From Rhodospirillales bacterium (GTDB taxonomy: Bacteria; Pseudomonadota; Alphaproteobacteria; Dongiales; Dongiaceae), in assembly GCA_009885795.1 (NCBI GenBank), contig VFKA01000024.1:1-63182 (forward strand): DNA of 63,182 nucleotides. The letters run 5' to 3'. The notes below the pieces were generated by a model. That model did no database searches, was not told the DNA's origin, and worked only from the letters and a program-made list of their open reading frames with translations. Both the position numbers and the translations under genes were made by a program. Positions 1 through 63,182 of this stretch are shown piece after piece (position 1 is the first letter of the stretch; the number at the start of each line of letters is the position of its first letter).

Positions 1-4
1 GCCG

Positions 5-106
5 GCCGTGGTTTCCCTACCGACTTCCCGATGGTAGGCTGTAGTGGCGAGAATCGCAACCCTGCTCAAAGCCGTGGTTTCCCTACCGACTTCCCGATGG
101 TAGGCT
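5..106 (+). CRISPR. CRISPR array, partial (right end)
   Basis: Two identical 36-bp repeats (5-40 and 71-106, beginning GCCGTGGTTTCC and ending GGTAGGCT) flank one 30-bp spacer (41-70). The array continues off the left edge. The sequence after 106 shows no further repeat, so this is its cas-proximal end. The first 26 bases of the repeat are complementary to the tracrRNA anti-repeat at 4556-4581. That fixes the crRNA strand as plus, so the array is transcribed toward and convergent with the cas operon. The 36/30 spacing is typical of type II-C arrays. Confidence 0.95.
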
Positions 107-140
107 ACCAGCAGCCGAAGGGTCTGAATGAACAGGGAAA

Positions 141-165
141 ACGCCGTTTTGCCGCGGCGTTTTTT
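141..165 (+). terminator. Terminator between CRISPR array and cas2
   Basis: A 6-bp stem (ACGCCG at 141-146 with CGGCGT at 155-160) is followed by a T tract at 160-165. It lies between the last repeat and the cas2 stop codon and would end array transcription. On the minus strand the stem is followed by TTTT, so it may also act weakly on the cas operon. Confidence 0.7.
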
Positions 166-494
166 CATAGCAGAACCATCTGCTGCGGAGCGATGCGTTC
201 CGATTTTTTCTGCTCGCCGAGCAGCAGCCTCATCCGGGCGTACTGCTTGTCCGTGACCTGAAGCGATCGAATCGCCCCTTTCCTGGGCATGCTTTTCGTC
301 ACTCGCGTCAGGTGCTTGTCCACCGCCTCTTCCCCTCGGCAAACGCGCGCATAGACCGAGTATTGCAGCATCATGTAGCCGTCGTCCTTGAGAAAATTGC
401 GGAACCGCGTCGCGTGTCGTCGTTCCTCCTTGGTACCGACGGGCAAGTCGAAAAAAACGAACAGCCACAAGATGCGGACCTCCTCGGTTTTCAC
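165..494 (-). CDS. cas2: CRISPR-associated endonuclease Cas2 (type II-C)
   Basis: This 109-residue protein is the Cas2 half of the Cas1-Cas2 spacer integration complex. The N-terminal beta strand (ILWLFVFFDLPV) carries the ferredoxin-fold Asp, followed by FRNFLKDDGYMMLQYSVYAR, a classic Cas2 signature. The start is a GTG at 494 that overlaps the cas1 stop as GTGA, which implies translational coupling. A longer upstream frame exists but adds non-Cas2 sequence. The stop lies in the T tract of the array terminator. Confidence 0.93.
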   Translation of the reverse strand: MKTEEVRILWLFVFFDLPVGTKEERRHATRFRNFLKDDGYMMLQYSVYARVCRGEEAVDKHLTRVTKSMPRKGAIRSLQVTDKQYARMRLLLGEQKKSERIAPQQMVLL

Positions 495-1429
495 CGGGCG
501 GCATCCGCCGGAGCTCCCAGATCCGGGAGAGACAGGAGCGCCGGCGACTTGGCCTCCATCGCCTGGGCCAGCGATTCCGCCGCCCGCTCCGTTGCGACCA
601 GCAGTGTCACGCGATCCCGCCCAACCATGCATTCCCGAAGCAGAAGCCCCGCCAGTTTTCGGCGGTCGTCAATAGCGAGGTCGCGGCGAAGATCGCCTTC
701 CCCCGCCGACATCTCGTGTACCAACACGTCGGCGAACGGGCGGAATGGCTCGACCAAATCATCGGCCAAATTGAAGGCGTTGGTTTGGCTGGCATGCATG
801 AGGCCGAGGGCCGGAATGAAGCCATAGGCCGTCAGCGCCCGCGCCACCCCGGAGCGCAGGATTGCATAGCCGTAATTCAGCATCTTGTTGCGAACGTCGC
901 CACCGTCCTCGCGCGTATAGCGCCCGCTTCTCTCTCCCGGCCCACGGTCCCGGAACAGGCGCCCGAAATAGTAGCGCGCCGCGCGCGCCTCCAGGTTCAC
1001 GGGATCCCCCGACCGCACCCGGCGAGCCGCTGCCGCCAGGGTCGGGCCGCCCTCCCGGCCGCGCGCGCCCAGCGCCGCCGCCTGGTTCTCGATCTTGGCG
1101 ACGACGATGGCTTGCCACAGGCGTTTCTTGAGCGGCAGCGCGATTTCGACCTGCTGGCGGGCGATTTCGCCCTGCCTGAAGTGGCGATGGAACGGCAGCG
1201 CCATTCCATTCGGCGTGTGGGTCTCGTCGGTGAAAACGATGGTCACGCCGGCATTCATGCAAGCCCGAACCAGGGTCGATGACAGCGTGACATGGGGCGC
1301 GTCGATGACGATCCAAGCCAAGTCCTCGATCGCGAACCGCGCCTCCCCGTCCGTCTGTTCGACGACGATCTGATTGTCGGCGAACCGCAGGCGCGAATCG
1401 CGGCTTATGTGCACACCGCGCCATGCCAT
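491..1429 (-). CDS. cas1: CRISPR-associated endonuclease Cas1 (type II)
   Basis: This 312-residue integrase inserts new spacers into the array together with Cas2. An N-terminal beta domain (1-80) is followed by the alpha-helical catalytic domain. The expected metal ligands are visible: Glu147 in NLEARAARYYFG, His212 in LGLMHASQTNAFN and Glu227 in LADDLVEPFRP. Length and motifs fit type II Cas1. The gene starts 25 bp inside the end of cas9 and overlaps cas2 by 4 bp, so cas9-cas1-cas2 form one transcriptional unit. No csn2 or cas4 is present, which places the locus in subtype II-C. Confidence 0.96.
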   Translation of the reverse strand: MAWRGVHISRDSRLRFADNQIVVEQTDGEARFAIEDLAWIVIDAPHVTLSSTLVRACMNAGVTIVFTDETHTPNGMALPFHRHFRQGEIARQQVEIALPLKKRLWQAIVVAKIENQAAALGARGREGGPTLAAAARRVRSGDPVNLEARAARYYFGRLFRDRGPGERSGRYTREDGGDVRNKMLNYGYAILRSGVARALTAYGFIPALGLMHASQTNAFNLADDLVEPFRPFADVLVHEMSAGEGDLRRDLAIDDRRKLAGLLLRECMVGRDRVTLLVATERAAESLAQAMEAKSPALLSLPDLGAPADAAR

Positions 1430-4400
1430 GTCCGCGCCTCGCGTTCGACGAGATGGACCCGGCCCAACCGATCGACCGTCAGCTTTGTAAGGCTCGATAA
1501 AGTACGGGCACCCGTGCCGCGCACCTTCGCGTCCCTGCTTTGATGCAGCGAGACATGGATGGCCCCGGTTGAACGATCCATGCCCCGGAAATATCCGCGC
1601 AGCACTTCACCATCCGGTTTGACCATCTCGATCAACGACATCGGATGCAGCGGCCAAAGAAACTCGTGACCCTCGTCCACCGATTGCCACTCACTTTCCA
1701 AAACGCCACCCTGCGCCCATTTTCTAGGCGGGGCGGTGTCCATCGCCACCTGATGCGGATAGACGGGCACTAGGAAGTACTGCCAAGCGCCCCTCCGATG
1801 TTTCTTTCGGAAGACATCGACGCGGACCATTTCGCCCCGATCAACGATACCGCCGCGAATCGATACGCCGTCCTTTGCCCTATTGAGAATGCGGACCTTG
1901 CGCACCGGGTCGCCCTTCGGCGATAGCGGAGACGTGTTCTTGGGCTTGCCGGCCTCGATCCAGGCGCGCAGGCTTTCGATCAACTTGCCATTGCGCTCCG
2001 GCCCCTTGACCAATTCCAAGTCCTTGAGCGTCAGTTTTTCGACGGACTCGCGTTCGTAGATACTGCCGCCGTCCAACTGCTTGATGGTCGCGTCGTGGGC
2101 CTTGCCCCGCGCACGGCGGCGCTCGGCGCGGGCCACGAACACCGATAGGACCGCCGCCTTGGCCTGATCGCGAAAGCCCGGCCACGGTTGGGGCATGTCG
2201 GCGATCTCCCGGCCCAATCCGCGCCGCTCCGCCTCCTGGAATGCCCTCGTCAGCCGGTTCAGGATACCCTCGGTCGTGGCGGCGCAAACCAGGGCGTCGA
2301 GCGCGTGATGGCGGTCGTCGGACAGGCGCTTGCCGTCGGCGTCCTTTTTCAAATCCTGGACGCCCCAAGCCTGACGCAGTTTGCTGGTGATCGAACCGGG
2401 ACGCGCGAACACCCGCCGCCGGCCGGGCTCGGGCGGATACTTTTGCTCAAGGAATCCGGCCAGGGCCCGCGAGGCATAGCGGGTATCGTTCAGGTTCCGG
2501 CTGCGGAACCGCTCCTCGACCTCGGCGGCATTTTTCAACAACAGGTTTCGCTTCTTGAATCCGCGAAAGACCTTGTTGCCCTCGACGCGCGCGACAAAGG
2601 CATCCCAGCCGTCCTCGCTTTTCGTGTTCGAGAACCATTCGAATGGGGTCTGGCCCCGCTTGTCCTGGTTCGCCTTCGCGGTGACCAGGGCCTTGTTGTG
2701 GAAACTGTCGTCGCCGAACCGGCTCCACGGCAGAATGTGATCCACTTGCGCCTCGTTCGCGGTGGAGGCGACGGCCTTCGGATCGATGTAGGCGTCGGTA
2801 TAGATGCAGCGGCAATTCTGCTGCTTCCATAACTCGTAACGAAGCAGATCCTCGGCGGTGCGCGGCGCGTGGCCGATGTCCTCCTCGTACTGGGTACGGA
2901 GCCTGTCTTTCTCCGCGTTACGCTTGTCGATGCCGCTCTTGATCTCGTCGCGCTGGTCCTTGCTCTTGCCGACGTCGCGGGCAAGCTCGATGTGGATGGC
3001 GTCGGGGATGCCATACTCGCGCACCACGGCGTTGACTTGCTTCACTGCCTCCGACAGCGCCTTGCGCGCCACCGGGCTGCCGATGTCCTTAAGTTCGACC
3101 GTCGGCCGCGCCGCGTGGTCGTAGCCGGCCTGGGCGCAGGCGTCGGAGTAAACTCGCCCTTGCCTAAGAAACGGAATGATCGCCCGGGCCGCCATAGAGG
3201 AAATGTGCCCCGCGCCCGTGAAGCGGGCGAAGGCGCCTGCGTTCACTGCGTCCATGACCGCCTTGACGATGAGCGGATCGAGCGCCAATTCCTCCAGGCC
3301 CGCCCGAATCCGTTCCGGCGCGTCCCGAAAGGTCAGTACTTCGGCGAGGCGGTCAAGCCGTTCGGGCGTTTTCACCAGTGACAACCAGCCGGCATCGCCA
3401 AGCACGTCGCGGAGCTTGGCCGTGCCGAACGCGGCCTCGCCCTTGCGCGCCGCGACATCGTGCTTTTCGTCCTCGATGCTTACGCCAACGAACCGGCAGT
3501 CGGGGTCTAGCCCGATCGTCTTCCGCAGGGACTTGAACGTGATCTTGGCGGTTCGGCCGAAATTGGCTGCCGCGTTACTGATTTCGTCAGCCGTCAGGGG
3601 CCTGTCGGTCCGCCCTGGCCTCACCCGCAGGGCGGTCAACCGCGACAGATAACGGAAGAGTTCAAAGGACGGCGCGCGTTTCGAGGTACGCTTCTCGTCG
3701 TTTTCGAACGGGCACGGGCCGAGAAGGCTCTCGCTGTCTTGTAACGGGCGCTGAAAGAAGGCGATCTCGGCCAAGCTCGATTGCAGAGCTTCACTGGCGA
3801 TTGGATTTCGAAGCCTTCTCTGCTCCTCGAATATCTTTCGCGTTTCCGCCTCGAGATCCTGGCGCAAGAGCGAACGGCTGTAGTCACCGTCGCGGTTGCG
3901 CAACCGCCCGGTGAAGGCGGGGTCCTTCACCAGCATTTCGCCAACCGTTCGATAGGCCGCCGATTTCTCGCGCGAGGCCTCGATCGCCTTCAGCATTTTC
4001 GAGGATTCGTCGGCGGCGTTCGCGCCGTCGCTCTTCTTGTTGGACTTGAAGCCGCGATGCTTGGCGATATGCGCCACCGCGACCGCGAATTCCTCGGCTC
4101 CAAGAACCCGATCAAGGGCCTCGGCCCGCAGTTTCCACGGATCGCGGCCCGGCATCTTCAAGACATCCTTGTCGTCGCTTGGTAGAAGTTTGTGATCGAA
4201 CAGCAACCGGCGGATGGCGTTCATGCGCTGGCGCCGGCGTCGAATCACCCGCCGCTGCCCGCGCATGGTTCGCCGGATTTGGTTCGTCGGCTTGCGCTCT
4301 TTGTCCGTTTCCGGCGCATCGAACATCCAGGTGCCAAGCGCGACGATCTGCCCGACGGATTGGGCCTGAGCGTCGTCGTTTTCCAGATCGATCAGCGCCC

Positions 4401-4482
4401 AGCCGCATGACGCGATGCCGAGATCGACTCCCAAGACGCGCTTGGTGGTGAGGGAAGTCTTAGGGAAACGCACGGTCTGCAT
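1405..4482 (-). CDS. cas9: Cas9 RNA-guided endonuclease, type II-C
   Basis: This is a compact Cas9 of about 1,025 residues from the ATG at 4482, preceded by a G-rich weak ribosome site. Reading order: RuvC-I (VLGVDLGIASCGWAL, Asp20), an Arg-rich bridge helix (about 68-95), an alpha-helical recognition lobe, RuvC-II (IHIELARD, Glu499), HNH (QVDHILPW, Asp581/His582; HNKAL, Asn596), RuvC-III (DRHHALDAL, His725-His726, Asp729) and a C-terminal PAM-interacting region (about 855-1025). All catalytic residues are intact. An in-frame ATG at 4578 would add 32 residues, but it runs over the tracrRNA anti-repeat and lacks a ribosome site. The PAM cannot be read from this window. Confidence 0.96.
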   Translation of the reverse strand: MQTVRFPKTSLTTKRVLGVDLGIASCGWALIDLENDDAQAQSVGQIVALGTWMFDAPETDKERKPTNQIRRTMRGQRRVIRRRRQRMNAIRRLLFDHKLLPSDDKDVLKMPGRDPWKLRAEALDRVLGAEEFAVAVAHIAKHRGFKSNKKSDGANAADESSKMLKAIEASREKSAAYRTVGEMLVKDPAFTGRLRNRDGDYSRSLLRQDLEAETRKIFEEQRRLRNPIASEALQSSLAEIAFFQRPLQDSESLLGPCPFENDEKRTSKRAPSFELFRYLSRLTALRVRPGRTDRPLTADEISNAAANFGRTAKITFKSLRKTIGLDPDCRFVGVSIEDEKHDVAARKGEAAFGTAKLRDVLGDAGWLSLVKTPERLDRLAEVLTFRDAPERIRAGLEELALDPLIVKAVMDAVNAGAFARFTGAGHISSMAARAIIPFLRQGRVYSDACAQAGYDHAARPTVELKDIGSPVARKALSEAVKQVNAVVREYGIPDAIHIELARDVGKSKDQRDEIKSGIDKRNAEKDRLRTQYEEDIGHAPRTAEDLLRYELWKQQNCRCIYTDAYIDPKAVASTANEAQVDHILPWSRFGDDSFHNKALVTAKANQDKRGQTPFEWFSNTKSEDGWDAFVARVEGNKVFRGFKKRNLLLKNAAEVEERFRSRNLNDTRYASRALAGFLEQKYPPEPGRRRVFARPGSITSKLRQAWGVQDLKKDADGKRLSDDRHHALDALVCAATTEGILNRLTRAFQEAERRGLGREIADMPQPWPGFRDQAKAAVLSVFVARAERRRARGKAHDATIKQLDGGSIYERESVEKLTLKDLELVKGPERNGKLIESLRAWIEAGKPKNTSPLSPKGDPVRKVRILNRAKDGVSIRGGIVDRGEMVRVDVFRKKHRRGAWQYFLVPVYPHQVAMDTAPPRKWAQGGVLESEWQSVDEGHEFLWPLHPMSLIEMVKPDGEVLRGYFRGMDRSTGAIHVSLHQSRDAKVRGTGARTLSSLTKLTVDRLGRVHLVEREARTWHGAVCT

Positions 4483-4521
4483 GACTGACCCCGGGAAACC
4501 CATTGCCAAGTGGAAAGTATA

Positions 4522-4550
4522 TTGACATTCCACGCCAAGGGTAGGAATAT
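4522..4550 (+). promoter_or_regulatory. Putative tracrRNA promoter
   Basis: A perfect TTGACA -35 box (4522-4527) is followed after 17 bp by GAATAT (4545-4550), a half-matching -10 box. Transcription would begin around 4556-4557, the first bases of the anti-repeat. The promoter lies just upstream of the chosen cas9 ATG, on the opposite strand. The -35 match is exact; the -10 assignment is inference. Confidence 0.55.
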
Positions 4551-4555
4551 CGACG

Positions 4556-4635
4556 CGGGAAGTCGGTTGGGAAACCACGGCAAAGTGGTTTTACCACTGA
4601 AGGATTACCCCCGGGCCACACCCCGGGGGGATTCC
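4556..4635 (+). ncRNA. tracrRNA (trans-activating CRISPR RNA)
   Basis: Bases 4556-4581 are complementary to repeat positions 1-26 with a single mismatch (4568 opposite repeat base 14), giving 25 of 26 pairs. A nexus-like hairpin follows (AAGTGGT-TTT... arms 4584-4589 and 4593-4598), then a strong 8-bp GC hairpin (CCCCCGGG 4608-4615 with CCCGGGGG 4622-4629). The order anti-repeat, nexus, 3' hairpin is that of a type II tracrRNA. The 3' end is uncertain because no T tract follows. It is transcribed divergently from cas9 and in the same direction as the array, about 4.5 kb away. Confidence 0.88.
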
Positions 4636-4687
4636 TCCCTCCCGATCCTTCATCGATTCCTGTATGTTGACGGTTGCGGGCGGCGAA

Positions 4688-4873
4688 TCAGCCGCTTTCG
4701 CCGCGCATGGCGCAGAAGGCAATATAGTCATCGATGCTGTCGCGGAACGCTCGTTCGACCTCGGCGAAGGTTCTGCCTTCGAAGGTGATGACGTCGCGAA
4801 GGCCGACGACGCGGCCGGCGAAGGCGCCGTCCTCGGCCTCGACGGTGCCGGCATATCCCTTGTATTCAAGCAT
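4688..4873 (-). pseudogene. HicB-like antitoxin, N-terminal domain only
   Basis: The 61-residue product begins MLEYKGYAGTVEAEDG and continues through DVITFEGRTFAEVERAFRDS and DDYIAFCAMRGE. This is the RNase-H-like N-terminal domain of HicB-family antitoxins. Typical HicB proteins are 100-130 residues and carry a C-terminal HTH or ribbon-helix-helix domain, which is absent here: the frame stops at 4688. No hicA toxin is found on either side. The ATG at 4873 has AGGA just upstream; an ATG at 4885 is possible. It may be a remnant or a solo single-domain protein. Confidence 0.65.
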
Positions 4874-4959
4874 GGTCCTACTCATTTCCCGGCTCGACGC
4901 CGGCCGCGCTGGCGATGCCTACGACGTCGACATCGTTGACTACCACGGAGGATAGAACC

Positions 4960-5247
4960 ATGCCCCCGATCGCTCACCCTGGCCGACTGCTGAAGCGAGA
5001 ATTGGCGGTTCGGGCCTTGAGCGCCAACCGGCTGGCGCTCGACCTTGGTGTCCCGTCCGGCCGCATTACCGACATTCTCAACGCTCGCCGCTCGATCACC
5101 GCCGACACGGCGGTGCGGCTGGGCCGGTTTTTCGGCAACAGCCCGCAATTCTGGCTCGACCTTCAGAGCCAATACGAGATCGCCGTGGTCGAGGGCGAGC
5201 GCGGCAAGGAGATCGCGCGGCGCGTGAAGTCGGCGGATGCGGCTTGA
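4960..5247 (+). CDS. HigA-family addiction-module antitoxin (Xre-type HTH)
   Basis: The 95-residue protein starts HPGRLLKRELAVRALSANRL and continues with GRITDILNARRSITADTAVRLGRFFG and SPQFWLDLQSQYE. This is the HTH core and the conserved FW..LQ..YE segment of HigA/VapI antitoxins. It would bind its own operator and neutralise a HigB mRNA interferase. The ATG at 4960 is chosen for its GGAGG site at 4947-4951; an upstream in-frame ATG at 4915 lacks one. HigB normally lies directly upstream of higA, but that space holds a HicB remnant on the other strand, so the antitoxin is an orphan here. Confidence 0.88.
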   Translation: MPPIAHPGRLLKRELAVRALSANRLALDLGVPSGRITDILNARRSITADTAVRLGRFFGNSPQFWLDLQSQYEIAVVEGERGKEIARRVKSADAA

Positions 5248-5260
5248 ACAGCGCGGCCCA

Positions 5261-5782
5261 CTACGGCCCCGTCAACCCCGCCACGCCGAGGATCGCCGAC
5301 GCGGCGCCGGCGAGCGGGAAGACCGTGACGTATTCGATGCCGTTGGCGGCCTTGTAGGTAATCTCGATCTCGCGCCCCGTTAGCCACGCGCTCAACGGCT
5401 CGTCGGCCGTCACCGTGGCGGACGCGCCCGACCACAACAGCCAGAACGCTACCGATCCGCCGGCCGATCCCCACATGGCGTTGTTGCGCTCGCCCTCGGC
5501 GCGGATCGTCTCGGTGTCGATTTCATCGCCGCCATCGATGCGGTAGCGCGGCATGCCGCCGATTCCGGCACCGTCGGCGAGGTGCAGTTCCGCCATGACG
5601 CGGAAGCGGTCTTCCGAATGGTTGGGCCAGACATAGAGACGATCGCCTTCGCCATTCGAGACCGACGCGGCCATGAGGTCCGCGTAAGCGCTGGGCGCCG
5701 GGCCGACATACCAGTCCTCCGCTTTCGCTTGTGTCGCGAGCGCGAGGTAGATCAGGACCAAGGCCGCCGAGCCGATCTTCAT
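5261..5782 (-). CDS. Secreted protein of unknown function
   Basis: The product of about 173 residues begins with a clear signal peptide (MKIGSAALVLIYLALATQAKA, cleavage after AKA). The mature part contains YVGPAPSAYADLMAAS, LYVWPNHSEDRFRVMAELH and a hydrophobic stretch near VAFWLLWSG. I recognise no family. An ATG four codons upstream (5794) is an alternative start. It precedes a small membrane-protein gene in the same orientation but is separated from phaC; nothing in the context suggests a role. Confidence 0.6.
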   Translation of the reverse strand: MKIGSAALVLIYLALATQAKAEDWYVGPAPSAYADLMAASVSNGEGDRLYVWPNHSEDRFRVMAELHLADGAGIGGMPRYRIDGGDEIDTETIRAEGERNNAMWGSAGGSVAFWLLWSGASATVTADEPLSAWLTGREIEITYKAANGIEYVTVFPLAGAASAILGVAGLTGP

Positions 5783-5814
5783 GTCGGCGACCATGGCGGC
5801 GGAATGCGGGGAAA

Positions 5815-6012
5815 CTAAGGCGGCGGCGTCTTGGCCGGCCGGGCCGCCGCGGTGCGGCGGCGCAGCAGCACGTAAGCAGCCGCCGGCACCGCGAGCAACA
5901 GGACAGCGAGCGCGCCCAACCCGTAGATGTTCCCGAAGATCGTGCCGAGGATGATGTCGACGAGGACGAGCAGGAAATTGTAGGCCTGCACCGCATGGGA
6001 AAGGAGATCCAT
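5815..6012 (-). CDS. Small two-helix membrane protein
   Basis: The 65-residue protein has two hydrophobic segments (about residues 12-29 and 31-50) and an Arg/Ala/Pro-rich C-terminal tail (LLRRRTAAARPAKTPPP). A GGAAGG site precedes the ATG at 6012 with good spacing. It lies 15 bp downstream of the phaC stop and could be read through from phaC. No family is recognised. Confidence 0.6.
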   Translation of the reverse strand: MDLLSHAVQAYNFLLVLVDIILGTIFGNIYGLGALAVLLLAVPAAAYVLLRRRTAAARPAKTPPP

Positions 6013-6027
6013 CCCGGCGCCTTCCAG

Positions 6028-7821
6028 CTAACTCGTCCGCACGCGCACGTAAGACCCGGGCGCCGCTTCGATCGGCTTCAGCTTACCGCCGCCGGGCTTG
6101 CGCGCCGCCACCTCGCCGCCGGCGAAATTCTTGAGCCACGCGGCCCAATGCGGCCACCACGATCCTTCGTGGCTGACGGCGCCTTTCAGCCAGTCGTCCG
6201 GGGTCTTCGCCAACTTGGCGTTGGTCCAATGGCCGTATTTGGCGGTGCCGCCGGGCGGCGCCGGCGGATTGACGATGCCGGCGATGTGACCGGACGCCGC
6301 CAGCACGAATTCGATCGGGCCGTTGTAGAGCCTGGTCGCGGCATAGGTCGAGGTCCACGGCGCGATGTGATCCTCGCGGGTGGAAAGGATGAAACTGGGC
6401 TGCGTGATCTTCTTGAGATCGATGGGAACGCCGGCGAGCTTGATGCCGCCCGGCTTCGACAGCAGGTTCTCCTGGTACATCTTGCGCAGGTAGAAGCCGT
6501 GCATCGCCGCCGGCATGCGCGTCGAATCGGAATTCCAATAGAGCAGATCGAACGGGAAGGGGTTCTTGCCCATCAGGTAGTTGTTGATGACGAAGGACCA
6601 GATCAGGTCGTTGGCGCGCAGCATGTTGAAGGTGTTGGCCATGGCGCTGCCCTCGAGATAGCCCTTCTCGTTCATGCGGGTCTCGAGCGCGGCCAGCTGC
6701 TCCTCGTCGATGAAGACGCCGAGCTCGCCCGGCTCGGCGAAATCGACCAACGTGGCGAGGAACGTGGCGCTCGTCACGCGGTCGATGCCTTTCGCCGCCA
6801 TGTAGGCGAGCGCGCAGGCGAACAGCGTGCCGCCGAGGCAATAGCCGACTACGTTGGCCTCGCGCTCGCCGGTCGCCTTTTCCATGGCGTCGAGCGCGGC
6901 AATCGGCCCTTCGAGCATGTAATCCTCGAAGGTCTTGGCCGCGAGCTTCTCGTCGGGGTTGACCCAGGAAACGACGAAGACCGTGATGCCCTGGTCGACC
7001 GCCCATTTGACGTAAGAGTTCTTCTCGCGCAGATCGAGGATGTAGTACTTGTTGATCCAGGGCGGAATTATCAGCAGCGGCCGGCGCATGACCTTCTTCG
7101 TGGCCGGCTCGTATTGGATGAGCTGGATGAGGTCGTTCTGGAAAACGACCTTGCCCGGCGTCACCGCGACGTTGCGGCCAAGCTCGAACGCGGTGTGATC
7201 GGTCATCTTGATGCTGATCTGGCCCTTGCCGCGATCGAGGTCCTCGAGCAGGTTCTTGAGCCCCTTCACCAAATTCTCGCCCTTCGACTCGATGGTTTCG
7301 CGCAAGACCTCGGGATTGGTCATGACGAAGTTGCTGGGCGAGAGCGCATCGACGAACTGGCGCGTGTAGAAGTCGATCTTCTTGGCCGATTTGTCGTCGA
7401 GGCCGTCGACGTCGCGGGCGGTCGCTTGCAGCCACCGCGCCGACAGCAGATAGGATTGCTTGATGAAATCGAAGACCGCGTTTTCTTGCCAGGCCGGGTC
7501 CTTGAAGCGCTTGTCCTCGGGCTCGGGCGCCGCCAAAGGCGGTCCGTCCTCGCCCATCATGCGCCGGGCCGAGCTTTGCCACAGCTTCATGTGGTCCTGC
7601 CATAGATCGACCTGGGCCTGCATCAGCTTGGCCGGGTTTGCCATCATGCGCGCCGTCAAATCGATGAAGGTGCGGCCGACCTGGAAAGGATCGGTCATGC
7701 CGAAGCCGCCCTGCTGCTGGCGGGTCAGGAACTCCGAAACAATCCTCTGGGACCGCTCGGCGATCTCGGCCATGGTCTTGGCGAAGTCGGCGCCCGCTCC
7801 GGCGCCCTGTTGATCGGTCAT
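6028..7821 (-). CDS. phaC: Class I poly(3-hydroxyalkanoate) synthase
   Basis: This 597-residue enzyme polymerises 3-hydroxyacyl-CoA into polyhydroxyalkanoate on the granule surface. The lipase-like box is GYCLGG with catalytic Cys328. Asp484 (STREDHIAPW) and His512 (SGHIAGIVNPP) complete the triad. The N-terminal PhaC_N domain spans about 60-240. Length and motifs fit class I, which needs no PhaE or PhaR. The start at 7821 follows AGAGGAAG; the frame is open further upstream only because of composition. No phaA, phaB or phasin genes flank it. It diverges from the OmpA-like gene across about 95 bp that must hold both promoters. Confidence 0.95.
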   Translation of the reverse strand: MTDQQGAGAGADFAKTMAEIAERSQRIVSEFLTRQQQGGFGMTDPFQVGRTFIDLTARMMANPAKLMQAQVDLWQDHMKLWQSSARRMMGEDGPPLAAPEPEDKRFKDPAWQENAVFDFIKQSYLLSARWLQATARDVDGLDDKSAKKIDFYTRQFVDALSPSNFVMTNPEVLRETIESKGENLVKGLKNLLEDLDRGKGQISIKMTDHTAFELGRNVAVTPGKVVFQNDLIQLIQYEPATKKVMRRPLLIIPPWINKYYILDLREKNSYVKWAVDQGITVFVVSWVNPDEKLAAKTFEDYMLEGPIAALDAMEKATGEREANVVGYCLGGTLFACALAYMAAKGIDRVTSATFLATLVDFAEPGELGVFIDEEQLAALETRMNEKGYLEGSAMANTFNMLRANDLIWSFVINNYLMGKNPFPFDLLYWNSDSTRMPAAMHGFYLRKMYQENLLSKPGGIKLAGVPIDLKKITQPSFILSTREDHIAPWTSTYAATRLYNGPIEFVLAASGHIAGIVNPPAPPGGTAKYGHWTNAKLAKTPDDWLKGAVSHEGSWWPHWAAWLKNFAGGEVAARKPGGGKLKPIEAAPGSYVRVRTS

Positions 7822-7915
7822 GATGGCTTCCTCTATGATGCGGCGCACCATAGCTTTCGCCCGGCGCCAAGACAATGTCGGCCTCCAACCCGATGGGACA
7901 TATAAAGTGTGGATG

Positions 7916-8818
7916 ATGATTGGAAGAGACTCACTGCTTAAGGCCCGTTTATGGGCGGTCGTGGCCTGCCTGGCGGGTTCGCTTGCGCTCGGCGGATGCA
8001 GCGAGACAGCGGAGCCACAAACGACGGCGCCGGCCGCGGATGCGGAGGACTTCCCCAATCTGGCGACGGTCCCCGGCGAGGTGCCGGCCGCGACCAGCCG
8101 CGCCGAGCGCGAACGCATCATCGAGGGATTGAAGGCCGACAAGGCGAACGCGGAATACACCGGCGATGTCTTCGGCGATCAGGCGGCATCGGTTGCGCCG
8201 GCCGAGCCGCCGCCGCCAGCCCCGCCGCCGAAGCCCGAAGATACGGCGGAATCCTCGGCCGAAGAGGCCGCCGCGGCGGAATCGGCGCCGGCGCCGGCGC
8301 CGGAGCCGGAATCGGTGCCCGAGGCGGCGCCGGTCGAATCGGTCGAAACGACCGAGGTGCCGGTGGTTGAGGAGCCCGAGTCCGCGCCCGAGGCCGAGGA
8401 AAGCGCCGTCGCCGTCGACCCTTCGACAATCGAAGCGCCGTCCGAGCCGGCCGAACCTGACTTGGCGGCTACGGGCGCGCCGGCGGGCACGCCCATCGGC
8501 ATCGTCTATTTCGACACGAACTCGGCCAGTTTGTCGAGCGAGGCCGAAGACGTGTTGCGCGAGATCGCCCGCGTTCACCAGGAGAGCGGCCGGAACCTTC
8601 GTATCGTCGGTCACGCCAGCGGCGGCGTGGATCAACCCGAAGCCAACATGAAAATGTCGATGAAACGCGCCGCCGCCGTCGCGGAAGGCCTGGCGAGCTT
8701 GGGTCTGGCCCAGGAAAGTTTGGAGGTCGAGGCGCTTGGGGACACCGCGCCAGCCGCCGATGAATCGACTCCGGAAGGGGAGGCCGCCAACCGCCGCACC
8801 GAGATCTTTTTCCAGTAG
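7916..8818 (+). CDS. OmpA-family lipoprotein with acidic Ala/Pro/Glu linker
   Basis: The product of about 300 residues begins with a lipoprotein signal (LWAVVACLAGSLALGGC, lipobox LGGC). The middle third is a low-complexity Pro/Ala/Glu/Val linker. The C-terminal 110 residues are an OmpA-like peptidoglycan-binding domain: IGIVYFDTNSASL, RIVGHASGG and the terminal NRRTEIFF. It would sit in the outer membrane or periplasm and tether it to the cell wall. Two adjacent ATGs (7913, 7916) are equally good starts, and neither has a strong ribosome site. It diverges from phaC. Confidence 0.85.
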   Translation: MIGRDSLLKARLWAVVACLAGSLALGGCSETAEPQTTAPAADAEDFPNLATVPGEVPAATSRAERERIIEGLKADKANAEYTGDVFGDQAASVAPAEPPPPAPPPKPEDTAESSAEEAAAAESAPAPAPEPESVPEAAPVESVETTEVPVVEEPESAPEAEESAVAVDPSTIEAPSEPAEPDLAATGAPAGTPIGIVYFDTNSASLSSEAEDVLREIARVHQESGRNLRIVGHASGGVDQPEANMKMSMKRAAAVAEGLASLGLAQESLEVEALGDTAPAADESTPEGEAANRRTEIFFQ

Positions 8819-8862
8819 TTGGCTCGTGCCTGGAATGGTGGATGTCTGACATGAGCCTTATC

Positions 8863-8953
8863 CCTCGTCCTTCGACAAGCTCGGGACGAGGAGGTTCAGG
8901 ACGACACCCTCATGCCGAGCCTGTCGAAGCATGAGCTTGTCGAAGCATGAGGG
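8863..8953. repeat. Interspersed palindromic repeat, family B (copy 1)
   Basis: The element has the form CTTCGACAAGCTCGGGACGAGG ... CCTCATGCCGAG ... GTCGAAGCATGAGGG, an imperfect palindrome. The right end is partly duplicated (GTCGAAGCATGAG occurs twice). A second copy lies at 33221-33276. This copy overlaps the annotated start of hom. Confidence 0.8.
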
Positions 8954-10250
8954 TCGCCAGGCCGGGGCGTTGCGCGTGGGCATTGCCGGCCTCGGAACCG
9001 TCGGCGCGGGCGTCGTCAAGCTGCTGCGCCAGAACACCGACGTCCTGGCGGAGCGCTGCGGCCGGCGCGTGGAGATCGCCGCGGTCTCGGCCCGGAAGCG
9101 GGACGCCAGGCGCGATTGCGATCTAACCGGATTGCGCTGGGAAGGCGATGCCGCCCAGTTGGCCAAGGATCCCGGCATCGACGTCGTGGTCGAGCTGATT
9201 GGCGGCGCGGAAGGTCCGGCGCGCGAGCTGGTCGAGACGGCCATCGCCAACCGCAAGCACGTGGTGACCGCGAACAAGGCGCTGATCGCGCATCATGGCG
9301 CGGCGTTGGCGAAGGCCGCCGAGAAGGCCGGCGTCACGGTTGCCTTCGAGGCGGCGGTCGCCGGCGGCATCCCGATCGTCAAAACCCTGCGCGAAGGACT
9401 CGCCGCCAACCGCATCCAGCGGATCTATGGAATCCTGAACGGGACTTGCAACTACATCCTCACCACCATGCGCCGTACCGGCGCCGAGTTCGCCGGCGTG
9501 CTCGCCGAGGCCCAAGCGCTCGGCTATGCCGAGGCCGATCCCGGCTTCGACGTCGACGGCATCGACGCCGCGCACAAGCTGGCGATCCTGACCAGCCTCG
9601 CCTTCGGCTGCGAGATCGATCTCGCCGGCGTGCATGTCGAGGGCATACGCCACGTCCGGGCCGTCGACATCGCCTTTGCCGAGGAGCTCGGTTACCGCAT
9701 CAAGCTGCTCGGCCTCGCCCGCCCGACCGAGAGCGGCATCGAACAGCGCGTGCACGCCTGCATGGTGCCGCTGGGCACGCCCATCGCCCATGTCGACGGG
9801 GTGTTCAACGCGGTCGTGACCGAAGGAGATTTCGTCGGCCAAAGCATGGTCGAGGGCCGCGGCGCCGGGGCGGGGCCCACGGCCTCGGCGGTGGTGGCCG
9901 ATCTCATCGACCTTGCGCGCGGACGGGCGCTGCCGATGTTCGGCGTCCCGGCGGCGGCGTTGCGCCGTATTCCGGCCTCGCCGATCGATCGGCACCGTGG
10001 CGCCTACTATGTGCGCCTCATGGTCGTGGACAAGCCCGGCGTCATCGCCGACGTGGCGGCGGCGCTGCGCGACGAGCAGGTCTCGATGGAGGCCATGATC
10101 CAGCGCGCGCGGGCGCCTGGCGAACCCGTGCCGGTGGTGCTGACCACGCATGATACCCTGGAGGCGTCGATGGGCCGCGCACTCGCGCGCATCGCGGCGC
10201 TAGGCTCCGTGGTCGAGCCGCCGCGCATGATCCGCATCGAAGCGTTATAG
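8931..10250 (+). CDS. hom: Homoserine dehydrogenase
   Basis: The NAD(P)-dependent enzyme reduces aspartate semialdehyde to homoserine for threonine and methionine synthesis. The Rossmann segment is VGIAGLGTVGAGVVKLL; the catalytic core includes VTANKALIA, GILNGTCNYILT and EADPGFDVDGIDAAHK. A C-terminal ACT domain (about 355-430, YYVRLMVVDKPGVIADVA) gives allosteric control. At about 430 residues it matches the ACT-bearing monofunctional type. The ATG at 8931 falls inside a repeat element and the first 13 residues look repeat-encoded. A TTG at 8970 just before RVGIAG would also fit. glpX follows after 9 bp. Confidence 0.95.
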   Translation: MSLSKHEGRQAGALRVGIAGLGTVGAGVVKLLRQNTDVLAERCGRRVEIAAVSARKRDARRDCDLTGLRWEGDAAQLAKDPGIDVVVELIGGAEGPARELVETAIANRKHVVTANKALIAHHGAALAKAAEKAGVTVAFEAAVAGGIPIVKTLREGLAANRIQRIYGILNGTCNYILTTMRRTGAEFAGVLAEAQALGYAEADPGFDVDGIDAAHKLAILTSLAFGCEIDLAGVHVEGIRHVRAVDIAFAEELGYRIKLLGLARPTESGIEQRVHACMVPLGTPIAHVDGVFNAVVTEGDFVGQSMVEGRGAGAGPTASAVVADLIDLARGRALPMFGVPAAALRRIPASPIDRHRGAYYVRLMVVDKPGVIADVAAALRDEQVSMEAMIQRARAPGEPVPVVLTTHDTLEASMGRALARIAALGSVVEPPRMIRIEAL

Positions 10251-10259
10251 GAGACTCCG

Positions 10260-11255
10260 TTGCCGCAAAAGACCGCAAATGCCTTGCCGATCATGGAGCG
10301 CAACCTGGCGTTGGAGGCCGTGCGCGTGACCGAGGCGGCGGCGCTGTCCGCCTCGCGCCTCATGGGGCGGGGCGACGAAAAAGCAGCCGACCAGGCCGCT
10401 GTCGACGCGATGCGGCGTGCCCTCAACGCGCTCTCGATCGATGGCACCGTGGTCATCGGCGAGGGCGAGCGCGACGAGGCGCCGATGCTCTACATCGGCG
10501 AGAAGGTCGGCGCCGGCGGGCCCAAGGCCGACATCGCGCTCGATCCCCTGGAGGGGACGACGATCACCGCCAAGGGCGGCCCGAACGCGCTCGCCGTCGT
10601 CGCCATCGCCGGCGAAGGCGGATTCCTGAACGCGCCCGACGTCTACATGGACAAGATCGCGGTCGGTGGCGGATTGCCGGACGCCGTCGTCGACTTGGAT
10701 GCCAAGCCGGCGGAGAACCTCCGCGCCCTCGCCCTGGCGAAAAAAGTAGAGATCGCCGATCTGGTCGTCTGCATTCTCGATCGCCCGCGTCACCAGGAGC
10801 TGATCGCCGCGGTGCGAATTGCGGGTGCCCGCATCGCCCTCATCTCCGACGGAGACGTGAGCGGCGTCATCGCCACGGCGCGCCCCAACAGCGGCGTCGA
10901 CATCTACATGGGCTCCGGCGGCGCTCCCGAAGGCGTGCTGGCGGCAGCCGCGCTTCGGTGCATCGGCGGGCAGATGCAAGGCCGGCTTATCTTCCGCAAC
11001 GACGACGAGCGGGGGCGTGCCCGGCGCTACGGCATCGCCGATTTCGACCGCAAATACGGCCTGCTCGATCTCGCCAAGGGCGACGTCATGTTCGCGGCGA
11101 CGGGGGTCACCGATGGCACCATGCTGCGCGGCGTCAGGCGATTTCGCGGCGGCGCCATCACCCATTCCATGGTCATGCGTTCCAAGACCGGCACGGTTCG
11201 CGTCATCGAGGCGCACCACAATTTCGAACGCAAAGTCGGATTCGATGCCGGATAG
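10260..11255 (+). CDS. glpX: Fructose-1,6-bisphosphatase class II
   Basis: The metal-dependent phosphatase converts fructose-1,6-bisphosphate to fructose-6-phosphate in gluconeogenesis. Signature segments include MERNLALEAVRVTEAAAL, VIGEGERDEAPMLYIGE, DIALDPLEGTT and GSGGAPEGVLAAAALRC. The 331-residue length is typical. TTG at 10260 follows AGGAG with good spacing. An ATG 11 codons later (10293) begins at the family's usual MERNLALE and is a fair alternative. It sits between hom and recJ, an order familiar from alphaproteobacteria. Confidence 0.95.
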   Translation: MPQKTANALPIMERNLALEAVRVTEAAALSASRLMGRGDEKAADQAAVDAMRRALNALSIDGTVVIGEGERDEAPMLYIGEKVGAGGPKADIALDPLEGTTITAKGGPNALAVVAIAGEGGFLNAPDVYMDKIAVGGGLPDAVVDLDAKPAENLRALALAKKVEIADLVVCILDRPRHQELIAAVRIAGARIALISDGDVSGVIATARPNSGVDIYMGSGGAPEGVLAAAALRCIGGQMQGRLIFRNDDERGRARRYGIADFDRKYGLLDLAKGDVMFAATGVTDGTMLRGVRRFRGGAITHSMVMRSKTGTVRVIEAHHNFERKVGFDAG

Positions 11256-11284
11256 CGCGAGAGCATTCTACCGGTATTTCTGTC

Positions 11285-11346
11285 GTCCCGGCGAAAGCCG
11301 GGACCCATCGCGACACGGCTCGATGGATTCCGGCTTGCGCCGGAAT
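11285..11346. repeat. Double-hairpin intergenic repeat, family C (copy 1)
   Basis: Two perfect 8-bp stems, GTCCCGGC-GAAA-GCCGGGAC (11285-11304) and ATTCCGGC-TTGC-GCCGGAAT (11327-11346), are joined by a 22-bp spacer. The form is typical of small dispersed extragenic elements. A half-element with the same stem type is at 25463-25482. Confidence 0.8.
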
Positions 11347-11361
11347 GACAGACTTCAATTA

Positions 11362-11382
11362 GAGGGGTTTCGCCCCCTTTTT
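11362..11382 (+). terminator. Possible weak terminator after glpX
   Basis: GAGGGG-TTTCG-CCCCC followed by five Ts (11378-11382) is a short stem with a U tract, lying just before the recJ start at 11388. The stem is only 4-5 bp and its proximity to recJ suggests it may instead affect recJ expression. Confidence 0.4.
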
Positions 11383-11387
11383 CGTGT

Positions 11388-13199
11388 GTGAACGAGCGCG
11401 GGGAGACCTGCCTTGGCGTCGAGCGCTCGCACGGCGGGCGCCGCTGGGTAATCCGCGCGGGGGACAACCGGGAATCCGACCAGCGAACGGGCCTGGCGAT
11501 CGCGCAACGCCTCGGCGTACCGGAGATCGTCGGCCGGCTTCTGGCGGCGCGCGGCGTGGATGCCGAAAGCGCGGCGTCGTTCCTCAACCCGGCCTTGCGC
11601 GATCACCTGCCCGACCCATCGCGATTCAAGGACATGGACCGCGCCGTCGAGCGGCTGGTCCGCGCCGTCGGCAACGGCGAGGGCATCGCCGTCTTCGGGG
11701 ATTACGACGTGGACGGGGCGACCTCGGCGGCGCTCCTGCATCGCTTCTTCGCCGCGATCGGCGTGGCGGTGACACTCTACGTGCCCGACCGGCTGACCGA
11801 GGGTTACGGTCCGAACGCCCCGGCGCTGCGCCGGCTGCGAGACGCGGGGATCGCGGTCGTCGTCACCGTCGATTGCGGCATCACCGCGTTCGAGGCCCTG
11901 GCCGAGGCGGAGGGCGTAGGCCTCGACGTCATCGTCATCGATCATCACGTGGCCGAGCCGCGCCTGCCGCCGGCCCACGCCGTCGTCGATCCGAACCGCC
12001 TGGACGAGGCCGACGACGTGCGCGCCGGTTACGGGACGCTTGCCGCGGTCGGGCTGGCGTTCCTGCTCGTCGTCGGCGTCAATCGGAGCTTACGCCGGGC
12101 CGGCCGCTACGAAAGTTCGCCCGAGCCCGATCTTCTTCAGTGGCTCGATCTGGTGGCGCTCGGCACGATCTGCGACGTGGTGCCGCTTCGGGGCTTGAAC
12201 CGCGCCTTTGCCGCGCAAGGGCTTAAGGTGATGGCCGCGCGGGCCAATATCGGCCTGGCCGCGCTCGCCGACCGGGCGCGCATCGCCGAACGCCCCACCG
12301 GCTGGCACGCGGGGTTCGTGCTAGGGCCGCGCGTCAACGCCGGCGGGCGCATCGGCGCGGCCGATCTGGGCGCGCGGCTGCTCAGCACCGAGGATCCGGC
12401 CGAGGCGGCCGCGATCGCCGACCGGCTGGAGGCGCTCAATGCCGAGCGCCGCGCGATCGAGCGGGTCGTGCTGGACGCGGCACAGGTCAAGGCCGAGGCC
12501 GCATCGCACCCTGCGTTCATCTTCGTATCCGGCGAGGATTGGCACCCCGGCGTCATTGGCGTGGTGGCAAGCCGCCTCAAGGAGCGTTTCGGCCGGCCGG
12601 CCTGCGTCGTGGCGCTGGTCCAAGACAAAGCGATGGGCATGATCGGCAAGGGCTCCGGCCGGTCGGTGGCGGGGGTCGATTTCGGCAGCGCCGTCATCGC
12701 GGCGCGCCAGGCCGGATTACTCATCAATGGCGGCGGTCATCCGATGGCCGCCGGCCTGACGGTGGCGGCGGACCGGATCGAGGACTTGCGCGATTTCCTG
12801 ACGGAACGGCTGGCCGGCCAGATGGGCGTCGGATCCCGGGAGCGGATTTTCGAGCTCGACGGCGTGTTGGCGCTGGCGGCGGTGACGCCGGATCTCGCGA
12901 GGGTCGTCGCCGATCTCGGCCCCTTCGGCAGCGGCAACGCCGAACCCCGCTTCGCCATCACCGGCGTTCGCGTCGTGCGCGCAACCCAAGCCGGCGCCGA
13001 GCATGTGCGCTGCATTCTTGCCGGCGCCGGGGGCGGCCGGCTAAAGGCGATCGCGTTTCGCGCCTTCGAGAGCGACGTCGGGCGAGCCTTGATGCGCTCC
13101 TCGGGCGCGGTCATGCACCTCGCCGGATGCTTGCGCCTCGATCGCTGGCAGGGCCGCGAAGAGGTGCAGCTCGTGATCGAGGACGCGGCGGCGGCCTAG
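11388..13199 (+). CDS. recJ: Single-stranded-DNA-specific exonuclease RecJ
   Basis: This 603-residue 5'-3' ssDNA exonuclease acts in recombination and mismatch repair. The DHH phosphoesterase motifs are present in order: FGDYDVDGATSAA (about 104), DCGITA (about 163) and VIDHHVAE (about 185). They are followed by the DHHA1 motif GGGHPMAAG (about 446) and an OB-like C-terminal domain. The GTG at 11388 is used because the conserved N-terminus LGVERS...RRWVIR begins soon after. There is no clear ribosome site. It follows glpX after a repeat element. Confidence 0.95.
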   Translation: MNERGETCLGVERSHGGRRWVIRAGDNRESDQRTGLAIAQRLGVPEIVGRLLAARGVDAESAASFLNPALRDHLPDPSRFKDMDRAVERLVRAVGNGEGIAVFGDYDVDGATSAALLHRFFAAIGVAVTLYVPDRLTEGYGPNAPALRRLRDAGIAVVVTVDCGITAFEALAEAEGVGLDVIVIDHHVAEPRLPPAHAVVDPNRLDEADDVRAGYGTLAAVGLAFLLVVGVNRSLRRAGRYESSPEPDLLQWLDLVALGTICDVVPLRGLNRAFAAQGLKVMAARANIGLAALADRARIAERPTGWHAGFVLGPRVNAGGRIGAADLGARLLSTEDPAEAAAIADRLEALNAERRAIERVVLDAAQVKAEAASHPAFIFVSGEDWHPGVIGVVASRLKERFGRPACVVALVQDKAMGMIGKGSGRSVAGVDFGSAVIAARQAGLLINGGGHPMAAGLTVAADRIEDLRDFLTERLAGQMGVGSRERIFELDGVLALAAVTPDLARVVADLGPFGSGNAEPRFAITGVRVVRATQAGAEHVRCILAGAGGGRLKAIAFRAFESDVGRALMRSSGAVMHLAGCLRLDRWQGREEVQLVIEDAAAA

Positions 13200-13229
13200 T
13201 TCAAGTCTCGGAAGCTTTGACCCAGCCGC

Positions 13230-13334
13230 CATGCTTCGAGACGCCGCTTCGCGGCTCCTCAGCATGAGGTAACAATTTGATAAAGAACGCCTACCTCATC
13301 CTGAGGAGCGTTCGAAGAACGCGTCTCGAAGGAT
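13230..13334. repeat. Interspersed repeat, family A (copy 1, paired)
   Basis: Two inverted halves are present: ATGCTTCGAGACGCCGC...CTCCTCAGCATGAGG (13230-13269) and CCTCATCCTGAGGAGCG...GCGTCTCGAAGGA (13294-13334). Other copies are at 20268-20371, 47614-47650, 53533-53578, 56514-56554 and 56604-56647. This one fills the recJ-ridA gap. Confidence 0.85.
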
Positions 13335-13368
13335 TGGCCATAGGTCTCGGGCTACCCGAGACTTGGCA

Positions 13369-13719
13369 TCAGTCCAGCGAAGCCGTCACCATGATCTCGA
13401 CGAGATAGTCGGGGCCGGCCAACTTGGCCTCGACGGTGGCGCGCGCCGGCGCGTTGCCGTTGGGGACCCAGGCGTCCCAGACCTTGTTCATTTCGTCGAA
13501 GCGGCGAATATCCGCCATCCAAATGTTTGCCGAAAGGATCTTCGCCTTGTTGCTGCCGGCGGCCTTCAGCAAGCGGTCGATCCGGCTCAGGATCTGCTTG
13601 GTCTGCTGCCCGACCGAGGGCACCGGCCGGTCGGCGACCTGGCCGGCGAGATAGACCGTGTTGCCGTGGATGACGGCCTGGCTCATGCGCGGGCCGACCT
13701 GGACTCGTCTGATCGCCAT
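13369..13719 (-). CDS. RidA/YjgF/YER057c/UK114 family protein
   Basis: The 116-residue protein belongs to the RidA superfamily, whose archetype hydrolyses reactive enamine/imine intermediates from PLP enzymes. Visible features are AVIHGNTVYLAGQVADRP, QTKQILSRIDRLLKAAGS, ILSANIWMADI and ARATVEAKLAGPDYLVEI. The Arg in ARATVEAKLA corresponds to the carboxylate-binding Arg of active members. The start at 13719 (MAIRRVQVG) is preferred over an ATG six codons upstream. It is a single gene convergent with recJ. Confidence 0.9.
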   Translation of the reverse strand: MAIRRVQVGPRMSQAVIHGNTVYLAGQVADRPVPSVGQQTKQILSRIDRLLKAAGSNKAKILSANIWMADIRRFDEMNKVWDAWVPNGNAPARATVEAKLAGPDYLVEIMVTASLD

Positions 13720-13873
13720 GTTCTTGTATCCTCTCAAGTGTATGAAGCCGGCCCTTCGGCCCGCTGGGGATGATTATGCGCGATCCCGCGGCCGGGCGAT
13801 AGCCTGCTTGGCCATGGGCCGGCGCCAATCCGGTTCCATTCGACCGAAAAATGCTCTAGAAACTGGCCCCGCC

Positions 13874-13949
13874 GTCCCCATCGTCTAGAGGCCTAGGACA
13901 CCGCCCTTTCACGGCGGTAACAGGGGTTCGAATCCCCTTGGGGACGCCA
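13874..13949 (+). tRNA. tRNA-Glu (anticodon TTC)
   Basis: A 76-nt cloverleaf. The acceptor stem pairs GTCCCCA (13874-13880) with TGGGGAC (13939-13945), followed by G and an encoded CCA (13947-13949). The anticodon arm is CCGCC-CTTTCAC-GGCGG, with TTC in the loop. The T arm is AGGGG-TTCGAAT-CCCCT. The anticodon reads GAA/GAG, hence Glu. Confidence 0.97.
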
Positions 13950-13965
13950 ATCTTTACGTAGGCCC

Positions 13966-14472
13966 ATGGACAATCAATACAAGACGCAGGATTTTCTTTC
14001 GTTCTGCCACCCGCTCACGGCCGAAATCCATCGGTATTGGGAGGCGAAGCGTGGGAGCCGTCCCATGCCGGCGCGGGCCGATATCGACCCGGGAGATCTC
14101 AGGAAGCACCTTCCGGGCATGATGATCGTCCAGATCGTTGCCGACGAGCGCCGCTATGTCTATCGCCTGGTTGGAACGCGCGAGGTGACGGCGCGTGGAA
14201 ACGATCCCACCGGCAAGTCCGTGGCCGAGAAGTTCTACGGCAGCAGCCGCGAGCGCGCGCTGGGCAATTACGACTATGTCGTGTCGAGCCGTTCCTACAT
14301 CTTCGACAACGAGGATTTCGTCACCTTCGACGGCAAGGCGGGCCACGAGGAGGTGCTGTTCCTGCCGCTTTCGAGCGACGGAACGAACGTCGACCAGATA
14401 CTGGTCTACACCTATCATTACTGGAATCCCTACCAGCGCCGATTGGCGGCTCGGAGCGCGCTCGATGGATGA
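13966..14472 (+). CDS. PAS_5-domain protein (copy 1 of tandem pair)
   Basis: The 168-residue single-domain protein resembles the PAS_5 family common in Rhodospirillales. Key segments are IHRYWEAKRGSRPMPARADI, LRKHLPGMMIVQIV, YRLVGTREVTARGNDPTGK and VLFLPLSSDGT. No signalling output domain is attached and no ligand is known. It starts 16 bp after tRNA-Glu and overlaps the next gene by 8 bp. The two proteins are near-copies along their whole length, so they arose by tandem duplication. Confidence 0.85.
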   Translation: MDNQYKTQDFLSFCHPLTAEIHRYWEAKRGSRPMPARADIDPGDLRKHLPGMMIVQIVADERRYVYRLVGTREVTARGNDPTGKSVAEKFYGSSRERALGNYDYVVSSRSYIFDNEDFVTFDGKAGHEEVLFLPLSSDGTNVDQILVYTYHYWNPYQRRLAARSALDG

Positions 14473-14974
14473 TCTAATTAAGACGCTGGATTTCCTGACC
14501 GTCTGCCATCCGCTGACGGCCGACATCTATCGCTATTGGGAGACGAAACGAGGAAGCCGCCGCCTTCCGGCACGGGCCGACATCGATCCGGGCGAGCTGC
14601 GCAAGCATCTGCCGGGGATGATGATCGTCCAGGTGGTCGCCGACGAGCGTCGCTATCTCTATCGCCTGGTCGGCACGCGCGAGGTAACGGCGCGCGGAAA
14701 CGATCCGACCGGCCATGCCGTAGGGGAAGATTATTTCGGCAGCAGCCGCGAGCGCGTTTTCCACAATTACGACTATGTCGTGGAGAGCCGTTCGTTCCTG
14801 CTCGATAACGAAAGCTTCGTCATGCCGGATGGCAAGATCGGCAACGAGGAGGCGCTGTTCCTGCCGCTTTCGAGCGACGGAACGGACGTCGACCAGGTGC
14901 TGGTCTACACCTACCACTACTGGAATCCCTATCAGCGGCGGCTCGCGGTCGAGACCGGGGCCTTACACGAGTAG
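14465..14974 (+). CDS. PAS_5-domain protein (copy 2 of tandem pair)
   Basis: The 169-residue paralogue of the preceding gene matches at almost every conserved stretch (HPLTADIYRYWETKRGSR, ADIDPGELRKHLPGMMIVQV, REVTARGNDPTGHAVGED, LVYTYHYWNPYQRRLA). Differences cluster around the ligand-pocket half (VFHNYDYVVESRSFLLDNES versus ALGNYDYVVSSRSYIFDNED). The ATG at 14465 overlaps the upstream stop, suggesting co-translation. Its cellular role is unknown. Confidence 0.85.
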   Translation: MDDLIKTLDFLTVCHPLTADIYRYWETKRGSRRLPARADIDPGELRKHLPGMMIVQVVADERRYLYRLVGTREVTARGNDPTGHAVGEDYFGSSRERVFHNYDYVVESRSFLLDNESFVMPDGKIGNEEALFLPLSSDGTDVDQVLVYTYHYWNPYQRRLAVETGALHE

Positions 14975-15000
14975 CGCCGGATCGAACGGAGCGGAATGCC

Positions 15001-17451
15001 ATGGCCGGCGCAATTCAAGCACAACCATTGGGCACGCACGACAGCCGGACGCGCCGCCTGCGTTGCCTCGAGGCGATCGAGCGCAAGGTTCTCTGGCTCG
15101 CCTGCTGGACGATTCACAACGCCAATCATTTGCGCCCGAATCGCGACGGCCTCAAGGTCGGCGGCCATCAGGCTTCCAGCGCCTCGGTGGCGGCGCTGAT
15201 GACCGCGCTTTACTTCGGGGTGCTGCGCCCTAGGGATCGGGTCGCCGTCAAGCCGCACGCCAGCCCCGTCTTTCACGCCATCCAATATCTGCTCGGCCGG
15301 CAAAGCCGCGAGAAGCTCGAGGGTTTCCGCGCGTTCGGCGGGGCGCAGGCCTACCCCTCGCGCACCAAGGACGCCGACGATGTCGATTTCTCCACGGGCT
15401 CGGTCGGTCTCGGCGCCGCGCAAACCTGTTTCGCGGCGTTGGTTCAGGACTATCTCGGCCTGAAGGGCCTCGGCGATCCGGCGCCGTTCGGCGACGACCG
15501 GCCCGGCCGCATGGTGGCGGTGGTGGGCGATGCCGAGCTCGACGAGGGCAACATCTTCGAGGCGCTCTACGAAGGCTGGAAGCACGACATCCGCAACGTC
15601 TGGTGGATCGTCGATTTCAACCGGCAGAGCCTTGACGCCGTGCTGCCCGATCACGTCTTCGGGCACATCGACAGGCTGTTCGCCTCGATGGGCTGGCGGG
15701 TGCTGACCCTGAAATACGGCAAGAAGCTGCAAGCCGCCTTCGAGCGCCCGGGCGGGGGCGCGCTCAAGGAATGGATCGACGCCTGTCCCAATTCGCTTTA
15801 TTCCGCGCTGGTGTTCAAGGGCGGCGATGCGTGGCGCGCGCGCATCCTCGGCGACATGGGCGAATCGAGCCCGGTCGCCGATCTCGTTCGGCACTACGAC
15901 GATTCCGCGCTCCAGTCGCTCATGACCAACCTTGGCGGGCATGACATCGAGACCATCCTCGAAAGCCTGGCCGCCATTCCCGACGATCGTCCGACCTGCA
16001 TTCTCGCCTACACGATCAAGGGCCACGGTTTGCCCTTCGCCGGTCACAAGGACAACCACGCCGGTCTCATGAACGACGCGCAAATGGCGGCGTTCAAGAC
16101 CATGAACCGGATCCCCGACGGCGCCGAATGGGACAAATTCGCCGGGCTCGACATGCCGGCAACGGAGATCGAGGACTTCCTGTCCGCGATTGCGTTCAAT
16201 CGCCCGGAGTCGCGCCGCCTGACCGCGCCGATGGTGCCGGTGCCGGCGCCGGCGCGGTTTCCACTGCCGGCCGCCCCGCGCCAATCCACGCAGGAGGGCT
16301 TCGGGCGCATTCTCGCCGACATCGCCCGCGAGGGCGGTCCCTTGGCCGACCGCATCGTGACCACCTCGCCCGATGTCACGGTCTCGACCAGCCTCGGCGG
16401 TTGGGTCAATCGGCGCGGATTGTTCCACCGCGACGCCAGGAGCGATACGTTCGTGGAACAGAAGGTGGTGTCGGCGCAAGCCTGGACGATGTCGCGGCGC
16501 GGCCAGCATATCGAGCTTGGCATCGCCGAGAACAACCTGTTCCTGCTGGTGGCGGCGCTCGGCCTGTCGCACGAGCTGTTCGGCGCGCGGCTTCTGCCGG
16601 TCGCCACGCTCTACGATCCGTTCATCCAGCGCGGCCTCGATGCGCTCAATCACGCGTGCTATCAGGATGCGAGATTCATCCTCGCCGGCACGCCGTCGGG
16701 TATCACGCTGGCGCCGGAGGGCGGCGCGCATCAGTCGATCGGCACGCCGCTGATCGGTATCGCCCAGGACGGGCTCGCCGCGTTCGAGCCCGCCTTCGTG
16801 GACGAACTTGCCGTCATCCTGCAATGGGCGTTCGAGTACATTCAGCGCGATGGCGGCGGCGAGGGACGCCGCGGCTGGCTGCGCGATGCCAAGGGCGGAT
16901 CGGTCTATCTCCGCCTCTCGACGAGGCCGCTCGATCAGCCCAAGCGCGACTTCGGCGCGATCGAGCGCCGGAACATCATCGATGGCGGCTATTGGCTGAT
17001 ACCGCCGGCGCCGGGCGCCGGGATCGCCATCGTCTACGCGGGCGCAGTGGCGCCGGACGCGATCGCGGCGCATGCGATGTTGGCCGAGGACGTGCCCGGC
17101 GCCGGACTGCTGGCGGTCACATCCGCCGACCGGCTCAACGCCGGCTGGCAGGCGGCCCAGGCCGCTCGCCAGCGCGGGCCGCAAGGTGAATTGTCCACCG
17201 TCGAATCGCTTCTGGGCGCGCTCGCTCCCGGCGCCGGCCTCGTCACGGTCGTCGATGGCCACCCGATGACGCTTTCTTGGCTCGGGGCCGTCCTCGGCCA
17301 TCGGGTTCAGGCGTTGGGGGTCGAGCATTTCGGTCAGTCCGGCGACATTCCCGACCTTTACCGGCATTACCGCATCGACACCGACGCCATCCTCGATGCT
17401 TGCGCGGCGGCGCTGTTGCGGGCCGGATCGCGGCCAGGGGGATTTCTGTAA
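15001..17451 (+). CDS. Transketolase-like ThDP enzyme (homodimeric PDH E1/AceE type)
   Basis: The 816-residue protein has the fused alpha-beta layout of AceE-like E1 components and transketolases. The N-terminal ThDP domain contains the GD...N motif (VVGDAELDEGNIFEALYEGW ... WWIVDFNRQSLD), then KGHGLPFAGHKDNHAGL. The pyrimidine domain has ELGIAENNLFLLVAALGL and APEGGAHQSIGTPLIG, and the C-terminal domain binds regulators. No lipoyl E2 or E3 genes are nearby, so an acetyl-transferring PDH role is not supported by context. The true substrate is open. The start at 15001 follows GGAGCGGA. Confidence 0.8.
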   Translation: MAGAIQAQPLGTHDSRTRRLRCLEAIERKVLWLACWTIHNANHLRPNRDGLKVGGHQASSASVAALMTALYFGVLRPRDRVAVKPHASPVFHAIQYLLGRQSREKLEGFRAFGGAQAYPSRTKDADDVDFSTGSVGLGAAQTCFAALVQDYLGLKGLGDPAPFGDDRPGRMVAVVGDAELDEGNIFEALYEGWKHDIRNVWWIVDFNRQSLDAVLPDHVFGHIDRLFASMGWRVLTLKYGKKLQAAFERPGGGALKEWIDACPNSLYSALVFKGGDAWRARILGDMGESSPVADLVRHYDDSALQSLMTNLGGHDIETILESLAAIPDDRPTCILAYTIKGHGLPFAGHKDNHAGLMNDAQMAAFKTMNRIPDGAEWDKFAGLDMPATEIEDFLSAIAFNRPESRRLTAPMVPVPAPARFPLPAAPRQSTQEGFGRILADIAREGGPLADRIVTTSPDVTVSTSLGGWVNRRGLFHRDARSDTFVEQKVVSAQAWTMSRRGQHIELGIAENNLFLLVAALGLSHELFGARLLPVATLYDPFIQRGLDALNHACYQDARFILAGTPSGITLAPEGGAHQSIGTPLIGIAQDGLAAFEPAFVDELAVILQWAFEYIQRDGGGEGRRGWLRDAKGGSVYLRLSTRPLDQPKRDFGAIERRNIIDGGYWLIPPAPGAGIAIVYAGAVAPDAIAAHAMLAEDVPGAGLLAVTSADRLNAGWQAAQAARQRGPQGELSTVESLLGALAPGAGLVTVVDGHPMTLSWLGAVLGHRVQALGVEHFGQSGDIPDLYRHYRIDTDAILDACAAALLRAGSRPGGFL

Positions 17452-17622
17452 AAATTCCCGCGTATTCGATATAAATTCAAGTGTTATTTTGCGCTCGATC
17501 GAGATCGTTCTATGTTTATTTGAGTGTCTGTCGGTCAATATTATATTTTAACTCCTACTTAACTTCGCGGTGATAGGAATGTCGGTGGACGCCCAGGCGG
17601 GCGTATTGATGGAGAACCACGG

Positions 17623-18309
17623 ATGCGAGTCATCGCCTTGGCCTCTCAGAAGGGCGGCGCCGGCAAGACGACCCTGGCCGGCCACATCGGAGTCGAAGCC
17701 GAGCGTTGCGGCTACGGCCCCGTGGTGCTGATCGATACCGACCCGCAAGGCAGCCTGGCCGAATGGTGGAACGCGCGCGAAGCCGAGACGCCGTTTTATG
17801 CCCGCACCGGCCTCGCCCGCCTTGCCGAGGATATCGAGCGCCTGCGCGCCGAGGGGGTGAAGCTGGTGGTCATCGACACGCCGCCGGCGATCACGGCCAC
17901 GATCGCCGAAGTCGTCCGGCTCGCCGATCTCGTGGTCATTCCCGCGCGCCCGAGCCCGCACGATTTGCGCGCCGTCGGCGCGACGGTCGAGTTGGTCGAG
18001 CGCCACGGCAAGCCGATGATCTTCGTCGTCAGCGGCGCCACGGTGCGCGCGCGCATCACCGCCGAGGCGGTCATGGCGCTCTCGCAGCACGGCACGGTGG
18101 CGCCGTCCATCATTCATCACCGGACCGACTTCGCGGCCAGCATGATCGACGGCCGCACCGTCATGGAACTGGATCCGAATTGCCGGTCGGCGGGCGAGAT
18201 CGCCCAGCTTTGGAGCTATCTCGACACGCGCCTCTCGGGCCGCACGCATCGGACCATGCTGACGGCCGGCCTCGCGGCCGCCGGTGGCGCCGCCTTGGCG
18301 GCTTCATAA
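17623..18309 (+). CDS. ParA-family partition ATPase
   Basis: The 228-residue MinD/ParA-type ATPase carries the deviant Walker A SQKGGAGKTT (8-17), a Walker A' segment LIDTDPQGSLAEWW and Walker B VVIDTPPA. It lacks an N-terminal HTH, as in small type Ib ParA proteins. It follows an AT-rich 170-bp intergenic stretch (17452-17622) that probably holds its promoter. A ribbon-helix-helix-like gene sits 24 bp downstream, the usual arrangement for ParA with a small DNA-binding partner. No parS-like repeats or replication genes were seen, so this is an orphan chromosomal pair whose cargo is unknown. Confidence 0.9.
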   Translation: MRVIALASQKGGAGKTTLAGHIGVEAERCGYGPVVLIDTDPQGSLAEWWNAREAETPFYARTGLARLAEDIERLRAEGVKLVVIDTPPAITATIAEVVRLADLVVIPARPSPHDLRAVGATVELVERHGKPMIFVVSGATVRARITAEAVMALSQHGTVAPSIIHHRTDFAASMIDGRTVMELDPNCRSAGEIAQLWSYLDTRLSGRTHRTMLTAGLAAAGGAALAAS

Positions 18310-18333
18310 ATCCACTCCATTGACGGGCGAGTC

Positions 18334-18783
18334 ATGTCCATGAAATTCGCGACCCTGACCAGTTCGCTCCTTGTCGGCAAGGGCAAGGCCCAGCCGATGC
18401 CATCCGGAGCCTGGGGGTCCTTGCGGGAAGCAGGAGAGTCCGGCGGATTGCGCGTCGTGCCGACGCGCGTCTCCGGCAAGCATCGTCATTTGCGCATCGA
18501 GAACGCGGTGATGCAGGCCGATGGGCTTCACGCCAAATGCAATCGCCTGACGGTGCGCGTTCATCCGACGCGCTATTTGCGGATCAAGCTGGCGGCCGGG
18601 CACATGGGTACCACGATCCAGGATCTCGTCAGCACCGCCCTCGATTCCTATCTCGATCGAGCGGCCGAGCGGGTGATGGGCGGTTCCTGCGCGTGCCTCA
18701 ATGCGCCGGCCGTGGACGACGACGCCAAGCCTCGGGCGGAGGACGGTCGGAATGACGCTGACCCAGCCGACCCCGCGGCGTAA
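18334..18783 (+). CDS. Small protein with ribbon-helix-helix-like C-terminus, ParA partner candidate
   Basis: In this 149-residue protein, residues about 70-110 read RLTVRVHPTRYLRIKLAAGH then TIQDLVSTALDSYLDRA. This strand-helix-helix pattern resembles RHH DNA-binding domains (ParG/CopG-like). The N-terminal 60 residues are basic and probably disordered. Position directly after parA suggests it is the centromere-binding or regulatory partner. The RHH call is by pattern only. The gene overlaps the next one by 32 bp. Confidence 0.6.
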   Translation: MSMKFATLTSSLLVGKGKAQPMPSGAWGSLREAGESGGLRVVPTRVSGKHRHLRIENAVMQADGLHAKCNRLTVRVHPTRYLRIKLAAGHMGTTIQDLVSTALDSYLDRAAERVMGGSCACLNAPAVDDDAKPRAEDGRNDADPADPAA

Positions 18784-19495
18784 TCCGAGCGCGGCAAAGC
18801 CCGCCGCGTCGAAGCGGTCGGCCAAGAGCGCCAGACCGCGCGCCGCCAGTCTCTCCATGGTGTTCGAAGGGGCCGCTCCGGCGAAAATCGCCGGCTTGCG
18901 GACGGTCGCGCCGGAAAAGCCGATTGACGGCCTCAAGCCGACGCCAACGCCCGTTCCCCAGCCCAAGGAGCCGCCCGTCAAGGCGCCGGCCACGATCCGG
19001 GCAATGCCCTCGCCGCCCGCGCCCGTTGTCGAGCAAGCGCCGGCTGTCGTCGTGCCGCCGCCGCCGCCAGCCGCGCCGACGCAGGCAAAACCGCCGGCAA
19101 CGACCGATGAGATGATCGCCTTCTGGAATCGGTTGCGGCAAGGCCGCCGGTATCCGGTTCTCTCCGACATCGACGCGAATTTCCAGATTGACGGGTGGCC
19201 GGCTTCCATTCTCTTCGAATGCGCCAGCCGGGACTCGAAGAGGACAGGGCATGCGGGCGACGTCTTGCGCATGTCGCGCCTTGGCAACGGCACCGGCAAC
19301 ATCGCCTACACGCCGATGATGATGGAGTGGATGCTGTCGCTGGCGCGGGAAGTCGTCGAAACCGGCAAGGCCATCGAGGACCGGGACAATTTTCCGGCCT
19401 CGGGCGCGGTGGCGCGCTATCGCCTGGTTCTTCTGCCCTTGGGCGAGGAGCGAAACGGCGTAGGCCACGTTCTTGGCGCCCTGGAACGCATTTGA
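18752..19495 (+). CDS. Pro/Ala-rich protein with C-terminal PAS_5-like domain
   Basis: The 247-residue protein has a long basic then Pro/Ala-rich N-terminal region (residues 1-125). The C-terminal half resembles PAS_5 proteins: EMIAFWNRLRQGRRYPVLSD, ANFQIDGWPASILFEC and RYRLVLLPLGEERNGVGHVL, comparable to the tandem pair at 13966-14974 though much more diverged. The ATG at 18752 has GGAGGACGG upstream. It belongs to the parA run and may link that ATPase to a sensory input; this is inference. Confidence 0.6.
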   Translation: MTLTQPTPRRNPSAAKPAASKRSAKSARPRAASLSMVFEGAAPAKIAGLRTVAPEKPIDGLKPTPTPVPQPKEPPVKAPATIRAMPSPPAPVVEQAPAVVVPPPPPAAPTQAKPPATTDEMIAFWNRLRQGRRYPVLSDIDANFQIDGWPASILFECASRDSKRTGHAGDVLRMSRLGNGTGNIAYTPMMMEWMLSLAREVVETGKAIEDRDNFPASGAVARYRLVLLPLGEERNGVGHVLGALERI

Positions 19496-19520
19496 TCTCG
19501 AAATCGAGGAGGAAGCCCCC

Positions 19521-19907
19521 TTGCCAACTGAAACTCGTACCCTGGTGTTCTCGCCCGATGAGGTCGCCGAGGCGCTGGCGGAATTCAAGGACGCCGGCAA
19601 TGGCAAGATGCCGGCCGGCGATATCATCTTCTGCAGGGTCGGCGAGGGCACGATGGACGTTACCATTAAGGTGATGGTCCCGGGGTCGCGCGACGTTCTG
19701 ACCGCCGCGGTCGGCGCCGAGGACGTGGGCGCCGCCCTCGTTGCCTATTGCCTGAGCCGGTCGGTGCCTCTGCCGCTGAAATCAACCCGCAGCCTCGAGG
19801 TCCAGGGCAACAACGTGGCGCTGCGCCTGTCGCTGAACGGGAACGCCCGGCCGCTGCCGGATTTCGTTTCCAGCCGATCCGAGGGCCGGCCCGCACCCGC
19901 CGCTTAG
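19521..19907 (+). CDS. Conserved-looking protein of unknown function
   Basis: A 128-residue product from TTG 19521, chosen because AGGAGGAAG lies right upstream; an ATG at 19473 inside the previous gene would add 16 residues. The sequence (LVFSPDEVAEALAEFKDAGN, MPAGDIIFCRV, LTAAVGAEDVGAALVAYCLS, SLEVQGNNVALRLSLN) looks like a soluble alpha/beta protein. It completes the parA-linked run. No family is recognised. Confidence 0.6.
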   Translation: MPTETRTLVFSPDEVAEALAEFKDAGNGKMPAGDIIFCRVGEGTMDVTIKVMVPGSRDVLTAAVGAEDVGAALVAYCLSRSVPLPLKSTRSLEVQGNNVALRLSLNGNARPLPDFVSSRSEGRPAPAA

Positions 19908-19968
19908 GAAACGGTTAACCGGCAAGCGCCATAATATCGCGCGAAATCCCGAATGGGGAGCGCTTGCC

Positions 19969-20259
19969 ATGGCCGAGACCACCTTCGTGCTGATGACGTT
20001 CGTGCGCGGCATTTGGCGCACGCAGCAGAACTTCGACAATCGAGAGCGCGCCGTCGCCGAGGCCATGCGGCTCGCCAACGATCCGAAATGCGAAGGGGTC
20101 AAGGTGACGTGCGAGACCTACGACGAACGCCAAGGCGCCTTCGTCACGCGGACGCTCTATCGCCGCGCCAAGGCCGATCAGGTCAAGGCCGAGCTCTCCG
20201 CGGCCGAGGGCAAGATTCGAGGCTTCATGTCGGATCGCCAATCTAGGCGCGTACTCTGA
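19969..20259 (+). CDS. Small soluble protein of unknown function
   Basis: A 96-residue protein with GGGGAG upstream of its ATG. It reads FVLMTFVRGIWRTQQNFDNR, ERAVAEAMRLANDP and GVKVTCETYDERQGAFVTRT, suggesting one compact alpha/beta domain. It is separated from the parA group by 61 bp and followed by a repeat element. I do not recognise the family. Confidence 0.65.
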   Translation: MAETTFVLMTFVRGIWRTQQNFDNRERAVAEAMRLANDPKCEGVKVTCETYDERQGAFVTRTLYRRAKADQVKAELSAAEGKIRGFMSDRQSRRVL

Positions 20260-20267
20260 TGTAAAAC

Positions 20268-20371
20268 CTCATGGTTCGAGACGGCCGCTGACGCGGCCTC
20301 CTCGCCATGAGGCTTCTTAAGGTTTCCTCACCCCGAGGAGCGCCCGAAAGGGCGCGTCTCGAAAGGCGAGG
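20268..20371. repeat. Interspersed repeat, family A (copy 2, paired)
   Basis: Inverted halves are CCTCATGGTTCGAGACGGCC...GCCATGAGG and CCTCACCCCGAGGAGCGCCC...GCGTCTCGAAAGG. It has the same architecture as 13230-13334 and fills most of the gap before the enoyl-CoA hydratase gene. Confidence 0.85.
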
Positions 20372-20485
20372 AAACCGTTACGCTCAAATGCGATAGCACT
20401 GCTTTCTTACGCCGCCCCGCTCGACAGGGCGGCAGCGATGCCGCATTCTTGCCATCCGGCTCTTGGCAAGAAGGTGGAGTTTCCA

Positions 20486-21283
20486 ATGTCCGACGTCATG
20501 TTGGTCGAAAAATCGGGTGGCATCGCCACCGTGACATTCAACCGTCCGAAATTCCGCAATGCCGTCGACCAGACGCAGGTTCACATATTCCAGGAGGTCT
20601 TCGCCGGCCTGAAGGCGGATCGCGATCTGCGGGCGGTCGTGCTGCGCGGCGCCGGCGACCATTTCATGGCCGGGGGCGATCTCAACTTCTTCGCCGGCAT
20701 GCTGGAGTTCCCGCCCGCCGAGCGCCGGCGCCGGTTCGAGGAGGTCGTCCATGCCATCCACCCCGTGGTTCTCGCCATCCGCGACATCTCGGCGCCCGTC
20801 ATCGCCAGCGTGCGCGGCGGCGCGGCCGGGTGGGGCATGAGCCTGGTCATGGCCTGCGACCTCGCCATCGCCGCCGACGATGCCTTCTTCAGTCTCGGCT
20901 ATTGCAAGATCGGTGTCTGCCCGGAAGGGTCCGGGAGCTACTATCTGCCCCGCATGCTGGGCCTCAAGAAGGCGATGGAGGTGGCGCTGTTATCCGACCG
21001 GATCGATGCCTCGGCCGCGCTCGCGCTCGGCCTGGTCAACAAAGTGGTGCCGGTGGCGGAGCTTGAATCCGCGACCCGAGAGTATGCGGAGCGCCTGGCA
21101 ACCGGGGCGACCCGGGCGTTCGGTGTCACCAAGCGCCTCCTGAACCGCTCCTTGAGCAGTACGCTCGAGGACCAGCTCGACGCGGAGGCGGCGGGCTTTG
21201 GCGAATGCGCCGCCACGGAGGATTTCGCCGAAGGCGTCAAGGCCTTCATGGCCAAGCGCAAACCCGTCTATGCCGGACGCTGA
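20486..21283 (+). CDS. Enoyl-CoA hydratase/isomerase family protein
   Basis: The 265-residue crotonase-fold protein has the CoA-binding and oxyanion-hole segments MAGGDLNFFAGM and RGGAAGWGMSLVMACDLAIA. The position of the second catalytic Glu is kept (CPEGSGSYYLPR), while that of the first is changed (SLGYCKIG). This pattern is seen in isomerase-like members, so hydratase activity is not certain. The start at 20486 follows GGTGGAG. It is 8 bp upstream of an SDR gene and likely co-transcribed with it and the ureohydrolase gene. Confidence 0.88.
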   Translation: MSDVMLVEKSGGIATVTFNRPKFRNAVDQTQVHIFQEVFAGLKADRDLRAVVLRGAGDHFMAGGDLNFFAGMLEFPPAERRRRFEEVVHAIHPVVLAIRDISAPVIASVRGGAAGWGMSLVMACDLAIAADDAFFSLGYCKIGVCPEGSGSYYLPRMLGLKKAMEVALLSDRIDASAALALGLVNKVVPVAELESATREYAERLATGATRAFGVTKRLLNRSLSSTLEDQLDAEAAGFGECAATEDFAEGVKAFMAKRKPVYAGR

Positions 21284-21291
21284 GGTGCCTT

Positions 21292-22113
21292 GTGGCGCGG
21301 ACTCTTGAGGGCAAGACCCTGTTCATCACCGGCGCCAGCCGCGGCATCGGGCTTGCCATCGCCCTGCGGGCCGCGGCGGATGGAGCGAACATCGTGATCG
21401 CCGCCAAGACCGTCGATCCGCATCCGAAGCTGCCGGGTACCATCCATACGGCCGCCAAGGAGATCGAGGCCGCGGGCGGGCGGTGCCTGCCCTTGCAGGT
21501 CGACATCCGCGACGACGCCCGTGTATTTCAAGCGGTCGATGAGGCGGTCGGCCGTTTCGGCGGCATCGACATTCTGGTGAACAACGCCAGCGCCATCGGC
21601 CTGACCGGCACGCTCGCCACGCCGATGAAACGCTACGATCTGATGCACGACATCAATGGGCGCGGCACGTTCCTCTGCTCCCAGGCCTGCCTGCCGCATC
21701 TTAAGCGCGCGCCCAATCCCCACATCTTGACGATGGCGCCGCCGCTCAACATGAAGGCGAAGTGGTTTGCCCCGCACGTCGCCTACACGATGGCCAAGTA
21801 TGGCATGAGCATGTGCGTGTTGGGGATGGCGGAGGAATTCCGCGGCGACGGGATCGCGGTCAACGCGCTCTGGCCGCGCACGGTCATTCTGACGGCGGCA
21901 TTGCAAATGAACCCCTACGTCAATCCAAAGGGCTGTCGTAGACCCTCGATCATGGCCGACGCCGCGCACGCGGTCCTGACGCGCGATAGCCGATCGTGCA
22001 CCGGCAATTTCCTCATCGACGAGGACGTCTTGCGCGAGGCGGGAATGACGGATTTTGCTCCTTACGCGGTCGATCCGGCCTCACCGCTCGAACCCGACTA
22101 TTTCCTCGATTGA
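21292..22113 (+). CDS. HSDL2-like short-chain dehydrogenase/reductase
   Basis: The 273-residue SDR matches hydroxysteroid-dehydrogenase-like protein 2: TGASRGIGLAIALRAAADGA, PKLPGTIHTAAKEIE, VNNASAIGLTGTLATPMKRY, AYTMAKYGMSMCVLGMAEEF and NALWPRTVI. Asn, Tyr and Lys of the catalytic tetrad are present. The usual Ser is Ala in HILTMAPPLN, where relatives read SPPLN. It lacks the C-terminal SCP2 domain of eukaryotic HSDL2. GTG at 21292 has AGGTG nearby. It sits between crotonase and ureohydrolase genes; the substrate is unknown. Confidence 0.88.
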   Translation: MARTLEGKTLFITGASRGIGLAIALRAAADGANIVIAAKTVDPHPKLPGTIHTAAKEIEAAGGRCLPLQVDIRDDARVFQAVDEAVGRFGGIDILVNNASAIGLTGTLATPMKRYDLMHDINGRGTFLCSQACLPHLKRAPNPHILTMAPPLNMKAKWFAPHVAYTMAKYGMSMCVLGMAEEFRGDGIAVNALWPRTVILTAALQMNPYVNPKGCRRPSIMADAAHAVLTRDSRSCTGNFLIDEDVLREAGMTDFAPYAVDPASPLEPDYFLD

Positions 22114-22126
22114 AGGATTCCATCCC

Positions 22127-23098
22127 ATGAGCCAATCCACCGACCGCCCAGAACCCGTCGATGCGGCGGTGACGCCGCGCTTCGGGGCCATCCCGACCTT
22201 CATGCGCCTGCCGCATATCCCCGATCCGGCGAAGCTCGACATCGCGCTGGTCGGTGTTCCCTGGGACGGCGGCACCACCAACCGCGCCGGCGCCCGCCAC
22301 GGGCCGCGCGAGATCCGCAACATGTCGAGCTTCATGCGCAAGGTCCATCACGTCAGCCGCATCGCGCCCTACGAGCTGGCGCGGGTCGCCGATCTGGGCG
22401 ACGCGCCGGTCAACCCCATCGACCTCATGGACAGCCTCGCGCGCATCGAGGCGTTCTTCGCCAAGGTGCACGCGGCCGGGGCCATGCCGCTGTCGGCGGG
22501 GGGCGACCACCTCATCACCCTGCCTATCTTCCGCGCCATCGCCCGCCAGCGGCCCATCGGCATGGTCCATGTCGATGCCCATTCCGACACCAATGACCGC
22601 TATTTCGGCAACAACAAGTACACGCACGGCACGCCCTTCCGCCGGGCGGTCGAGGAAGGCCTGCTCGACCCCAAGCGCACCATTCAGATCGGCATCCGCG
22701 GCTCCATCTACAGCGCCGACGACATGGCCTTCGCCGAAGGGGCGGGCATGCGCGTCGTCTACATGGAGGAATTCGCCGCCATCGGCGTTCACAAGGTCAT
22801 CGCCGAGGCCCGCCGCGTCGCCGGCGAAGGCCCCACTTACGTCAGCTTCGACGTGGACGGGCTCGACCCTGTCTACGCGCCCGGCACCGGCACGCCGGAG
22901 ATCGGCGGCCTGACGACGCTCGAGGCCCAACACCTCATCCGCGGCCTGCAAGGCCTCGATCTCATCGGCGGCGACGTGGTCGAGGTGTCGCCGCCCTTCG
23001 ATCCGTCGGGTAATACGGCGCTCGTAGGCGCCACCATGATGTTCGAGATCCTGTGCGTCCTCGCGGAAGCCCACCATCGGCGCGCCAAGCGGCGTTAA
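22127..23098 (+). CDS. Ureohydrolase (agmatinase/guanidinobutyrase family)
   Basis: The 323-residue arginase-fold Mn2+ enzyme releases urea from a guanidino compound. The metal-binding motifs are GGDH (SAGGDHLITL), DAHSD (VHVDAHSDTND) and SFDVDGLDP. The loop after DAHSD (NNKYTHGTPFRRA) is of agmatinase/guanidinobutyrase rather than arginase type. The AruI-like decarboxylase gene 560 bp away suggests 4-guanidinobutyrate as substrate, giving 4-aminobutyrate. The start at 22127 (MSQSTDRPEP) has GAAGGA upstream. Confidence 0.9.
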   Translation: MSQSTDRPEPVDAAVTPRFGAIPTFMRLPHIPDPAKLDIALVGVPWDGGTTNRAGARHGPREIRNMSSFMRKVHHVSRIAPYELARVADLGDAPVNPIDLMDSLARIEAFFAKVHAAGAMPLSAGGDHLITLPIFRAIARQRPIGMVHVDAHSDTNDRYFGNNKYTHGTPFRRAVEEGLLDPKRTIQIGIRGSIYSADDMAFAEGAGMRVVYMEEFAAIGVHKVIAEARRVAGEGPTYVSFDVDGLDPVYAPGTGTPEIGGLTTLEAQHLIRGLQGLDLIGGDVVEVSPPFDPSGNTALVGATMMFEILCVLAEAHHRRAKRR

Positions 23099-23438
23099 CT
23101 TATTTGTACGATCGACACATTCGTTTACGGGTCGAATCGAGGGAAACATGGTAAATCACAACTTTGCCACACGAATCCGGCCTGGGGTCATGGCATATAC
23201 GCGGTTGTCCCGGCCTGTCGGCGATCGTTCGTCGGCCCTGTCGCTGGACGTCACAAGGTCGCATCGGCTTTCGTTCCGAAGGTGTCGGCGACTTTGCCAC
23301 CCACACGCGCAACTCAAACACCCCGCCTTGTGCGGGGTGTTTTTTTGAACGACCCGGCAACGGATTCTTAACCCTAGACTGTCAACGTTGGTCGCCGTCG
23401 GGCTGGCATGCCCGTGGATCGAGGCGCGGGGTCATCGG
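23099..23438. other. Non-coding stretch, possible small RNA
   Basis: About 340 bp with no convincing gene. It contains a repeated ACTTTGCCAC (about 23160 and 23291) and ends with the strong terminator at 23318-23346. A 66-codon frame (23148-23348) runs through that terminator and is unlikely to be a gene. The stretch could be a long 3' UTR of the ureohydrolase mRNA or a separate small RNA. Confidence 0.4.
23318..23346 (+). terminator. Strong rho-independent terminator
   Basis: A 9-bp perfect stem (ACACCCCGC 23318-23326, GCGGGGTGT 23332-23340) with a 5-nt loop is followed by seven Ts (23340-23346). It is the clearest terminator in the window and ends the plus-strand unit containing the crotonase, SDR and ureohydrolase genes, or a small RNA. 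Confidence 0.9.
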
Positions 23439-23651
23439 ATGTCGAAGCCACTCGTCGTGATTTCCAACAGCGAAGCCACCAGCCTTGCCACGCTGCTGGT
23501 GATGCGCAAGTCGGACCAAGAACTCATTCGCGTCCTCGAAGACCTCATCGAGGTCCTTTGCCGCAAGGGCATCATCAACCTGGACGACCTGCCGCTCGAT
23601 GCACGCAAGAAGATTTTCGAGCGCCAAGGGCTGCGCGGCCAGGTCGACTGA
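23439..23651 (+). CDS. Small protein of unknown function
   Basis: A 70-residue protein (LATLLVMRKSDQELIRVLED, LIEVLCRKGIINLDDLPLDA, KKIFERQGLR) with an amphipathic helical look. Similar short proteins with an 'I.VLI.KG.I...DLP' core are found in related bacteria, from memory only. The ATG at 23439 is preferred over an upstream ATG (23388). It is convergent with the AruI-like gene, 10 bp away. Confidence 0.6.
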   Translation: MSKPLVVISNSEATSLATLLVMRKSDQELIRVLEDLIEVLCRKGIINLDDLPLDARKKIFERQGLRGQVD

Positions 23652-23661
23652 CCGCCGGCAA

Positions 23662-25266
23662 TCAGACGAGGTAGGGCGCGTCCTGGCGCACCTCGATCAG
23701 CGTCGGGCGGTCGGCGCCTAGGGCCGAACTCAGCGCTGACTTAAACGCCGCGAGGCTCGAAGGAGCCACGGCCAGGCAGCCGAAGGAGCGGGCCAGAGCC
23801 AGATAATCCGGATTGCGCGGCTTGACGCCGATCTCCGGAATGTGGCGGCGGACCATGTCGTCGGCGATCTGGCCGAGCGCGTCGTTGTTCCAGAGCAGGA
23901 TCGGCAGCGGCAAGCCGCATTCGACGGCGGTGCCGAGCTCTTGCACCGTGAACAGAAATCCGGCATCGCCGGCCACCGCCATGACCGCCCGATCGGGAGC
24001 GCCCAGCTTGGCGCCGATGGCGGCGGGCAAGCCGTAACCCAAGGTTCCGAACCCCAACGGGTGAAACCACGTCCGCGGGCGCCGGCAGCGGTAATGGTAG
24101 CACCCGGTATAGGCGATCTGCGTCATGTCGGAGGATACGATGCCATCGTCGGGCAGGACCTGCCGGATCGCGTCAAGCAGCTTCGCATGGCGGCGCTGGA
24201 GCGGCGCCATGGATCGCCCGTTGGCCTCGCGCGCATCCGCGGCGATGGCACGCGCGTCCCATCCTTGCGCGCCGCCCGGGCCTAGCGCCGCCACGATCGC
24301 TTCGAGGCTGGCACGGGCATCGGCATGCAGCGCCACCTTCGCGGGATAGTCGCGCGCGAGCGCGTCGGCATCGATATCGACGCGGATGAGCGCCCCATTC
24401 AAAGGCAGCCGGTCGATCCAGGAATCGGTCTCCGCCAGTTCGGTGCCGGCCGCGAGGATGACATCGGCCTTCGCCACCAGCGCCTGCGTCGCATCGAGCG
24501 ACAGCGACGAACCCAGCGACCGTGGATGGTCGTCGGAGACCAACCCCTTGGCGGCGGTGGTAGGAATAAAGACGGCGCCAAGCCGCTCGATGATCGCCGT
24601 CAGCGCCGCGCCCGCCTCGAGCGCCCCGCCGCCGGCGATGACCAGCGGCCGATCGGCGGCGGCGAGAAGCCGCGCCGCTTCGGCCACCTGGCGGGCATCC
24701 GGTTGCGGCCGGCGGGCGACCGGCCGGCGTTGCGGCGCCGCGCCGACCGCGGGCATGGTCAGGACATCGAGCGGTATCTCGATATGGACCGGCCGGGGCC
24801 GGGCGGCCTCGAAGACCGCGAAGGCGTCCGCCATGGCGGCGCCAAGGTCGTTCGGTTCCAGCACCGTTCGGCTGAAGGCCGTAAGCGGCGCTATCACGGC
24901 TTGCTGCGACGTGATCTCGTGCAGCCGGCCGCGCCCGCGGCCAAGGTCGCGGGTCGCGTTGACGCTCGAGAGCACCAGCATCGGCACGGAATCCGAAAAG
25001 GCCTGACCCATCGGCGTCGCCGCATTGGTGACGCCGGGCCCCGTGATCAGCACGCACACACCCGGCCGGCCGGTCGCCCGCGCATAGCCATCGGCCATGA
25101 AGCCGGCGCCTTGCTCGTGCCGGACGCCGATATGGCGAATCCGGCTGCCAGCCAGTCCGCGATAGAATTCGAGCGTGTGGACGCCGGGAATCCCGAACAC
25201 GGTATCGACGCCATAGGCCTCGAGCCAGGCGATGGCGGCTTGGCCGCAGCTCATATTCGCGCTCAA
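23662..25266 (-). CDS. aruI: ThDP-dependent 5-guanidino-2-oxopentanoate decarboxylase-like
   Basis: The 534-residue ThDP enzyme of the acetolactate synthase fold should decarboxylate 2-ketoarginine to 4-guanidinobutyraldehyde in the arginine transaminase pathway. The catalytic Glu is Glu51 (GVRHEQGAGFMADGYAR). The ThDP-Mg motif is AGDAGFLFTVQELGTAVECG with PILLWNND. The N-terminal VFGIPGVHTLEFYRGL and GRLHEITSQQA are close to AruI proteins as I know them. The neighbouring ureohydrolase supports that reading. TTG at 25266 has GGAGG at good spacing. Other IlvB-like activities cannot be excluded. Confidence 0.8.
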   Translation of the reverse strand: MSANMSCGQAAIAWLEAYGVDTVFGIPGVHTLEFYRGLAGSRIRHIGVRHEQGAGFMADGYARATGRPGVCVLITGPGVTNAATPMGQAFSDSVPMLVLSSVNATRDLGRGRGRLHEITSQQAVIAPLTAFSRTVLEPNDLGAAMADAFAVFEAARPRPVHIEIPLDVLTMPAVGAAPQRRPVARRPQPDARQVAEAARLLAAADRPLVIAGGGALEAGAALTAIIERLGAVFIPTTAAKGLVSDDHPRSLGSSLSLDATQALVAKADVILAAGTELAETDSWIDRLPLNGALIRVDIDADALARDYPAKVALHADARASLEAIVAALGPGGAQGWDARAIAADAREANGRSMAPLQRRHAKLLDAIRQVLPDDGIVSSDMTQIAYTGCYHYRCRRPRTWFHPLGFGTLGYGLPAAIGAKLGAPDRAVMAVAGDAGFLFTVQELGTAVECGLPLPILLWNNDALGQIADDMVRRHIPEIGVKPRNPDYLALARSFGCLAVAPSSLAAFKSALSSALGADRPTLIEVRQDAPYLV

Positions 25267-25563
25267 TGAGAATCCTCCGAGGCCGGTGTTCGTTTAGCGA
25301 TCATGGATCATCGGCCAGATCGGGCCGACAGGCAATCGCGCAGCGCTCTTCGAGTGAGAGATGTTCATAATGCTGTGCCATGGCAACACCCTAAACCGGT
25401 GTTGCACTTCGTTTGTGAACTCAGGGGGCCCATGGTGCGATCAACGTGGGTCGTTAACATGGGTACCGGCTTTCGCCGGTACGACAGTCGTGGGTTCCAG
25501 TCAGCGCAATTCCTCCATAGCCTTCCAGCATGGTCCGTGTAACGGTGGGGCAAGGAGGACAAA
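25267..25563. other. Intergenic region between aruI-like and AEC transporter genes
   Basis: Nearly 300 bp between divergent genes. It holds an 8-bp hairpin GCAACACC-CTAAACC-GGTGTTGC (25383-25405) and a family C half-repeat (25463-25482). The hairpin has no U tract and could be an operator. No gene was found. Confidence 0.5.
25463..25482. repeat. Single-hairpin repeat, family C
   Basis: The perfect palindrome GTACCGGC-TTTC-GCCGGTAC has the same stem-loop type as the two hairpins at 11285-11346, here present as a single unit. Confidence 0.65.
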
Positions 25564-26439
25564 GTGTACGCCGAGTTCGCCGCCGTCATCCTCCCGGTGT
25601 TCATCGCCGTCGCGATCGGCTTCGCGTGGGCCCGGAGCGGCCGGCCCTTCGCCGCGGATTTCATCACCAGCCTGGTCACGACGATCGGCACGCCCTGCCT
25701 GGTGGCCTCGGCGCTGACGACGGTCGAGTTGGACCGCTCGGTCCTGGCGAGCATGGCGCTCGCGGGCGTGCTGGCGTATGTCGGGTTCTTCGCCCTCGGC
25801 GCGCTGGCGCTCAAGGTCGCCGGCCTCTCCTATCGATCCTACTTGCCGGCGGTCGTCTTTCCCAATGCCGGCAACATGGGCCTGCCGCTGGCGCTCTTCG
25901 CCTTCGGCGAGGAGGGACTTGCCGTCGCCGTCGTGTTCTACGCGATGTCGGCGCTGTTGCAGTTCACGCTCGGCGTCGCCATCGCCGCGGGCGAGGTGAA
26001 TCTCGGTCGCCTGATCCGGATGCCGCTGATTTATGCGGTGGCGGCGTCGCTCGTCGTCCTGGCGACCGGCGCGAGGTTGCCGCTTTGGCTCGGCAATACC
26101 TTGGACCTGCTCGGCGGCCTCACGATCCCCTTGCTGCTGGTGTCGCTTGGCGTGGCGTTGGCGCGGATGAAGGTGACCTCGCTCGGGCGCGCGCTCAGCC
26201 TTTCGCTGGTTCGATTGTTGGGCGGGCTTGCGGTCGGCCTCGCGGTCGCTTGGGCGCTCGACCTGCCGCAGCCGGGCCGCGGCGTGTTGATCCTGCAAGC
26301 GGCGATGCCGGTGGCCGTGTTCAGTTACCTCTTCGCCGATCTCTACCGGCGCGAGCCCGCGGAAGTCGCGGGTATGGTCGTCACCTCGACCGTGCTATCC
26401 TTCATCACGTTGCCGTTGCTGTTGCTCCTGGCCTGGTGA
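25564..26439 (+). CDS. AEC (auxin efflux carrier) family transporter
   Basis: The 291-residue inner-membrane protein has about ten hydrophobic helices. The conserved AEC segment FPNAGNMGLPLALFAFGEEGL lies in the middle and GTPCLVASAL in the N-terminal half. Family members export or import small carboxylates; the substrate here is unknown. GTG at 25564 follows AGGAGG. The CocE-type hydrolase gene starts 7 bp downstream, so the two are probably co-transcribed. Confidence 0.9.
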   Translation: MYAEFAAVILPVFIAVAIGFAWARSGRPFAADFITSLVTTIGTPCLVASALTTVELDRSVLASMALAGVLAYVGFFALGALALKVAGLSYRSYLPAVVFPNAGNMGLPLALFAFGEEGLAVAVVFYAMSALLQFTLGVAIAAGEVNLGRLIRMPLIYAVAASLVVLATGARLPLWLGNTLDLLGGLTIPLLLVSLGVALARMKVTSLGRALSLSLVRLLGGLAVGLAVAWALDLPQPGRGVLILQAAMPVAVFSYLFADLYRREPAEVAGMVVTSTVLSFITLPLLLLLAW

Positions 26440-26446
26440 GGCGCGC

Positions 26447-28471
26447 TTGCCCTTGAAGACCGTCACCGAGTTTCCGCGCGCCGTCCGCGAGATCGAGAAT
26501 GTCTGGATCACGATGGCCGATGGTTGCCGCCTGGCGGCGCGGGCGTGGATGCCGGCCGATGCGCAGGGCAAGCCCGTCCCCGCCATCGTCGAGTGCATTC
26601 CCTATCGCAAGCGCGACGGCACCGCGTGGCGCGACGCCGTCATGCACCCCTACATGGCGGGACACGGCTATGCGTGCTTACGCGTCGATTTGCGCGGCAG
26701 CGGCGATTCCGATGGCTTCATCGCCGATGAGTACACCGCCGAGGAGCATGCCGATTGCGTGGCGGTCATCGCCTGGGCGGCGGCGCAACCCTGGTGCACC
26801 GGCGCCGTCGGCATGATGGGCATCTCCTGGGGCGCCTTCAATTCATTGCAGGTGGCGGCGCTGCGCCCGCCGGCCTTGAAGGCCATCATCGCCATCGAGG
26901 GCACCGACGACCGCTATGCCGACGACGTGCACTACATGGGCGGCGCGATGCTGCACGACAACTTCGCCTGGGCCTCGGCCATGTGGGCCTATCTCTCGCT
27001 TCCGTCCGACCCGCTGATCGTCGGCGCGGGCTGGCGCGATCGATGGCTGGCGCGGTTGGAGCGGCAGGATTTCTGGCTGCGCCAATGGACGGCGCATCAG
27101 CGCCGCGACGATTATTGGCGCCACGGCTCCGTTTGCGAGGATCTCGGCCGCATAAAATGCGCGGTCTGGGGCGTCGGCGGATGGGAAGATGGTTATTCGA
27201 ATTCCGTGCCGCGCCTGCTCGCCGGCTTGAAGGCCCCGGTGAAGGGCCTCATCGGCCCCTGGGGTCACGCCTTCGCGCACACCGGCTATCCCGGCCCGCA
27301 AATCGGTTTCTTGCAGGAATGCGTGCGCTGGTGGGACCACTGGCTGAAAGGCGCCGAGAACGGAGTCATGGCCGAGCCGCTTTATAGGGTGTGGATGAAC
27401 GACAGCTTCCGCCCGGAGCCGTTTTGCCGCGAGCGGCCCGGCCGATGGGTAGCCGAACCGGGCTGGCCGTCGGCCAATGTCGAGCCGCGAGCGCTCCATC
27501 TCAACAGTGACGGTCTCGGCGACAGCGCGGGAGCGGAGCGCGCGCTCGCGGTTCGCTCGCCGCAGGATACCGGCACCTCCGCGCTCGAATGGTGTTCTTA
27601 TGGCGGGCTCGGCGCCGATCTCCCCGGCGACCAGCGCCGGGACGACGGCAATTCACTCTGGTTCGACGGGCCGACACTGGCCGAGCGCCTCGAAATCCTG
27701 GGTGCCCCGGTGGTCACGCTCGAGTTTTCGGTCGACCGTCCCGTGGCCAAGGTGGCGATCCGGCTCTGCGACGTGTTTCCCGACGGCGCTTCTTCCCGCG
27801 TCACCTACACGCAATTCAACCTGACGCACCGCGATGGCCACGCCAGCCCCGAGAAGCTGGCGCCCGGCAAACGATACCGGACCGCCATCGCGCTCAACCA
27901 CGCCGCGCATGCCTTCCTGCCCGGCCACAAATTGCGCGTTTCGATCTCGACCAGCTACTGGCCGCAGATGTGGCCGGCGCCCGAACCGGTGACGTTGACG
28001 CTGTACGCCGGCGCCTGCCGCATCGACCTTCCGGTGCGGGCGCGCCGGCCCGGAGACGAGGGGTTACGGCCGTTCGATCCGCCGGAAGGCGCCGCGCCGT
28101 TGAAGGACATCGACCTGCGGCCGGAACGAACCGCGCGAACGGTACACAAGGATATCGCCACCGGCGAGACCACGGTGACCATGATCAAGGATTCCGGCGC
28201 CCAGCACCTGGTCGATATCGACCTCGATGTCGAATCTTGCGCGGTGGAGAGCTATCGCATCCGGGACGGCGATCCCTTGTCGGCCACGGGCGAGACGCAT
28301 TTCCGCCAGGGGCTCGGGCGCGGCGCGTGGAAAGTTCGCACGAAAACCCGGACCAGGATGTCCCTGACCGCGACGACCATCGAGGTTGCCGCGTCGCTCG
28401 ACGCCTTCGAAGGCGAGCGCCGCGTCTTTGCCTGCAACAAGCGCTCCTCGGTGCCGCGCGATTGCAACTGA
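26447..28471 (+). CDS. CocE/NonD family hydrolase
   Basis: The 674-residue alpha/beta hydrolase belongs to the X-Pro dipeptidyl-peptidase S15/CocE group. The nucleophile is in GISWGAFNSLQ (Ser about 127), the oxyanion Tyr in VECIPYRKRDG, and the catalytic His in GPWGHAFAHTG. The C-terminal jelly-roll domain (about 330-560) carries RLCDVFPDG. Family members hydrolyse esters or amides; the substrate is not predictable. TTG at 26447 follows TGAGG and is close behind the transporter stop. Confidence 0.9.
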   Translation: MPLKTVTEFPRAVREIENVWITMADGCRLAARAWMPADAQGKPVPAIVECIPYRKRDGTAWRDAVMHPYMAGHGYACLRVDLRGSGDSDGFIADEYTAEEHADCVAVIAWAAAQPWCTGAVGMMGISWGAFNSLQVAALRPPALKAIIAIEGTDDRYADDVHYMGGAMLHDNFAWASAMWAYLSLPSDPLIVGAGWRDRWLARLERQDFWLRQWTAHQRRDDYWRHGSVCEDLGRIKCAVWGVGGWEDGYSNSVPRLLAGLKAPVKGLIGPWGHAFAHTGYPGPQIGFLQECVRWWDHWLKGAENGVMAEPLYRVWMNDSFRPEPFCRERPGRWVAEPGWPSANVEPRALHLNSDGLGDSAGAERALAVRSPQDTGTSALEWCSYGGLGADLPGDQRRDDGNSLWFDGPTLAERLEILGAPVVTLEFSVDRPVAKVAIRLCDVFPDGASSRVTYTQFNLTHRDGHASPEKLAPGKRYRTAIALNHAAHAFLPGHKLRVSISTSYWPQMWPAPEPVTLTLYAGACRIDLPVRARRPGDEGLRPFDPPEGAAPLKDIDLRPERTARTVHKDIATGETTVTMIKDSGAQHLVDIDLDVESCAVESYRIRDGDPLSATGETHFRQGLGRGAWKVRTKTRTRMSLTATTIEVAASLDAFEGERRVFACNKRSSVPRDCN

Positions 28472-28477
28472 CGCGCG

Positions 28478-29035
28478 CTACTCCGCCCCTTCCGTCTCGC
28501 CCAGAGATTCCAGCAGGCGCTCCACCATGGGGCCGGTGGCGGCGTGCGCGCCGGCGGGGCCGGTCGCCGCCGTCACGGTACCGCGCCATAGATACTGCCC
28601 GTTGACGCGGCTGTAGACGGTCATCTCGATGCGGTACTGCATCCGGCCGGTGACGCCGGTGCGCCGGCCCTGGAGGATGCTGCTCTGCTGCGACGACCAG
28701 ACGTTGAATGTAATCTCCGCCTCGTCCTGGGTCATCTGCGTCGAACCGAAGGCGCCGGTCTCGACGTTTTCGACCTCTGTTGCCGTATCGACGGTCAGGA
28801 TCAGCGCGGCATCGGCGGAAAAGACGTACCCCGAATCGGCCAGCGATCTCTCGACCGCCAGTTTCGCCTTCAGGTCGAGATCGCTGTCGCCGCGGGAGCG
28901 TACCTGAAGGGTGACGCCATCCGGAACGGGGCGATAGGCGACCGCATCGACCTCCATGTCGAGGAATTGCGCCGCCACAGGCAAGGCAGGGACGAGCATG
29001 GCGGCCAAGGCCGCGGCGCGAAGCAGGACATTCAT
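28478..29035 (-). CDS. Periplasmic protein of unknown function
   Basis: The 185-residue product has a signal peptide (MNVLLRAAALAAMLVPALPVAAQ). The mature protein (SDLDLKAKLAVERSLADSGY, ALILTVDTATEVENV, YRIEMTVYSRVNGQYLWRGT) resembles secreted beta-rich proteins of the DUF4136 kind only loosely. It is convergent with the CocE hydrolase gene. No function can be assigned. Confidence 0.7.
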   Translation of the reverse strand: MNVLLRAAALAAMLVPALPVAAQFLDMEVDAVAYRPVPDGVTLQVRSRGDSDLDLKAKLAVERSLADSGYVFSADAALILTVDTATEVENVETGAFGSTQMTQDEAEITFNVWSSQQSSILQGRRTGVTGRMQYRIEMTVYSRVNGQYLWRGTVTAATGPAGAHAATGPMVERLLESLGETEGAE

Positions 29036-29136
29036 GGGCCGATACCTGAAGACGTGACCGGAACCGACGGATGGACTATGTTGATCAGGTTAGTCTAACC
29101 GAACCACCCTGCCTAGTCTCGACGGAGGCCCCGACC

Positions 29137-29934
29137 ATGAGCCAGGCTGCCCTGCGCGCAAGCGACCGGCCCGATGGCATTGTCAGCAAGACCCATATGC
29201 CGTTCGAGCTCGACCGCGGGATCGCGCGGCGGGCCGCCATCGGCCTCATCGTGCTCGCCACCGACAACACCATCGAGCATGAATTTCGGCAGATTCTCCG
29301 CCTCGACGGCGTGGCGTTCTACGAGAGCCGGATCCGCAACGCGATCGAGGTGAACCGCGAGACGCTCGCCGAGATGGAGCGGGGCATGACCGCGGCGGCC
29401 GATCTCATCCTGCCGGGCGTCCCTCTCGACGTCGTCGCCTATGGCTGCACCTCGGGCACGGTGGTGATCGGCGAGGAAGCCGTCTTCAACCGCATCCGCG
29501 AGGCGCGGCCGGGCGTCGCCTGCACCACGCCGATCACGGCCGCCATCGCCGGCCTGGGCGCGCTCGGCGCCAAGCGCATCGCGCTGCTGACGCCCTATGT
29601 CGAGGAGGTGAACCGGATGCTGCGCGGGTTCATCGAGGCGCGCGGCATCGCCGTGCCGGTCATGGGCTCCTTCAATCACGAGAACGACAACGAAGTGGCG
29701 CGCATCTCGCAAGAATCGATCGCCGCCGCGGTGCGCGATCTCGCGCGGCTGCCGTCGGTCGATGGTGTGTTCGTGTCCTGCACCAGTTTGCGGGTCGCAA
29801 GCATCGTGGCAAGTCTGGAGGCCGAAACCGGCAAGCCGGTGACGTCGAGCAACCACGCGCTTGCCTGGCACTGCCTCAGGCTCGCCAACTACAAGGACGC
29901 CGTCCCCGGTTTCGGGCGCCTGTTCGCGGTTTAG
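29137..29934 (+). CDS. Asp/Glu racemase superfamily protein (EutA/maleate isomerase-like)
   Basis: The 265-residue protein is of the aspartate/glutamate racemase fold with two catalytic Cys regions: VAYGCTSGTVVIGEE and VFVSCTSLRVASIV. The spacing matches maleate cis-trans isomerase, arylmalonate decarboxylase and EutA-like members rather than classical MurI. ATG 29137 is chosen for the GGAGG at about 29126; an upstream frame from 29071 has no such site. No ectoine genes are nearby, so the substrate is open. Confidence 0.85.
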   Translation: MSQAALRASDRPDGIVSKTHMPFELDRGIARRAAIGLIVLATDNTIEHEFRQILRLDGVAFYESRIRNAIEVNRETLAEMERGMTAAADLILPGVPLDVVAYGCTSGTVVIGEEAVFNRIREARPGVACTTPITAAIAGLGALGAKRIALLTPYVEEVNRMLRGFIEARGIAVPVMGSFNHENDNEVARISQESIAAAVRDLARLPSVDGVFVSCTSLRVASIVASLEAETGKPVTSSNHALAWHCLRLANYKDAVPGFGRLFAV

Positions 29935-29981
29935 CGGTTTGTAAGTAGTCAACGCCTCTCTGGAAAGGATGGCCCCCCCCC

Positions 29982-30671
29982 ATGTTCAATGGTCTTGCGC
30001 TAGGCGTGTCGCGTCGCGCCATGCTAATCGGCCTGGGCGCCGGCGCGGTCGTGCTCGCCTCCGGGCGGCGCGCTGGCGCGGCTTGCCTGCCGACCGTCAA
30101 TCAGATCGACGGACCGTTCTATCCCTTGGTTCTTCCGCCCGAGCTTGACGCCGATCTCACGACCGTGGCCGGCGGCACGGGCCGGGCCGCGGGCGAGGTC
30201 ATCGAAGTCATCGGCCAGGTGCGCGATGCCATGTGCCGGCCGCTTCCTGGCTGCGTCATCGAGGTTTGGCAGGCGAACGTGCACGGGCGCTACGCGCATC
30301 CGAACGACGAACCGAGGGGCCGGCCGCTCGATCCCAACTTCCAGGGCTTCGCCCGGATCGCGACCGACAAGGATGGGTTCTATCGCTTCCTCACGATCAA
30401 GCCCGGATCCTACGTCGCGATCGGGGATTGGGTGCGGCCGCCCCATATTCATTTCAAGGTGAACGCGCCCTTCAATCCGCCCATGGCAACGCAAATGTAT
30501 TTCGCCGGCGATCCGCTGAACGACAAGGACCGGTTGCAGGCGGCGCTGGCGGCGGAGCAAAGGGCCATGTTGCAGGTCGCGTTCGACACGAAACGCGCTG
30601 ACGGCGTCGGCGTCGGAACGTTCAATCTCGCTCTGCAAGAAGGCTGGGTGCCTCCGTCCGACCCGATGTAG
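29982..30671 (+). CDS. Tat-exported intradiol ring-cleavage dioxygenase-like protein
   Basis: The 229-residue protein has a twin-arginine signal (VSRRAMLIGLGAGAVVL). The mature part matches the protocatechuate 3,4-dioxygenase beta fold: DGPFYPLVLP, CVIEVWQANVHGRYAHP, FQGFARIATDKDGFYRF and RPPHIHFKV. The non-haem Fe ligands (two Tyr, two His) are available in these segments. Periplasmic members occur but substrates are mostly unknown. A run of nine Cs (29973-29981) separates AAAGGA from the ATG. Confidence 0.85.
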   Translation: MFNGLALGVSRRAMLIGLGAGAVVLASGRRAGAACLPTVNQIDGPFYPLVLPPELDADLTTVAGGTGRAAGEVIEVIGQVRDAMCRPLPGCVIEVWQANVHGRYAHPNDEPRGRPLDPNFQGFARIATDKDGFYRFLTIKPGSYVAIGDWVRPPHIHFKVNAPFNPPMATQMYFAGDPLNDKDRLQAALAAEQRAMLQVAFDTKRADGVGVGTFNLALQEGWVPPSDPM

Positions 30672-30701
30672 GAGGCCCAGTCCGGTCAGCGCAATCTTGC
30701 C

Positions 30702-31952
30702 CTAACGAAACCGCCCGAAGGCGTAAGGGTCGGGGTCAATATCCGGGTTGCGGCCGGACAGTAGATCGGCCAGCACGCGGGCCGAGCCGCAGGCCATGGT
30801 CCATCCCATATGGCCCTGGCCGGCGTTGAAGAAGAGATTCTTGAACGGGCTCGGGCCGATGACCGGCGGACCGTCGGGCGTTGCCGGCCTGAGGCAAGCC
30901 CAGGCATCGCGCTTGTCGTAATCGGCGCCGTTCGGGAACAGATCCTGGGCCAGCCGCAGCATCGCCGCGAAATCTTCTTCGCGGTGACTCGTATCGTAAC
31001 CGGCGAAGTCGGCGGTCGATGTGAGCCGCAGGCGGTCGCCGATGCGGGCGAAGGCGACGAAACGTGCCTCATCGACACCGGGTATCGTGGGCGCGCCCTC
31101 GGCTCGCGCCGGCAGCGTCAGCGAGTACCCCTTGACCGGATAGATCGGCAAGCGCAGGCCGAGCGGTTTCACGAATCGTGGGCTGTCGCTGCCAAGGGCC
31201 ACGACGACGGCGTTGGCGTCGAACCGCCCCCGGTCGGTCATGACGCCGGTGATCCGGCCGCCCTCCGCGACCAATCGCAGGGCCGTCGTACCGAGGCGAA
31301 GATCGAGGCCGCGGGCGACGCATCGCTCGGTAAGGGCCTTGGTGAAGAGGTGGCAGTCGCCGCTTTCGTCCCGTGGCGCATGGATCGCGCCGGCGAGCCT
31401 GTGCCTGGCGTTCGCCAAGGCGGGTTCGATGGCGGCGCATCGATCGGCGTCCACGGCTTCGAGCCCGCCGCCATGGTCGTTGAGCAAGGCCATGTTGGCG
31501 ACACCGGTTGCGAGGTGCTTCCGGTCGCGGAAGAGGTAGAGGGCGCCCTTGGCGACGCGGTGATAGGCGATGGCGTTCTCGGCCGCCACGGCGTTCAATG
31601 CGTCGCGGCTATAGAGGCAGAGACGCAACTTCGCGAGGGTGTTGGCGCGGTTGCGCTTGGCCGTGCATTGGCCGAGGAACCGCAATCCCCACGACCAGAG
31701 GGCGGGATCGAGCCGGAAACGGACCTTCATGCCGGTGTCCCCGCCGAGCAGCGACTTCAGGATTTGCAGCGGCGCCCGGGGCGACGCCCAGGCATAGGCG
31801 TGGCCGGGTGCTATCATGCAGGCATTGGCGAAGCTGGTCTCGCCGGCCACCGCCGCGCCACGGTCAAGCAGCATGACGCGATGGCCCCGCGCCATTAGCT
31901 CGTGGGCGGTTGTCACGCCGATGACGCCGGCGCCTAGAACAAGAACGCGCAT
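30702..31952 (-). CDS. dadA: D-amino acid dehydrogenase small subunit family
   Basis: The 416-residue FAD enzyme oxidises D-amino acids to 2-oxo acids at the membrane. The N-terminal dinucleotide motif is VLVLGAGVIGVTTAHELMARG. Further DadA segments are ETSFANACMIAPGHAYAWAS, PRDESGDCHLFTKAL, PIYPVKGYSLTLP and the C-terminal NAGQGHMGWTMACGSARVLADL. Length is usual. It is convergent with the dioxygenase-like gene. No alr (dadX) gene is nearby. Confidence 0.92.
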   Translation of the reverse strand: MRVLVLGAGVIGVTTAHELMARGHRVMLLDRGAAVAGETSFANACMIAPGHAYAWASPRAPLQILKSLLGGDTGMKVRFRLDPALWSWGLRFLGQCTAKRNRANTLAKLRLCLYSRDALNAVAAENAIAYHRVAKGALYLFRDRKHLATGVANMALLNDHGGGLEAVDADRCAAIEPALANARHRLAGAIHAPRDESGDCHLFTKALTERCVARGLDLRLGTTALRLVAEGGRITGVMTDRGRFDANAVVVALGSDSPRFVKPLGLRLPIYPVKGYSLTLPARAEGAPTIPGVDEARFVAFARIGDRLRLTSTADFAGYDTSHREEDFAAMLRLAQDLFPNGADYDKRDAWACLRPATPDGPPVIGPSPFKNLFFNAGQGHMGWTMACGSARVLADLLSGRNPDIDPDPYAFGRFR

Positions 31953-32077
31953 GTTTTCACGTGGTCGTTGTTACGCCCTGGGGATCATGACAAATTCGTG
32001 GCCGGTTTGCCAAGCTTGGTTGCCGGTGCTATCGCTTTTATGAATCGGCGCGAGCGCCGCCGCTTGCGAGGTCTAGG

Positions 32078-32545
32078 ATGTTGCGATGGCTTGCCGTTGT
32101 TCTTGTCGGTGTCGGTGTCGGCGTGGCTGGCTTGGCCCAACCGAGCTATGCGCAGGCGCTGAGCCTCGAGGAAGTCAAATCATGCCTGTGCCAGGAGGAA
32201 GACATCTCGAGTTTGCGCGGCGAGTTGACCGCGCGCGAGGCCTTGAGCCACGAACATGAGATCGTATTGGGCCAGCTCGAAGCCACGATCGCCGATCACA
32301 GGCGGCTCATGGACCCGGAAAGCCCCATCGACCAGAATACTCTAAAAGGCCTGCTCGCCCAGCGCGAGCGGCAGCGCGAAAGGCTGCGCTACGAAGCGCG
32401 GGCCGCCGAAAGGGATACGCGCACTCGGCTCAACGACGCGGTGAACCGATACAATGTCGAATGCGCCGAGCGCCCGATGCTGAAATCGACCGTGGCCGCG
32501 GCCAAGGAAGACCTCGGCGATCCGCCGCAATGCCCGGCGCCCTGA
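32078..32545 (+). CDS. Secreted coiled-coil protein of unknown function
   Basis: The 155-residue product has a signal peptide (MLRWLAVVLVGVGVGVAGLA...SYAQA) and a mature part rich in charged heptads (SLRGELTAREALSHEHEIVL, LLAQRERQRERLRYEARAAE). Cys pairs at both ends (CLC near 35, single Cys near the C-terminus) could form disulfides. No family is recognised. Confidence 0.7.
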   Translation: MLRWLAVVLVGVGVGVAGLAQPSYAQALSLEEVKSCLCQEEDISSLRGELTAREALSHEHEIVLGQLEATIADHRRLMDPESPIDQNTLKGLLAQRERQRERLRYEARAAERDTRTRLNDAVNRYNVECAERPMLKSTVAAAKEDLGDPPQCPAP

Positions 32546-32561
32546 ACGGCGCGGGTCGGGA

Positions 32562-33086
32562 TCAAACCTCATCCCACCAGCACGTCAGGTGAAGCTGCGC
32601 CGACGTATTGGCGATCGTCGCCAGGCAGGTCGTCGCCTTGTCCGGCGGTACCCATACGGCGAAGCGGACGATGTATTTCGCCCCGTCGCCGCCAGGCACG
32701 CGCTCCGAATTGAGGCGCACGATGTTGGCGCCGAAATCGCCGAACACCTCGCTGATGCGCGCGACCAGGCCTGGGCTGTCCTTGCCGGTGATCTCGATGC
32801 GGTGCGTGATCTTCGCCGTCGGCGCATGCGCGGGCTGGTAGGCGAAGGGGGCCACGCTGAGCTTCGCGTCCTTCAGTTCGGCCAGCGCATGGAGTTCCGT
32901 CTCGACGGTTTTCGCCGACAGATGGTCGGGCAGATCGACGACCGCGGTCAGCTCCGCGGCGCCGCCAAGGACGGCGAATGTCGCGTCGGCCAGATTGGCG
33001 CCGAGATCGAACAGGCGCCCGGTGATCGCCGCGATCAGGCCGGGCCGGTCGCCGCAGATGACGGAAACGAGTACGGTGGCGGCCAT
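32562..33086 (-). CDS. Two-ACT-domain protein, GcvR-like
   Basis: The 174-residue protein has two ACT domains: residues 1-75 (VLVSVICGDRPGLIAAITGR) and 90-174 (HRIEITGKDSPGLVARISEV). This is the architecture of the glycine cleavage repressor GcvR, which senses glycine. The ATG at 33086 follows GGAGAG and is preferred over the GTG at 33098. Several GcvT-domain and glycine/sarcosine-type flavoenzymes follow within 10 kb, so glycine-linked control is plausible but unproven. Confidence 0.8.
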   Translation of the reverse strand: MAATVLVSVICGDRPGLIAAITGRLFDLGANLADATFAVLGGAAELTAVVDLPDHLSAKTVETELHALAELKDAKLSVAPFAYQPAHAPTAKITHRIEITGKDSPGLVARISEVFGDFGANIVRLNSERVPGGDGAKYIVRFAVWVPPDKATTCLATIANTSAQLHLTCWWDEV

Positions 33087-33220
33087 CGTTCTCTCCACGC
33101 TGGTTTGGATAAGACTATCATGGCGACAGGCCCGATGGCGATTCGTATCGGACAGGGGCGATGGGCGAGTGTCTTTCCCGCCCTAGTACCCGCGATCATT
33201 GAAACGTGAGTCGGGCCTCT

Positions 33221-33276
33221 ATCCTTCGACAGGCTCAGGATGAGGCCCTCATGCTGAGCTTGTCGAAGCATGAGGG
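33221..33276. repeat. Interspersed palindromic repeat, family B (copy 2)
   Basis: CCTTCGACAGGCTCAGGATGAGG paired with CCTCATGCTGAGCTTGTCGAAGCATGAGG forms a long imperfect palindrome in the gap between the GcvR-like and TTC38-like genes. It is the same family as 8863-8953. Confidence 0.8.
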
Positions 33277-33320
33277 CCGGGGCAGTGAAACACGATTCTA
33301 TGATTCTTAGGCCGGCCACG

Positions 33321-34637
33321 TCAGGCATTTGCATTTGTGTGCAACCGCCAACCGAACGGGCAATGTGGCTTCAACGAAACGCGCTCGTTCGACAGCGCCC
33401 TTGCCAGCGCTCGGTCGCCGGACCGCAGGGCTGCCTCGATCAAGGTCCGGTGCACTATGTCCCGTTGCGCGTGGCTGCCGCCGAAGACATGGGCGCGATA
33501 GCGGATCGGCATCAGAAGGTCGGCTGTCTCGCGATAGCGCTCGTGCCCGAAGGCGTCGAGCGCGCGCAGGATCGGCAGCCCGACCTCGCGCGTCATCATG
33601 GCGTTCGTGCCGCGCTCCGAGACCGCGGCCTCGGCCGCCTTCAGGAGTTTCGCCGCCGCCTTCGCGCGCCCGGTCGCCACATAGGCCATCATCGCGTGCA
33701 TGTCGTTGAAGGCGTAGAAGCCGTCCTCGCCGCTCTTCTCGTAGGTCGCCGCCAACTCGTCCCAGCGCGAGCCCACCGCGATTCCTTGCAAGTGCATGCG
33801 CCACAGCAACGCCACCGCGTCGAGCATCATCAGTTGGATTTCGGCGGGTTCCGGGCGGATGGAGCGGTCGTAGATTTCCAATGCGCGGTCGGCGCGGCCC
33901 CGATCGAGGTTGTAGAGCGCCGTATGCCACCAGTTGTGGAACGCGAAGCCGTTGTCCTTCTGCGCCCAGTGCGATTGGCGCGATTCCATGAAGGCCATGC
34001 CCTCGGCCTGGCGGGCTTGCATTTCCATCACGTGCGCGAGCGCATGCTGCGCCCAGCAATCGTCGGGCTCCAGTTCGATGGCGTGCCGGCCCATCTCTTC
34101 GGCGGCGAAATAGCCGCCGCACTCCTCCAGGCCGAACGCATGCATCCCCAGCAAGAAGCCGTAACCGGGATCCTCTCGGCTCCACGCCGGCAGGGCGCGC
34201 GCCACGCGCCCACGCAGATTGTCCCGATCGCCGTGAAAAAAATCGGCGAGGTGCCCAATCTGCAAGGCCAACAAGTCGCGCGGATGCTCCATCAACAGTC
34301 GGTCGAGTTCTCCGCGCATGCCATCCCAGTCCCCCGCCGCCCAGCGCCCGAGCGCATGGGCATGACGCCGCTCGCGGTCGTTACCGCGATTGCCGAGATC
34401 GTCGAGCCGGGCAACGCAGGCCGCGACCTTGGGAACGACGCTCCTCTCCCACATCGTCACCAGGACGGACGCGCGCAAGACATGACCCATCGCGAAGTCC
34501 GGGTCCGCCGCCAAGGCTTCATCGATGATGGCGACGGGATCGCCCCGGTAGGTGTTCAAGGCCTTGAGCGCCGTTTCGTAGATGGCAAGGCTGCGCGGAT
34601 TGTCGCTGGAAACCGGTACGCCGCGAGAGTCCTTCAT
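33321..34637 (-). CDS. Tetratricopeptide repeat protein, TTC38 family
   Basis: The 438-residue all-helical protein resembles eukaryotic/bacterial TTC38 proteins: HALGRWAAGDWDGMRGELDR, GMHAFGLEECGGYFAAEEMG, WAQHALAHVMEMQARQAEG and FHNWWHTALYNLDRG. The repeats are degenerate and the protein lacks a signal peptide, so it is cytoplasmic. The biochemical role of the family is not established. It lies 41 bp downstream of the dehydrogenase-GcvT fusion gene and is probably co-transcribed. Confidence 0.85.
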   Translation of the reverse strand: MKDSRGVPVSSDNPRSLAIYETALKALNTYRGDPVAIIDEALAADPDFAMGHVLRASVLVTMWERSVVPKVAACVARLDDLGNRGNDRERRHAHALGRWAAGDWDGMRGELDRLLMEHPRDLLALQIGHLADFFHGDRDNLRGRVARALPAWSREDPGYGFLLGMHAFGLEECGGYFAAEEMGRHAIELEPDDCWAQHALAHVMEMQARQAEGMAFMESRQSHWAQKDNGFAFHNWWHTALYNLDRGRADRALEIYDRSIRPEPAEIQLMMLDAVALLWRMHLQGIAVGSRWDELAATYEKSGEDGFYAFNDMHAMMAYVATGRAKAAAKLLKAAEAAVSERGTNAMMTREVGLPILRALDAFGHERYRETADLLMPIRYRAHVFGGSHAQRDIVHRTLIEAALRSGDRALARALSNERVSLKPHCPFGWRLHTNANA

Positions 34638-34678
34638 GTCTTGATCTCCTGACTAAGAGCAGCATAACGCCGTCCGCG

Positions 34679-37105
34679 TCACCCGCGCATGCGCGTGCCC
34701 TTCGGGTCGTGCGGCGATGGTGCGATGACCCGTGCCGCGCGCTCGACGCCGACGATATGGACCGAGAGTTGCGTGCCCGCCTCGGCTTGGGCGGGATCGA
34801 CAAGGGCCATGGCGAGGCTCTTCTTGATCGTATGGCCGTAGCCGCCGGATGTGACGAAACCGACGCGCTTGCCGTCCCTCCATACGGGCTCGTAGCCGGA
34901 CCCGTCGGCGTCGGGGGCGTCGACTTCGAGGGTGACGAGCCGTTGCGGCGCCGTGTTCTTCTCTTTCTCCCGCAGCGCCGCCTCGCGGCCGATGAAGTCG
35001 CCCTTGCCGAAGTCGATCCAGCGGTCCATGCCGGTCATGCCGGGCGTGTAGGCTTGCGTGAACTCGCGCGACCAGATGCCGAAACTTTTTTCCAGCCGCA
35101 GTGAGTTGAGCGCGTAGTAGCCGTATTCGCGGATGCCGTGCGGGGCGCCGGCCTCGAGCAGCATGTCGCGCAGCGCGATGTGTTCCGCGGCGTGGCAATT
35201 GATCTCGAAACCCAATTCGCCGCAGACCGACAGCCGTCCGACCTTGGCCCGGATGAGGCCGACGTCGATCGTCTTGCACGCCAGGAACGGCATGGCCTCG
35301 TTGCCGACATCCTGGTGGGTGAGTGACGCCAACACGTCCCGCGATTTGGGGCCGGAGAGCGAGAACCCGACCATGGTGTCGGAGATATCGCGGACTCTGA
35401 CGTCACCGTCGCGCGCCGGATCGATGTGGCGCTGGAACCAGCGCATGTGCCACTGGCGCAGGTAGTAGGACCCCATGATCCACCAGGTGCCGTCGCCCCA
35501 GTCGAACACGGTGAGGTCGCCCTGGAGACGCCCGCTCGGCGATAGCATCGGAGCGAGGCGCGCGCGCCCCGTCGCGGGCAGGCGGCCGGCCATCACGCGG
35601 TCGAGCCAGGCCTTGGCATCCTTGCCCTTGACCTCGTAGCGCGAAAAGCCGGAGATATCGAGGAGGCCCACGGCCTCGCGCACGGCGCGGCATTCCTGCG
35701 CCACGATGCCGAACGCGTTCGAGCGTTTGAGCGTCGGCGTTTCCTTGAAGCCGGGTGGACCGAACACCAGCGGAATTTCGAGACCCCAACTGCAGCCCCA
35801 TAGCGCGCCGGCCCCGCTCATCGCGCCATGGGCAGCGGATTTCTTCAGCGGGCGCCCGGCCGGCAGCTGCTCGTTCGGATAAGTCATCACGAAGCGGCGG
35901 GAATAAAATTGCCCCGTCGTCTGCTTGATGTATTCGCGGTTGGAGGCGAAGGGGCCGTAGCGCGCGATATCCATCGGCCAGGCGTCGGCTTCCGGCTCGC
36001 CGTGGATCATCCATTCGGCCAAGGTCTTGCCGACGCCGCCGCCTTGCAGGAAGCCGGCCATGACCCCGCAGGCGGTCCAATAATTCCTAATGCCGGGCAC
36101 GGGGCCGACCAGGGGATTGCCATCGGGAGAGAAGGTGAACGCGCCGTTGACCCACTTCTTCACGCCTACGCGCTCCAGAACCGGGTAGCGCTTCCAGGCC
36201 ATCGCCAATTCGCCGGCAATGCGATCGAAATTTTCCTGAATCAGCTCGAACCCGTAATCCCAAGGCGCGCCGTCGATGTTCCAGTGCTGGTGATTGACCT
36301 CGTAGATCCCGACCAGAATGCCCTTCTGATCCTGGCGCATGTAGGTGAAGCCCTCGAGGTCGACGGTCATAGGCACCTCGAAATCGAGCGCGGCGACTTC
36401 GGGAATCGTCTCGGTTATGAAATAATGATGCTCGATCGGCGACAGCGGCAGGTCGAGGCCGGCCATGCGCCCGACCTGTTTTGCCCACAGGCCCGCCGCG
36501 TTGACGACGTGTTCGGCGTGCACCGTGCCCTTTTCGGTCACGACGTCCCAGCTGCCGTCGGCGCGATGGATGAGCTCGACGACCCGGTTGTGCTCGATCA
36601 CCTGCGCGCCGCGCTTCTTGGCGGCGATGGCGTAGGCCTGGACGGTTCCCGTGGTATCGACGTAGCCCTCGCGGTCGGCCCACAGCCCGCCGATCACGTC
36701 CGACACGTCGATGATCGGGCACTTCTCCTTGATCTGCGCCGGCGTCATCAGGTAGCAGTCCTCGATCCCGATCGTCTGAAAGATGCGGTAGGTGGCTTGC
36801 AGCCACTCCCAGCGCGCCGGCGCTGAGGCGAGCGTGATGCCGCCGGTCATATGCAGACCGATCGACTGGCCGCTTTCCTGCTCGATCTTGGAAAGGAGGT
36901 CGATGGTGTAGGCCTGCAGCGCGGCCATGTTGGGATCGGCGTTGAGCGCGTGCACGCCGCCGGCGGCGTGCCACGACGACCCGGCGGTGAGGACCGAGCG
37001 CTCGATGAGGCAGACATCGGACCAGCCGAACTTCGCCAGATGATAGAGGACCGAGGCGCCGACCACGCCGCCGCCGATGACAACGACACGATACTGAGAC
37101 TTCAT
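34679..37105 (-). CDS. FAD-dependent dimethylglycine/sarcosine dehydrogenase-like, GcvT fusion
   Basis: The 808-residue protein has an N-terminal DAO domain (VVVIGGGVVGASVLYHLAKFG, 7-27) and the AGSSWHAAGGVH segment, where the His is the covalent FAD site in DMGDH-type enzymes. A FAO-type linker sits around 380-430. The C-terminal GcvT domains (about 440-800: VGLLDISGFSRYEVKG, RVMAGRL, SLSGPKSRDVL, GELGFEINC) bind tetrahydrofolate. Such enzymes demethylate N-methyl amines and pass formaldehyde to THF. The exact substrate is uncertain. A 2OG oxygenase, a DAO oxidase and an SMP-30 gene lie upstream on the same strand. Confidence 0.9.
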   Translation of the reverse strand: MKSQYRVVVIGGGVVGASVLYHLAKFGWSDVCLIERSVLTAGSSWHAAGGVHALNADPNMAALQAYTIDLLSKIEQESGQSIGLHMTGGITLASAPARWEWLQATYRIFQTIGIEDCYLMTPAQIKEKCPIIDVSDVIGGLWADREGYVDTTGTVQAYAIAAKKRGAQVIEHNRVVELIHRADGSWDVVTEKGTVHAEHVVNAAGLWAKQVGRMAGLDLPLSPIEHHYFITETIPEVAALDFEVPMTVDLEGFTYMRQDQKGILVGIYEVNHQHWNIDGAPWDYGFELIQENFDRIAGELAMAWKRYPVLERVGVKKWVNGAFTFSPDGNPLVGPVPGIRNYWTACGVMAGFLQGGGVGKTLAEWMIHGEPEADAWPMDIARYGPFASNREYIKQTTGQFYSRRFVMTYPNEQLPAGRPLKKSAAHGAMSGAGALWGCSWGLEIPLVFGPPGFKETPTLKRSNAFGIVAQECRAVREAVGLLDISGFSRYEVKGKDAKAWLDRVMAGRLPATGRARLAPMLSPSGRLQGDLTVFDWGDGTWWIMGSYYLRQWHMRWFQRHIDPARDGDVRVRDISDTMVGFSLSGPKSRDVLASLTHQDVGNEAMPFLACKTIDVGLIRAKVGRLSVCGELGFEINCHAAEHIALRDMLLEAGAPHGIREYGYYALNSLRLEKSFGIWSREFTQAYTPGMTGMDRWIDFGKGDFIGREAALREKEKNTAPQRLVTLEVDAPDADGSGYEPVWRDGKRVGFVTSGGYGHTIKKSLAMALVDPAQAEAGTQLSVHIVGVERAARVIAPSPHDPKGTRMRG

Positions 37106-37139
37106 CCGAACACTCCCCTTGTCACCTTTTCGCGTATCG

Positions 37140-37796
37140 TCATAGCCGCTCGCCCGATGGCGAATCGAACTCGGTCAGCTTGACATTGACGGCGATCGAG
37201 ATGCGCTCGCCCGTCCCGCGAAAGGGATGGACGGAATGCTGGATCCAGGCCGGGAACGCGATCACCATGCCAGGCTTGGGCGGGATCATGACCGAGCGCC
37301 CGAACATGAAGCCGGGAACCCGGCCATGGATCGCGGCCGGGCGCGGATCGTGCAACTCGATCTGGCCGTTCTGGGGATGGCCGGGGGCGGGTTGGCCGAT
37401 GTCCACATAATAGACCACGGCCCAGTGATAGCCGGTGTGGCAATGAATCCCGTTGTAGTGGCCGTCGCGATTGACGATCGCCCATGCCGACGGCTCGTAG
37501 GCCAGCTTGATCCGGTCGGCCTTGTCGCCCGCCGGGAACCTGCCGATGCTTTGCACGGCGTGGTCGATGACCTTCCTGAAATGGTCGATCTCCGGCGCGG
37601 GCCATTGCAGCAGGGTCGGTTCCGAATGCCAGCCGCCCAGATTGCTCTTCTTGACGCCCTGATCCCGGCTCTCCTGTTCGAGGATGATCCTGCGCAGGCC
37701 GGCGTTCAACGCCGCCGGGTCGGTGACCCGATCGACGAACAGCGGCACCCCGAAGATGAGGGAGGTGGTGCGCGGGAGGTTGCCGGCGGCGGTCAT
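37140..37796 (-). CDS. Putative 2-oxoglutarate-Fe(II) oxygenase (TIGR02466 type)
   Basis: The 218-residue protein of the cupin/jelly-roll oxygenase kind has KSNLGGWHSE, the metal-binding region NGIHCHTGYHWAVVYYVD and the distal PAWIQHSVHPFRGTGERISI. His and the final Arg fit Fe(II) and 2-oxoglutarate binding. Relatives are annotated as putative 2OG-Fe(II) oxygenases without known substrates. It sits 34 bp upstream of the FAD-GcvT gene and 3 bp downstream of the DAO gene, so one operon is likely. Confidence 0.82.
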   Translation of the reverse strand: MTAAGNLPRTTSLIFGVPLFVDRVTDPAALNAGLRRIILEQESRDQGVKKSNLGGWHSEPTLLQWPAPEIDHFRKVIDHAVQSIGRFPAGDKADRIKLAYEPSAWAIVNRDGHYNGIHCHTGYHWAVVYYVDIGQPAPGHPQNGQIELHDPRPAAIHGRVPGFMFGRSVMIPPKPGMVIAFPAWIQHSVHPFRGTGERISIAVNVKLTEFDSPSGERL

Positions 37797-37799
37797 TGT

Positions 37800-38975
37800 T
37801 CAAACCACATTCAGTTCGGGCAGCGGCTCGTTGCGCGTGACCCGATCGTAGGAAAATCGGCCGAGATCGATCGTGCGATAGCTCCCGTGCAAGATCAACT
37901 CCGCGATGGCCCGCCCCGCGGCCGGCGATTGCTGCAGCCCATGGCCGCTGAAGCCGTTGACGAAATAGAAATTGGCCACGGCGGGGTGGGGTCCCAGAAT
38001 GACGTTCCGGTCGAGCGTGTTGTAATCATAATGCCCGGCCCAGCTTCGCGCCAGCTTGATGGCCTCGAAGGCCGGCACCCGGTGCGCCAGCGTCGGCCAG
38101 ATCACCGCCTCGAACAGCCGGTCATCGATCTCGAAATCGGTGCAGTCGGGGTCCTCGTCCTCGGGCGGCGACACGCCGCAGAGGAAGCTCGTGCCCTCGG
38201 GCCGGACGTAGACGCCGGTCGGGTCGATGGTCAGCGGCACGCCGGCGGGGGCCTCGCGGCACTGGAACACATAGACGAAGCGCTTGCGCGGACGGACCGG
38301 CAAGTCCAGACCCGCCATCGCCGCCACGTCGGCGGCGACCATGCCGGCCGCGTTCACGACCGAACCGCACGGCACGGAGTTTCCTGACTTCAGGCGGACC
38401 GCGTCGACACGATTGCCGGATCGTTCCATCGCCACGACCTCGTCGTGAACATAGGTGGCGCCGAGTGCCCGCGCCTTGCGCCGGAACGCCTGCATGAGGC
38501 CGTAGGGGTCGGTCCAACCTTCGTCGGTTACGCCGAGGCAGCCGCCGGCGAGGTCGGCGACATTGAGCCAGGGAAAGCGCCGATGAAGCTCGTCCGGGTC
38601 GAGCATGACGGTGTCGGCGCCGAGCTCGCGTTGCAGCGCGTGGTTCTGGCGCAAGACCGGAAGGCCGGCCGCGGTCGCCAGAAATAGGTATCCGCCCTCG
38701 ACGAAGGGGACGGTCGGCTTCTCGCCGTCGACCGTGAGATAGTCGTCGGCATGCTTCACGAAGGCGGCGCCGAATTTCGACATCTCGATGTTCTCGGGCG
38801 TCGAGAATTGCTGGCGGATGCCGCCGACCGAGCGGCTGGTCGCGCAATCGGCATAGGTCGGATCCTTTTCGACGACCAGAACGTTGCACCGGCCCGCGGA
38901 CTGGGCGGCAAGAAAATAGGCGACCGCGCTGCCGATGACGGCGCCGCCGACGATGACGACATCGCGCCTTTCCAT
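37800..38975 (-). CDS. FAD-dependent oxidoreductase, DAO family
   Basis: The 391-residue flavoenzyme has an N-terminal FAD motif (VVIVGGAVIGSAVAYFLAA), then ATSRSVGGIRQQFSTPENIE, DEGWTDPYGLMQAFRRKARA, VVNAAGMVAADVAAMAG and the C-terminal NGFSGHGLQQSPAAGRAIAE. These patterns match sarcosine oxidase/FOXRED1-like amine oxidases. It presumably oxidises a secondary amine or amino acid in the same pathway as the FAD-GcvT enzyme. It lies between SMP-30 and 2OG oxygenase genes. Confidence 0.9.
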   Translation of the reverse strand: MERRDVVIVGGAVIGSAVAYFLAAQSAGRCNVLVVEKDPTYADCATSRSVGGIRQQFSTPENIEMSKFGAAFVKHADDYLTVDGEKPTVPFVEGGYLFLATAAGLPVLRQNHALQRELGADTVMLDPDELHRRFPWLNVADLAGGCLGVTDEGWTDPYGLMQAFRRKARALGATYVHDEVVAMERSGNRVDAVRLKSGNSVPCGSVVNAAGMVAADVAAMAGLDLPVRPRKRFVYVFQCREAPAGVPLTIDPTGVYVRPEGTSFLCGVSPPEDEDPDCTDFEIDDRLFEAVIWPTLAHRVPAFEAIKLARSWAGHYDYNTLDRNVILGPHPAVANFYFVNGFSGHGLQQSPAAGRAIAELILHGSYRTIDLGRFSYDRVTRNEPLPELNVV

Positions 38976-38984
38976 CGCCCGCGC

Positions 38985-39857
38985 TTAGCCTACGAAACTC
39001 GGTTCCGGCAGGCCGCGCACGCCGGGCTTGACGGCAAAGAGGCTGCCCGACAGCGGCGCCTTCGCCAGATCGGCGTCGCCAAGGCCGGTGCTGGCCGAGG
39101 TGATGTAGAGCGTGTCGAGGTTCTCGCCGCCGAAGGCCATGGCGGTGGGGCGCGGCACCGGCAGCTTGACCACGCGGTCGATGCGGCCGTCCGGCGCATA
39201 GCGTACGACGCGCCAGCCATCCCATTGCGCGCTCCAGAGATAGCCTTCGGAATCCACGGTCATGCCGTCGGGAACGAAGGCGGGATCCTCCATCGCCGCG
39301 AAGACGCGGCGAGGGCCGACGCGGCCGGTCTTGGCATCGACGCCGTAGGCCAGGATCGTGTTCGAAGTGCCGTCGCAGAAATAGACGGTCGTGCCGTCGG
39401 GGCTGAAGGCCGGGCCGTTGGGGCAGGCGAAGTCGGAGTCGATGCGGTCGAAGCCGAGGTCGCGGCGGAACCGGTAGAGCGTGCCGGTGGGCGCCGCGTA
39501 GTCGCGGTCGCCGGTGCCGGCCCACAGATTGCCCTGGCGGTCGCACTTGGCGTCGTTGAACCAGTTGCCGGGCTTGTCCGGCTCGGGATCGACCAGCGGC
39601 GTCAGTCGCCCGTTGTCGAGCGTGTGAAGGCCGGTCTCGTTGACGATCACCACGCCGCCCTTGGCCCGGAAGACGAGGCCGCCGATATACGATCCAAGCT
39701 CCGCCTTGATCTCGCCGTTGCGCCCGGTTGCCGGGTCGAAACGATAGATCGCCGGCTTCAGCAGGTCGATCCAATAGAGGCGCCTTTCGCCGGCGTGCCA
39801 CATCGGGCTCTCGCCAAGGACGCTACGGATGTTGAGTACGCAGGTCACGGTCGTCAT
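38985..39857 (-). CDS. SMP-30/gluconolactonase/LRE family protein
   Basis: The 290-residue six-bladed beta-propeller contains LGESPMWHAGERRLYWIDLL, FNDAKCDRQGNLWAGTGD, CPNGPAFSPDGTTVYFCDG and PDGMTVDSEGYLWSAQWDGW. The Glu18, Asn and Asp metal ligands of the family are visible in these motifs. Members hydrolyse sugar lactones. It is the first gene of a minus-strand run with the DAO, 2OG and FAD-GcvT genes. The link to that pathway is unclear. Confidence 0.92.
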   Translation of the reverse strand: MTTVTCVLNIRSVLGESPMWHAGERRLYWIDLLKPAIYRFDPATGRNGEIKAELGSYIGGLVFRAKGGVVIVNETGLHTLDNGRLTPLVDPEPDKPGNWFNDAKCDRQGNLWAGTGDRDYAAPTGTLYRFRRDLGFDRIDSDFACPNGPAFSPDGTTVYFCDGTSNTILAYGVDAKTGRVGPRRVFAAMEDPAFVPDGMTVDSEGYLWSAQWDGWRVVRYAPDGRIDRVVKLPVPRPTAMAFGGENLDTLYITSASTGLGDADLAKAPLSGSLFAVKPGVRGLPEPSFVG

Positions 39858-39939
39858 GGGGCGATCCTTCCTTCCCGGTCGAGCGCCGCGATCTAAGCCG
39901 ATATTGCCGGCCGCGCCAATGGCCTATAGTCGGTGGGCC

Positions 39940-40443
39940 ATGAGCCGTGCCTTCGTCAAGGAATCCGACACCGAGAACTCGGGCGAACTGCCCGAGCGCC
40001 CGCAAAGCCCGCACCCCAATTTGGTGACCAAGGCGGGATTGGCGGCGCTCGCCCGGCATCTGGCGGAGCTCCAGGCGCAGCGCCGACACTTGGCGGCCGA
40101 GCCGGACGAGCTGATGCACCAGGAGACAAAGCGCCTCGTCGACCGCGACATCCGCTATTTCCAGGCCCGCGTCGAATCGGCGCAAGCCGTTGACGCGGCG
40201 ACACAAGCCCAGGATGAGGTGGGCTTCGGCGCGCTGGTCACGGTCGCCGACGAGAACGACGAGAAGCGCCGGTTCCACATCGTCGGCGAGGACGAGGCCG
40301 ACCCCGGCGCCGGCAAGATCAGCTGGGTGTCGCCGCTGGCGCGCGCGCTCACCGGCGCGAGGGTGGGCGAGAGCGTCACCTGGACGCGGCCGGCGGGCGA
40401 TCTCGAACTCGAGATCCTGACGATCTCGTATCCCGGCGCATGA
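39940..40443 (+). CDS. GreA/GreB-family transcript cleavage-like factor
   Basis: In this 167-residue protein, the N-terminus (MSRAFVKESD...LPERPQSPHPNLVT) is typical of alphaproteobacterial GreB-like proteins. Residues 30-80 form the coiled coil (LARHLAELQAQRRHLAAEPD) and the C-terminal FKBP-like domain includes FGALVTVADENDEKRRFHIV and ISWVSPLARAL. It would bind RNA polymerase's secondary channel. The start at 39940 is set by homology and GGTGGG. Its stop overlaps the MgtE-like start (ATGA). Confidence 0.88.
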   Translation: MSRAFVKESDTENSGELPERPQSPHPNLVTKAGLAALARHLAELQAQRRHLAAEPDELMHQETKRLVDRDIRYFQARVESAQAVDAATQAQDEVGFGALVTVADENDEKRRFHIVGEDEADPGAGKISWVSPLARALTGARVGESVTWTRPAGDLELEILTISYPGA

Positions 40444-41399
40444 ACGGCGCCTTGACCGCCGGCGAACATGCCGTCCGCGCCGTGCCCCTGGCCTCGCCCG
40501 ACCAGACCGCGGGCGCGGCGCGGGCGGCGCTTGCCGGCAAGAAATTCGACTGCGCCGACACGGTGTGCGTGACCGATGCCGCGGGCCGAATGGTGGGGGC
40601 GCTGCGGTTGACCGCGCTGCTGGCGGCTTCCGACACGGCACGGATCGGCGACATCATGATCGCCGACGCGCCGCGCTGCCTGCCCGACGCCGACCAGGAG
40701 ATCGTCGCCGATCTGGCGCGGCGCCTGAACCTGGCGGCGGTGCCGGTCGTGGGCGCGGATGGCCGGCTCGTCGGCGTGGTGCCGCCGGAGGCGCTCATCG
40801 ACGTGCTGCGGCGCGAGCATGTGGAGGACTTGCATCGCCTGGCCGGCATCATGCACGGCAACCAGAGGGCGGAGAGCGCGCTGGAGGAATCGCCGTTCCT
40901 GCGCCTGAAGCATCGGCTGCCCTGGCTGATGGTGGGTTATGTCGGCAGTCTGGCGGCGACGGCGGTGATGGCAAGGTTCGAGGACGTACTCCAGGCCAAG
41001 GTGGCCATCGCCTTCTTCGTGCCGGCCATCGTCTATCTGGCCGACGCCATCGGTACCCAGACCGAGGCCATCGCCGTGCGCGGCCTGTCGCTCGCCCATC
41101 GGCCGCTGAGCCGGCTGCTGATGGGCGAGATCGCGACCGGCCTGCTGATCGGCGGCGTGATGGGCGTGCTCGCCCTGCCGGCGATCTATCTGGCGTTCGG
41201 CGACGGGCGGTTGGCGGTCGCAGTGGCGCTCACCCTGGTGATCGCGAGTACGATCGCGAGCGCGTTGGGGCTGCTGTTTCCCTGGATCCTGTCGCGCTTC
41301 GGCCAGGACCCGGCTTACGGCAGCGGCCCGGTCGCCACCATCGTCCAGGACGTGCTGAGCCTGCTCACCTACTTCATGGTGGCGGCGGTTCTGGTGTAG
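40440..41399 (+). CDS. MgtE-like divalent cation transporter, short form
   Basis: The 319-residue protein has a tandem CBS region (about 10-125) followed by five membrane helices (about 150-319). MgtE pore signatures are present: VYLADAIGTQTEAIAVRGLS and the C-terminal YGSGPVATIVQDVLSLLTYF. Standard MgtE proteins are about 450 residues and have an N-terminal Mg-sensing helical domain, which is missing here. Gating may therefore differ. The start overlaps the Gre-like stop by 4 bp. Confidence 0.88.
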   Translation: MNGALTAGEHAVRAVPLASPDQTAGAARAALAGKKFDCADTVCVTDAAGRMVGALRLTALLAASDTARIGDIMIADAPRCLPDADQEIVADLARRLNLAAVPVVGADGRLVGVVPPEALIDVLRREHVEDLHRLAGIMHGNQRAESALEESPFLRLKHRLPWLMVGYVGSLAATAVMARFEDVLQAKVAIAFFVPAIVYLADAIGTQTEAIAVRGLSLAHRPLSRLLMGEIATGLLIGGVMGVLALPAIYLAFGDGRLAVAVALTLVIASTIASALGLLFPWILSRFGQDPAYGSGPVATIVQDVLSLLTYFMVAAVLV

Positions 41400-41408
41400 T
41401 GTGATCCC

Positions 41409-43754
41409 ATGCTGTTGACCTCCAGGATCGGCGGACGGGGCGTGCGCGAGCCGGGGCTGCCGGCGATCGTGCCGGGCCTCGAACGCTACCGGGTGAAGGG
41501 CGGCGGCGCCGTCGTGGTGGCACTGGCGCCCGGCGACGAGATCGCCATCACCGACAGGGAGGGAAGGCAGGCCTGCGAGATCGGCGTCTTTTCGCCCGAC
41601 GGACGCGAGGATGCGGGCGCGCTCGGGCTTGTTGCGAAGGGCAAGGCCGAGGGCATTTCCAGGCTGCTGCGCGGCGAGGGCGAGAGGGCGGAAGCCATTG
41701 CCGCCGCGCTGCGCCGGCGCGGGGTTGCCGGCAATGTGGAGAAGGCCGCCATCCTCTTCGAGCACGACAGCCGGCCGGGCGAGACGGTGCGGTTGAAGGC
41801 CGAGCGCGCCGCGATCTGCATCATCCATGCGGCCGGCGGGCCGATGGCGGCGGATGCGCAAGACCCGCCGACCGAGCTTGGCGTCGCCATCCAGCGCGCC
41901 GCGGTGGCGAGCGACTGGCGCCCGCCATTGCCCGACCCCTTGGCCGACATCAAGAACGAGGCCCGAATCCCGCCGGGCACCGCCTTCGCCTACGAGGTGA
42001 AGGCCGGGGAGTATATCCAGATCATCGACGTGGAGGGGCGGCAGTGTTCCGACTTCGTCGCCTTCGATGCGCGGAAGTTGCAAGCGGGCATCGAGCGCGG
42101 GCTCGATCAGACCACGACCCGCACGCTCATGGCTGCGGCCTATCCGGCGCCAGGACTCTATTCCAAGTTCCTGGACCGGGACATGCAGCCGCTGGTCGAG
42201 GTGGTGCGCGACACGGTCGGGCGCCACGACAGCTTCGCGCTTGCCTGCACGGCGAAGTACTACGACGATTTGGGATATCCCGGCCACGTCAACTGCTCGG
42301 AGAATTTCAACAAGGCGGTGGCGCCTTACGGTGTCGAGCAACGCAAGGGTTGGCCGGCGATCAACTTCTTCTACAACACCGGCATCAATGCCCAGAACGT
42401 GCTCTATCTCGACGAGCCGTGGTCGCGGCCGGGCGATTATGTCCTCGTGCGCGCGCTCACCGATCTCGTCTGCGCGTCCTCCTCCTGCCCCGATGACATC
42501 GACGCCGCGAACGCATGGAACCCGACCGACATTCACGTCCGCGTCTATCCGGCCCGCAACAGCTTTAGCAAGGCGATGGCATTCCGCATGGCACCCGACG
42601 CAGAACCCGAGCTGACCCGCGAGACGGCGTTCCACAAGCGCACGTCCGCGCTCACCCGCGCCTTCACCGAGTATCGCGGCTTCTGGCTGCCCCAGCGCTA
42701 CAACAACCACGGCGCGGTGGATGAGTATTACGCATGCCGCGAGCGGGCGGTGGTGACCGACCTGTCGCCGCTTCGCAAGTTCGAGGTGGTGGGTCCGGAT
42801 TCCGAGACGCTGCTGCAACGGGCCTGCACCAGGAACATCCGCCGCCTCGCCGTGGGGCAGGTGGTCTATACGGCGATGTGCTACGAGCATGGCGGCATGG
42901 TGGATGACGCCACCGTGTTCCGGCTGGGCAAGGACAATTTCCGGCTCATTGGCGGCGACGAGCATGACGGGCGCTGGCTGAGGGAGCTGGCGGAGAAGGA
43001 TGGCCTCAAGGTCTGGGTGAAGTCCTCGACCGACCAGCTCCACAACATCGCGGTGCAGGGGCCGCGCTCGCGCGACATCCTGAAGGAAGTCCTGTGGACG
43101 GCGCCGGCCAGCCCCACTCTGGCCGAGCTCGCCTGGTTCCACTTCGCGGTGGCGCGGCTGGGCGATTTCAACGGCGCGCCGCTGGTGGTCTCGCGCACGG
43201 GCTATACGGGGGAGCTTGGCTATGAGCTTTTCTGCCACCCCAAGGATGCCTTGGCGGTTTGGGACGCGGTGATGGCGGCGGGCAAGCCCCACGGAATCGT
43301 GCCCATGGGGCTCGAGGCCTTGGACATGCTCAGGATCGAGGCGGGGCTGATCTTCTTCGGCACCGAGTTCACCGACAAGACCGACCCGTTCGAGGCCGGC
43401 ATCGGCTTCACGGTGGCGCTCAAGGGGAACGAGGAGTTCATCGGCCGCGAGGCGCTGATAAGGCGCAAGGAACACCCGAGGGAGACGCTGGTCGGGCTGG
43501 AGCTCGAAGGCGCGGAAGCCGCGGCGCACGGGAATTGCGTTCATGTCGGCCGGGCGCAAGTGGGCGTGGTGACGAGCGCCATGCGCTCGCCCATCCTCAA
43601 GAAAAACGTGGCGCTGGCGCGCCTCGACGTGGCCCATGCGGCGATCGGAACGGCGGTGGAGGTCGGCAAGATCGACGGCCACCAGAAACGGATCGCGGCC
43701 AAGGTGGCGCGGTTCCCGTTTTACGACCCGGAGAAGGCTCGGGTGCGGGGCTGA
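41409..43754 (+). CDS. DUF1989-GcvT fusion protein
   Basis: The 781-residue protein has three parts. Residues 1-175 look like a diverged DUF1989 (urea-carboxylase-associated) half (PGLERYRVKGGGAVVVALAP). Residues about 180-385 are a fuller DUF1989 domain (FAYEVKAGEYIQIIDVEGRQ, CSDFVAFDARK, NFFYNTGIN). Residues about 395-781 are a GcvT aminomethyltransferase-like module (YRGFWLPQRYNNHGAVDEYY, CEHGGMVDD-like CYEHGGMVDDATVF, SRTGYTGELGYELFC). It probably moves a one-carbon unit between an amine-derived compound and THF. Only 10 bp separate it from the MgtE-like gene. Confidence 0.85.
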   Translation: MLLTSRIGGRGVREPGLPAIVPGLERYRVKGGGAVVVALAPGDEIAITDREGRQACEIGVFSPDGREDAGALGLVAKGKAEGISRLLRGEGERAEAIAAALRRRGVAGNVEKAAILFEHDSRPGETVRLKAERAAICIIHAAGGPMAADAQDPPTELGVAIQRAAVASDWRPPLPDPLADIKNEARIPPGTAFAYEVKAGEYIQIIDVEGRQCSDFVAFDARKLQAGIERGLDQTTTRTLMAAAYPAPGLYSKFLDRDMQPLVEVVRDTVGRHDSFALACTAKYYDDLGYPGHVNCSENFNKAVAPYGVEQRKGWPAINFFYNTGINAQNVLYLDEPWSRPGDYVLVRALTDLVCASSSCPDDIDAANAWNPTDIHVRVYPARNSFSKAMAFRMAPDAEPELTRETAFHKRTSALTRAFTEYRGFWLPQRYNNHGAVDEYYACRERAVVTDLSPLRKFEVVGPDSETLLQRACTRNIRRLAVGQVVYTAMCYEHGGMVDDATVFRLGKDNFRLIGGDEHDGRWLRELAEKDGLKVWVKSSTDQLHNIAVQGPRSRDILKEVLWTAPASPTLAELAWFHFAVARLGDFNGAPLVVSRTGYTGELGYELFCHPKDALAVWDAVMAAGKPHGIVPMGLEALDMLRIEAGLIFFGTEFTDKTDPFEAGIGFTVALKGNEEFIGREALIRRKEHPRETLVGLELEGAEAAAHGNCVHVGRAQVGVVTSAMRSPILKKNVALARLDVAHAAIGTAVEVGKIDGHQKRIAAKVARFPFYDPEKARVRG

Positions 43755-43848
43755 AAATCGGCCGCCGCGGCGCTTAAGTTCTTGACGGGACTGGGAGTTT
43801 GGTCCCGAACACCCAAATCGCGATTCTAATTTTCGGAGGTTCAACCCC

Positions 43849-43893
43849 ATGAAGACTTTTTCCTTGACGAATACCGCAATAAGCGTTACATGA
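43849..43893 (+). CDS. Candidate 14-residue leader peptide
   Basis: The short frame MKTFSLTNTAISVT is preceded by GGAGG (43835-43839) at 9-nt spacing. Its codons cover the left arms of the nested inverted repeats that follow, and its stop lies in their loop, 30 bp before the next ATG. This is the layout of translated-leader attenuators. Alternatively it is the decayed end of a lost gene. Confidence 0.45.
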   Translation: MKTFSLTNTAISVT

Positions 43894-43913
43894 TTACGCT
43901 TATATTGTCAAGG
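43862..43913 (+). promoter_or_regulatory. Nested inverted repeat covering a ribosome binding site
   Basis: Outer arms CCTTGAC (43862-43868) and GTCAAGG (43907-43913), and inner arms ATAAGCGT (43879-43886) and ACGCTTAT (43896-43903), are perfect. The outer right arm includes AAGG of the AAGGAG site for the gene at 43924. As RNA it could hide that site; as DNA the inner palindrome could be an operator. Confidence 0.6.
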
Positions 43914-43923
43914 AGAATGCGAC

Positions 43924-44406
43924 ATGCGCAAGGACGAGACGGGCGGGGCGACGGTGGCGGGCGAGAGCGTGGGGCCGGCGGCGGCGGTGACCGGGACCGG
44001 CGATCTCGGGCTTTCGAACGAGTTGATGGCGCAGTTGGCGCGCTGTCTGTGGCTGCCGGAGGGCTTGGGCGAGGCGGAGCAGCGGGAGCGGGTGGCGGCC
44101 GCGGCGGCGGCGCTCAAGGGGCTGGCGCCGCGCGACGAGTTGGAGGGCATGCTGGCAGCGCAGATGGTGGCGACGCACGCGGGCGCGATGGAGTGCCTGA
44201 AGCGGGCCATGGTGGGCGAGGGTTGGGCGGCCGAGCGCGAGGCGAATTTGCGCCAGGCGGGGCGGCTTCTGGCGATCTACACAAGGCAGGCGGAGGCGCT
44301 GATCCGCAATCGCCTGCGCGGGCGCTCGCGGGTCAAGGTCGAGGAAATACGCAAGGTGCGGATGGGGCGCGTGATGCTGCGCGAAGTGACGGAGCGGCGG
44401 GGGTGA
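43924..44406 (+). CDS. Phage-like protein of unknown function
   Basis: The 160-residue protein contains LKGLAPRDELEGMLAAQMVA, THAGAMECLKRAM and NLRQAGRLLAIYTRQAEALI. Similar proteins recur in alphaproteobacterial mobile regions next to a short HGG...GAP.GN.NA.KHG protein, which is also the case here. AAGGAG lies 8 bp before the ATG. The C-terminus is Arg-rich. The function is unknown; a terminase-like or DNA-packaging link is only a guess. Confidence 0.65.
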   Translation: MRKDETGGATVAGESVGPAAAVTGTGDLGLSNELMAQLARCLWLPEGLGEAEQRERVAAAAAALKGLAPRDELEGMLAAQMVATHAGAMECLKRAMVGEGWAAEREANLRQAGRLLAIYTRQAEALIRNRLRGRSRVKVEEIRKVRMGRVMLREVTERRG

Positions 44407-44422
44407 TGGATGACGGTCGGCA

Positions 44423-44644
44423 ATGCGGGGCGGCCGGAATGGGCGCGCGTGCTTGCGAAGGCCGTGCGCCGGGAAGCGCCGCTGCCGCCTGCACGGCGGG
44501 GCGTTGGGGAGCGGCGCGCCCATGGGCAACAAGAACGCGATGAAGCATGGGCACTATGCGATGGTGGCGGTTGAACAGCGGCGCGCGCTCGCGGAATTCT
44601 TGCGGCGAGCCCGCGAGACGCTGGAGGCGATGGGGGAGGGATAG
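44423..44644 (+). CDS. HGG-GAPMGNKNAMKHG motif small protein
   Basis: The 73-residue protein has CLRRPCAGKRRCRLHGG, GAPMGNKNAMKHGHY and a C-terminal helix (RRALAEFLRRARETLEAM). The Cys/His N-terminus may bind zinc. The motif marks a widespread small family in mobile and phage-derived regions, sometimes annotated near terminase small subunits. It is paired with the gene 16 bp upstream. Confidence 0.65.
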   Translation: MRGGRNGRACLRRPCAGKRRCRLHGGALGSGAPMGNKNAMKHGHYAMVAVEQRRALAEFLRRARETLEAMGEG

Positions 44645-44692
44645 GGAGGCTCGTATCGCATTCGACGCCCGACTCTCCCATATCGACCGCGG

Positions 44693-44733
44693 GCCAGTTG
44701 GCGTTAGCAAACTGGCAACCGCAGTTGGCTTAG
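44693..44733 (+). promoter_or_regulatory. Putative operator of the three-gene island
   Basis: A perfect 7-bp inverted repeat GCCAGTT (44693-44699) / AACTGGC (44710-44716) overlaps a direct repeat CAGTTGGC(G)TTAG (44695-44707 and 44722-44733). The cluster sits directly upstream of the TTG start at 44742, where a repressor would be expected to bind. Confidence 0.5.
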
Positions 44734-44741
44734 GGTAGTCT

Positions 44742-45518
44742 TTGAGCTTACGCAACGGATCATCGAGTAACATCTTGATAGAGCTAGCGAAATGGAATGC
44801 ACAGGTCTTGCGTTTCACCCTTTTCCCGGGTGATCCCGCCGGTGGGGCGGGGCTCTGGGAGAAAGTGGTCGGCGAGGCCCCGGCTGTAGACGAGCATAGG
44901 CCGCGCGAACGAATCAGACGCCAGGTTGGACCGCTAGGTGATGTCTCTTTGGAGCTGAAAGTTTCTGATCTGCGCCTCGACTGGATGATAGTACCGGCGA
45001 CAAGCGAGGGGCAGACTCAATCCATTAGTGCTGGATCACTTGATAGATCTCTGGAGCAATTCGATGGTCTCCTCAAACCTTGGTTGCAAGTCCCGCTGCA
45101 GTTTGGCGTAAGACGAGTTGCCTTTGGGCTTGTGGCGGTGCTTCCCGTCATTGATCGCTTGGCTGCCTATGATCAATTGCAGAATCTGGTTCCTTCCGTG
45201 ACATTCGATGCCAAGAATACGCGCGAGGTACTTTACCGTGTAAATCGGCCGAAAACTTCGCGTGTGTTGCTACGTAGCGAACTCAATAGAATTACCACTT
45301 GGAATTCGATTTCCGTGCGTTCGTCATTATTTACGATAAGTGAGTCTGGTGTCGAGCTGTCCGGCCATAGCGACGATGAACATTTCGTGCGATGCGAGTG
45401 CGACAACAGCACTTCAGGGGAGACCACCCCCCTCCTGGAAAACTCTCAATTGCTGCCCATATACGACGAATTGCGCGATATGGCGGTGGAGAACGTGCAA
45501 CATGGAGAATTGCCATGA
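44742..45518 (+). CDS. Island protein A, unknown function
   Basis: The 258-residue protein reads WNAQVLRFTLFPGDPAGGAG, LRLDWMIVPATSEGQTQ, FGVRRVAFGLVAVLPVIDRL, LYRVNRPKTSRVLLRSELNR and ends LPIYDELRDMAVENVQHGEL. The layout loosely recalls TIGR04255-like proteins that occur sporadically in mobile regions; this is an impression, not an assignment. TTG is the only plausible start. Base composition is clearly more AT-rich than in flanking genes. It overlaps gene B by 4 bp (ATGA). Confidence 0.7.
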   Translation: MSLRNGSSSNILIELAKWNAQVLRFTLFPGDPAGGAGLWEKVVGEAPAVDEHRPRERIRRQVGPLGDVSLELKVSDLRLDWMIVPATSEGQTQSISAGSLDRSLEQFDGLLKPWLQVPLQFGVRRVAFGLVAVLPVIDRLAAYDQLQNLVPSVTFDAKNTREVLYRVNRPKTSRVLLRSELNRITTWNSISVRSSLFTISESGVELSGHSDDEHFVRCECDNSTSGETTPLLENSQLLPIYDELRDMAVENVQHGELP

Positions 45519-46273
45519 GCGAGGCAACGCAAGCTACGGCACCGGCCGGCCATTTTGCCGCGCGCTTCTTGGAGCAAACTGCATTGGGTGACCATGCGTT
45601 TGAAGCATCGGAGCCGGCGCCAATGGCCATTGTTCACAAGGATGATGCGGCAACGGGTCACGTGCTTTCGCAGCGACTTGTGTTCGGCATCCTTGGTGTT
45701 GGCGGATCAAACTCTAACTGGAAAGTAGTCTTACCGGACATAACATGGCTTTCGCCAACCGAGATCTTGTATATCCATTGCCCAGTCGAATGGCCTGCGG
45801 TAGGAATTGTTTCCGACATTTCGGCGGGTACGGCACATTCGGCGACGGCAGCTCAGCAGTTCGAGGAAGCGCTGTTGAGGTGGCGGGGATTGGTGGCTCC
45901 TCATCATCTCGAAGCCATGCAAGCACATGTCGAACGCCTTCTCGGTGATGAGGACGAGCTTCGTGAGGACGACATATCGCCGTCGATGAGGTCGTTTGAT
46001 GAACTGCTTGAGTTTCTTGCCCGTCGTCGTTGGGCAAGGCCCCCGGCTGTGGGACTGGATAGACGCGGGTGCTTTTCCCTCTCTTGGATTCGGGCGAGAG
46101 ACATCCGAGCGGATCTCACATTGACGTTCTTGGGAGACGGTTTGGTTCGGTGGTATTTTTTCGATGCCAGCAATCCTGGCGCCCCGATTTCTAGCGCTGC
46201 GGGAACCGCGCAGAGAAAGGATCTTTCCAGAATCCTGGCCGGCTTTGGCTGCGAAAAGTGGGGGGCCATGTGA
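45515..46273 (+). CDS. Island protein B, unknown function
   Basis: The 252-residue protein's segments include HFAARFLEQTALGDHAFEAS, FGILGVGGSNSNWKVVLPDI, ILYIHCPVEWPAVGIVSDIS, SFDELLEFLARRRWARPPAV and LTLTFLGDGLVRWYFFDASN. No catalytic motif stands out and there are no membrane helices. ATG 45515 has GGAGA upstream. It is translationally coupled at both ends (ATGA with A, GTGA with C), so A, B and C should be made together. Confidence 0.7.
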   Translation: MSEATQATAPAGHFAARFLEQTALGDHAFEASEPAPMAIVHKDDAATGHVLSQRLVFGILGVGGSNSNWKVVLPDITWLSPTEILYIHCPVEWPAVGIVSDISAGTAHSATAAQQFEEALLRWRGLVAPHHLEAMQAHVERLLGDEDELREDDISPSMRSFDELLEFLARRRWARPPAVGLDRRGCFSLSWIRARDIRADLTLTFLGDGLVRWYFFDASNPGAPISSAAGTAQRKDLSRILAGFGCEKWGAM

Positions 46274-46707
46274 AAGGTGAGGAGTTACCGCCAGATGATC
46301 ACGTCCTTCGGCATTGTGGAAAATTCGATCTGATATCCGAGGCTGACGGCGAAATCCAACGTGTAGCGCCAAGTGCCTTCGAGCCGGATGCTGATGGCAT
46401 TTCTGTAACATGGGTCGAGTATTTTGCGGGTTTACGGTCAACGCAAGTAGCTGAGGCGCGTTACGCGATGGCGCGCGGTCGCAAGTTGAGAAAGAGCCAC
46501 CGCTTGGCCATGTTAAACGTTGGCAGCATTGTAGAAGCAGGTAGGAATCTTAATGTGCCCACCCGGGTCGTCCATGATCCAATATTGGAACCGCCGGAGA
46601 AAGACAACTCCGCGCACTCATTGATCAAGGGGGTACCTGCGGATAATCACGATCTTCAAAACCGGCTCGCGCACTTGGTAATTTCGCTGGAAGTCGCCAA
46701 GGAATAG
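46270..46707 (+). CDS. Island protein C, unknown function
   Basis: The product is about 145 residues from the GTG at 46270, which overlaps the B stop; an upstream in-frame ATG is at 46258. It begins with DDHVLRHCGKFDLISEADGE, then APSAFEPDADGISVTWVEYF, followed by a Lys/Arg-rich middle (RGRKLRKSHRLAMLNVGSIV) and AHSLIKGVPADNHDLQNRLA. The DDHVLR start and W.EYF core recur in small proteins of accessory regions as I remember them, without known function. It is the last gene of the trio. Confidence 0.65.
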   Translation: MKGEELPPDDHVLRHCGKFDLISEADGEIQRVAPSAFEPDADGISVTWVEYFAGLRSTQVAEARYAMARGRKLRKSHRLAMLNVGSIVEAGRNLNVPTRVVHDPILEPPEKDNSAHSLIKGVPADNHDLQNRLAHLVISLEVAKE

Positions 46708-46786
46708 AGCGTCCGGTATCAACAGACCGGCCGCCCGCAACTCGTGCGCTCGGTGACGTTGGCAGACGGTCTCATCTCGCTCGCGG

Positions 46787-47515
46787 CTAGTCGGGCGGCG
46801 CCTCGCACTTCACCGCGAAATCGACGTGGTAGTGCTCGTCGTAGCGCCACCAGGCTTGGCGCTCCATGAACTTGACGTTCCGTTTCAGATAGGGGCCGCG
46901 CGGTGTGGCGAATAGCGCGGGCAGATAGCGCGGATTGAAAATCACGATGGCGATGTCGGCGGCGTGGGATCGCGCGGCCCGGTGGAGTTGGTAGAGGTGC
47001 TCGCCGATCGCGGCGAAGTCGATCGTATAGCCCTCATAGCGTCCCCTATCATCGAACTCCAGATCATAGCCGAAGCGGTTGAAGGCGCTCGAGGGAAGCG
47101 GTACCGAACGGCCGTCGGCATCGAGCACCGGCACCATGAAATCGACCGAGAGGCCATTTTGGTGGGTGCGATGCGGCTTGAAGCTGCCGCCCGATTTCCA
47201 GCCGGTTTCGCCGTAGACGAAAGTCTTTCCGGGCGCCGATTCCCGAAGCGCCTTGTAGGCGGCGACGACGATCTCGGCGACTTTGGCATGGACATCGGTT
47301 CGCCCGATGGCGGCCGCGATGGAGCTGTAGGCCTCGAAGTTGGCGCCGTCGGTCGGGAGCGCGACGCCGCCTTCCAATCGCCCGTTCGCCGTGGTGCCGA
47401 AGCAGGTGCTTTCCGCGGCCAGCGCCTGCTGCGTCAGGGCGAAAGCAAAGAGTATCGAGACAACCAAGTTCACGGCGGAGTGTCCCCGTGTTGGAACGAA
47501 GCAGATCATGCGCAT
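46787..47515 (-). CDS. Penicillin-insensitive murein endopeptidase-like (MepA/LAS family)
   Basis: The 242-residue protein has a signal peptide (NLVVSILFAFALTQQALAAES). The mature part matches MepA-type metalloendopeptidases: GETGWKSGGSFKPHRTHQNG, LSVDFMVPV and a C-terminal DEHYHVDF. The His..Asp and final His would bind zinc. It would cleave peptide cross-links in peptidoglycan in the periplasm. Several upstream starts are possible; 47515 is chosen because the signal peptide follows it. Confidence 0.85.
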   Translation of the reverse strand: MRMICFVPTRGHSAVNLVVSILFAFALTQQALAAESTCFGTTANGRLEGGVALPTDGANFEAYSSIAAAIGRTDVHAKVAEIVVAAYKALRESAPGKTFVYGETGWKSGGSFKPHRTHQNGLSVDFMVPVLDADGRSVPLPSSAFNRFGYDLEFDDRGRYEGYTIDFAAIGEHLYQLHRAARSHAADIAIVIFNPRYLPALFATPRGPYLKRNVKFMERQAWWRYDEHYHVDFAVKCEAPPD

Positions 47516-47613
47516 CGATTTCGGCGATTCGATGGCATCAGGATTCGCCGGTTGGGAGCCGTCCAATTGCATTAACACGACACGATCCCTAGCGTGCAGC
47601 CATCTTGCCCCCC

Positions 47614-47650
47614 CTTCGAGACGACCCTTCGGGCCCCTTCAGGGTGAGGT
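47614..47650. repeat. Interspersed repeat, family A (half element)
   Basis: CTTCGAGACGACCCTTCGGG...CCTTCAGGGTGAGGT is a single half of the family A repeat found elsewhere in pairs, located in the gap between two minus-strand genes. Confidence 0.75.
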
Positions 47651-47665
47651 CAAGGAGGGGCGCCG

Positions 47666-48328
47666 TCACTCCACCCTCACCCCCATGTAGCCGGCGTAGT
47701 CGGACTCCACCCGGCGCGCCGGGTTGCCGGCCACGTGCGTGTTGTCGGGAATGTCGCGCGTCACCACCGAGCCGGCTGCCACCATGCAATTGTCGCCGAT
47801 GGCGACGCCCACGGCGATGACGGCGCCGGCGCCGATCATGGTTCCCTTACCGATGCGGCAACGCGCCACGGTCGTCGCCCCCGGTCCAAGCGCCGAGAAC
47901 GGGCCGAGGCGGGCATGATGCCCGATCGAGGCGTTGCGGTTGAGGATGGCGAATTCGTCGAGCTCGGCATAGGCGCCGACAGTGGCGCCGGCATTGAGGA
48001 AGACGCCCGGCGCCAGGACCGCATTCCTTGCGTGGCTGGCATGCGGGTCCACGAGAGCCGGGAAATCCTTGGAGCCGGTGGCCCGCGCGGCCACCGCGCG
48101 CTGCCACCGTCGCGCCGGGGCCAGGCCCGCCACCGCCGCCGGTAGTTCGAGAAGACGCGGATCGATATCCTCGGCGCCGACGACCGTGACGCCGGCCAGA
48201 TCCCATTCCGCCTCTCCGGTGAGGATGCCGGCTTCGAGGACATAGCCAAGCCGGCCAAGGGTTTCGATCACCTCGACCGCGAAAACGGACTGGACACCAT
48301 AGAGAACAATTGGTTTCGTCATTTCCAT
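47666..48328 (-). CDS. NeuD/PglD-family sugar O/N-acetyltransferase
   Basis: The 220-residue protein has an N-terminal Rossmann-like domain ([20 protein letters not shown]) and a C-terminal left-handed beta-helix of hexapeptide repeats ([74 protein letters not shown]). It transfers acetyl from acetyl-CoA to a nucleotide sugar in surface glycan synthesis. No other glycan genes are near. ATG 48328 or 48322 may serve as start. Confidence 0.88.
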
Positions 48329-48381
48329 TGCGGGATCGTAGTGTATCCCATGCGGACGATTTCAAGCGACAGGAGTCTCCC

Positions 48382-48786
48382 ATGAACATCGACGGCGGGT
48401 GCCATTGCGGCGCCATCGCGTTTCGGGCGGAGGTCGAGCCCGAGAACGCCATCCTCTGCCACTGCACCGATTGCCAGACGCTGTCGGGGACGGCGTTCCG
48501 GACCGTGATCTATTTGGACGAAGCGCGCTTCGAGCTGCTGACCGGGAGACCCAGAATCTACGTCAAGACGGCCGAGAGCGGGGCCAAGCGGGAGCAGGCC
48601 TTCTGCCCCGATTGCGGCACGCCGCTCTACGCCACCTCCGTCGGGCCGGGGCCGAGGAAGATCGGCATTCGCCTCGGCACCGTGCGCCAGCGCGCTTCGC
48701 TCAAGCCCACCGTCCAATATTGGACGCGCTCGGCGCTGCCTTGGATCGGCGGCCTCGGGTCGATCCCGAAGCTGGAGAGGCAATGA
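48382..48786 (+). CDS. GFA (Gfa-like) zinc-binding family protein
   Basis: The 134-residue protein has GGCHCGAIAFRA, ILCHCTDCQTLSGTAFRT and AFCPDCGTPLYATS. These Cys residues make the two zinc sites of the glutathione-dependent formaldehyde-activating fold. Most GFA proteins have no proven enzymatic role. AGGAG precedes the ATG at 48382. It is closely followed by the methyltransferase gene. Confidence 0.9.
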   Translation: MNIDGGCHCGAIAFRAEVEPENAILCHCTDCQTLSGTAFRTVIYLDEARFELLTGRPRIYVKTAESGAKREQAFCPDCGTPLYATSVGPGPRKIGIRLGTVRQRASLKPTVQYWTRSALPWIGGLGSIPKLERQ

Positions 48787-48827
48787 GGTTGGGCGGCACG
48801 CGCGAGACGGAACGGAGGACATTGCCG

Positions 48828-49616
48828 ATGCCGGGTTTCTCCAACCCCGAAGGCTATGAGCGGGTGATGGGGCGGTGGAGCCGGAAGCTCGCCCAGCCCT
48901 TCATGGATTTCGCCGGAGTCGCGGACGGCGAGCGGATCCTGGATGTGGGCGCGGGGACCGGCAACCTTGCGCTCGGGATCGCGGCGCGGTTCGAGCACGC
49001 CGAGGTCGCCGGCATCGACCAAGTGGCGGAGTTCGTCGCCTTCGCCAACGCCCGCGCGCCCGGCGCCCGCGCGCGGTTCCAGGTGGGCGACGCGCAGGCG
49101 CTGCCCTTCGCCGATGCCTCGTTCGACCGGGCGCTCGCCATGCTCTGCCTCAACTTCGTGCCGGACCGCGACAAGGCGGCCGCCGAGATGCGCCGCGTGA
49201 CGAAACCCGGCGGCACCGCGGCGGCCTGCGGCTGGGATTTCACCGGCGGCATGGAAATGTCGCGCCATTTCTGGGACGCGGCCCTCGCGGTGGAACCGTC
49301 GGCGGAGCCCGAGCACGCGCGCCACGTGCCGCTGGCAGGTAAAGGCCAGCACGCGGAGCTGTGGCGCGGCGCCGGATTGGCGGAGGTCGTGGAGGGCGTG
49401 ATCTCGGTCGATCTGACGTTCGCCGGCTTCGACGATCTGTGGCGGCCCTATCTCGAAGGGGCGACGCCGACGTCGCGCTGGCTGCTGGGCTTGGGCGCGG
49501 AGAAGATCGAGGCGGTCGCGGCGCGCCTCGCCACATCGCTCTTGGGCGGCGGCCCGGACGGCGCCTTCAGGCTTACCGGGCGGGCCTGGGCGGTCAGGGG
49601 GGTAAGGAGGCAGTAA
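48828..49616 (+). CDS. Class I SAM-dependent methyltransferase
   Basis: The 262-residue enzyme's motif I is ILDVGAGTGNLALGIAARF (about 35-53), the acidic loop is VAGIDQ, motif II is FQVGDAQALPFADASFD and motif III is RVTKPGGTAAACGWD. It belongs to the UbiE/Methyltransf_11 type; the substrate is unknown. The start at 48828 follows GGAGGAC. A coupled ATG at 48783 overlapping the GFA stop would add 15 residues. Confidence 0.88.
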   Translation: MPGFSNPEGYERVMGRWSRKLAQPFMDFAGVADGERILDVGAGTGNLALGIAARFEHAEVAGIDQVAEFVAFANARAPGARARFQVGDAQALPFADASFDRALAMLCLNFVPDRDKAAAEMRRVTKPGGTAAACGWDFTGGMEMSRHFWDAALAVEPSAEPEHARHVPLAGKGQHAELWRGAGLAEVVEGVISVDLTFAGFDDLWRPYLEGATPTSRWLLGLGAEKIEAVAARLATSLLGGGPDGAFRLTGRAWAVRGVRRQ

Positions 49617-49670
49617 TCGGTCGTCAGTTATCAGTCGTCAGTCAATAAGAGCTAACCGATAACCGAGGAC
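49617..49670. repeat. Short tandem TCAGT/ACCGA-type repeat
   Basis: TCAGTTATCAGTCGTCAGTC followed by CCGATAACCGAGGACCGACT forms degenerate tandem repeats whose two halves are inversely related. Similar TCAGnnGTCAG runs occur at 60724-60750 and 58067-58087. Confidence 0.6.
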
Positions 49671-49673
49671 CGA

Positions 49674-51122
49674 CTACCGACTAGCCACTTCCGGGCGCCG
49701 TTCCGACCAGGGTGCGGCCTGTTCGAGCTGGGCCGCCAGCTTCAACAGAACATCGTCCTCGCCGAAGCGGCCCGTGAAATGGACGCCGACGGGAAGATCG
49801 TCCGGCGTCCAGTGGAGCGGCACCGACATCGCCGGCTGGCCGGTGGCGTTGGCGAGCGCGGTGAAGGGCGAGTAGGGCAGCACGCCGGTGGCCCCGAGGC
49901 GGTAGTCGAGAAAATCGGTGTTCACCGGCTTGAAGCGGCCGATCTCGGCCGGGGGCTCGGCCAGCGTCGGCGTCAGCCAGAGATCGTAGGCGAGGAACGC
50001 CCGCGCCGCCTCGCGCCCGATCCGGTGCGCGGTGTTGATGGATTCGAGATAGTCGGCGCCGCTCACCGACTTGGCGTACTCGACGGCGCCGAGCGTGACG
50101 CCTTCGAGCTCGCCCTGGCGCGGTTCGCGCTTCAACGCCGCGGCGCGCGAACGCACCGACAAGGCCGTGCCACAGGCCACCACCTTGGCCCAGGCGCGCA
50201 TGAGGGCCACGATGTCGATGCGGGATTCGCCCTCGAACACCTTGTGGCCGAGACCGGCGAGGAGGCGGGCCGTCTTCTCGACGGCGGCGGCGCATTCGGG
50301 ATGCGTCGGCGTACCCAGCGGCGAGCGCGTGGAGAAGGCGATCTTGAGGCGCGGTGGCGGGGACTTTATTCCTTGCGCGTAGGGTCCGGCCACCGGCGGC
50401 GCCCAATAGGGCGCGCCGAGATCGGAGCCATGGGTGGCGTCGAGAAGCGAGGCCGTGTCGCGGACGCTGCGCGTCAAGAAACCGTCGATCGCCATGCCGC
50501 CCCAGCCCTCGCCCGAGAGCGGGCCGTCGGGGAGCCGCGCGCGCGTCGGCTTCAACCCGAAGAGGCCGCAGGACGAGGCCGGTATGCGCACCGAGCCGCC
50601 GCCGTCGCTGCCATGGGCCGCGGGCACGATGCGCGCCGCAACGGCCGCGCCGGCGCCGCCGCTGGAGCCGCCCGAGGTGTGGTTGAGATTCCAGGGATTG
50701 CGCGTCGGACCGCCATAGACCGCGGCCTCGGTCGTCGGGCCGATGCCGAGTTCGGGCGAACAGGTGCGGCCGAACACGACGAGGCCGGCGCGCTTCAGGC
50801 GCAGATACATCTCGGAATCGACGGTCCAGCGGTAGTCGCGGAAGATTTCCGAGCCCATGTGGGTCGGGAAGTCGACGGCTTCGCAGCCGAGATCCTTCAG
50901 CAGGAACGGCACGCCGGTGAAGGGGCCGCCGGGCAGCCCGGCGGCGATCGCGGCGCGCGCCTTGTCGGGCGCCAGATGCACGACCGCGTTCAGCTTGGGG
51001 TTGAGACGCTCGACCCTGGCCAGCGCCTCGTCCAGAAGCTCGCCCGGCGACACCGCCTTGCGGCGAACCAGATCGGCAAGCGCGGTGGCGTCGTGGTCGG
51101 CGTAGCCGGCCAGGCCGGTCAC
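49674..51122 (-). CDS. Amidase signature family enzyme
   Basis: The 482-residue amidase has the Ser-cisSer-Lys machinery: Lys in FLLKDLG, GGSSGGAGAAVAARIVPAAH and GSDGGGSVRIPASSCGLFGL. It hydrolyses carboxylic amides; the substrate is unknown. GTG 51122 is 7 bp after the stop of the acyl-CoA-dehydrogenase-fold gene. The two together with the flavin reductase form one minus-strand unit, suggesting a shared degradative pathway for an N-containing compound. Confidence 0.92.
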   Translation of the reverse strand: MTGLAGYADHDATALADLVRRKAVSPGELLDEALARVERLNPKLNAVVHLAPDKARAAIAAGLPGGPFTGVPFLLKDLGCEAVDFPTHMGSEIFRDYRWTVDSEMYLRLKRAGLVVFGRTCSPELGIGPTTEAAVYGGPTRNPWNLNHTSGGSSGGAGAAVAARIVPAAHGSDGGGSVRIPASSCGLFGLKPTRARLPDGPLSGEGWGGMAIDGFLTRSVRDTASLLDATHGSDLGAPYWAPPVAGPYAQGIKSPPPRLKIAFSTRSPLGTPTHPECAAAVEKTARLLAGLGHKVFEGESRIDIVALMRAWAKVVACGTALSVRSRAAALKREPRQGELEGVTLGAVEYAKSVSGADYLESINTAHRIGREAARAFLAYDLWLTPTLAEPPAEIGRFKPVNTDFLDYRLGATGVLPYSPFTALANATGQPAMSVPLHWTPDDLPVGVHFTGRFGEDDVLLKLAAQLEQAAPWSERRPEVASR

Positions 51123-51128
51123 GGGAAA

Positions 51129-52532
51129 TTATTCCGCCGCCTTGCCTTGCGCCTCCTTCATGAGCTTCTCGGCGAGCGCGCGTTTTCCCGCGGCGTCGAG
51201 CTTCTTGATCTCGTTTGCAAGCACGCGCTCGTTCACCGCCTGGTTCCAGTAGTCGAGCGAGGCGAAGCCAAGCAGCGCCGACTTGCCGACAAACTGGCGC
51301 AGGACCTCGTTGGTCGGGCCCATGACCCAGCCGGCCTTGCCGTCGCGCAAATAGCGCTCGATGCCCAAGCCGGGCTTGTAGCCGGTGCCGCCGCAGGCGT
51401 GCAGCATCTTGTCGGTGACGTGGGCGACGTTCTTCGCCGCCGTGAACTTCACCTGCCACATCCAGTGCAACACCTGGGCGCGCGGCAGCGCCATCACGTC
51501 GCGGTGGATCGACCAGTCGCAATCGTTGGTGAGCTGGTCCATGGCCTTGGCCATCTGGAAGACGAGGGCGCGGGCGGCGTTGGTGTCGCAGATCGCCTCG
51601 CCGACGTAGTCCTGGATGGTCGGATAGTCGGCGACGCGCATGCCGACGTCGACGTGCTTTTTCATGGTGGTGTGGCGCTTGGCGATGTCGATCATGCCGA
51701 GCGAGATGCCGTTCCAGCACGAGGACGAGCACAACAGGAAGAACGGATCGACCGCCTCGTCGTTCGAACTGGCGCCATCGCCCTTGGGGCCGACCATGCG
51801 GTCGGGCGTCAGGAACACGTTGTCGATCTCGAGCGTGCCCGACTGGTTGCCGCGAAGCCCGAGGCCGTCCCATTTCGAGGGCTCGGCCTTGACCTCGTTG
51901 CCGAGCGCCAGCCAGACCGTGAGGTCGGCGTAGTTGCCGCCGAAATCGGGGCTGGTGGTTTGGAACACGTACCAATCGGCGAAGCCGCCCGAGGTGGTCC
52001 AGGACGCCTTCTTGCGCACGCGGTAGCCGCCTTCGACCTTCTCCGCGCCCGAGGAGACCGGGTACCAGAAATGCGAACCGGTCTCGGGGTCGGAGTAGGA
52101 GAGGGTGCCGACCAGCACGTCCTTGTCGACGCGGCGCAGGATGTCCTGGATGGTCTTGTTGTCGTGATGGCGCAGCGTCGCGGCGGCGATGGCGCCCAAG
52201 TGCATGGTGTAGCACATGGCGGTCGAGGGACAGCCGTAGCGCGCGATGGTCTCCACCACCATGGCGGCGCAGGTGTGGTTCTGCCCCATGCCGCCCAGTT
52301 CCTTCGGCACCAGCAGGCCGAGCAAGCCGAGCTTGGCAAGTGCCTGGAAATTCTTGCGCGGGAACAGCAGCTTCTTGTCGGATTCGACGGCGTTCTCGCG
52401 CATCGTGGTGCGCGAAAGCTCGATGATCGCCGCCTGGATCTTCTTCTGTTCGGCGGTCAGCAGCCATTGCGGATCGAACTCGAACCCTAAGCCCCAAAAA
52501 TCCTCGTCGCCCCATTTCTTAACGTCGGTCAT
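51129..52532 (-). CDS. Acyl-CoA-dehydrogenase-fold flavoprotein, probable group D monooxygenase
   Basis: The 467-residue protein has the ACAD fold: GLLVPKELGGMGQNHTCAAM, YSDPETGSHFWYPVS, FLTPDRMVGPKGDGAS and CGGTGYKPGLGIERYLRDGK. In true dehydrogenases the catalytic Glu lies in a Y/I-E-G-T segment just after this. Here residues 401-410 read GWVMGPTNEV, with no Glu at that site. A flavin reductase gene lies 43 bp upstream. Both facts favour an FMNH2-dependent oxygenase of the DszC/HpaB kind. ATG 52532 follows GAGGAC. Confidence 0.82.
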   Translation of the reverse strand: MTDVKKWGDEDFWGLGFEFDPQWLLTAEQKKIQAAIIELSRTTMRENAVESDKKLLFPRKNFQALAKLGLLGLLVPKELGGMGQNHTCAAMVVETIARYGCPSTAMCYTMHLGAIAAATLRHHDNKTIQDILRRVDKDVLVGTLSYSDPETGSHFWYPVSSGAEKVEGGYRVRKKASWTTSGGFADWYVFQTTSPDFGGNYADLTVWLALGNEVKAEPSKWDGLGLRGNQSGTLEIDNVFLTPDRMVGPKGDGASSNDEAVDPFFLLCSSSCWNGISLGMIDIAKRHTTMKKHVDVGMRVADYPTIQDYVGEAICDTNAARALVFQMAKAMDQLTNDCDWSIHRDVMALPRAQVLHWMWQVKFTAAKNVAHVTDKMLHACGGTGYKPGLGIERYLRDGKAGWVMGPTNEVLRQFVGKSALLGFASLDYWNQAVNERVLANEIKKLDAAGKRALAEKLMKEAQGKAAE

Positions 52533-52575
52533 GTGGTCCTCGTCCTGCCATGCTTTTGCGGTCGTAACCCATTTA

Positions 52576-53061
52576 TTACAGAATATCGCCGATTTGGGTA
52601 TAGGCGCCGCGGAAAAAGAGCAGCGGGCGGCCATGGGCCTCGGCCTCCATGCGCACGACCTCGCCCACGAAGATCACGTGGTCGCCGCCGTCATGGGTGG
52701 AACGGGTGCGGCAATCGAGATTGGCGAGGCTGCCGGGCAGGATCGGCGCGCCGGTCTCCCAGGTCTCGTAGGCGACGCCGGACCACTTGTCGGCCCGAGC
52801 CTTGGCGAAGAGGTTGGAGAGATCGCGCTGATGCTCGGACAGGACGTTGATAGCGAAGCACCCGGCCTCCTGGAAATCCTTGAGGCTGAAGGCGCCGCGC
52901 GCCAGGCTGAACAGCACCAGCGGCGGGTCGAGCGAAACCGAGTTGAACGAACTGGCGGTGATGCCGAGCAGGCTGCCGTCGGCCTTGATCGAGGTCACGA
53001 TGGTGACGCCGGTGGCGAAGCTGCCGAGAGCGGCGCGGAACGATTTGGGGTCGACGTTCAT
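52576..53061 (-). CDS. Flavin reductase (HpaC/RutF family)
   Basis: The 161-residue flavin reductase-like domain reads FRAALGSFATGVTIVTSIKA, GITASSFNSVSLDPPLVLFS, FAINVLSEHQRDLSNLFAKA and HVIFVGEVVRME. It would reduce FMN or FAD with NAD(P)H for a partner oxygenase. The partner is most likely the downstream ACAD-fold gene. ATG 53061 is chosen over 53082 because the conserved domain starts right after it. Confidence 0.9.
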   Translation of the reverse strand: MNVDPKSFRAALGSFATGVTIVTSIKADGSLLGITASSFNSVSLDPPLVLFSLARGAFSLKDFQEAGCFAINVLSEHQRDLSNLFAKARADKWSGVAYETWETGAPILPGSLANLDCRTRSTHDGGDHVIFVGEVVRMEAEAHGRPLLFFRGAYTQIGDIL

Positions 53062-53097
53062 CGCCCGAGAACCCCTCGCCAAGCCGCCGCGGGTCGG

Positions 53098-53418
53098 CTA
53101 GCGGTCGTGATCGCGCGGGCCCATGGGCCGGCGCGGCCTTGGCGCGCGCGGCGTCGCCGTGCTGGTGTCGAGCGCGATCACGCGCTGGACTTGAACCCCT
53201 TTTCGCCCCGGTCCGACCTCGCAGTGGATCGACGAACCTTCCGGCGCGTCCTGGAGCCCCGCCTGCTTCAAGGCGGAGACGTGCAGGAACACATCCGCGG
53301 AGCCGTCGGCGGGGGACACGAAGCCGAAGCCTTTTTCAGGGTTGAACCACTTGATCTTCCCATGAAGTTCCGATGACGGGCCGCCCCCGGCGCCGCTGGA
53401 ATCACGACTGTCGCTCAT
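53098..53418 (-). CDS. Cold-shock domain protein with basic tail
   Basis: The 106-residue protein has one CSD (residues 18-82). The RNA-binding motifs KWFNPEKGFGFVSP (RNP1) and DVFLHVSALK (RNP2) are intact. An unstructured Ser/Gly N-terminus and an Arg/Pro-rich C-terminal tail (TPRAPRPRRPMGPRDHDR) extend the usual 67-residue Csp. It probably acts as an RNA chaperone. It lies 37 bp upstream of the flavin reductase gene but seems unrelated. Confidence 0.93.
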   Translation of the reverse strand: MSDSRDSSGAGGGPSSELHGKIKWFNPEKGFGFVSPADGSADVFLHVSALKQAGLQDAPEGSSIHCEVGPGRKGVQVQRVIALDTSTATPRAPRPRRPMGPRDHDR

Positions 53419-53532
53419 TGGCGCCGCTACCCTCGATCGAGACAGGGAACCGCGACGAGTGTGCGAGGAGGGTGAGGGAAAATCAAGGCCGGCGTGCTAT
53501 GGATCAGGGTTGACGCATTCGGCGGGCCGGGG

Positions 53533-53578
53533 CCTCATGGTTCGAGACGGCTGCTACCGCAGCCTCCTCACCATGAGG
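53533..53578. repeat. Interspersed repeat, family A (half element)
   Basis: CCTCATGGTTCGAGACGGCT...CTCCTCACCATGAGG is a single palindromic half element. It ends 17 bp before the start codon of the lyase-fold gene. Confidence 0.8.
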
Positions 53579-53595
53579 TCTTTCTTGAGGTTCCC

Positions 53596-55020
53596 ATGTC
53601 CGTCACCCTCGCCACCCGCCGCGATTTCACCTTGGACGCCTTCCGGCGCGTGGCCTGGGAGGGCGAGGGCGTCGGGATCGCGCCGGCCGCGCTCGCGCGC
53701 ATGGAAACCTCGCGCCAGGCGTTCGAGCGGCTGATCGCCGAGCCGGGCATCACGGTCTATGGCGTCACATCGGGATTCGGACAATTCGCGTCGAAGCGGC
53801 TCACGCCCGAGGAGCGGCTGGAGCAGGCGCGCCGGCCGCATTATGGGCCGGCGGCGGCGTTCGGCCGCGACCTGCCCGAACGGGTGGCGCGCGGCATCGT
53901 GTTGGCGCGGCTCGCCAACTTCATCGAGGGCCACGCGGCGGTGACCCCGGCACTGGCGGAAATCGTCGCCGGCATGTTGGGGGCCAAGCTGCCGCCGGTG
54001 TCCATGGACGGGCAGGGCGGGGCGGGGGAGATCGTGGGATTGGCGCCGCTCTTCGCCGGCCTCGGCGAGCGGTTCGAACTCAAGGAGAAGGAGGGCCTGG
54101 CGCTCATCAACGGCTCGCCCATCGCCAGCGCCATGGCGGCCGACGGGGCGATCGCGGGGGCGCGGCGGCTGCGCCTTGTCGAGCAGGTGTTCGCCCTCTC
54201 GGTCGAGGCGTTCAAGGCGCCGCTCGAAGCCTACGCGCCGGAGCTTGCCGCGCTGTGGAACGACCCGTACGAGGCGGCGGCGCTGGCGTCGCTGGGCGCG
54301 CTGCTCGAAGGGGCGGGGAGGGAGCGGCGGGCGTACCAGGCGCCGGTCAGCTACCGCATCCTGCCGCGCGTGCTGGGGCAGGCGCGGCGCGCCCTGGCAA
54401 CGGCCGAGGAGGTGGCCGGACATTCGCTCGCCGCTATCACCGATAATCCGGTGTTCCTGGCGCCCGATTCCGATCATCCGCTGGGCCGCGTTTACAGCAC
54501 CGGCGGTTATCACAACGCCATGGCCTCCCCGGCGCTGGACGGATTGGCGGGGGCGGCGGCCGATCTCTGCCTCATCGCCGACCGGCATACGTCGAAGCTT
54601 TTGGATGGGCGCGTGTCGCTGCTGCCCGACCAGCTCATGGCGGGCGAGGGCATCGTCGGGTGCCTCGGGTTCGTGCAGGTGGGGTATCTCGAACAGGCGC
54701 GCCGGGCGGCGCAGCGCACGTTCCTGCCCGGCAGCGAGGGCGGCGGGTTCGGGGCGAACGACGTGGCCGAACCGGTCTTCATCGCCTGGGCCGCGCAGGA
54801 AGAAGCGGGACGGTGCCTGGAAGGGGCGGCCGCGTGCCTGGCGGTCGTGGCCTCGCAGGCGCTGTACGTCACCGAAAGGCCGGCGCCACCTAGGTTGAAA
54901 GACCTATTGGACGAGGTGCGCCGACATTGCCCGCCGATGGTCGAGCCGCGCATGCTGGCGCCCGACATGGGCCGGCTCGCGGCGGCGTTCAGGCGCCACG
55001 TTTATGGCGACGCGCCATGA
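53596..55020 (+). CDS. Aromatic amino acid lyase-fold protein lacking the MIO triad
   Basis: The 474-residue protein belongs to the HAL/PAL superfamily. It keeps YGVTSGFGQFASKRL (the catalytic Tyr loop), LINGSPIASAMAADGA, YRILPRVLGQ and DNPVFLAPDSD. The Ala-Ser-Gly that cyclises into the MIO electrophile is missing: residues 141-151 read GGAGEIVGLAP, i.e. Ala143-Gly144-Glu145 at that place. A standard histidine ammonia-lyase reaction is therefore unlikely. No other hut genes are near. The start at 53596 follows TTGAGG. It overlaps yciB by 4 bp. Confidence 0.85.
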   Translation: MSVTLATRRDFTLDAFRRVAWEGEGVGIAPAALARMETSRQAFERLIAEPGITVYGVTSGFGQFASKRLTPEERLEQARRPHYGPAAAFGRDLPERVARGIVLARLANFIEGHAAVTPALAEIVAGMLGAKLPPVSMDGQGGAGEIVGLAPLFAGLGERFELKEKEGLALINGSPIASAMAADGAIAGARRLRLVEQVFALSVEAFKAPLEAYAPELAALWNDPYEAAALASLGALLEGAGRERRAYQAPVSYRILPRVLGQARRALATAEEVAGHSLAAITDNPVFLAPDSDHPLGRVYSTGGYHNAMASPALDGLAGAAADLCLIADRHTSKLLDGRVSLLPDQLMAGEGIVGCLGFVQVGYLEQARRAAQRTFLPGSEGGGFGANDVAEPVFIAWAAQEEAGRCLEGAAACLAVVASQALYVTERPAPPRLKDLLDEVRRHCPPMVEPRMLAPDMGRLAAAFRRHVYGDAP

Positions 55021-55583
55021 CCGGGGCGCCGCGCTGGCTGAAGCCGGCCACCGATTACGGGCCGTTGGCCGTGTTCCTGGCCGCCTATTGGCTGGGCGGG
55101 CTGATGGCGGCGACGGCGGCGTTGATGGCGGCGACGGTGGTGGCGCTCGGGGCTTCCTGGGCGCTGGCGCGGCGATTGCCGACCATGGCGCTCGTCACCG
55201 CGGCGGTCGTGGCGGTGTTCGGCGGGCTGACGCTCGCGTTCAACGACGAGACCTTCATCAAGATGAAGCCGACCATCGTGCAACTGCTGGTCGCTTGCGT
55301 GCTGCTGGGCGGGGTCGTGCTCCGGCGCCAGCCCTTGCGCCGGGTGCTGGGCGAGGCCTGGGCGATGAACGATGAGGGGTGGCGGGTGCTTTCGATCCGA
55401 TTCGGGATGTTTTTCCTAGTCATGGCGGGCTTGAACGAGATCGTGTGGCGGACCCAGAGCACCGATCTCTGGGTCAACTTCAAGGTGTTCGGGTTGAGCG
55501 GGCTGACGCTCGTCTTCGCGCTGACACAGATGCCGCTTATGAACCGGCACCGGGCGGAGGAGGGGCCGCCGGAAGCTACTTGA
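55017..55583 (+). CDS. yciB: YciB/IspZ-family inner membrane septation protein
   Basis: The 188-residue membrane protein has five predicted helices. The family motifs are FNDETFIKMKPTIVQLLVAC and AWAMNDEGWRVLSIRFGMFF, then WVNFKVFGLSGLTLVFAL. YciB works in cell-envelope synthesis and division. ATGA overlap with the lyase-fold gene suggests co-translation. It is convergent with the desaturase gene. Confidence 0.92.
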   Translation: MTGAPRWLKPATDYGPLAVFLAAYWLGGLMAATAALMAATVVALGASWALARRLPTMALVTAAVVAVFGGLTLAFNDETFIKMKPTIVQLLVACVLLGGVVLRRQPLRRVLGEAWAMNDEGWRVLSIRFGMFFLVMAGLNEIVWRTQSTDLWVNFKVFGLSGLTLVFALTQMPLMNRHRAEEGPPEAT

Positions 55584-56475
55584 ACGACGCCAGTAATTCG
55601 CGCTGCACGGCGATGTAGCCCGTTGCCGTGACCTTAAGGTCGCCGGCGAGCGCCCTGTGGGCTGCCGGGAGCGCGTGGAAGGGCAGCGCCGGGAAGGCGT
55701 GGTGCTCGGCGTGATAGGGCATGTTCCAGGTGAAATAGCGGACCCGGGCGTTGGTGAGCGTGGTGCGCGTGTTGGCCAGCATGTCGGGGACGAGCGGGCA
55801 GAGGGTGTGTTCGGCCAGTAGGAATATGCGCAGCAGCGGCTGGCCGGCGATCGCGGGGACGATCCAGAGATAGAGCGGCGCCGGGGTGGCGGCGGCGATC
55901 GCGGCGATGGCGACGGCGGCATAGAGGGCGAGCAGGGTGCGCGCCTCGCGCACGATCGCGGGGCGACCGCGCGCCGGAATGTAAGCCTCGTTCACCCGGC
56001 CGGCGGCGTGGCGAACGAGTTGCGCGATGTGCCAGCGCCAGACCGGCAGGCCGGAGACATGGAGTGCCCAGGCGCGAAAATTGGCCGGCTTCGGGCCTTC
56101 GAGCTCGGGGTCGCGGGCGGGATCTTGCGTATGGCGGTGGTGGGCGAAATGGAAATAGCGGAAGAACTCGGGCGGCAGGACGAGGATCGCGCCGCAGACG
56201 TAGGCGACGGCGTCGTTGAGGGCGCGGGAGCGAAAGGCGGTGCGGTGGATCGTCTCATGCAAGGGCGCGAAGACGAAGATGAGCGCGGCGCCGTGCAGCA
56301 TCGTCGCCGGCACGGCCCACCAGGTGCCCAGCACGACCCAGAGCAGGGCGCCGGTCGCCAAGAGCGCCGCGAGGTGGCCGGCGAGGCGCGCCGCGCCCTT
56401 GGCGTTGGAACGAATGCCTAAAGCGTCGAGCGCGGCCTTGTCGAGGCGCGGGTGGCGGTAGACCTCTTCTTCCAA
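55576..56475 (-). CDS. Membrane fatty acid desaturase family protein
   Basis: The 299-residue integral membrane di-iron enzyme has three His boxes: HETIH (about 73), HFAHHRH (about 109) and HAEHH (about 255). Four hydrophobic segments surround them. It would desaturate or hydroxylate a lipid or carotenoid; the substrate is unknown. The last codons overlap the convergent yciB end by 8 bp. Confidence 0.88.
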   Translation of the reverse strand: MEEEVYRHPRLDKAALDALGIRSNAKGAARLAGHLAALLATGALLWVVLGTWWAVPATMLHGAALIFVFAPLHETIHRTAFRSRALNDAVAYVCGAILVLPPEFFRYFHFAHHRHTQDPARDPELEGPKPANFRAWALHVSGLPVWRWHIAQLVRHAAGRVNEAYIPARGRPAIVREARTLLALYAAVAIAAIAAATPAPLYLWIVPAIAGQPLLRIFLLAEHTLCPLVPDMLANTRTTLTNARVRYFTWNMPYHAEHHAFPALPFHALPAAHRALAGDLKVTATGYIAVQRELLASFK

Positions 56476-56482
56476 TTAAACG

Positions 56483-56647
56483 ACTCCCGACCCCTTTTTC
56501 TTGAGGTAATAGTCCTCATCCTGAGGAGGCGGCGAAGCCGCCGTCTCGAAGGATGCAAGTGGAAACGACTCCCGACCCCCTTCTTCCGACCCCCTTTTTC
56601 CCACATGGTTCGAGACGCCGCGCTGCGCGCGGCTCCTCACCATGAGG
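56483..56647. repeat. Repeat cluster: family A halves with ACTCCCGACCCCTTTT repeats
   Basis: The segment contains ACTCCCGACCCCTTTTTC (56483-56500), a family A half (56514-56554), ACTCCCGACCCCC and CCGACCCCCTTTTTC (56568-56600), and another family A half (56604-56647). It sits between the desaturase gene and the TGA-interrupted gene. The ACTCCCGACCCCTTTT unit recurs at 60761-60776 and 60850-60865. Confidence 0.8.
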
Positions 56648-56663
56648 TTATATTCCGTTTTTT

Positions 56664-57014
56664 TCAGAAGTTGTTGGCGTTGCCCTTGACGATGGTGCCG
56701 GTGCCGTCTTCCTTGCCGTCCTTGACCCAACCGACCTGGTCGCCGGCGATGGTCACGCTTCAGCAGGATTCCGGGTCGGTGCCGTACTGAAAGCACATCG
56801 TGTCGGCCTCGACCCGCCACTTACCGGTGTAGTCCTTGCCCTTGATGATTCCGTCCTCGCCATAGAACTCGGCGTAGGGGCCGGACGCGACCATGCTGCC
56901 CTGCACCGTGTTACCGGAAATCGCGGCCGTGATCTGGTCGCCCGTGGCGGGGTCGGCGGCCCAGGCGGCGCCGATCATGAGCAGTGACGTCGCGGCGATC
57001 AACAATGCTCTCAT
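56664..57014 (-). pseudogene. Small secreted protein gene with in-frame TGA
   Basis: Codons 1-84 encode a signal peptide (MRALLIAATSLLMIGAAWAA) and a domain ending TMCFQYGTDPESC. A TGA follows (56762-56760). The same frame then continues for 31 codons with coding-like sequence (SVTIAGDQVGWVKDGKEDGT, ending IVKGNANNF) to a second stop at 56664. Relatives as I recall them carry Trp or another residue after that Cys, so TGG-to-TGA is the simplest explanation. Its function is unknown. Readthrough or a sequencing error remain possible. Confidence 0.75.
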
Positions 57015-57073
57015 GTCTGGATTCTCCCGTTTGTTCGGCGATGTCATCATAGAGTTGGCGGCGGCGATGTAAA

Positions 57074-58024
57074 CTAGAGCGCGTTGGCGTTCCTCAGCGC
57101 GGCGAGGATCGCCACCAGGCGTTCGTCGCGCCAGCGTTCGAGCTCGCCCATGGGGCGGCCGCGCGCCTCGGCCTCGACCTCGGCGACGAATTTCCGCCGC
57201 AGCTCCGGGGTGAAATTCGGCCGGCCGAGATCGTCCCAGGCCTTGTCGATCGCGTCGGCTAGATGATCGACGAAATGGGCGATGCCGCCGTCGCCGCCGG
57301 CGAGGTGCCCGAGCATGAGCGGCCCCATGATAGCCCAACGCAGGCCAGGGCCGAAAGCGATGGCGGCGTCGATGTCCCCGGCGCTGGCGACACCCTGGTC
57401 GAGGCAGTGGAGCGCCTCGCGCAGGATGGCGACCTGGAGGCGGTTCACGAGATGGCCTTGCATCTCCTTCTCGATGCGGATCGCGCGCTTGCCGATGGAA
57501 TCGTAGAACGCGACGGTCCAATCGACGGCGGCGCGGTCGGTGGCCTTGCCGCCGACGACCTCGACCAGCGGGATGAGGTGCGGCGGATTGAACGGATGGC
57601 CGACGAGAATGCGGCCGGGCGCGCGGGCGCCTTCTTGAAGAAGGCTGGGCATGAAGGTCGAGGTCGAGGAGGCGATGACGCGGTCCACGGGAAGAACGGC
57701 GTCGATGCGGCGCAGCAGGTCCTGTTTCAGGGCGAGATCCTCGATGGCGCTTTCCTGGACGAAGTCGCTGCCGGCAGCGGCCGCGGCGGGATCGGGGTCG
57801 AAGGAAAGACGTCCTGGGTCGGCGCCGGGCGCCAGTCCCAATGTCCGCAGCGCCGGCCAGGCGGCGTCCACGAAGCGGCGGACATGGCCGGCGCCATCGC
57901 TCCTGGGGTCGCTGGCGACGACCGAGAACCCTCGCGCCAGAAACAAAGCCGCCCAACTGGCGCCGATGGTGCCGGCGCCGATCACGGCCACGGTGCGGAC
58001 TTGGGCACGGTCGATGAACGTCAT
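57074..58024 (-). CDS. 3-hydroxyacyl-CoA dehydrogenase family (lambda-crystallin/carnitine DH-like)
   Basis: The 316-residue protein has an N-terminal NAD domain (VAVIGAGTIGASWAALFLAR), FVQESAIEDLALKQDLL, IASSTSTFMPS and GHPFNPPHLIPLVEVVGG. The C-terminal helical domain has NRLQVAILREALHCLDQGVA and AIAFGPGLRWAIMGP. Length and motifs fit lambda-crystallin/L-gulonate 3-dehydrogenase or L-carnitine dehydrogenase rather than fatty-acid HADs. The start at 58024 is preferred over 58042. Confidence 0.88.
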   Translation of the reverse strand: MTFIDRAQVRTVAVIGAGTIGASWAALFLARGFSVVASDPRSDGAGHVRRFVDAAWPALRTLGLAPGADPGRLSFDPDPAAAAAGSDFVQESAIEDLALKQDLLRRIDAVLPVDRVIASSTSTFMPSLLQEGARAPGRILVGHPFNPPHLIPLVEVVGGKATDRAAVDWTVAFYDSIGKRAIRIEKEMQGHLVNRLQVAILREALHCLDQGVASAGDIDAAIAFGPGLRWAIMGPLMLGHLAGGDGGIAHFVDHLADAIDKAWDDLGRPNFTPELRRKFVAEVEAEARGRPMGELERWRDERLVAILAALRNANAL

Positions 58025-58087
58025 GATAGGCCTCACGATCATGGTAGGGATAGTGTCGCGGTAAGGTCAGGTATCAGGTATCAGGCG

Positions 58088-59404
58088 TTACGCCGTGGCG
58101 GCGTAGAGTGTCCAATTGTCGTCGATGCCCTTGAGACGATGCGCCCCGCGATCCTCGAGCCTTAGCCCGGCCCCGGCGACGAGATCCTTTACGGTGCGCG
58201 ACACCCAGACCTCACCGGGGTCGGCAAGCTCCGCTATGCGCGCACCGGTGTGGACGCCGATACCGGCGATATCCGCGCCCCGCAACTCGATCTCCGCCGT
58301 ATGCACGCCGCAGCGCACCTCGAGATCGGACGCACGGGCCATATCGCGAACAGCGCAGCCGCAGCGCACGGCTCGGGCGGGTCCATCGAAGGTCGCGACC
58401 AGGCCGTCGCCGGTCGTGTTGACATGGCGGCCGCTGTAGCGCTCGACCTGCTCGGCGGCTGCTCCGTGGAAGCCGGTCAGCGCAGCCACCCACTTTCGAT
58501 CGCCGAGAGCTATCGCCCTACGGGTCGAGTCAACGATATCGACGAAGAGAATGGTGGCCAGCATACGATTGCCGGCGTGCGCGGGCCGATGCCCGGTGAC
58601 GAAGGCCTCGACCGGATCGAGAATCTGGTCGGGGTCGATCGAGACGAAATGGTCTCGGCCGGCGAGTTCGACGAAGTTCGCGCCGCCGATGCGGTCCGCG
58701 ATATAGCGCCCCTCTTCGACGCGCGAATCGCGATCGTCGCGGCGGTGCAGCACGAGCGTGGGCACGCGAACGGCGGGCAAGATGTCCCGAACGTCGACGA
58801 GCGAGTTCATCTCGACCAGTGCTCGCGCGGCGCCGGGGCTGGCGGCGGCGCGGGATCGCTCGCGCCACCACCGCGCCATTGCCTTGTCGGCGCTGGGACA
58901 CATGGCCTGCATGTCCGCTTCCCAGCCCCAGTCGCCCTCCACTTGCAGGGCATAAGCGGCACGCGCCTCCGGCGTCTTTCCCCAGGGATAGTCGCTGCCA
59001 ACGAGTCGGCGCGCGAAGGAACCATACATGACCAAAGCCGCGGTACGCTCCGGATACGTGGCCGCAAAGAGGATCGCCATCGCGCCACCCTCGGAGTAGC
59101 CGAACAAGACCGCGCGCTCACTGCCGACCGAGTCCATGACGGCGCGCACGTCGTCCATCCGCGTCTCAAGATCCGGAAGTCCGCCCGGACGGTCGGAAAG
59201 CCCCGTGCCCCGCTTATCGAAGCGGATCAAACGGGAAAACGAACCGAGCCGCTCCAGGAAGTAAGCATGCCGCGGCTCCGCCCAATCGAGATCGAGGTGG
59301 GAAACGAAGCCGGAAATCAGCACGAGGTCGCGCGGGCCGGCCCCCGTTACCTGATAGGCGATGTTCAGCGTGCCGCTCTTTGCATAGCGAACGGGAGGGC
59401 GCAT
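58088..59404 (-). CDS. Alpha/beta hydrolase-class III adenylate cyclase fusion
   Basis: In this 438-residue protein, residues 1-265 are an alpha/beta hydrolase (GFVSHLDLDW, RFDKRGTGLSDRP, FGYSEGGAMAILFA with the nucleophile Ser, VELAGRDHFVSIDPD with His). Residues 275-438 are a class III cyclase domain: ILFVDIVDSTRRA with the metal Asp residues, NTTGDGLVATFDGP and CGVHTAEIELRG. It probably makes cAMP in response to a small ligand sensed by the hydrolase-like part. It is a known architecture with few characterised members. Confidence 0.9.
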   Translation of the reverse strand: MRPPVRYAKSGTLNIAYQVTGAGPRDLVLISGFVSHLDLDWAEPRHAYFLERLGSFSRLIRFDKRGTGLSDRPGGLPDLETRMDDVRAVMDSVGSERAVLFGYSEGGAMAILFAATYPERTAALVMYGSFARRLVGSDYPWGKTPEARAAYALQVEGDWGWEADMQAMCPSADKAMARWWRERSRAAASPGAARALVEMNSLVDVRDILPAVRVPTLVLHRRDDRDSRVEEGRYIADRIGGANFVELAGRDHFVSIDPDQILDPVEAFVTGHRPAHAGNRMLATILFVDIVDSTRRAIALGDRKWVAALTGFHGAAAEQVERYSGRHVNTTGDGLVATFDGPARAVRCGCAVRDMARASDLEVRCGVHTAEIELRGADIAGIGVHTGARIAELADPGEVWVSRTVKDLVAGAGLRLEDRGAHRLKGIDDNWTLYAATA

Positions 59405-59723
59405 GCGGAACTATCTCTCCAAGTATAACGCTCACGCAGCAATCGTCACCGACCGAGGTCGAGAACCGCGACTTTGCCCCGAGCCTTCCGCAGGCTCGTT
59501 CCGGCCACCCCGATAGTATCACGACTCCCATCCGCCGGAAATGCGCCTCGGCCCGTTTGGAGGCAGCGATAGGGGCGGACGAAGTCCAATGCGATAACGG
59601 ACGGCGGACGGCGGGCTTCATGGCGCGGCCGGCTCGCGGCGTGGGCGGCGAGCCCAAAGCGCGACACGCTCGTGGGCTGCGGCCGTGGGCCGCGGCGTTG
59701 ACCTGGATCGCGGTCGTTTAGAC
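59405..59723. other. Intergenic stretch without recognisable gene
   Basis: About 320 bp between two minus-strand genes. Open frames exist on both strands, but none has a ribosome site, family resemblance or conserved motif. The DNA is GC-rich with scattered short GGACGGCGGACGG repeats. I see nothing else. Confidence 0.4.
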
Positions 59724-59939
59724 TTAGCGCCAGCCGGCGCCGGGCGATCCCTGCTGCTTGGGCGGGCAGGGGAGCGAGCCGTAGGAGCAGAAGACGCAGC
59801 AATCGCCATGCTTCGGGCGGAGCAACGCGCCGCAGCCGGGGCAATCGTAGAAGTAGATGCAGGCGTCGGTCGGCATCTCGGCCTCGCTCGGATGCGCGCA
59901 AGCCGGGCAGGTGATGACGGAGCGGAGTTCGGCGGTCAT
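59724..59939 (-). CDS. GDCCVFCSYG zinc-ribbon-like protein
   Basis: The 71-residue protein has four Cys pairs: CPACAHPS, CPGCGALLRP, GDCCVFCSYGSLPCPP. The GDCCVFCSYG motif marks a small family often found at the end of proteobacterial mer operons. A metal-binding role in mercury handling is likely but unproven. It overlaps merP by 4 bp. Confidence 0.85.
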   Translation of the reverse strand: MTAELRSVITCPACAHPSEAEMPTDACIYFYDCPGCGALLRPKHGDCCVFCSYGSLPCPPKQQGSPGAGWR

Positions 59940-60220
59940 GGCAGCGGCCGCGCCGGATAGCCGGCGTCGGCGGAGGCCTTGGCGAGATCATCGACGCTGG
60001 CCTCGCTGTCCTCGAACGTGACGGTCGCGCGCTTGTCGTCGAACGAAACCTCGACGGCCATGACGCCGGGGACGGCGGCCAGGGTCTCGCGCACGATATA
60101 GGGGCAGGCGTCGCAATACATATTGTCGATGGCGAGAACGACCGTGCGTTCGGCCGCACCGGCAAGATGCGGGGCGCCGAGGGCGATGGCGAATGCGAGG
60201 GCGAACGCGCGACGGGTCAA
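59936..60220 (-). CDS. merP: Periplasmic mercury-binding protein MerP-like
   Basis: The product of about 94 residues has a signal peptide (RRAFALAFAIALGAPHLAGA) and one heavy-metal-associated domain. The metal site is NMYCDACP and the end reads ATVTFEDSEASVDDLAKASA. It would hand Hg2+ to MerT. TTG 60220 is chosen because GGGAG lies about 10 bp upstream; TTG 60229 is possible. It follows merT after about 5 bp and overlaps the zinc-ribbon gene. Confidence 0.85.
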   Translation of the reverse strand: MTRRAFALAFAIALGAPHLAGAAERTVVLAIDNMYCDACPYIVRETLAAVPGVMAVEVSFDDKRATVTFEDSEASVDDLAKASADAGYPARPLP

Positions 60221-60225
60221 GGGGG

Positions 60226-60609
60226 TCAAGCTCCCAGCAGGTACGGCGTCACGTAGGGGAACGCCAGCGCCGCCGCCACCATCGCCGCCCCCGCCCATAG
60301 GCCGGCCAGCGTCAGTCGGCGCGTGCCCGCTCCACAGGCGCCGCCGGCGGCGCGGGGCCGGTATTGGGTCCAGAAGCCGGCGCCGAGAATCGCCAGGGTG
60401 GCGCCGGCGATCCAAGGCTGATACGGCACCAAGACCGTCAGGTTGCCGATCCAGGCGCCGCCGACGCCGACGCCGAACAGCGCCAGCGGCAGGACGCAGC
60501 ACGACATGGCGGCGAGCCCGCCCAGGAGCCCGCCCGCCGTCAGCAGACCTGCCGGGTATCCACGCGGCGGCGCGCGCCCGGCGCGACATTCGGCGGCGCT
60601 TCGATTCAT
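60226..60609 (-). CDS. merT: Mercuric ion transporter MerT
   Basis: The 127-residue inner-membrane protein has three helices. The first holds the Cys pair in GLAAMSCCVLPLALFGVGVG. The loop and second helix contain WIGNLTVLVPYQPW, and the C-terminal helix ends FPYVTPYLLGA. It imports Hg2+ received from MerP. The start at 60609 follows GGAGG. No merA reductase lies in this window, which leaves import without detoxification here. Confidence 0.9.
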   Translation of the reverse strand: MNRSAAECRAGRAPPRGYPAGLLTAGGLLGGLAAMSCCVLPLALFGVGVGGAWIGNLTVLVPYQPWIAGATLAILGAGFWTQYRPRAAGGACGAGTRRLTLAGLWAGAAMVAAALAFPYVTPYLLGA

Positions 60610-60626
60610 GACAACACCTCCGCGCT

Positions 60627-60659
60627 TACATACAAACTCTGTAGCGGCTACAGGTTCAA
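60627..60659 (-). promoter_or_regulatory. MerR-type promoter/operator of merTP
   Basis: On the minus strand TTGAAC (60659-60654) serves as -35 and a TATGTA/GTATGT segment (about 60633-60627) as -10. The long 20-21 bp spacer holds a perfect 7-bp dyad CTGTAGC-C-GCTACAG (60639-60653). A long spacer with a central dyad is the mark of MerR-regulated promoters. Confidence 0.75.
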
Positions 60660-60670
60660 GGAGTTCCACC

Positions 60671-60721
60671 ATGAGCGCGATCACAAGGCCGCGAGCGCCG
60701 ACGATCGGCGTGTTCTCGCGG
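60671..60721 (+). pseudogene. merR: merR 5' remnant
   Basis: Divergent from merT, AAGGAG (60658-60663) precedes an ATG. The first 17 codons end TIGVFSR, the MerR N-terminal strand-helix start (known MerR: LTIGVFAKAAG). The homology then stops where repeat DNA begins. The frame continues for 39 meaningless codons to 60841. The HTH and Hg-binding Cys residues are missing, so the regulator is dead here. Confidence 0.75.
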
Positions 60722-60866
60722 CTGTCAGCCGTCAGCCGTCAGATGTCAGCCATGGAAACGACTCCCGACCCCTTTTCCTCTGTGCCTCTGTGGTTAAACT
60801 TAAGGGCTACCACGGAGACACAGAGGCACAGAGAAGAATGAACTAAATGACTCCCGACCCCTTTTA
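60722..60866. repeat. Composite repeat cluster truncating merR
   Basis: It contains TCAGCCG/TCAG tandem units (60724-60750), ACTCCCGACCCCTTTT (60761-60776), a long inverted repeat with arms CTCTGTGCCTCTGTGGT (60778-60794) and ACCACGGAGACACAGAGGCA (60809 onward to 60833), and a second ACTCCCGACCCCTTTT (60850-60865). The arm sequence recurs at the right edge (63166-63182). Confidence 0.8.
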
Positions 60867-61511
60867 TTCGACGGCGGCGGTGTCGAGGCCGTTGTTGGCT
60901 TTACGCGGATCCCAGCCGGCGAGCCATGGCTCGATCGGCACCGCGTCGGCGGCCACGCCGTTGGCGCGGAAATAGGAATCGATGGCGTAGCGCGCGCCGG
61001 TGGCGAGCTCGGCGAGGACCGCGGTGTTGTGCGGCGAGCGTCCGTCGAACATGAGGCCGCGATGCGCCGGCCGGTCCAGGCGATGCCAGCGCAGCCAGCC
61101 TTCGGCATCGAACATCTTGAGATAGGACATCGTGTTGACGGTCTCGTCGATGCAGTCGAGCTGGGTGGCCTGGATGGAGGCGGCGAGATTGCCGCCGACG
61201 TCGCCGCCGGTGCCGGCCCGATCCGCTACCAGCCGCTCGATCAGGCCCACGGCCTCGCCGATTCGGGCGCGCTCCTCGGCGGCGCCGGGGGCGGGGGTGC
61301 CCAGGATGGCGGCGACCTGGAGCCATTCGTCGCCATCGAGCGACACGGGCGTGCGAATCTTGCAGTTGCTGCCATGGCAGACGGTGAAGGCGGCCGGCGT
61401 TGCTTGCTCGCGGGCAAGCCAGGCGACGCGGCGCTCCTCCGAGGCGGCGCAGGCGCCTAGAACCGCCAGCGCGAGCAAGGATAGAACCAATCGGGTGGTC
61501 ACCAGCTTCAT
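60864..61511 (-). CDS. Putative lipoprotein of unknown function
   Basis: The 215-residue protein has a lipoprotein-type signal (LVLSLLALAVLGACAAS, lipobox LGAC). The mature protein includes FTVCHGSNCKIRTPVSLDGD, LDCIDETVNTMSYLKMFDAE and HNTAVLAELATGARYAIDSY. Its Cys residues could form two disulfides. The family is not recognised. It is divergent from the next gene. Confidence 0.75.
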   Translation of the reverse strand: MKLVTTRLVLSLLALAVLGACAASEERRVAWLAREQATPAAFTVCHGSNCKIRTPVSLDGDEWLQVAAILGTPAPGAAEERARIGEAVGLIERLVADRAGTGGDVGGNLAASIQATQLDCIDETVNTMSYLKMFDAEGWLRWHRLDRPAHRGLMFDGRSPHNTAVLAELATGARYAIDSYFRANGVAADAVPIEPWLAGWDPRKANNGLDTAAVE

Positions 61512-61562
61512 TTACCAGTATGTCTGACGGCAAGGCCATTGTAGGCGGGATCGAGGCGCGAG

Positions 61563-61994
61563 GTGACAAGAAAATTGCAGCGTATCGCGCGGATGGTATT
61601 TCTGGCGGCGTGGACCCTCGGCGGGACGGGAGCGGGCGCGGCGGGGTTGAGCGAAGGCATCGAAGACGTGCCGAAGGACCCGCGCATGGCGGATCTGGTA
61701 ACGGTGATCTACGGGATGAATGTCGCGGCGCAATGCGGGCTCGTCGACCGGCTGGTCTTCGACGGCTATCGCCACCGGGTGCAGGCGCAGATCCTGCGCC
61801 ACGGCCTGACCCAGATCGACATTCGCCGGGCATGGATCGCCGCCGATATCGCCTTCGAGCTCGAATACGGCAACCGCGGCCTGGGCGGCCAGCGCAACTG
61901 GTGCCGCACCGAGGGGATCGACGCGGCCAGGGATTTCGCGGCCTATCGGACGTCGACGATGGGCCGGGACATTCGGCCTTCGGGCAGCCGGTAA
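61563..61994 (+). CDS. Secreted protein of unknown function
   Basis: The 143-residue product starts at a GTG and has a signal peptide (MVFLAAWTLGGTGAGAAG). The mature part (DLVTVIYGMNVAAQCGLVDR, FELEYGNRGLGGQRNWCRTE) has two Cys. It lies 7 bp upstream of the alpha/beta hydrolase gene and is probably co-transcribed. No family is recognised. Confidence 0.65.
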   Translation: MTRKLQRIARMVFLAAWTLGGTGAGAAGLSEGIEDVPKDPRMADLVTVIYGMNVAAQCGLVDRLVFDGYRHRVQAQILRHGLTQIDIRRAWIAADIAFELEYGNRGLGGQRNWCRTEGIDAARDFAAYRTSTMGRDIRPSGSR

Positions 61995-62001
61995 GGCGGA
62001 C

Positions 62002-62805
62002 ATGGAAACGGCTCTCGTCGCTCTCGTCGCGGCCTATGGCGGCGTGCTGGCGCTGCTCTTCGCGTTCCAGCGGCGGTTTCTCTATGACCCGGACAAGTCG
62101 GTGCCGGATCTGGCGGCGAGCAGCGTCGCCGGGTCGATGCGGGCGGTGCGGCTCGCTACCGCCGACGGGCTCGATCTCCTCGCCTGGCACGCCAGACCGC
62201 GCGAGGGCCGCCCGACCATCGCCTACTTCCACGGCAACGCCGGTCATATCGGACACCGGGCGGACAAGGTTCGCCGGTTCCTCGGCGAGGGGTTCGGCCT
62301 GCTGCTGGTCGAGTATCGCGGTTATGGCGGCAATCCGGGCAAGCCGACGGAGCTAGGACTCTATGCCGACGCGCGCGCGGGCCTCGAGTTTCTCGACCGG
62401 GAGGGGCATGGCGACATCGTCTATTACGGCGAATCGCTCGGCACCGCGGTCGCGGTGCGGATGGCGGTCGAGCGCAGGCCGGCGGCGGTCGTGCTGGAAT
62501 CGCCGCCGAGCGCGATCTGGGCCCGGGCGCAGGAGGTCTACTTCTACGCGCCGGTGCGATTGTTGCTGATCGACCGGTTCGATTCCATCGCCAAGATCGG
62601 CCGGGTCGAGGCGCCGGTGCTGATTCTGCATGGCGAGCGCGACACGATCGTGCCTGTCCGCCACGGCAAGGCGCTCTATGCCGCCGCGCGCGAGCCCAAG
62701 CGGCTCAAGCTCTATGAGAACGGCGGGCATGCCGACCTCGAACTGGTCGGCGGCATGGAGGAGGCGATCGCATTCGTGCGTGAACATCGGCCGTATTCGG
62801 CGTAG
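62002..62805 (+). CDS. Membrane-anchored alpha/beta hydrolase (ABHD13/17-like)
   Basis: The 267-residue protein has an N-terminal hydrophobic anchor (LVALVAAYGGVLALLFAFQ) followed by an alpha/beta hydrolase. The nucleophile is in YYGESLGTAVAVRM, the acid in LHGERDTIVP and the His in NGGHADL. FHGNAGHIGHR is the oxyanion segment. Serine esterase or thioesterase activity is likely. Confidence 0.88.
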   Translation: METALVALVAAYGGVLALLFAFQRRFLYDPDKSVPDLAASSVAGSMRAVRLATADGLDLLAWHARPREGRPTIAYFHGNAGHIGHRADKVRRFLGEGFGLLLVEYRGYGGNPGKPTELGLYADARAGLEFLDREGHGDIVYYGESLGTAVAVRMAVERRPAAVVLESPPSAIWARAQEVYFYAPVRLLLIDRFDSIAKIGRVEAPVLILHGERDTIVPVRHGKALYAAAREPKRLKLYENGGHADLELVGGMEEAIAFVREHRPYSA

Positions 62806-62837
62806 AGTAGGGGCGGCAAAAGAAACGGGGGCCGGCC

Positions 62838-63116
62838 ATGGGCATCTTCGATTTCCTGAAGGGGAAGAGCGCCGCCGCCGAGGAGGCGGAGGGCGAGGCG
62901 GTGGAGTTCAAGGATTACCGCATCCACGCCAAGCCCAGGCGCCAAGGCTCGTCCTGGCTGCTGGCGGGCGTTATCCGCAAGACTTTTCCAGACGGCGTCA
63001 AGGAACACCACTTCATTCGCGCCGACACCTTTACCAGCGCCGAGGACGCCAAGTCCTTCGCCATCGACAAGGGCAAGCGCATCATCGACGAACGCGGGGA
63101 CCGTATGTTCGACTAG
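62838..63116 (+). CDS. HlyU-family protein
   Basis: The 92-residue protein has VEFKDYRIHAKPRRQGSSWL, GVIRKTF, HHFIRADTFTSAEDAKSFAI and KRIIDERGDRMF, which match the HlyU family found in many alphaproteobacteria. Despite the name, most members are not shown to regulate haemolysin. GGGGGCCGG precedes the ATG. It is the last complete gene. Confidence 0.88.
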   Translation: MGIFDFLKGKSAAAEEAEGEAVEFKDYRIHAKPRRQGSSWLLAGVIRKTFPDGVKEHHFIRADTFTSAEDAKSFAIDKGKRIIDERGDRMFD

Positions 63117-63165
63117 CAGATCGATTCCATGAAATCGCTCATGTTCTCCGAGCAAGGATTTACCA

Positions 63166-63182
63166 CAGAGGCACAGAGGCAC
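63166..63182. repeat. CACAGAGGCACAGAGG repeat at right edge
   Basis: ACCACAGAGGCACAGAGGCA runs to the window end and matches an arm of the inverted repeat at 60778-60833. The element continues beyond the window. Confidence 0.6.

Follow-up and report, generated by a model that had tools for sequence, protein, structure and literature searches.

The three genes described here lie side by side on the forward strand of a 63,182-nt stretch of DNA, which was analysed as a whole and is called the window below. Gene A (44742..45518) is an open reading frame of 258 aa when read from the TTG codon at 44742, or perhaps of 247 aa from a TTG at 44775; aligned with its relative in genome G437, the second codon may be the true start. 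It is followed by the open reading frames of gene B (45515..46273, 252 aa) and gene C (46270..46707, 145 aa), the latter starting with GTG. A and B share the bases ATGA (45515..45518, forward strand) and B and C the bases GTGA (46270..46273, forward strand). These two four-base overlaps of stop and start codons, read directly in the sequence, agree with the preliminary description of this DNA. That description also stated that the three products are made in fixed proportion, which is more than overlapping stop and start codons permit. A promoter and terminator scan gave nothing exceeding chance.

The 1966-base stretch from A to C has a GC content of 0.544, compared with 0.666 in the rest of the window; sliding windows of 1966 bases across the 63,182 nt average 0.662 with a standard deviation of 0.027. 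The 1-kb blocks of lowest GC are 45001-46000 (0.534) and 46001-47000 (0.578), and the minimum elsewhere is 0.608. Third codon positions tell the same: GC3 is 0.556 in A, 0.569 in B and 0.548 in C, and 0.88, 0.79 and 0.81 in the neighbours at 41409-43754, 46787-47578 and 47666-48328. Codon use in the trio is thus AT-richer than on both flanks, as had been proposed (GC3 0.55-0.57 vs 0.79-0.92 in the nearest genes). The GC3 table comprises 28 frames, some of them picked mechanically, and the comparison uses near neighbours because three frames (g22, g33 and g60) have odd codon-position values. We conclude that A, B and C probably form one operon-like, horizontally acquired unit that travels together.

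A pair of phage-like genes does precede the trio (43924-44406 and 44423-44644), as first noted, but its GC3 is native (0.92 and 0.88) and the pair therefore lies outside the AT-rich piece; we reject it as part of the cassette. The 73-aa protein of this pair weakly matches a terminase small subunit family (phrog_1889, 1.4e-7) and scores 27.3 bits with the HGGxSTG model, under its cut-off of 29. Genome G005 (L069), in which neither A nor C was matched, has a comparable pair of genes, for 241 and 77 aa. Downstream, on the reverse strand, 46787-47578 resembles an M74-type murein endopeptidase gene (PF03411, 28.7 bits, cut-off 25); a search of 20 relatives did not find it. Further upstream, 41409-43754 encodes 781 aa, whose translation we take to be a fusion of a urea-carboxylase-associated domain with an aminomethyltransferase of the GcvT type.

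The three proteins had been described as having no recognised domain, membrane helix or catalytic motif, and the searches bear this out. Neither A, B nor C matches any Pfam, NCBIfam, PADLOC (2023 version) or PHROGs model at E<=1. Toxin and antitoxin families in these four libraries are included in this result, as are the known anti-phage systems of PADLOC-DB. Since Pfam and NCBIfam gave no housekeeping family for any of the three, and no other family match was obtained, we did not adopt a housekeeping or phage structural role. The maximum 19-residue Kyte-Doolittle means (A 1.64, which is borderline, B 1.15 and C 0.65) give no clear membrane helix, and no catalytic residue set was identified for the trio. 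Gene A encodes a slightly acidic protein (27 K+R vs 34 D+E), whose predicted structure is of very low confidence (pLDDT 31). In alignments with the homologues presented below, the conserved module of B is its C-terminal part, with near-invariant Pro177 and Gly185 and an invariant Trp191, while in C Arg14 and His116 are nearly invariant.

Homologues of the trio recur in the same order in other bacteria. A first search of 96 genomes, the window's own included, found one other A (G080, 27% identity, E 3e-18) and one other C (G076, 30%, E 3e-5). The C relative of G076 is the third gene of a row of three, in which gene 1 matches the NCBIfam family TIGR04255 with 80.8 bits (cut-off 30), gene 2 matches window B (BLASTP 2e-4) and gene 3 matches window C (BLASTP 3e-9). 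TIGR04255 was then located at 20 places in 16 of 240 genomes of the class, none of them the window's own genome. Downstream of these places recur a second gene mostly of 160-210 aa and a third mostly of 140-160 aa. At 10 of the 20, both B and C follow at a leave-one-out E<=0.02 (Z=1000). Either B or C is clear in G025 and G116, and the matches in G108 are marginal (B 0.089 to 0.43, C 0.045). At three other places the partners are an HTH-like gene, recognised by Pfam in one of them and by eye in the others, and a gene with a QTCD motif. In G185 a QTCD-like gene stands beside an integrase-like gene, in G017 there is a different pair, called B' and C' below, and in G125 and in the G041 fragment no partner was recognised.

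Larger samples gave the same arrangement. Of 385 genomes of the class, seven, the window's own among them, matched a C profile of five proteins. The three new loci outside that profile (G327, G305 and G019) all have the order TIGR04255-B-C. Against a TIGR04255 profile made without them, gene 1 scores 3e-37 in G305 and, for its first piece, 2e-13 in G327. In G327 (L030) gene 1 is broken by an in-frame stop, and B and C are open. A 15-row C profile run on 369 genomes of the phylum found eight: the window's own, G085, which is in the profile, and six listed in the same phylum and in other classes. All six of these new loci have B next to C, and five have TIGR04255 in first position; the sixth runs out at the contig end. 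Four-base overlaps at both joints recur in G222 and G018; other trios have larger overlaps, abutting genes or short gaps.

The window genes themselves belong to these families. Window B aligns with the B of four TIGR04255 trios at E 2e-9 (hhalign); it is recovered by a leave-one-out profile at E 0.0043 (Z=1000) and by a 16-row profile lacking it at 6.4e-5, and window C is recovered by a leave-one-out profile at E 2e-19 (Z=1000). The N-terminal part of window B is longer than in most B proteins of TIGR04255 trios, as it is in G437; the B proteins of these two A-headed trios have 252 and 247 aa. When 185 flanking ORFs were used as decoys, the sole strong B match was gene 2 of the TIGR04255 locus of G116 (6e-11), the next was gene 2 of that of G108 (0.089), and the others were no better than E 3. 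The leave-one-out profiles did not recover B of G025, nor the presumed B and C of a Crinalium plasmid or the third gene of a Thermus locus; the assignments of the Crinalium genes as B and C and of the Thermus gene as C are thus unsupported. The third gene of the C96 locus of G080 matches C weakly (0.02).

It had been asked whether the three genes travel together across genomes. B and C do so in other families of the class, outside it, on viral contigs and on a plasmid, and in the window their homologues stand directly downstream of gene 1, on the same strand and overlapping. Neither outcome named beforehand as contradicting the preliminary description occurred, B and C staying together and no housekeeping family being matched. 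The spread is sporadic, with A in 3 and C in 7 of the 385 genomes of the class, own included. That the three frames arose by chance, or are functionless remains of phage DNA in decay, would suit an AT-rich patch near a small gene weakly resembling part of a terminase small subunit, but same-order homologues in distant bacteria, conserved positions and intact overlapping frames make it highly improbable. We regard it as very likely that gene 1, B and C constitute a conserved, co-travelling cassette.

The first gene of the window trio is where it departs from the usual arrangement. Four members of the A family, which is rare, were found: in the window, G080 and G363 among the 385 genomes of the class, and in the window and G437 among the 369 of the phylum. 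The G437 member was detected at E 2.7e-24 with an A profile lacking it, and it is followed by B (4e-13) and by a weak C (0.08). The partners of A in G363 are of another kind, here called B' and C'; they are homologues of the two genes that accompany TIGR04255 in G017 (1e-8 and 3e-16). In G080 the A-family gene is accompanied by a weakly HEAT-like protein of 272 aa and a protein of 166 aa. This last genome has four first-gene loci, three with TIGR04255 and one with an A-family gene (L002/L051, L007, L021 and L024). Considering the window and G437 against the TIGR04255 trios for the B-C background, and G363 against G017 for the B'-C' background, the A family and TIGR04255 therefore interchange in two settings, and it is likely that gene A is a functional stand-in for TIGR04255.

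Whether the two families also share an origin is a separate matter. Like A, TIGR04255 (TIGR04255.1, sporadTIGR04255) occupies the first slot before B and C and is comparable in length (241-300 aa among the rows used), and the two show a weak collinear profile match over the last strand and helix. Unlike TIGR04255 members, window A has no model match and no confident alignment, and it is not filed as a member. Two first genes without common ancestry could each have been recruited to partners of these kinds. Window A does not match NCBIfam TIGR04255 at E<=1 (cut-off 30 bits), A and its G437 relative do not match the TIGR04255 profile made here at E<=10, and a two-row A profile gives E 0.18 or worse against TIGR04255 profiles, at non-equivalent places (hhalign). 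Against separate recruitment, profiles of three and four A rows reach E 0.017 and E 0.006 (the latter by hhalign with a probability of 6%), both in the corresponding C-terminal region over the final strand and helix; the four-row match aligns 205-245 of 252 with 198-236 of 255. None of 120 column shuffles was as good (best 0.02), and reversed or unrelated profiles gave 0.11 or worse. The exchange of gene 1 in two partner backgrounds argues in the same direction. We think that separate recruitment is rather unlikely, and the comparison is suggestive of A and TIGR04255 being distant homologues, short of proof.

The partners of TIGR04255 also vary. In loci L006, L007 and L021 TIGR04255 is accompanied by an HTH-like and a QTCD gene, in L005 by B' and C'; both types share with the B-C trios the first gene and partners that are adjacent and on the same strand. 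No B or C profile match at E<=5 was found among 21 partner ORFs of L005, L006, L007, L021, L012, L009, G363, G080 and G017. For L012/L054, the QTCD-like gene and TIGR04255 adjoin an integrase-like gene in L054. The third genes of L005 and L059 contain the motifs G[LF]TC[AS]T and HVGL, reminiscent of papain-like or NlpC/P60 enzymes; that of L005 compares with Pfam NLPC_P60 at E 0.1.

Relatives of the cassette are found on mobile DNA. Three IMG/VR contigs have a TIGR04255-B-C trio. On L060 it is flanked by a minor tail gene (phrog_329, 1e-7) on one side and by a J-like tail gene (phrog_1101, 9e-108) on the other; as read from translations, L061 also has several terminase- and portal-like genes, and the trio of L062 lies downstream of an integrase-like gene. 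On a Mycobacterium paragordonae plasmid the trio (B 3.5e-13, C 1.5e-6) directly follows a mobF relaxase gene. The link to mobile elements proposed for the window thus holds through these relatives, but not through the upstream phage-like genes, which are of native composition. Two TIGR04255 queries found no match in 50,697 phage records, and as only three IMG/VR contigs were found with it, the cassette is not common in phages. Viral scans with three further alignments (A3, A4 and A9) gave no match. No plasmid matched A, B or the A-family protein of G437; C used as a query matched two Rhizobium gallicum plasmids. On a conjugative plasmid of this species the C homologue (L025, 5890-6420) lies near nif genes and a VapC gene, and by eye no gene 1 or B is recognised beside it. 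Peptide patterns of A and C, run on GTDB contigs, brought up no direct relative of either.

The AT-richness of the window trio is a general property of these loci. GC was below that of the flanks in 19 of 19 loci, by 12.9 points on average (Wilcoxon p 4e-6, to be taken as a guide only, the loci being related and the hosts different). The mycobacterial plasmid trio has a GC of 0.580 vs 0.686 in its flanks, and eight further loci all fall below theirs, by 1.4 to 21.5 points, with some flanks short (461 bases in G519; the slight drop of 1.4 points in G018 is against 857 bases). In total, first-gene/B/C loci are AT-richer than their flanks in 28 of the 28 measured, a set that includes Crinalium, whose partners are not recognised as B and C, and B and C only for G327 and G595. 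AT-richness and mobility suit any accessory gene and not defence alone. Taken together, mobility, scattered occurrence, AT-richness and a swappable gene 1 are what would be expected of the defence or stabilisation cassettes of mobile DNA.

Further information about gene 1 came from structure prediction. A TIGR04255 model obtained from three viral proteins (pLDDT 71, pTM 0.75) reads, to us, as two tandem beta-alpha-beta(3-4)-alpha repeats. The best solved structures in Foldseek are chains of TATA-binding protein (TBP) complexes (best E 1.7e-4, prob 0.99, TM 0.23-0.38), with guanidino kinases on a par with the TBP rows. VIA-align favours the kinases (Z 9.2 over 186 residues, rmsd 3.9), where values of 7-8 are typical without a clear match. 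In a 22-row TIGR04255 alignment a single column is invariant and three are nearly so. With so few invariant columns and a Z of 9.2 little above the stated background, a kinase reading was not adopted. The topology of tandem beta-alpha-beta repeats would be common to the TIGR04255 model, TBP and guanidino kinases, from which TIGR04255 differs in its low TM-scores, the lack of a kinase-like conserved residue set and the lack of a credible PDB sequence match; profiles of A, B and C likewise found none in the PDB.

The TBP similarity brings to mind a regulatory or DNA-binding module, in which a TBP-like gene 1 would bind DNA and B and C would modulate it. TBP complexes being the top Foldseek structures, and the HTH_3 domain in the second gene of the TIGR04255 cassette L006, are consistent with this. 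As the TM-scores to TBP are low (0.23-0.38), guanidino kinases do equally well and A is slightly acidic, we consider such a role quite improbable.

A second alternative is a stabilisation cassette resembling toxin-antitoxin systems, where B or C would inhibit growth, gene 1 or a partner would neutralise it and the element would be retained. Small overlapping genes, a mobile or plasmid setting and the sporadic spread agree with this explanation, and so do other TIGR04255 loci beside toxin-type genes (a zeta toxin family gene in Vibrio and VapC on Thermus pTB1). In the Vibrio plasmid, TIGR04255 is followed by a hypothetical gene and then by the gene annotated as zeta toxin family; in pTB1, VapC is just upstream. 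Against it, A, B and C match no toxin or antitoxin family, and the third gene at the Thermus locus is not found by the C profile. Toxin-antitoxin systems are usually pairs, and a three-gene layout with a first gene of 250 aa is larger. Stabilisation is therefore, in our opinion, a less likely role than defence, although one to be kept above regulation.

The preliminary description had proposed looking for known defence genes near the trio. The flank scan covered 89 of 133 listed flank proteins, mechanically called, from 12 loci. Among the Pfam matches listed (25 of 111 families) the flanks are mainly housekeeping; the matches listed did not establish any known defence system there. PADLOC matches, of which 25 of 96 families were listed, include mad3, mad8 and AriA with two proteins each. 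A Gabija system adjoining one trio was rejected, since the strong GajB matches belong, by eye, to an ordinary UvrD-type helicase. Two plasmid TIGR04255 loci with other partners do have defence-type neighbours: type I restriction-modification-like genes in Crinalium, and an Argonaute PAZ-domain gene and cas6 in Thermus pTB1 (these two and the Vibrio plasmid are the L033-L035 set). Genes that look HEPN-like by eye stand upstream of two trios, at 2524-3321 (reverse strand) in L008, where RNALVHG can be read, and at 560-1069 in L072.

Our preferred explanation is that the cassette is carried by prophages, plasmids and islands for protection, as anti-phage or superinfection defence. We give this predicted role a probability of roughly 0.4, the remainder beyond stabilisation and regulation being left to other roles. 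Gene 1 would be the non-catalytic binding or sensing part; we read it as such, and not as an enzyme, because of its two-repeat model and almost complete lack of invariant residues. B and C would be the acting pair under the control of gene 1, with C the likeliest effector candidate because of its nearly invariant polar pair of Arg and His. Prophage hotspots hold defence- or stabilisation-type cassettes, among them a three-gene system without clear domains, from a P2-like phage hotspot, which is reported to protect E. coli against P1 (PMC9122126). As described there, it is similar to the trio in having three genes, no clear predicted domain and a position as prophage cargo; it differs in that its protection was measured, whereas that of the trio is predicted.

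It is tempting to propose, as a more specific and doubtful version of the defence reading, that TIGR04255 and the A family are interchangeable sensors of an undescribed immune system of mobile elements, modular and made of three genes. Its gene 1 would have a bacterial TBP-like two-repeat fold and would be combined with at least four partner pairs (B-C, B'-C', the HTH and QTCD proteins, and the HEAT-like and 166-aa proteins), comparable to other modular immune systems that mix sensors and effectors.

The preliminary description regarded the trio as the likeliest place in the window for an undescribed system. This is right in that three co-travelling genes have no described function, but the cassette also occurs beyond the window, and its usual first gene already bears a name. 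TIGR04255 is catalogued in NCBIfam as a function-unknown family. The name is not mentioned in the main texts of the literature searched, and neither is what we take to be its InterPro number. By these homologies, the window trio is a variant form of a recurrent module, in which another gene has replaced the catalogued gene 1.

In summary, TIGR04255 heads a conserved, mobile and modular operon, which supplies partners and a testable role for a family catalogued without a function; its slot is also occupied by a second family that is hardly recognisable. If the defence reading is true, catalogues built on domains would have missed this system, since none of its parts has a named domain.
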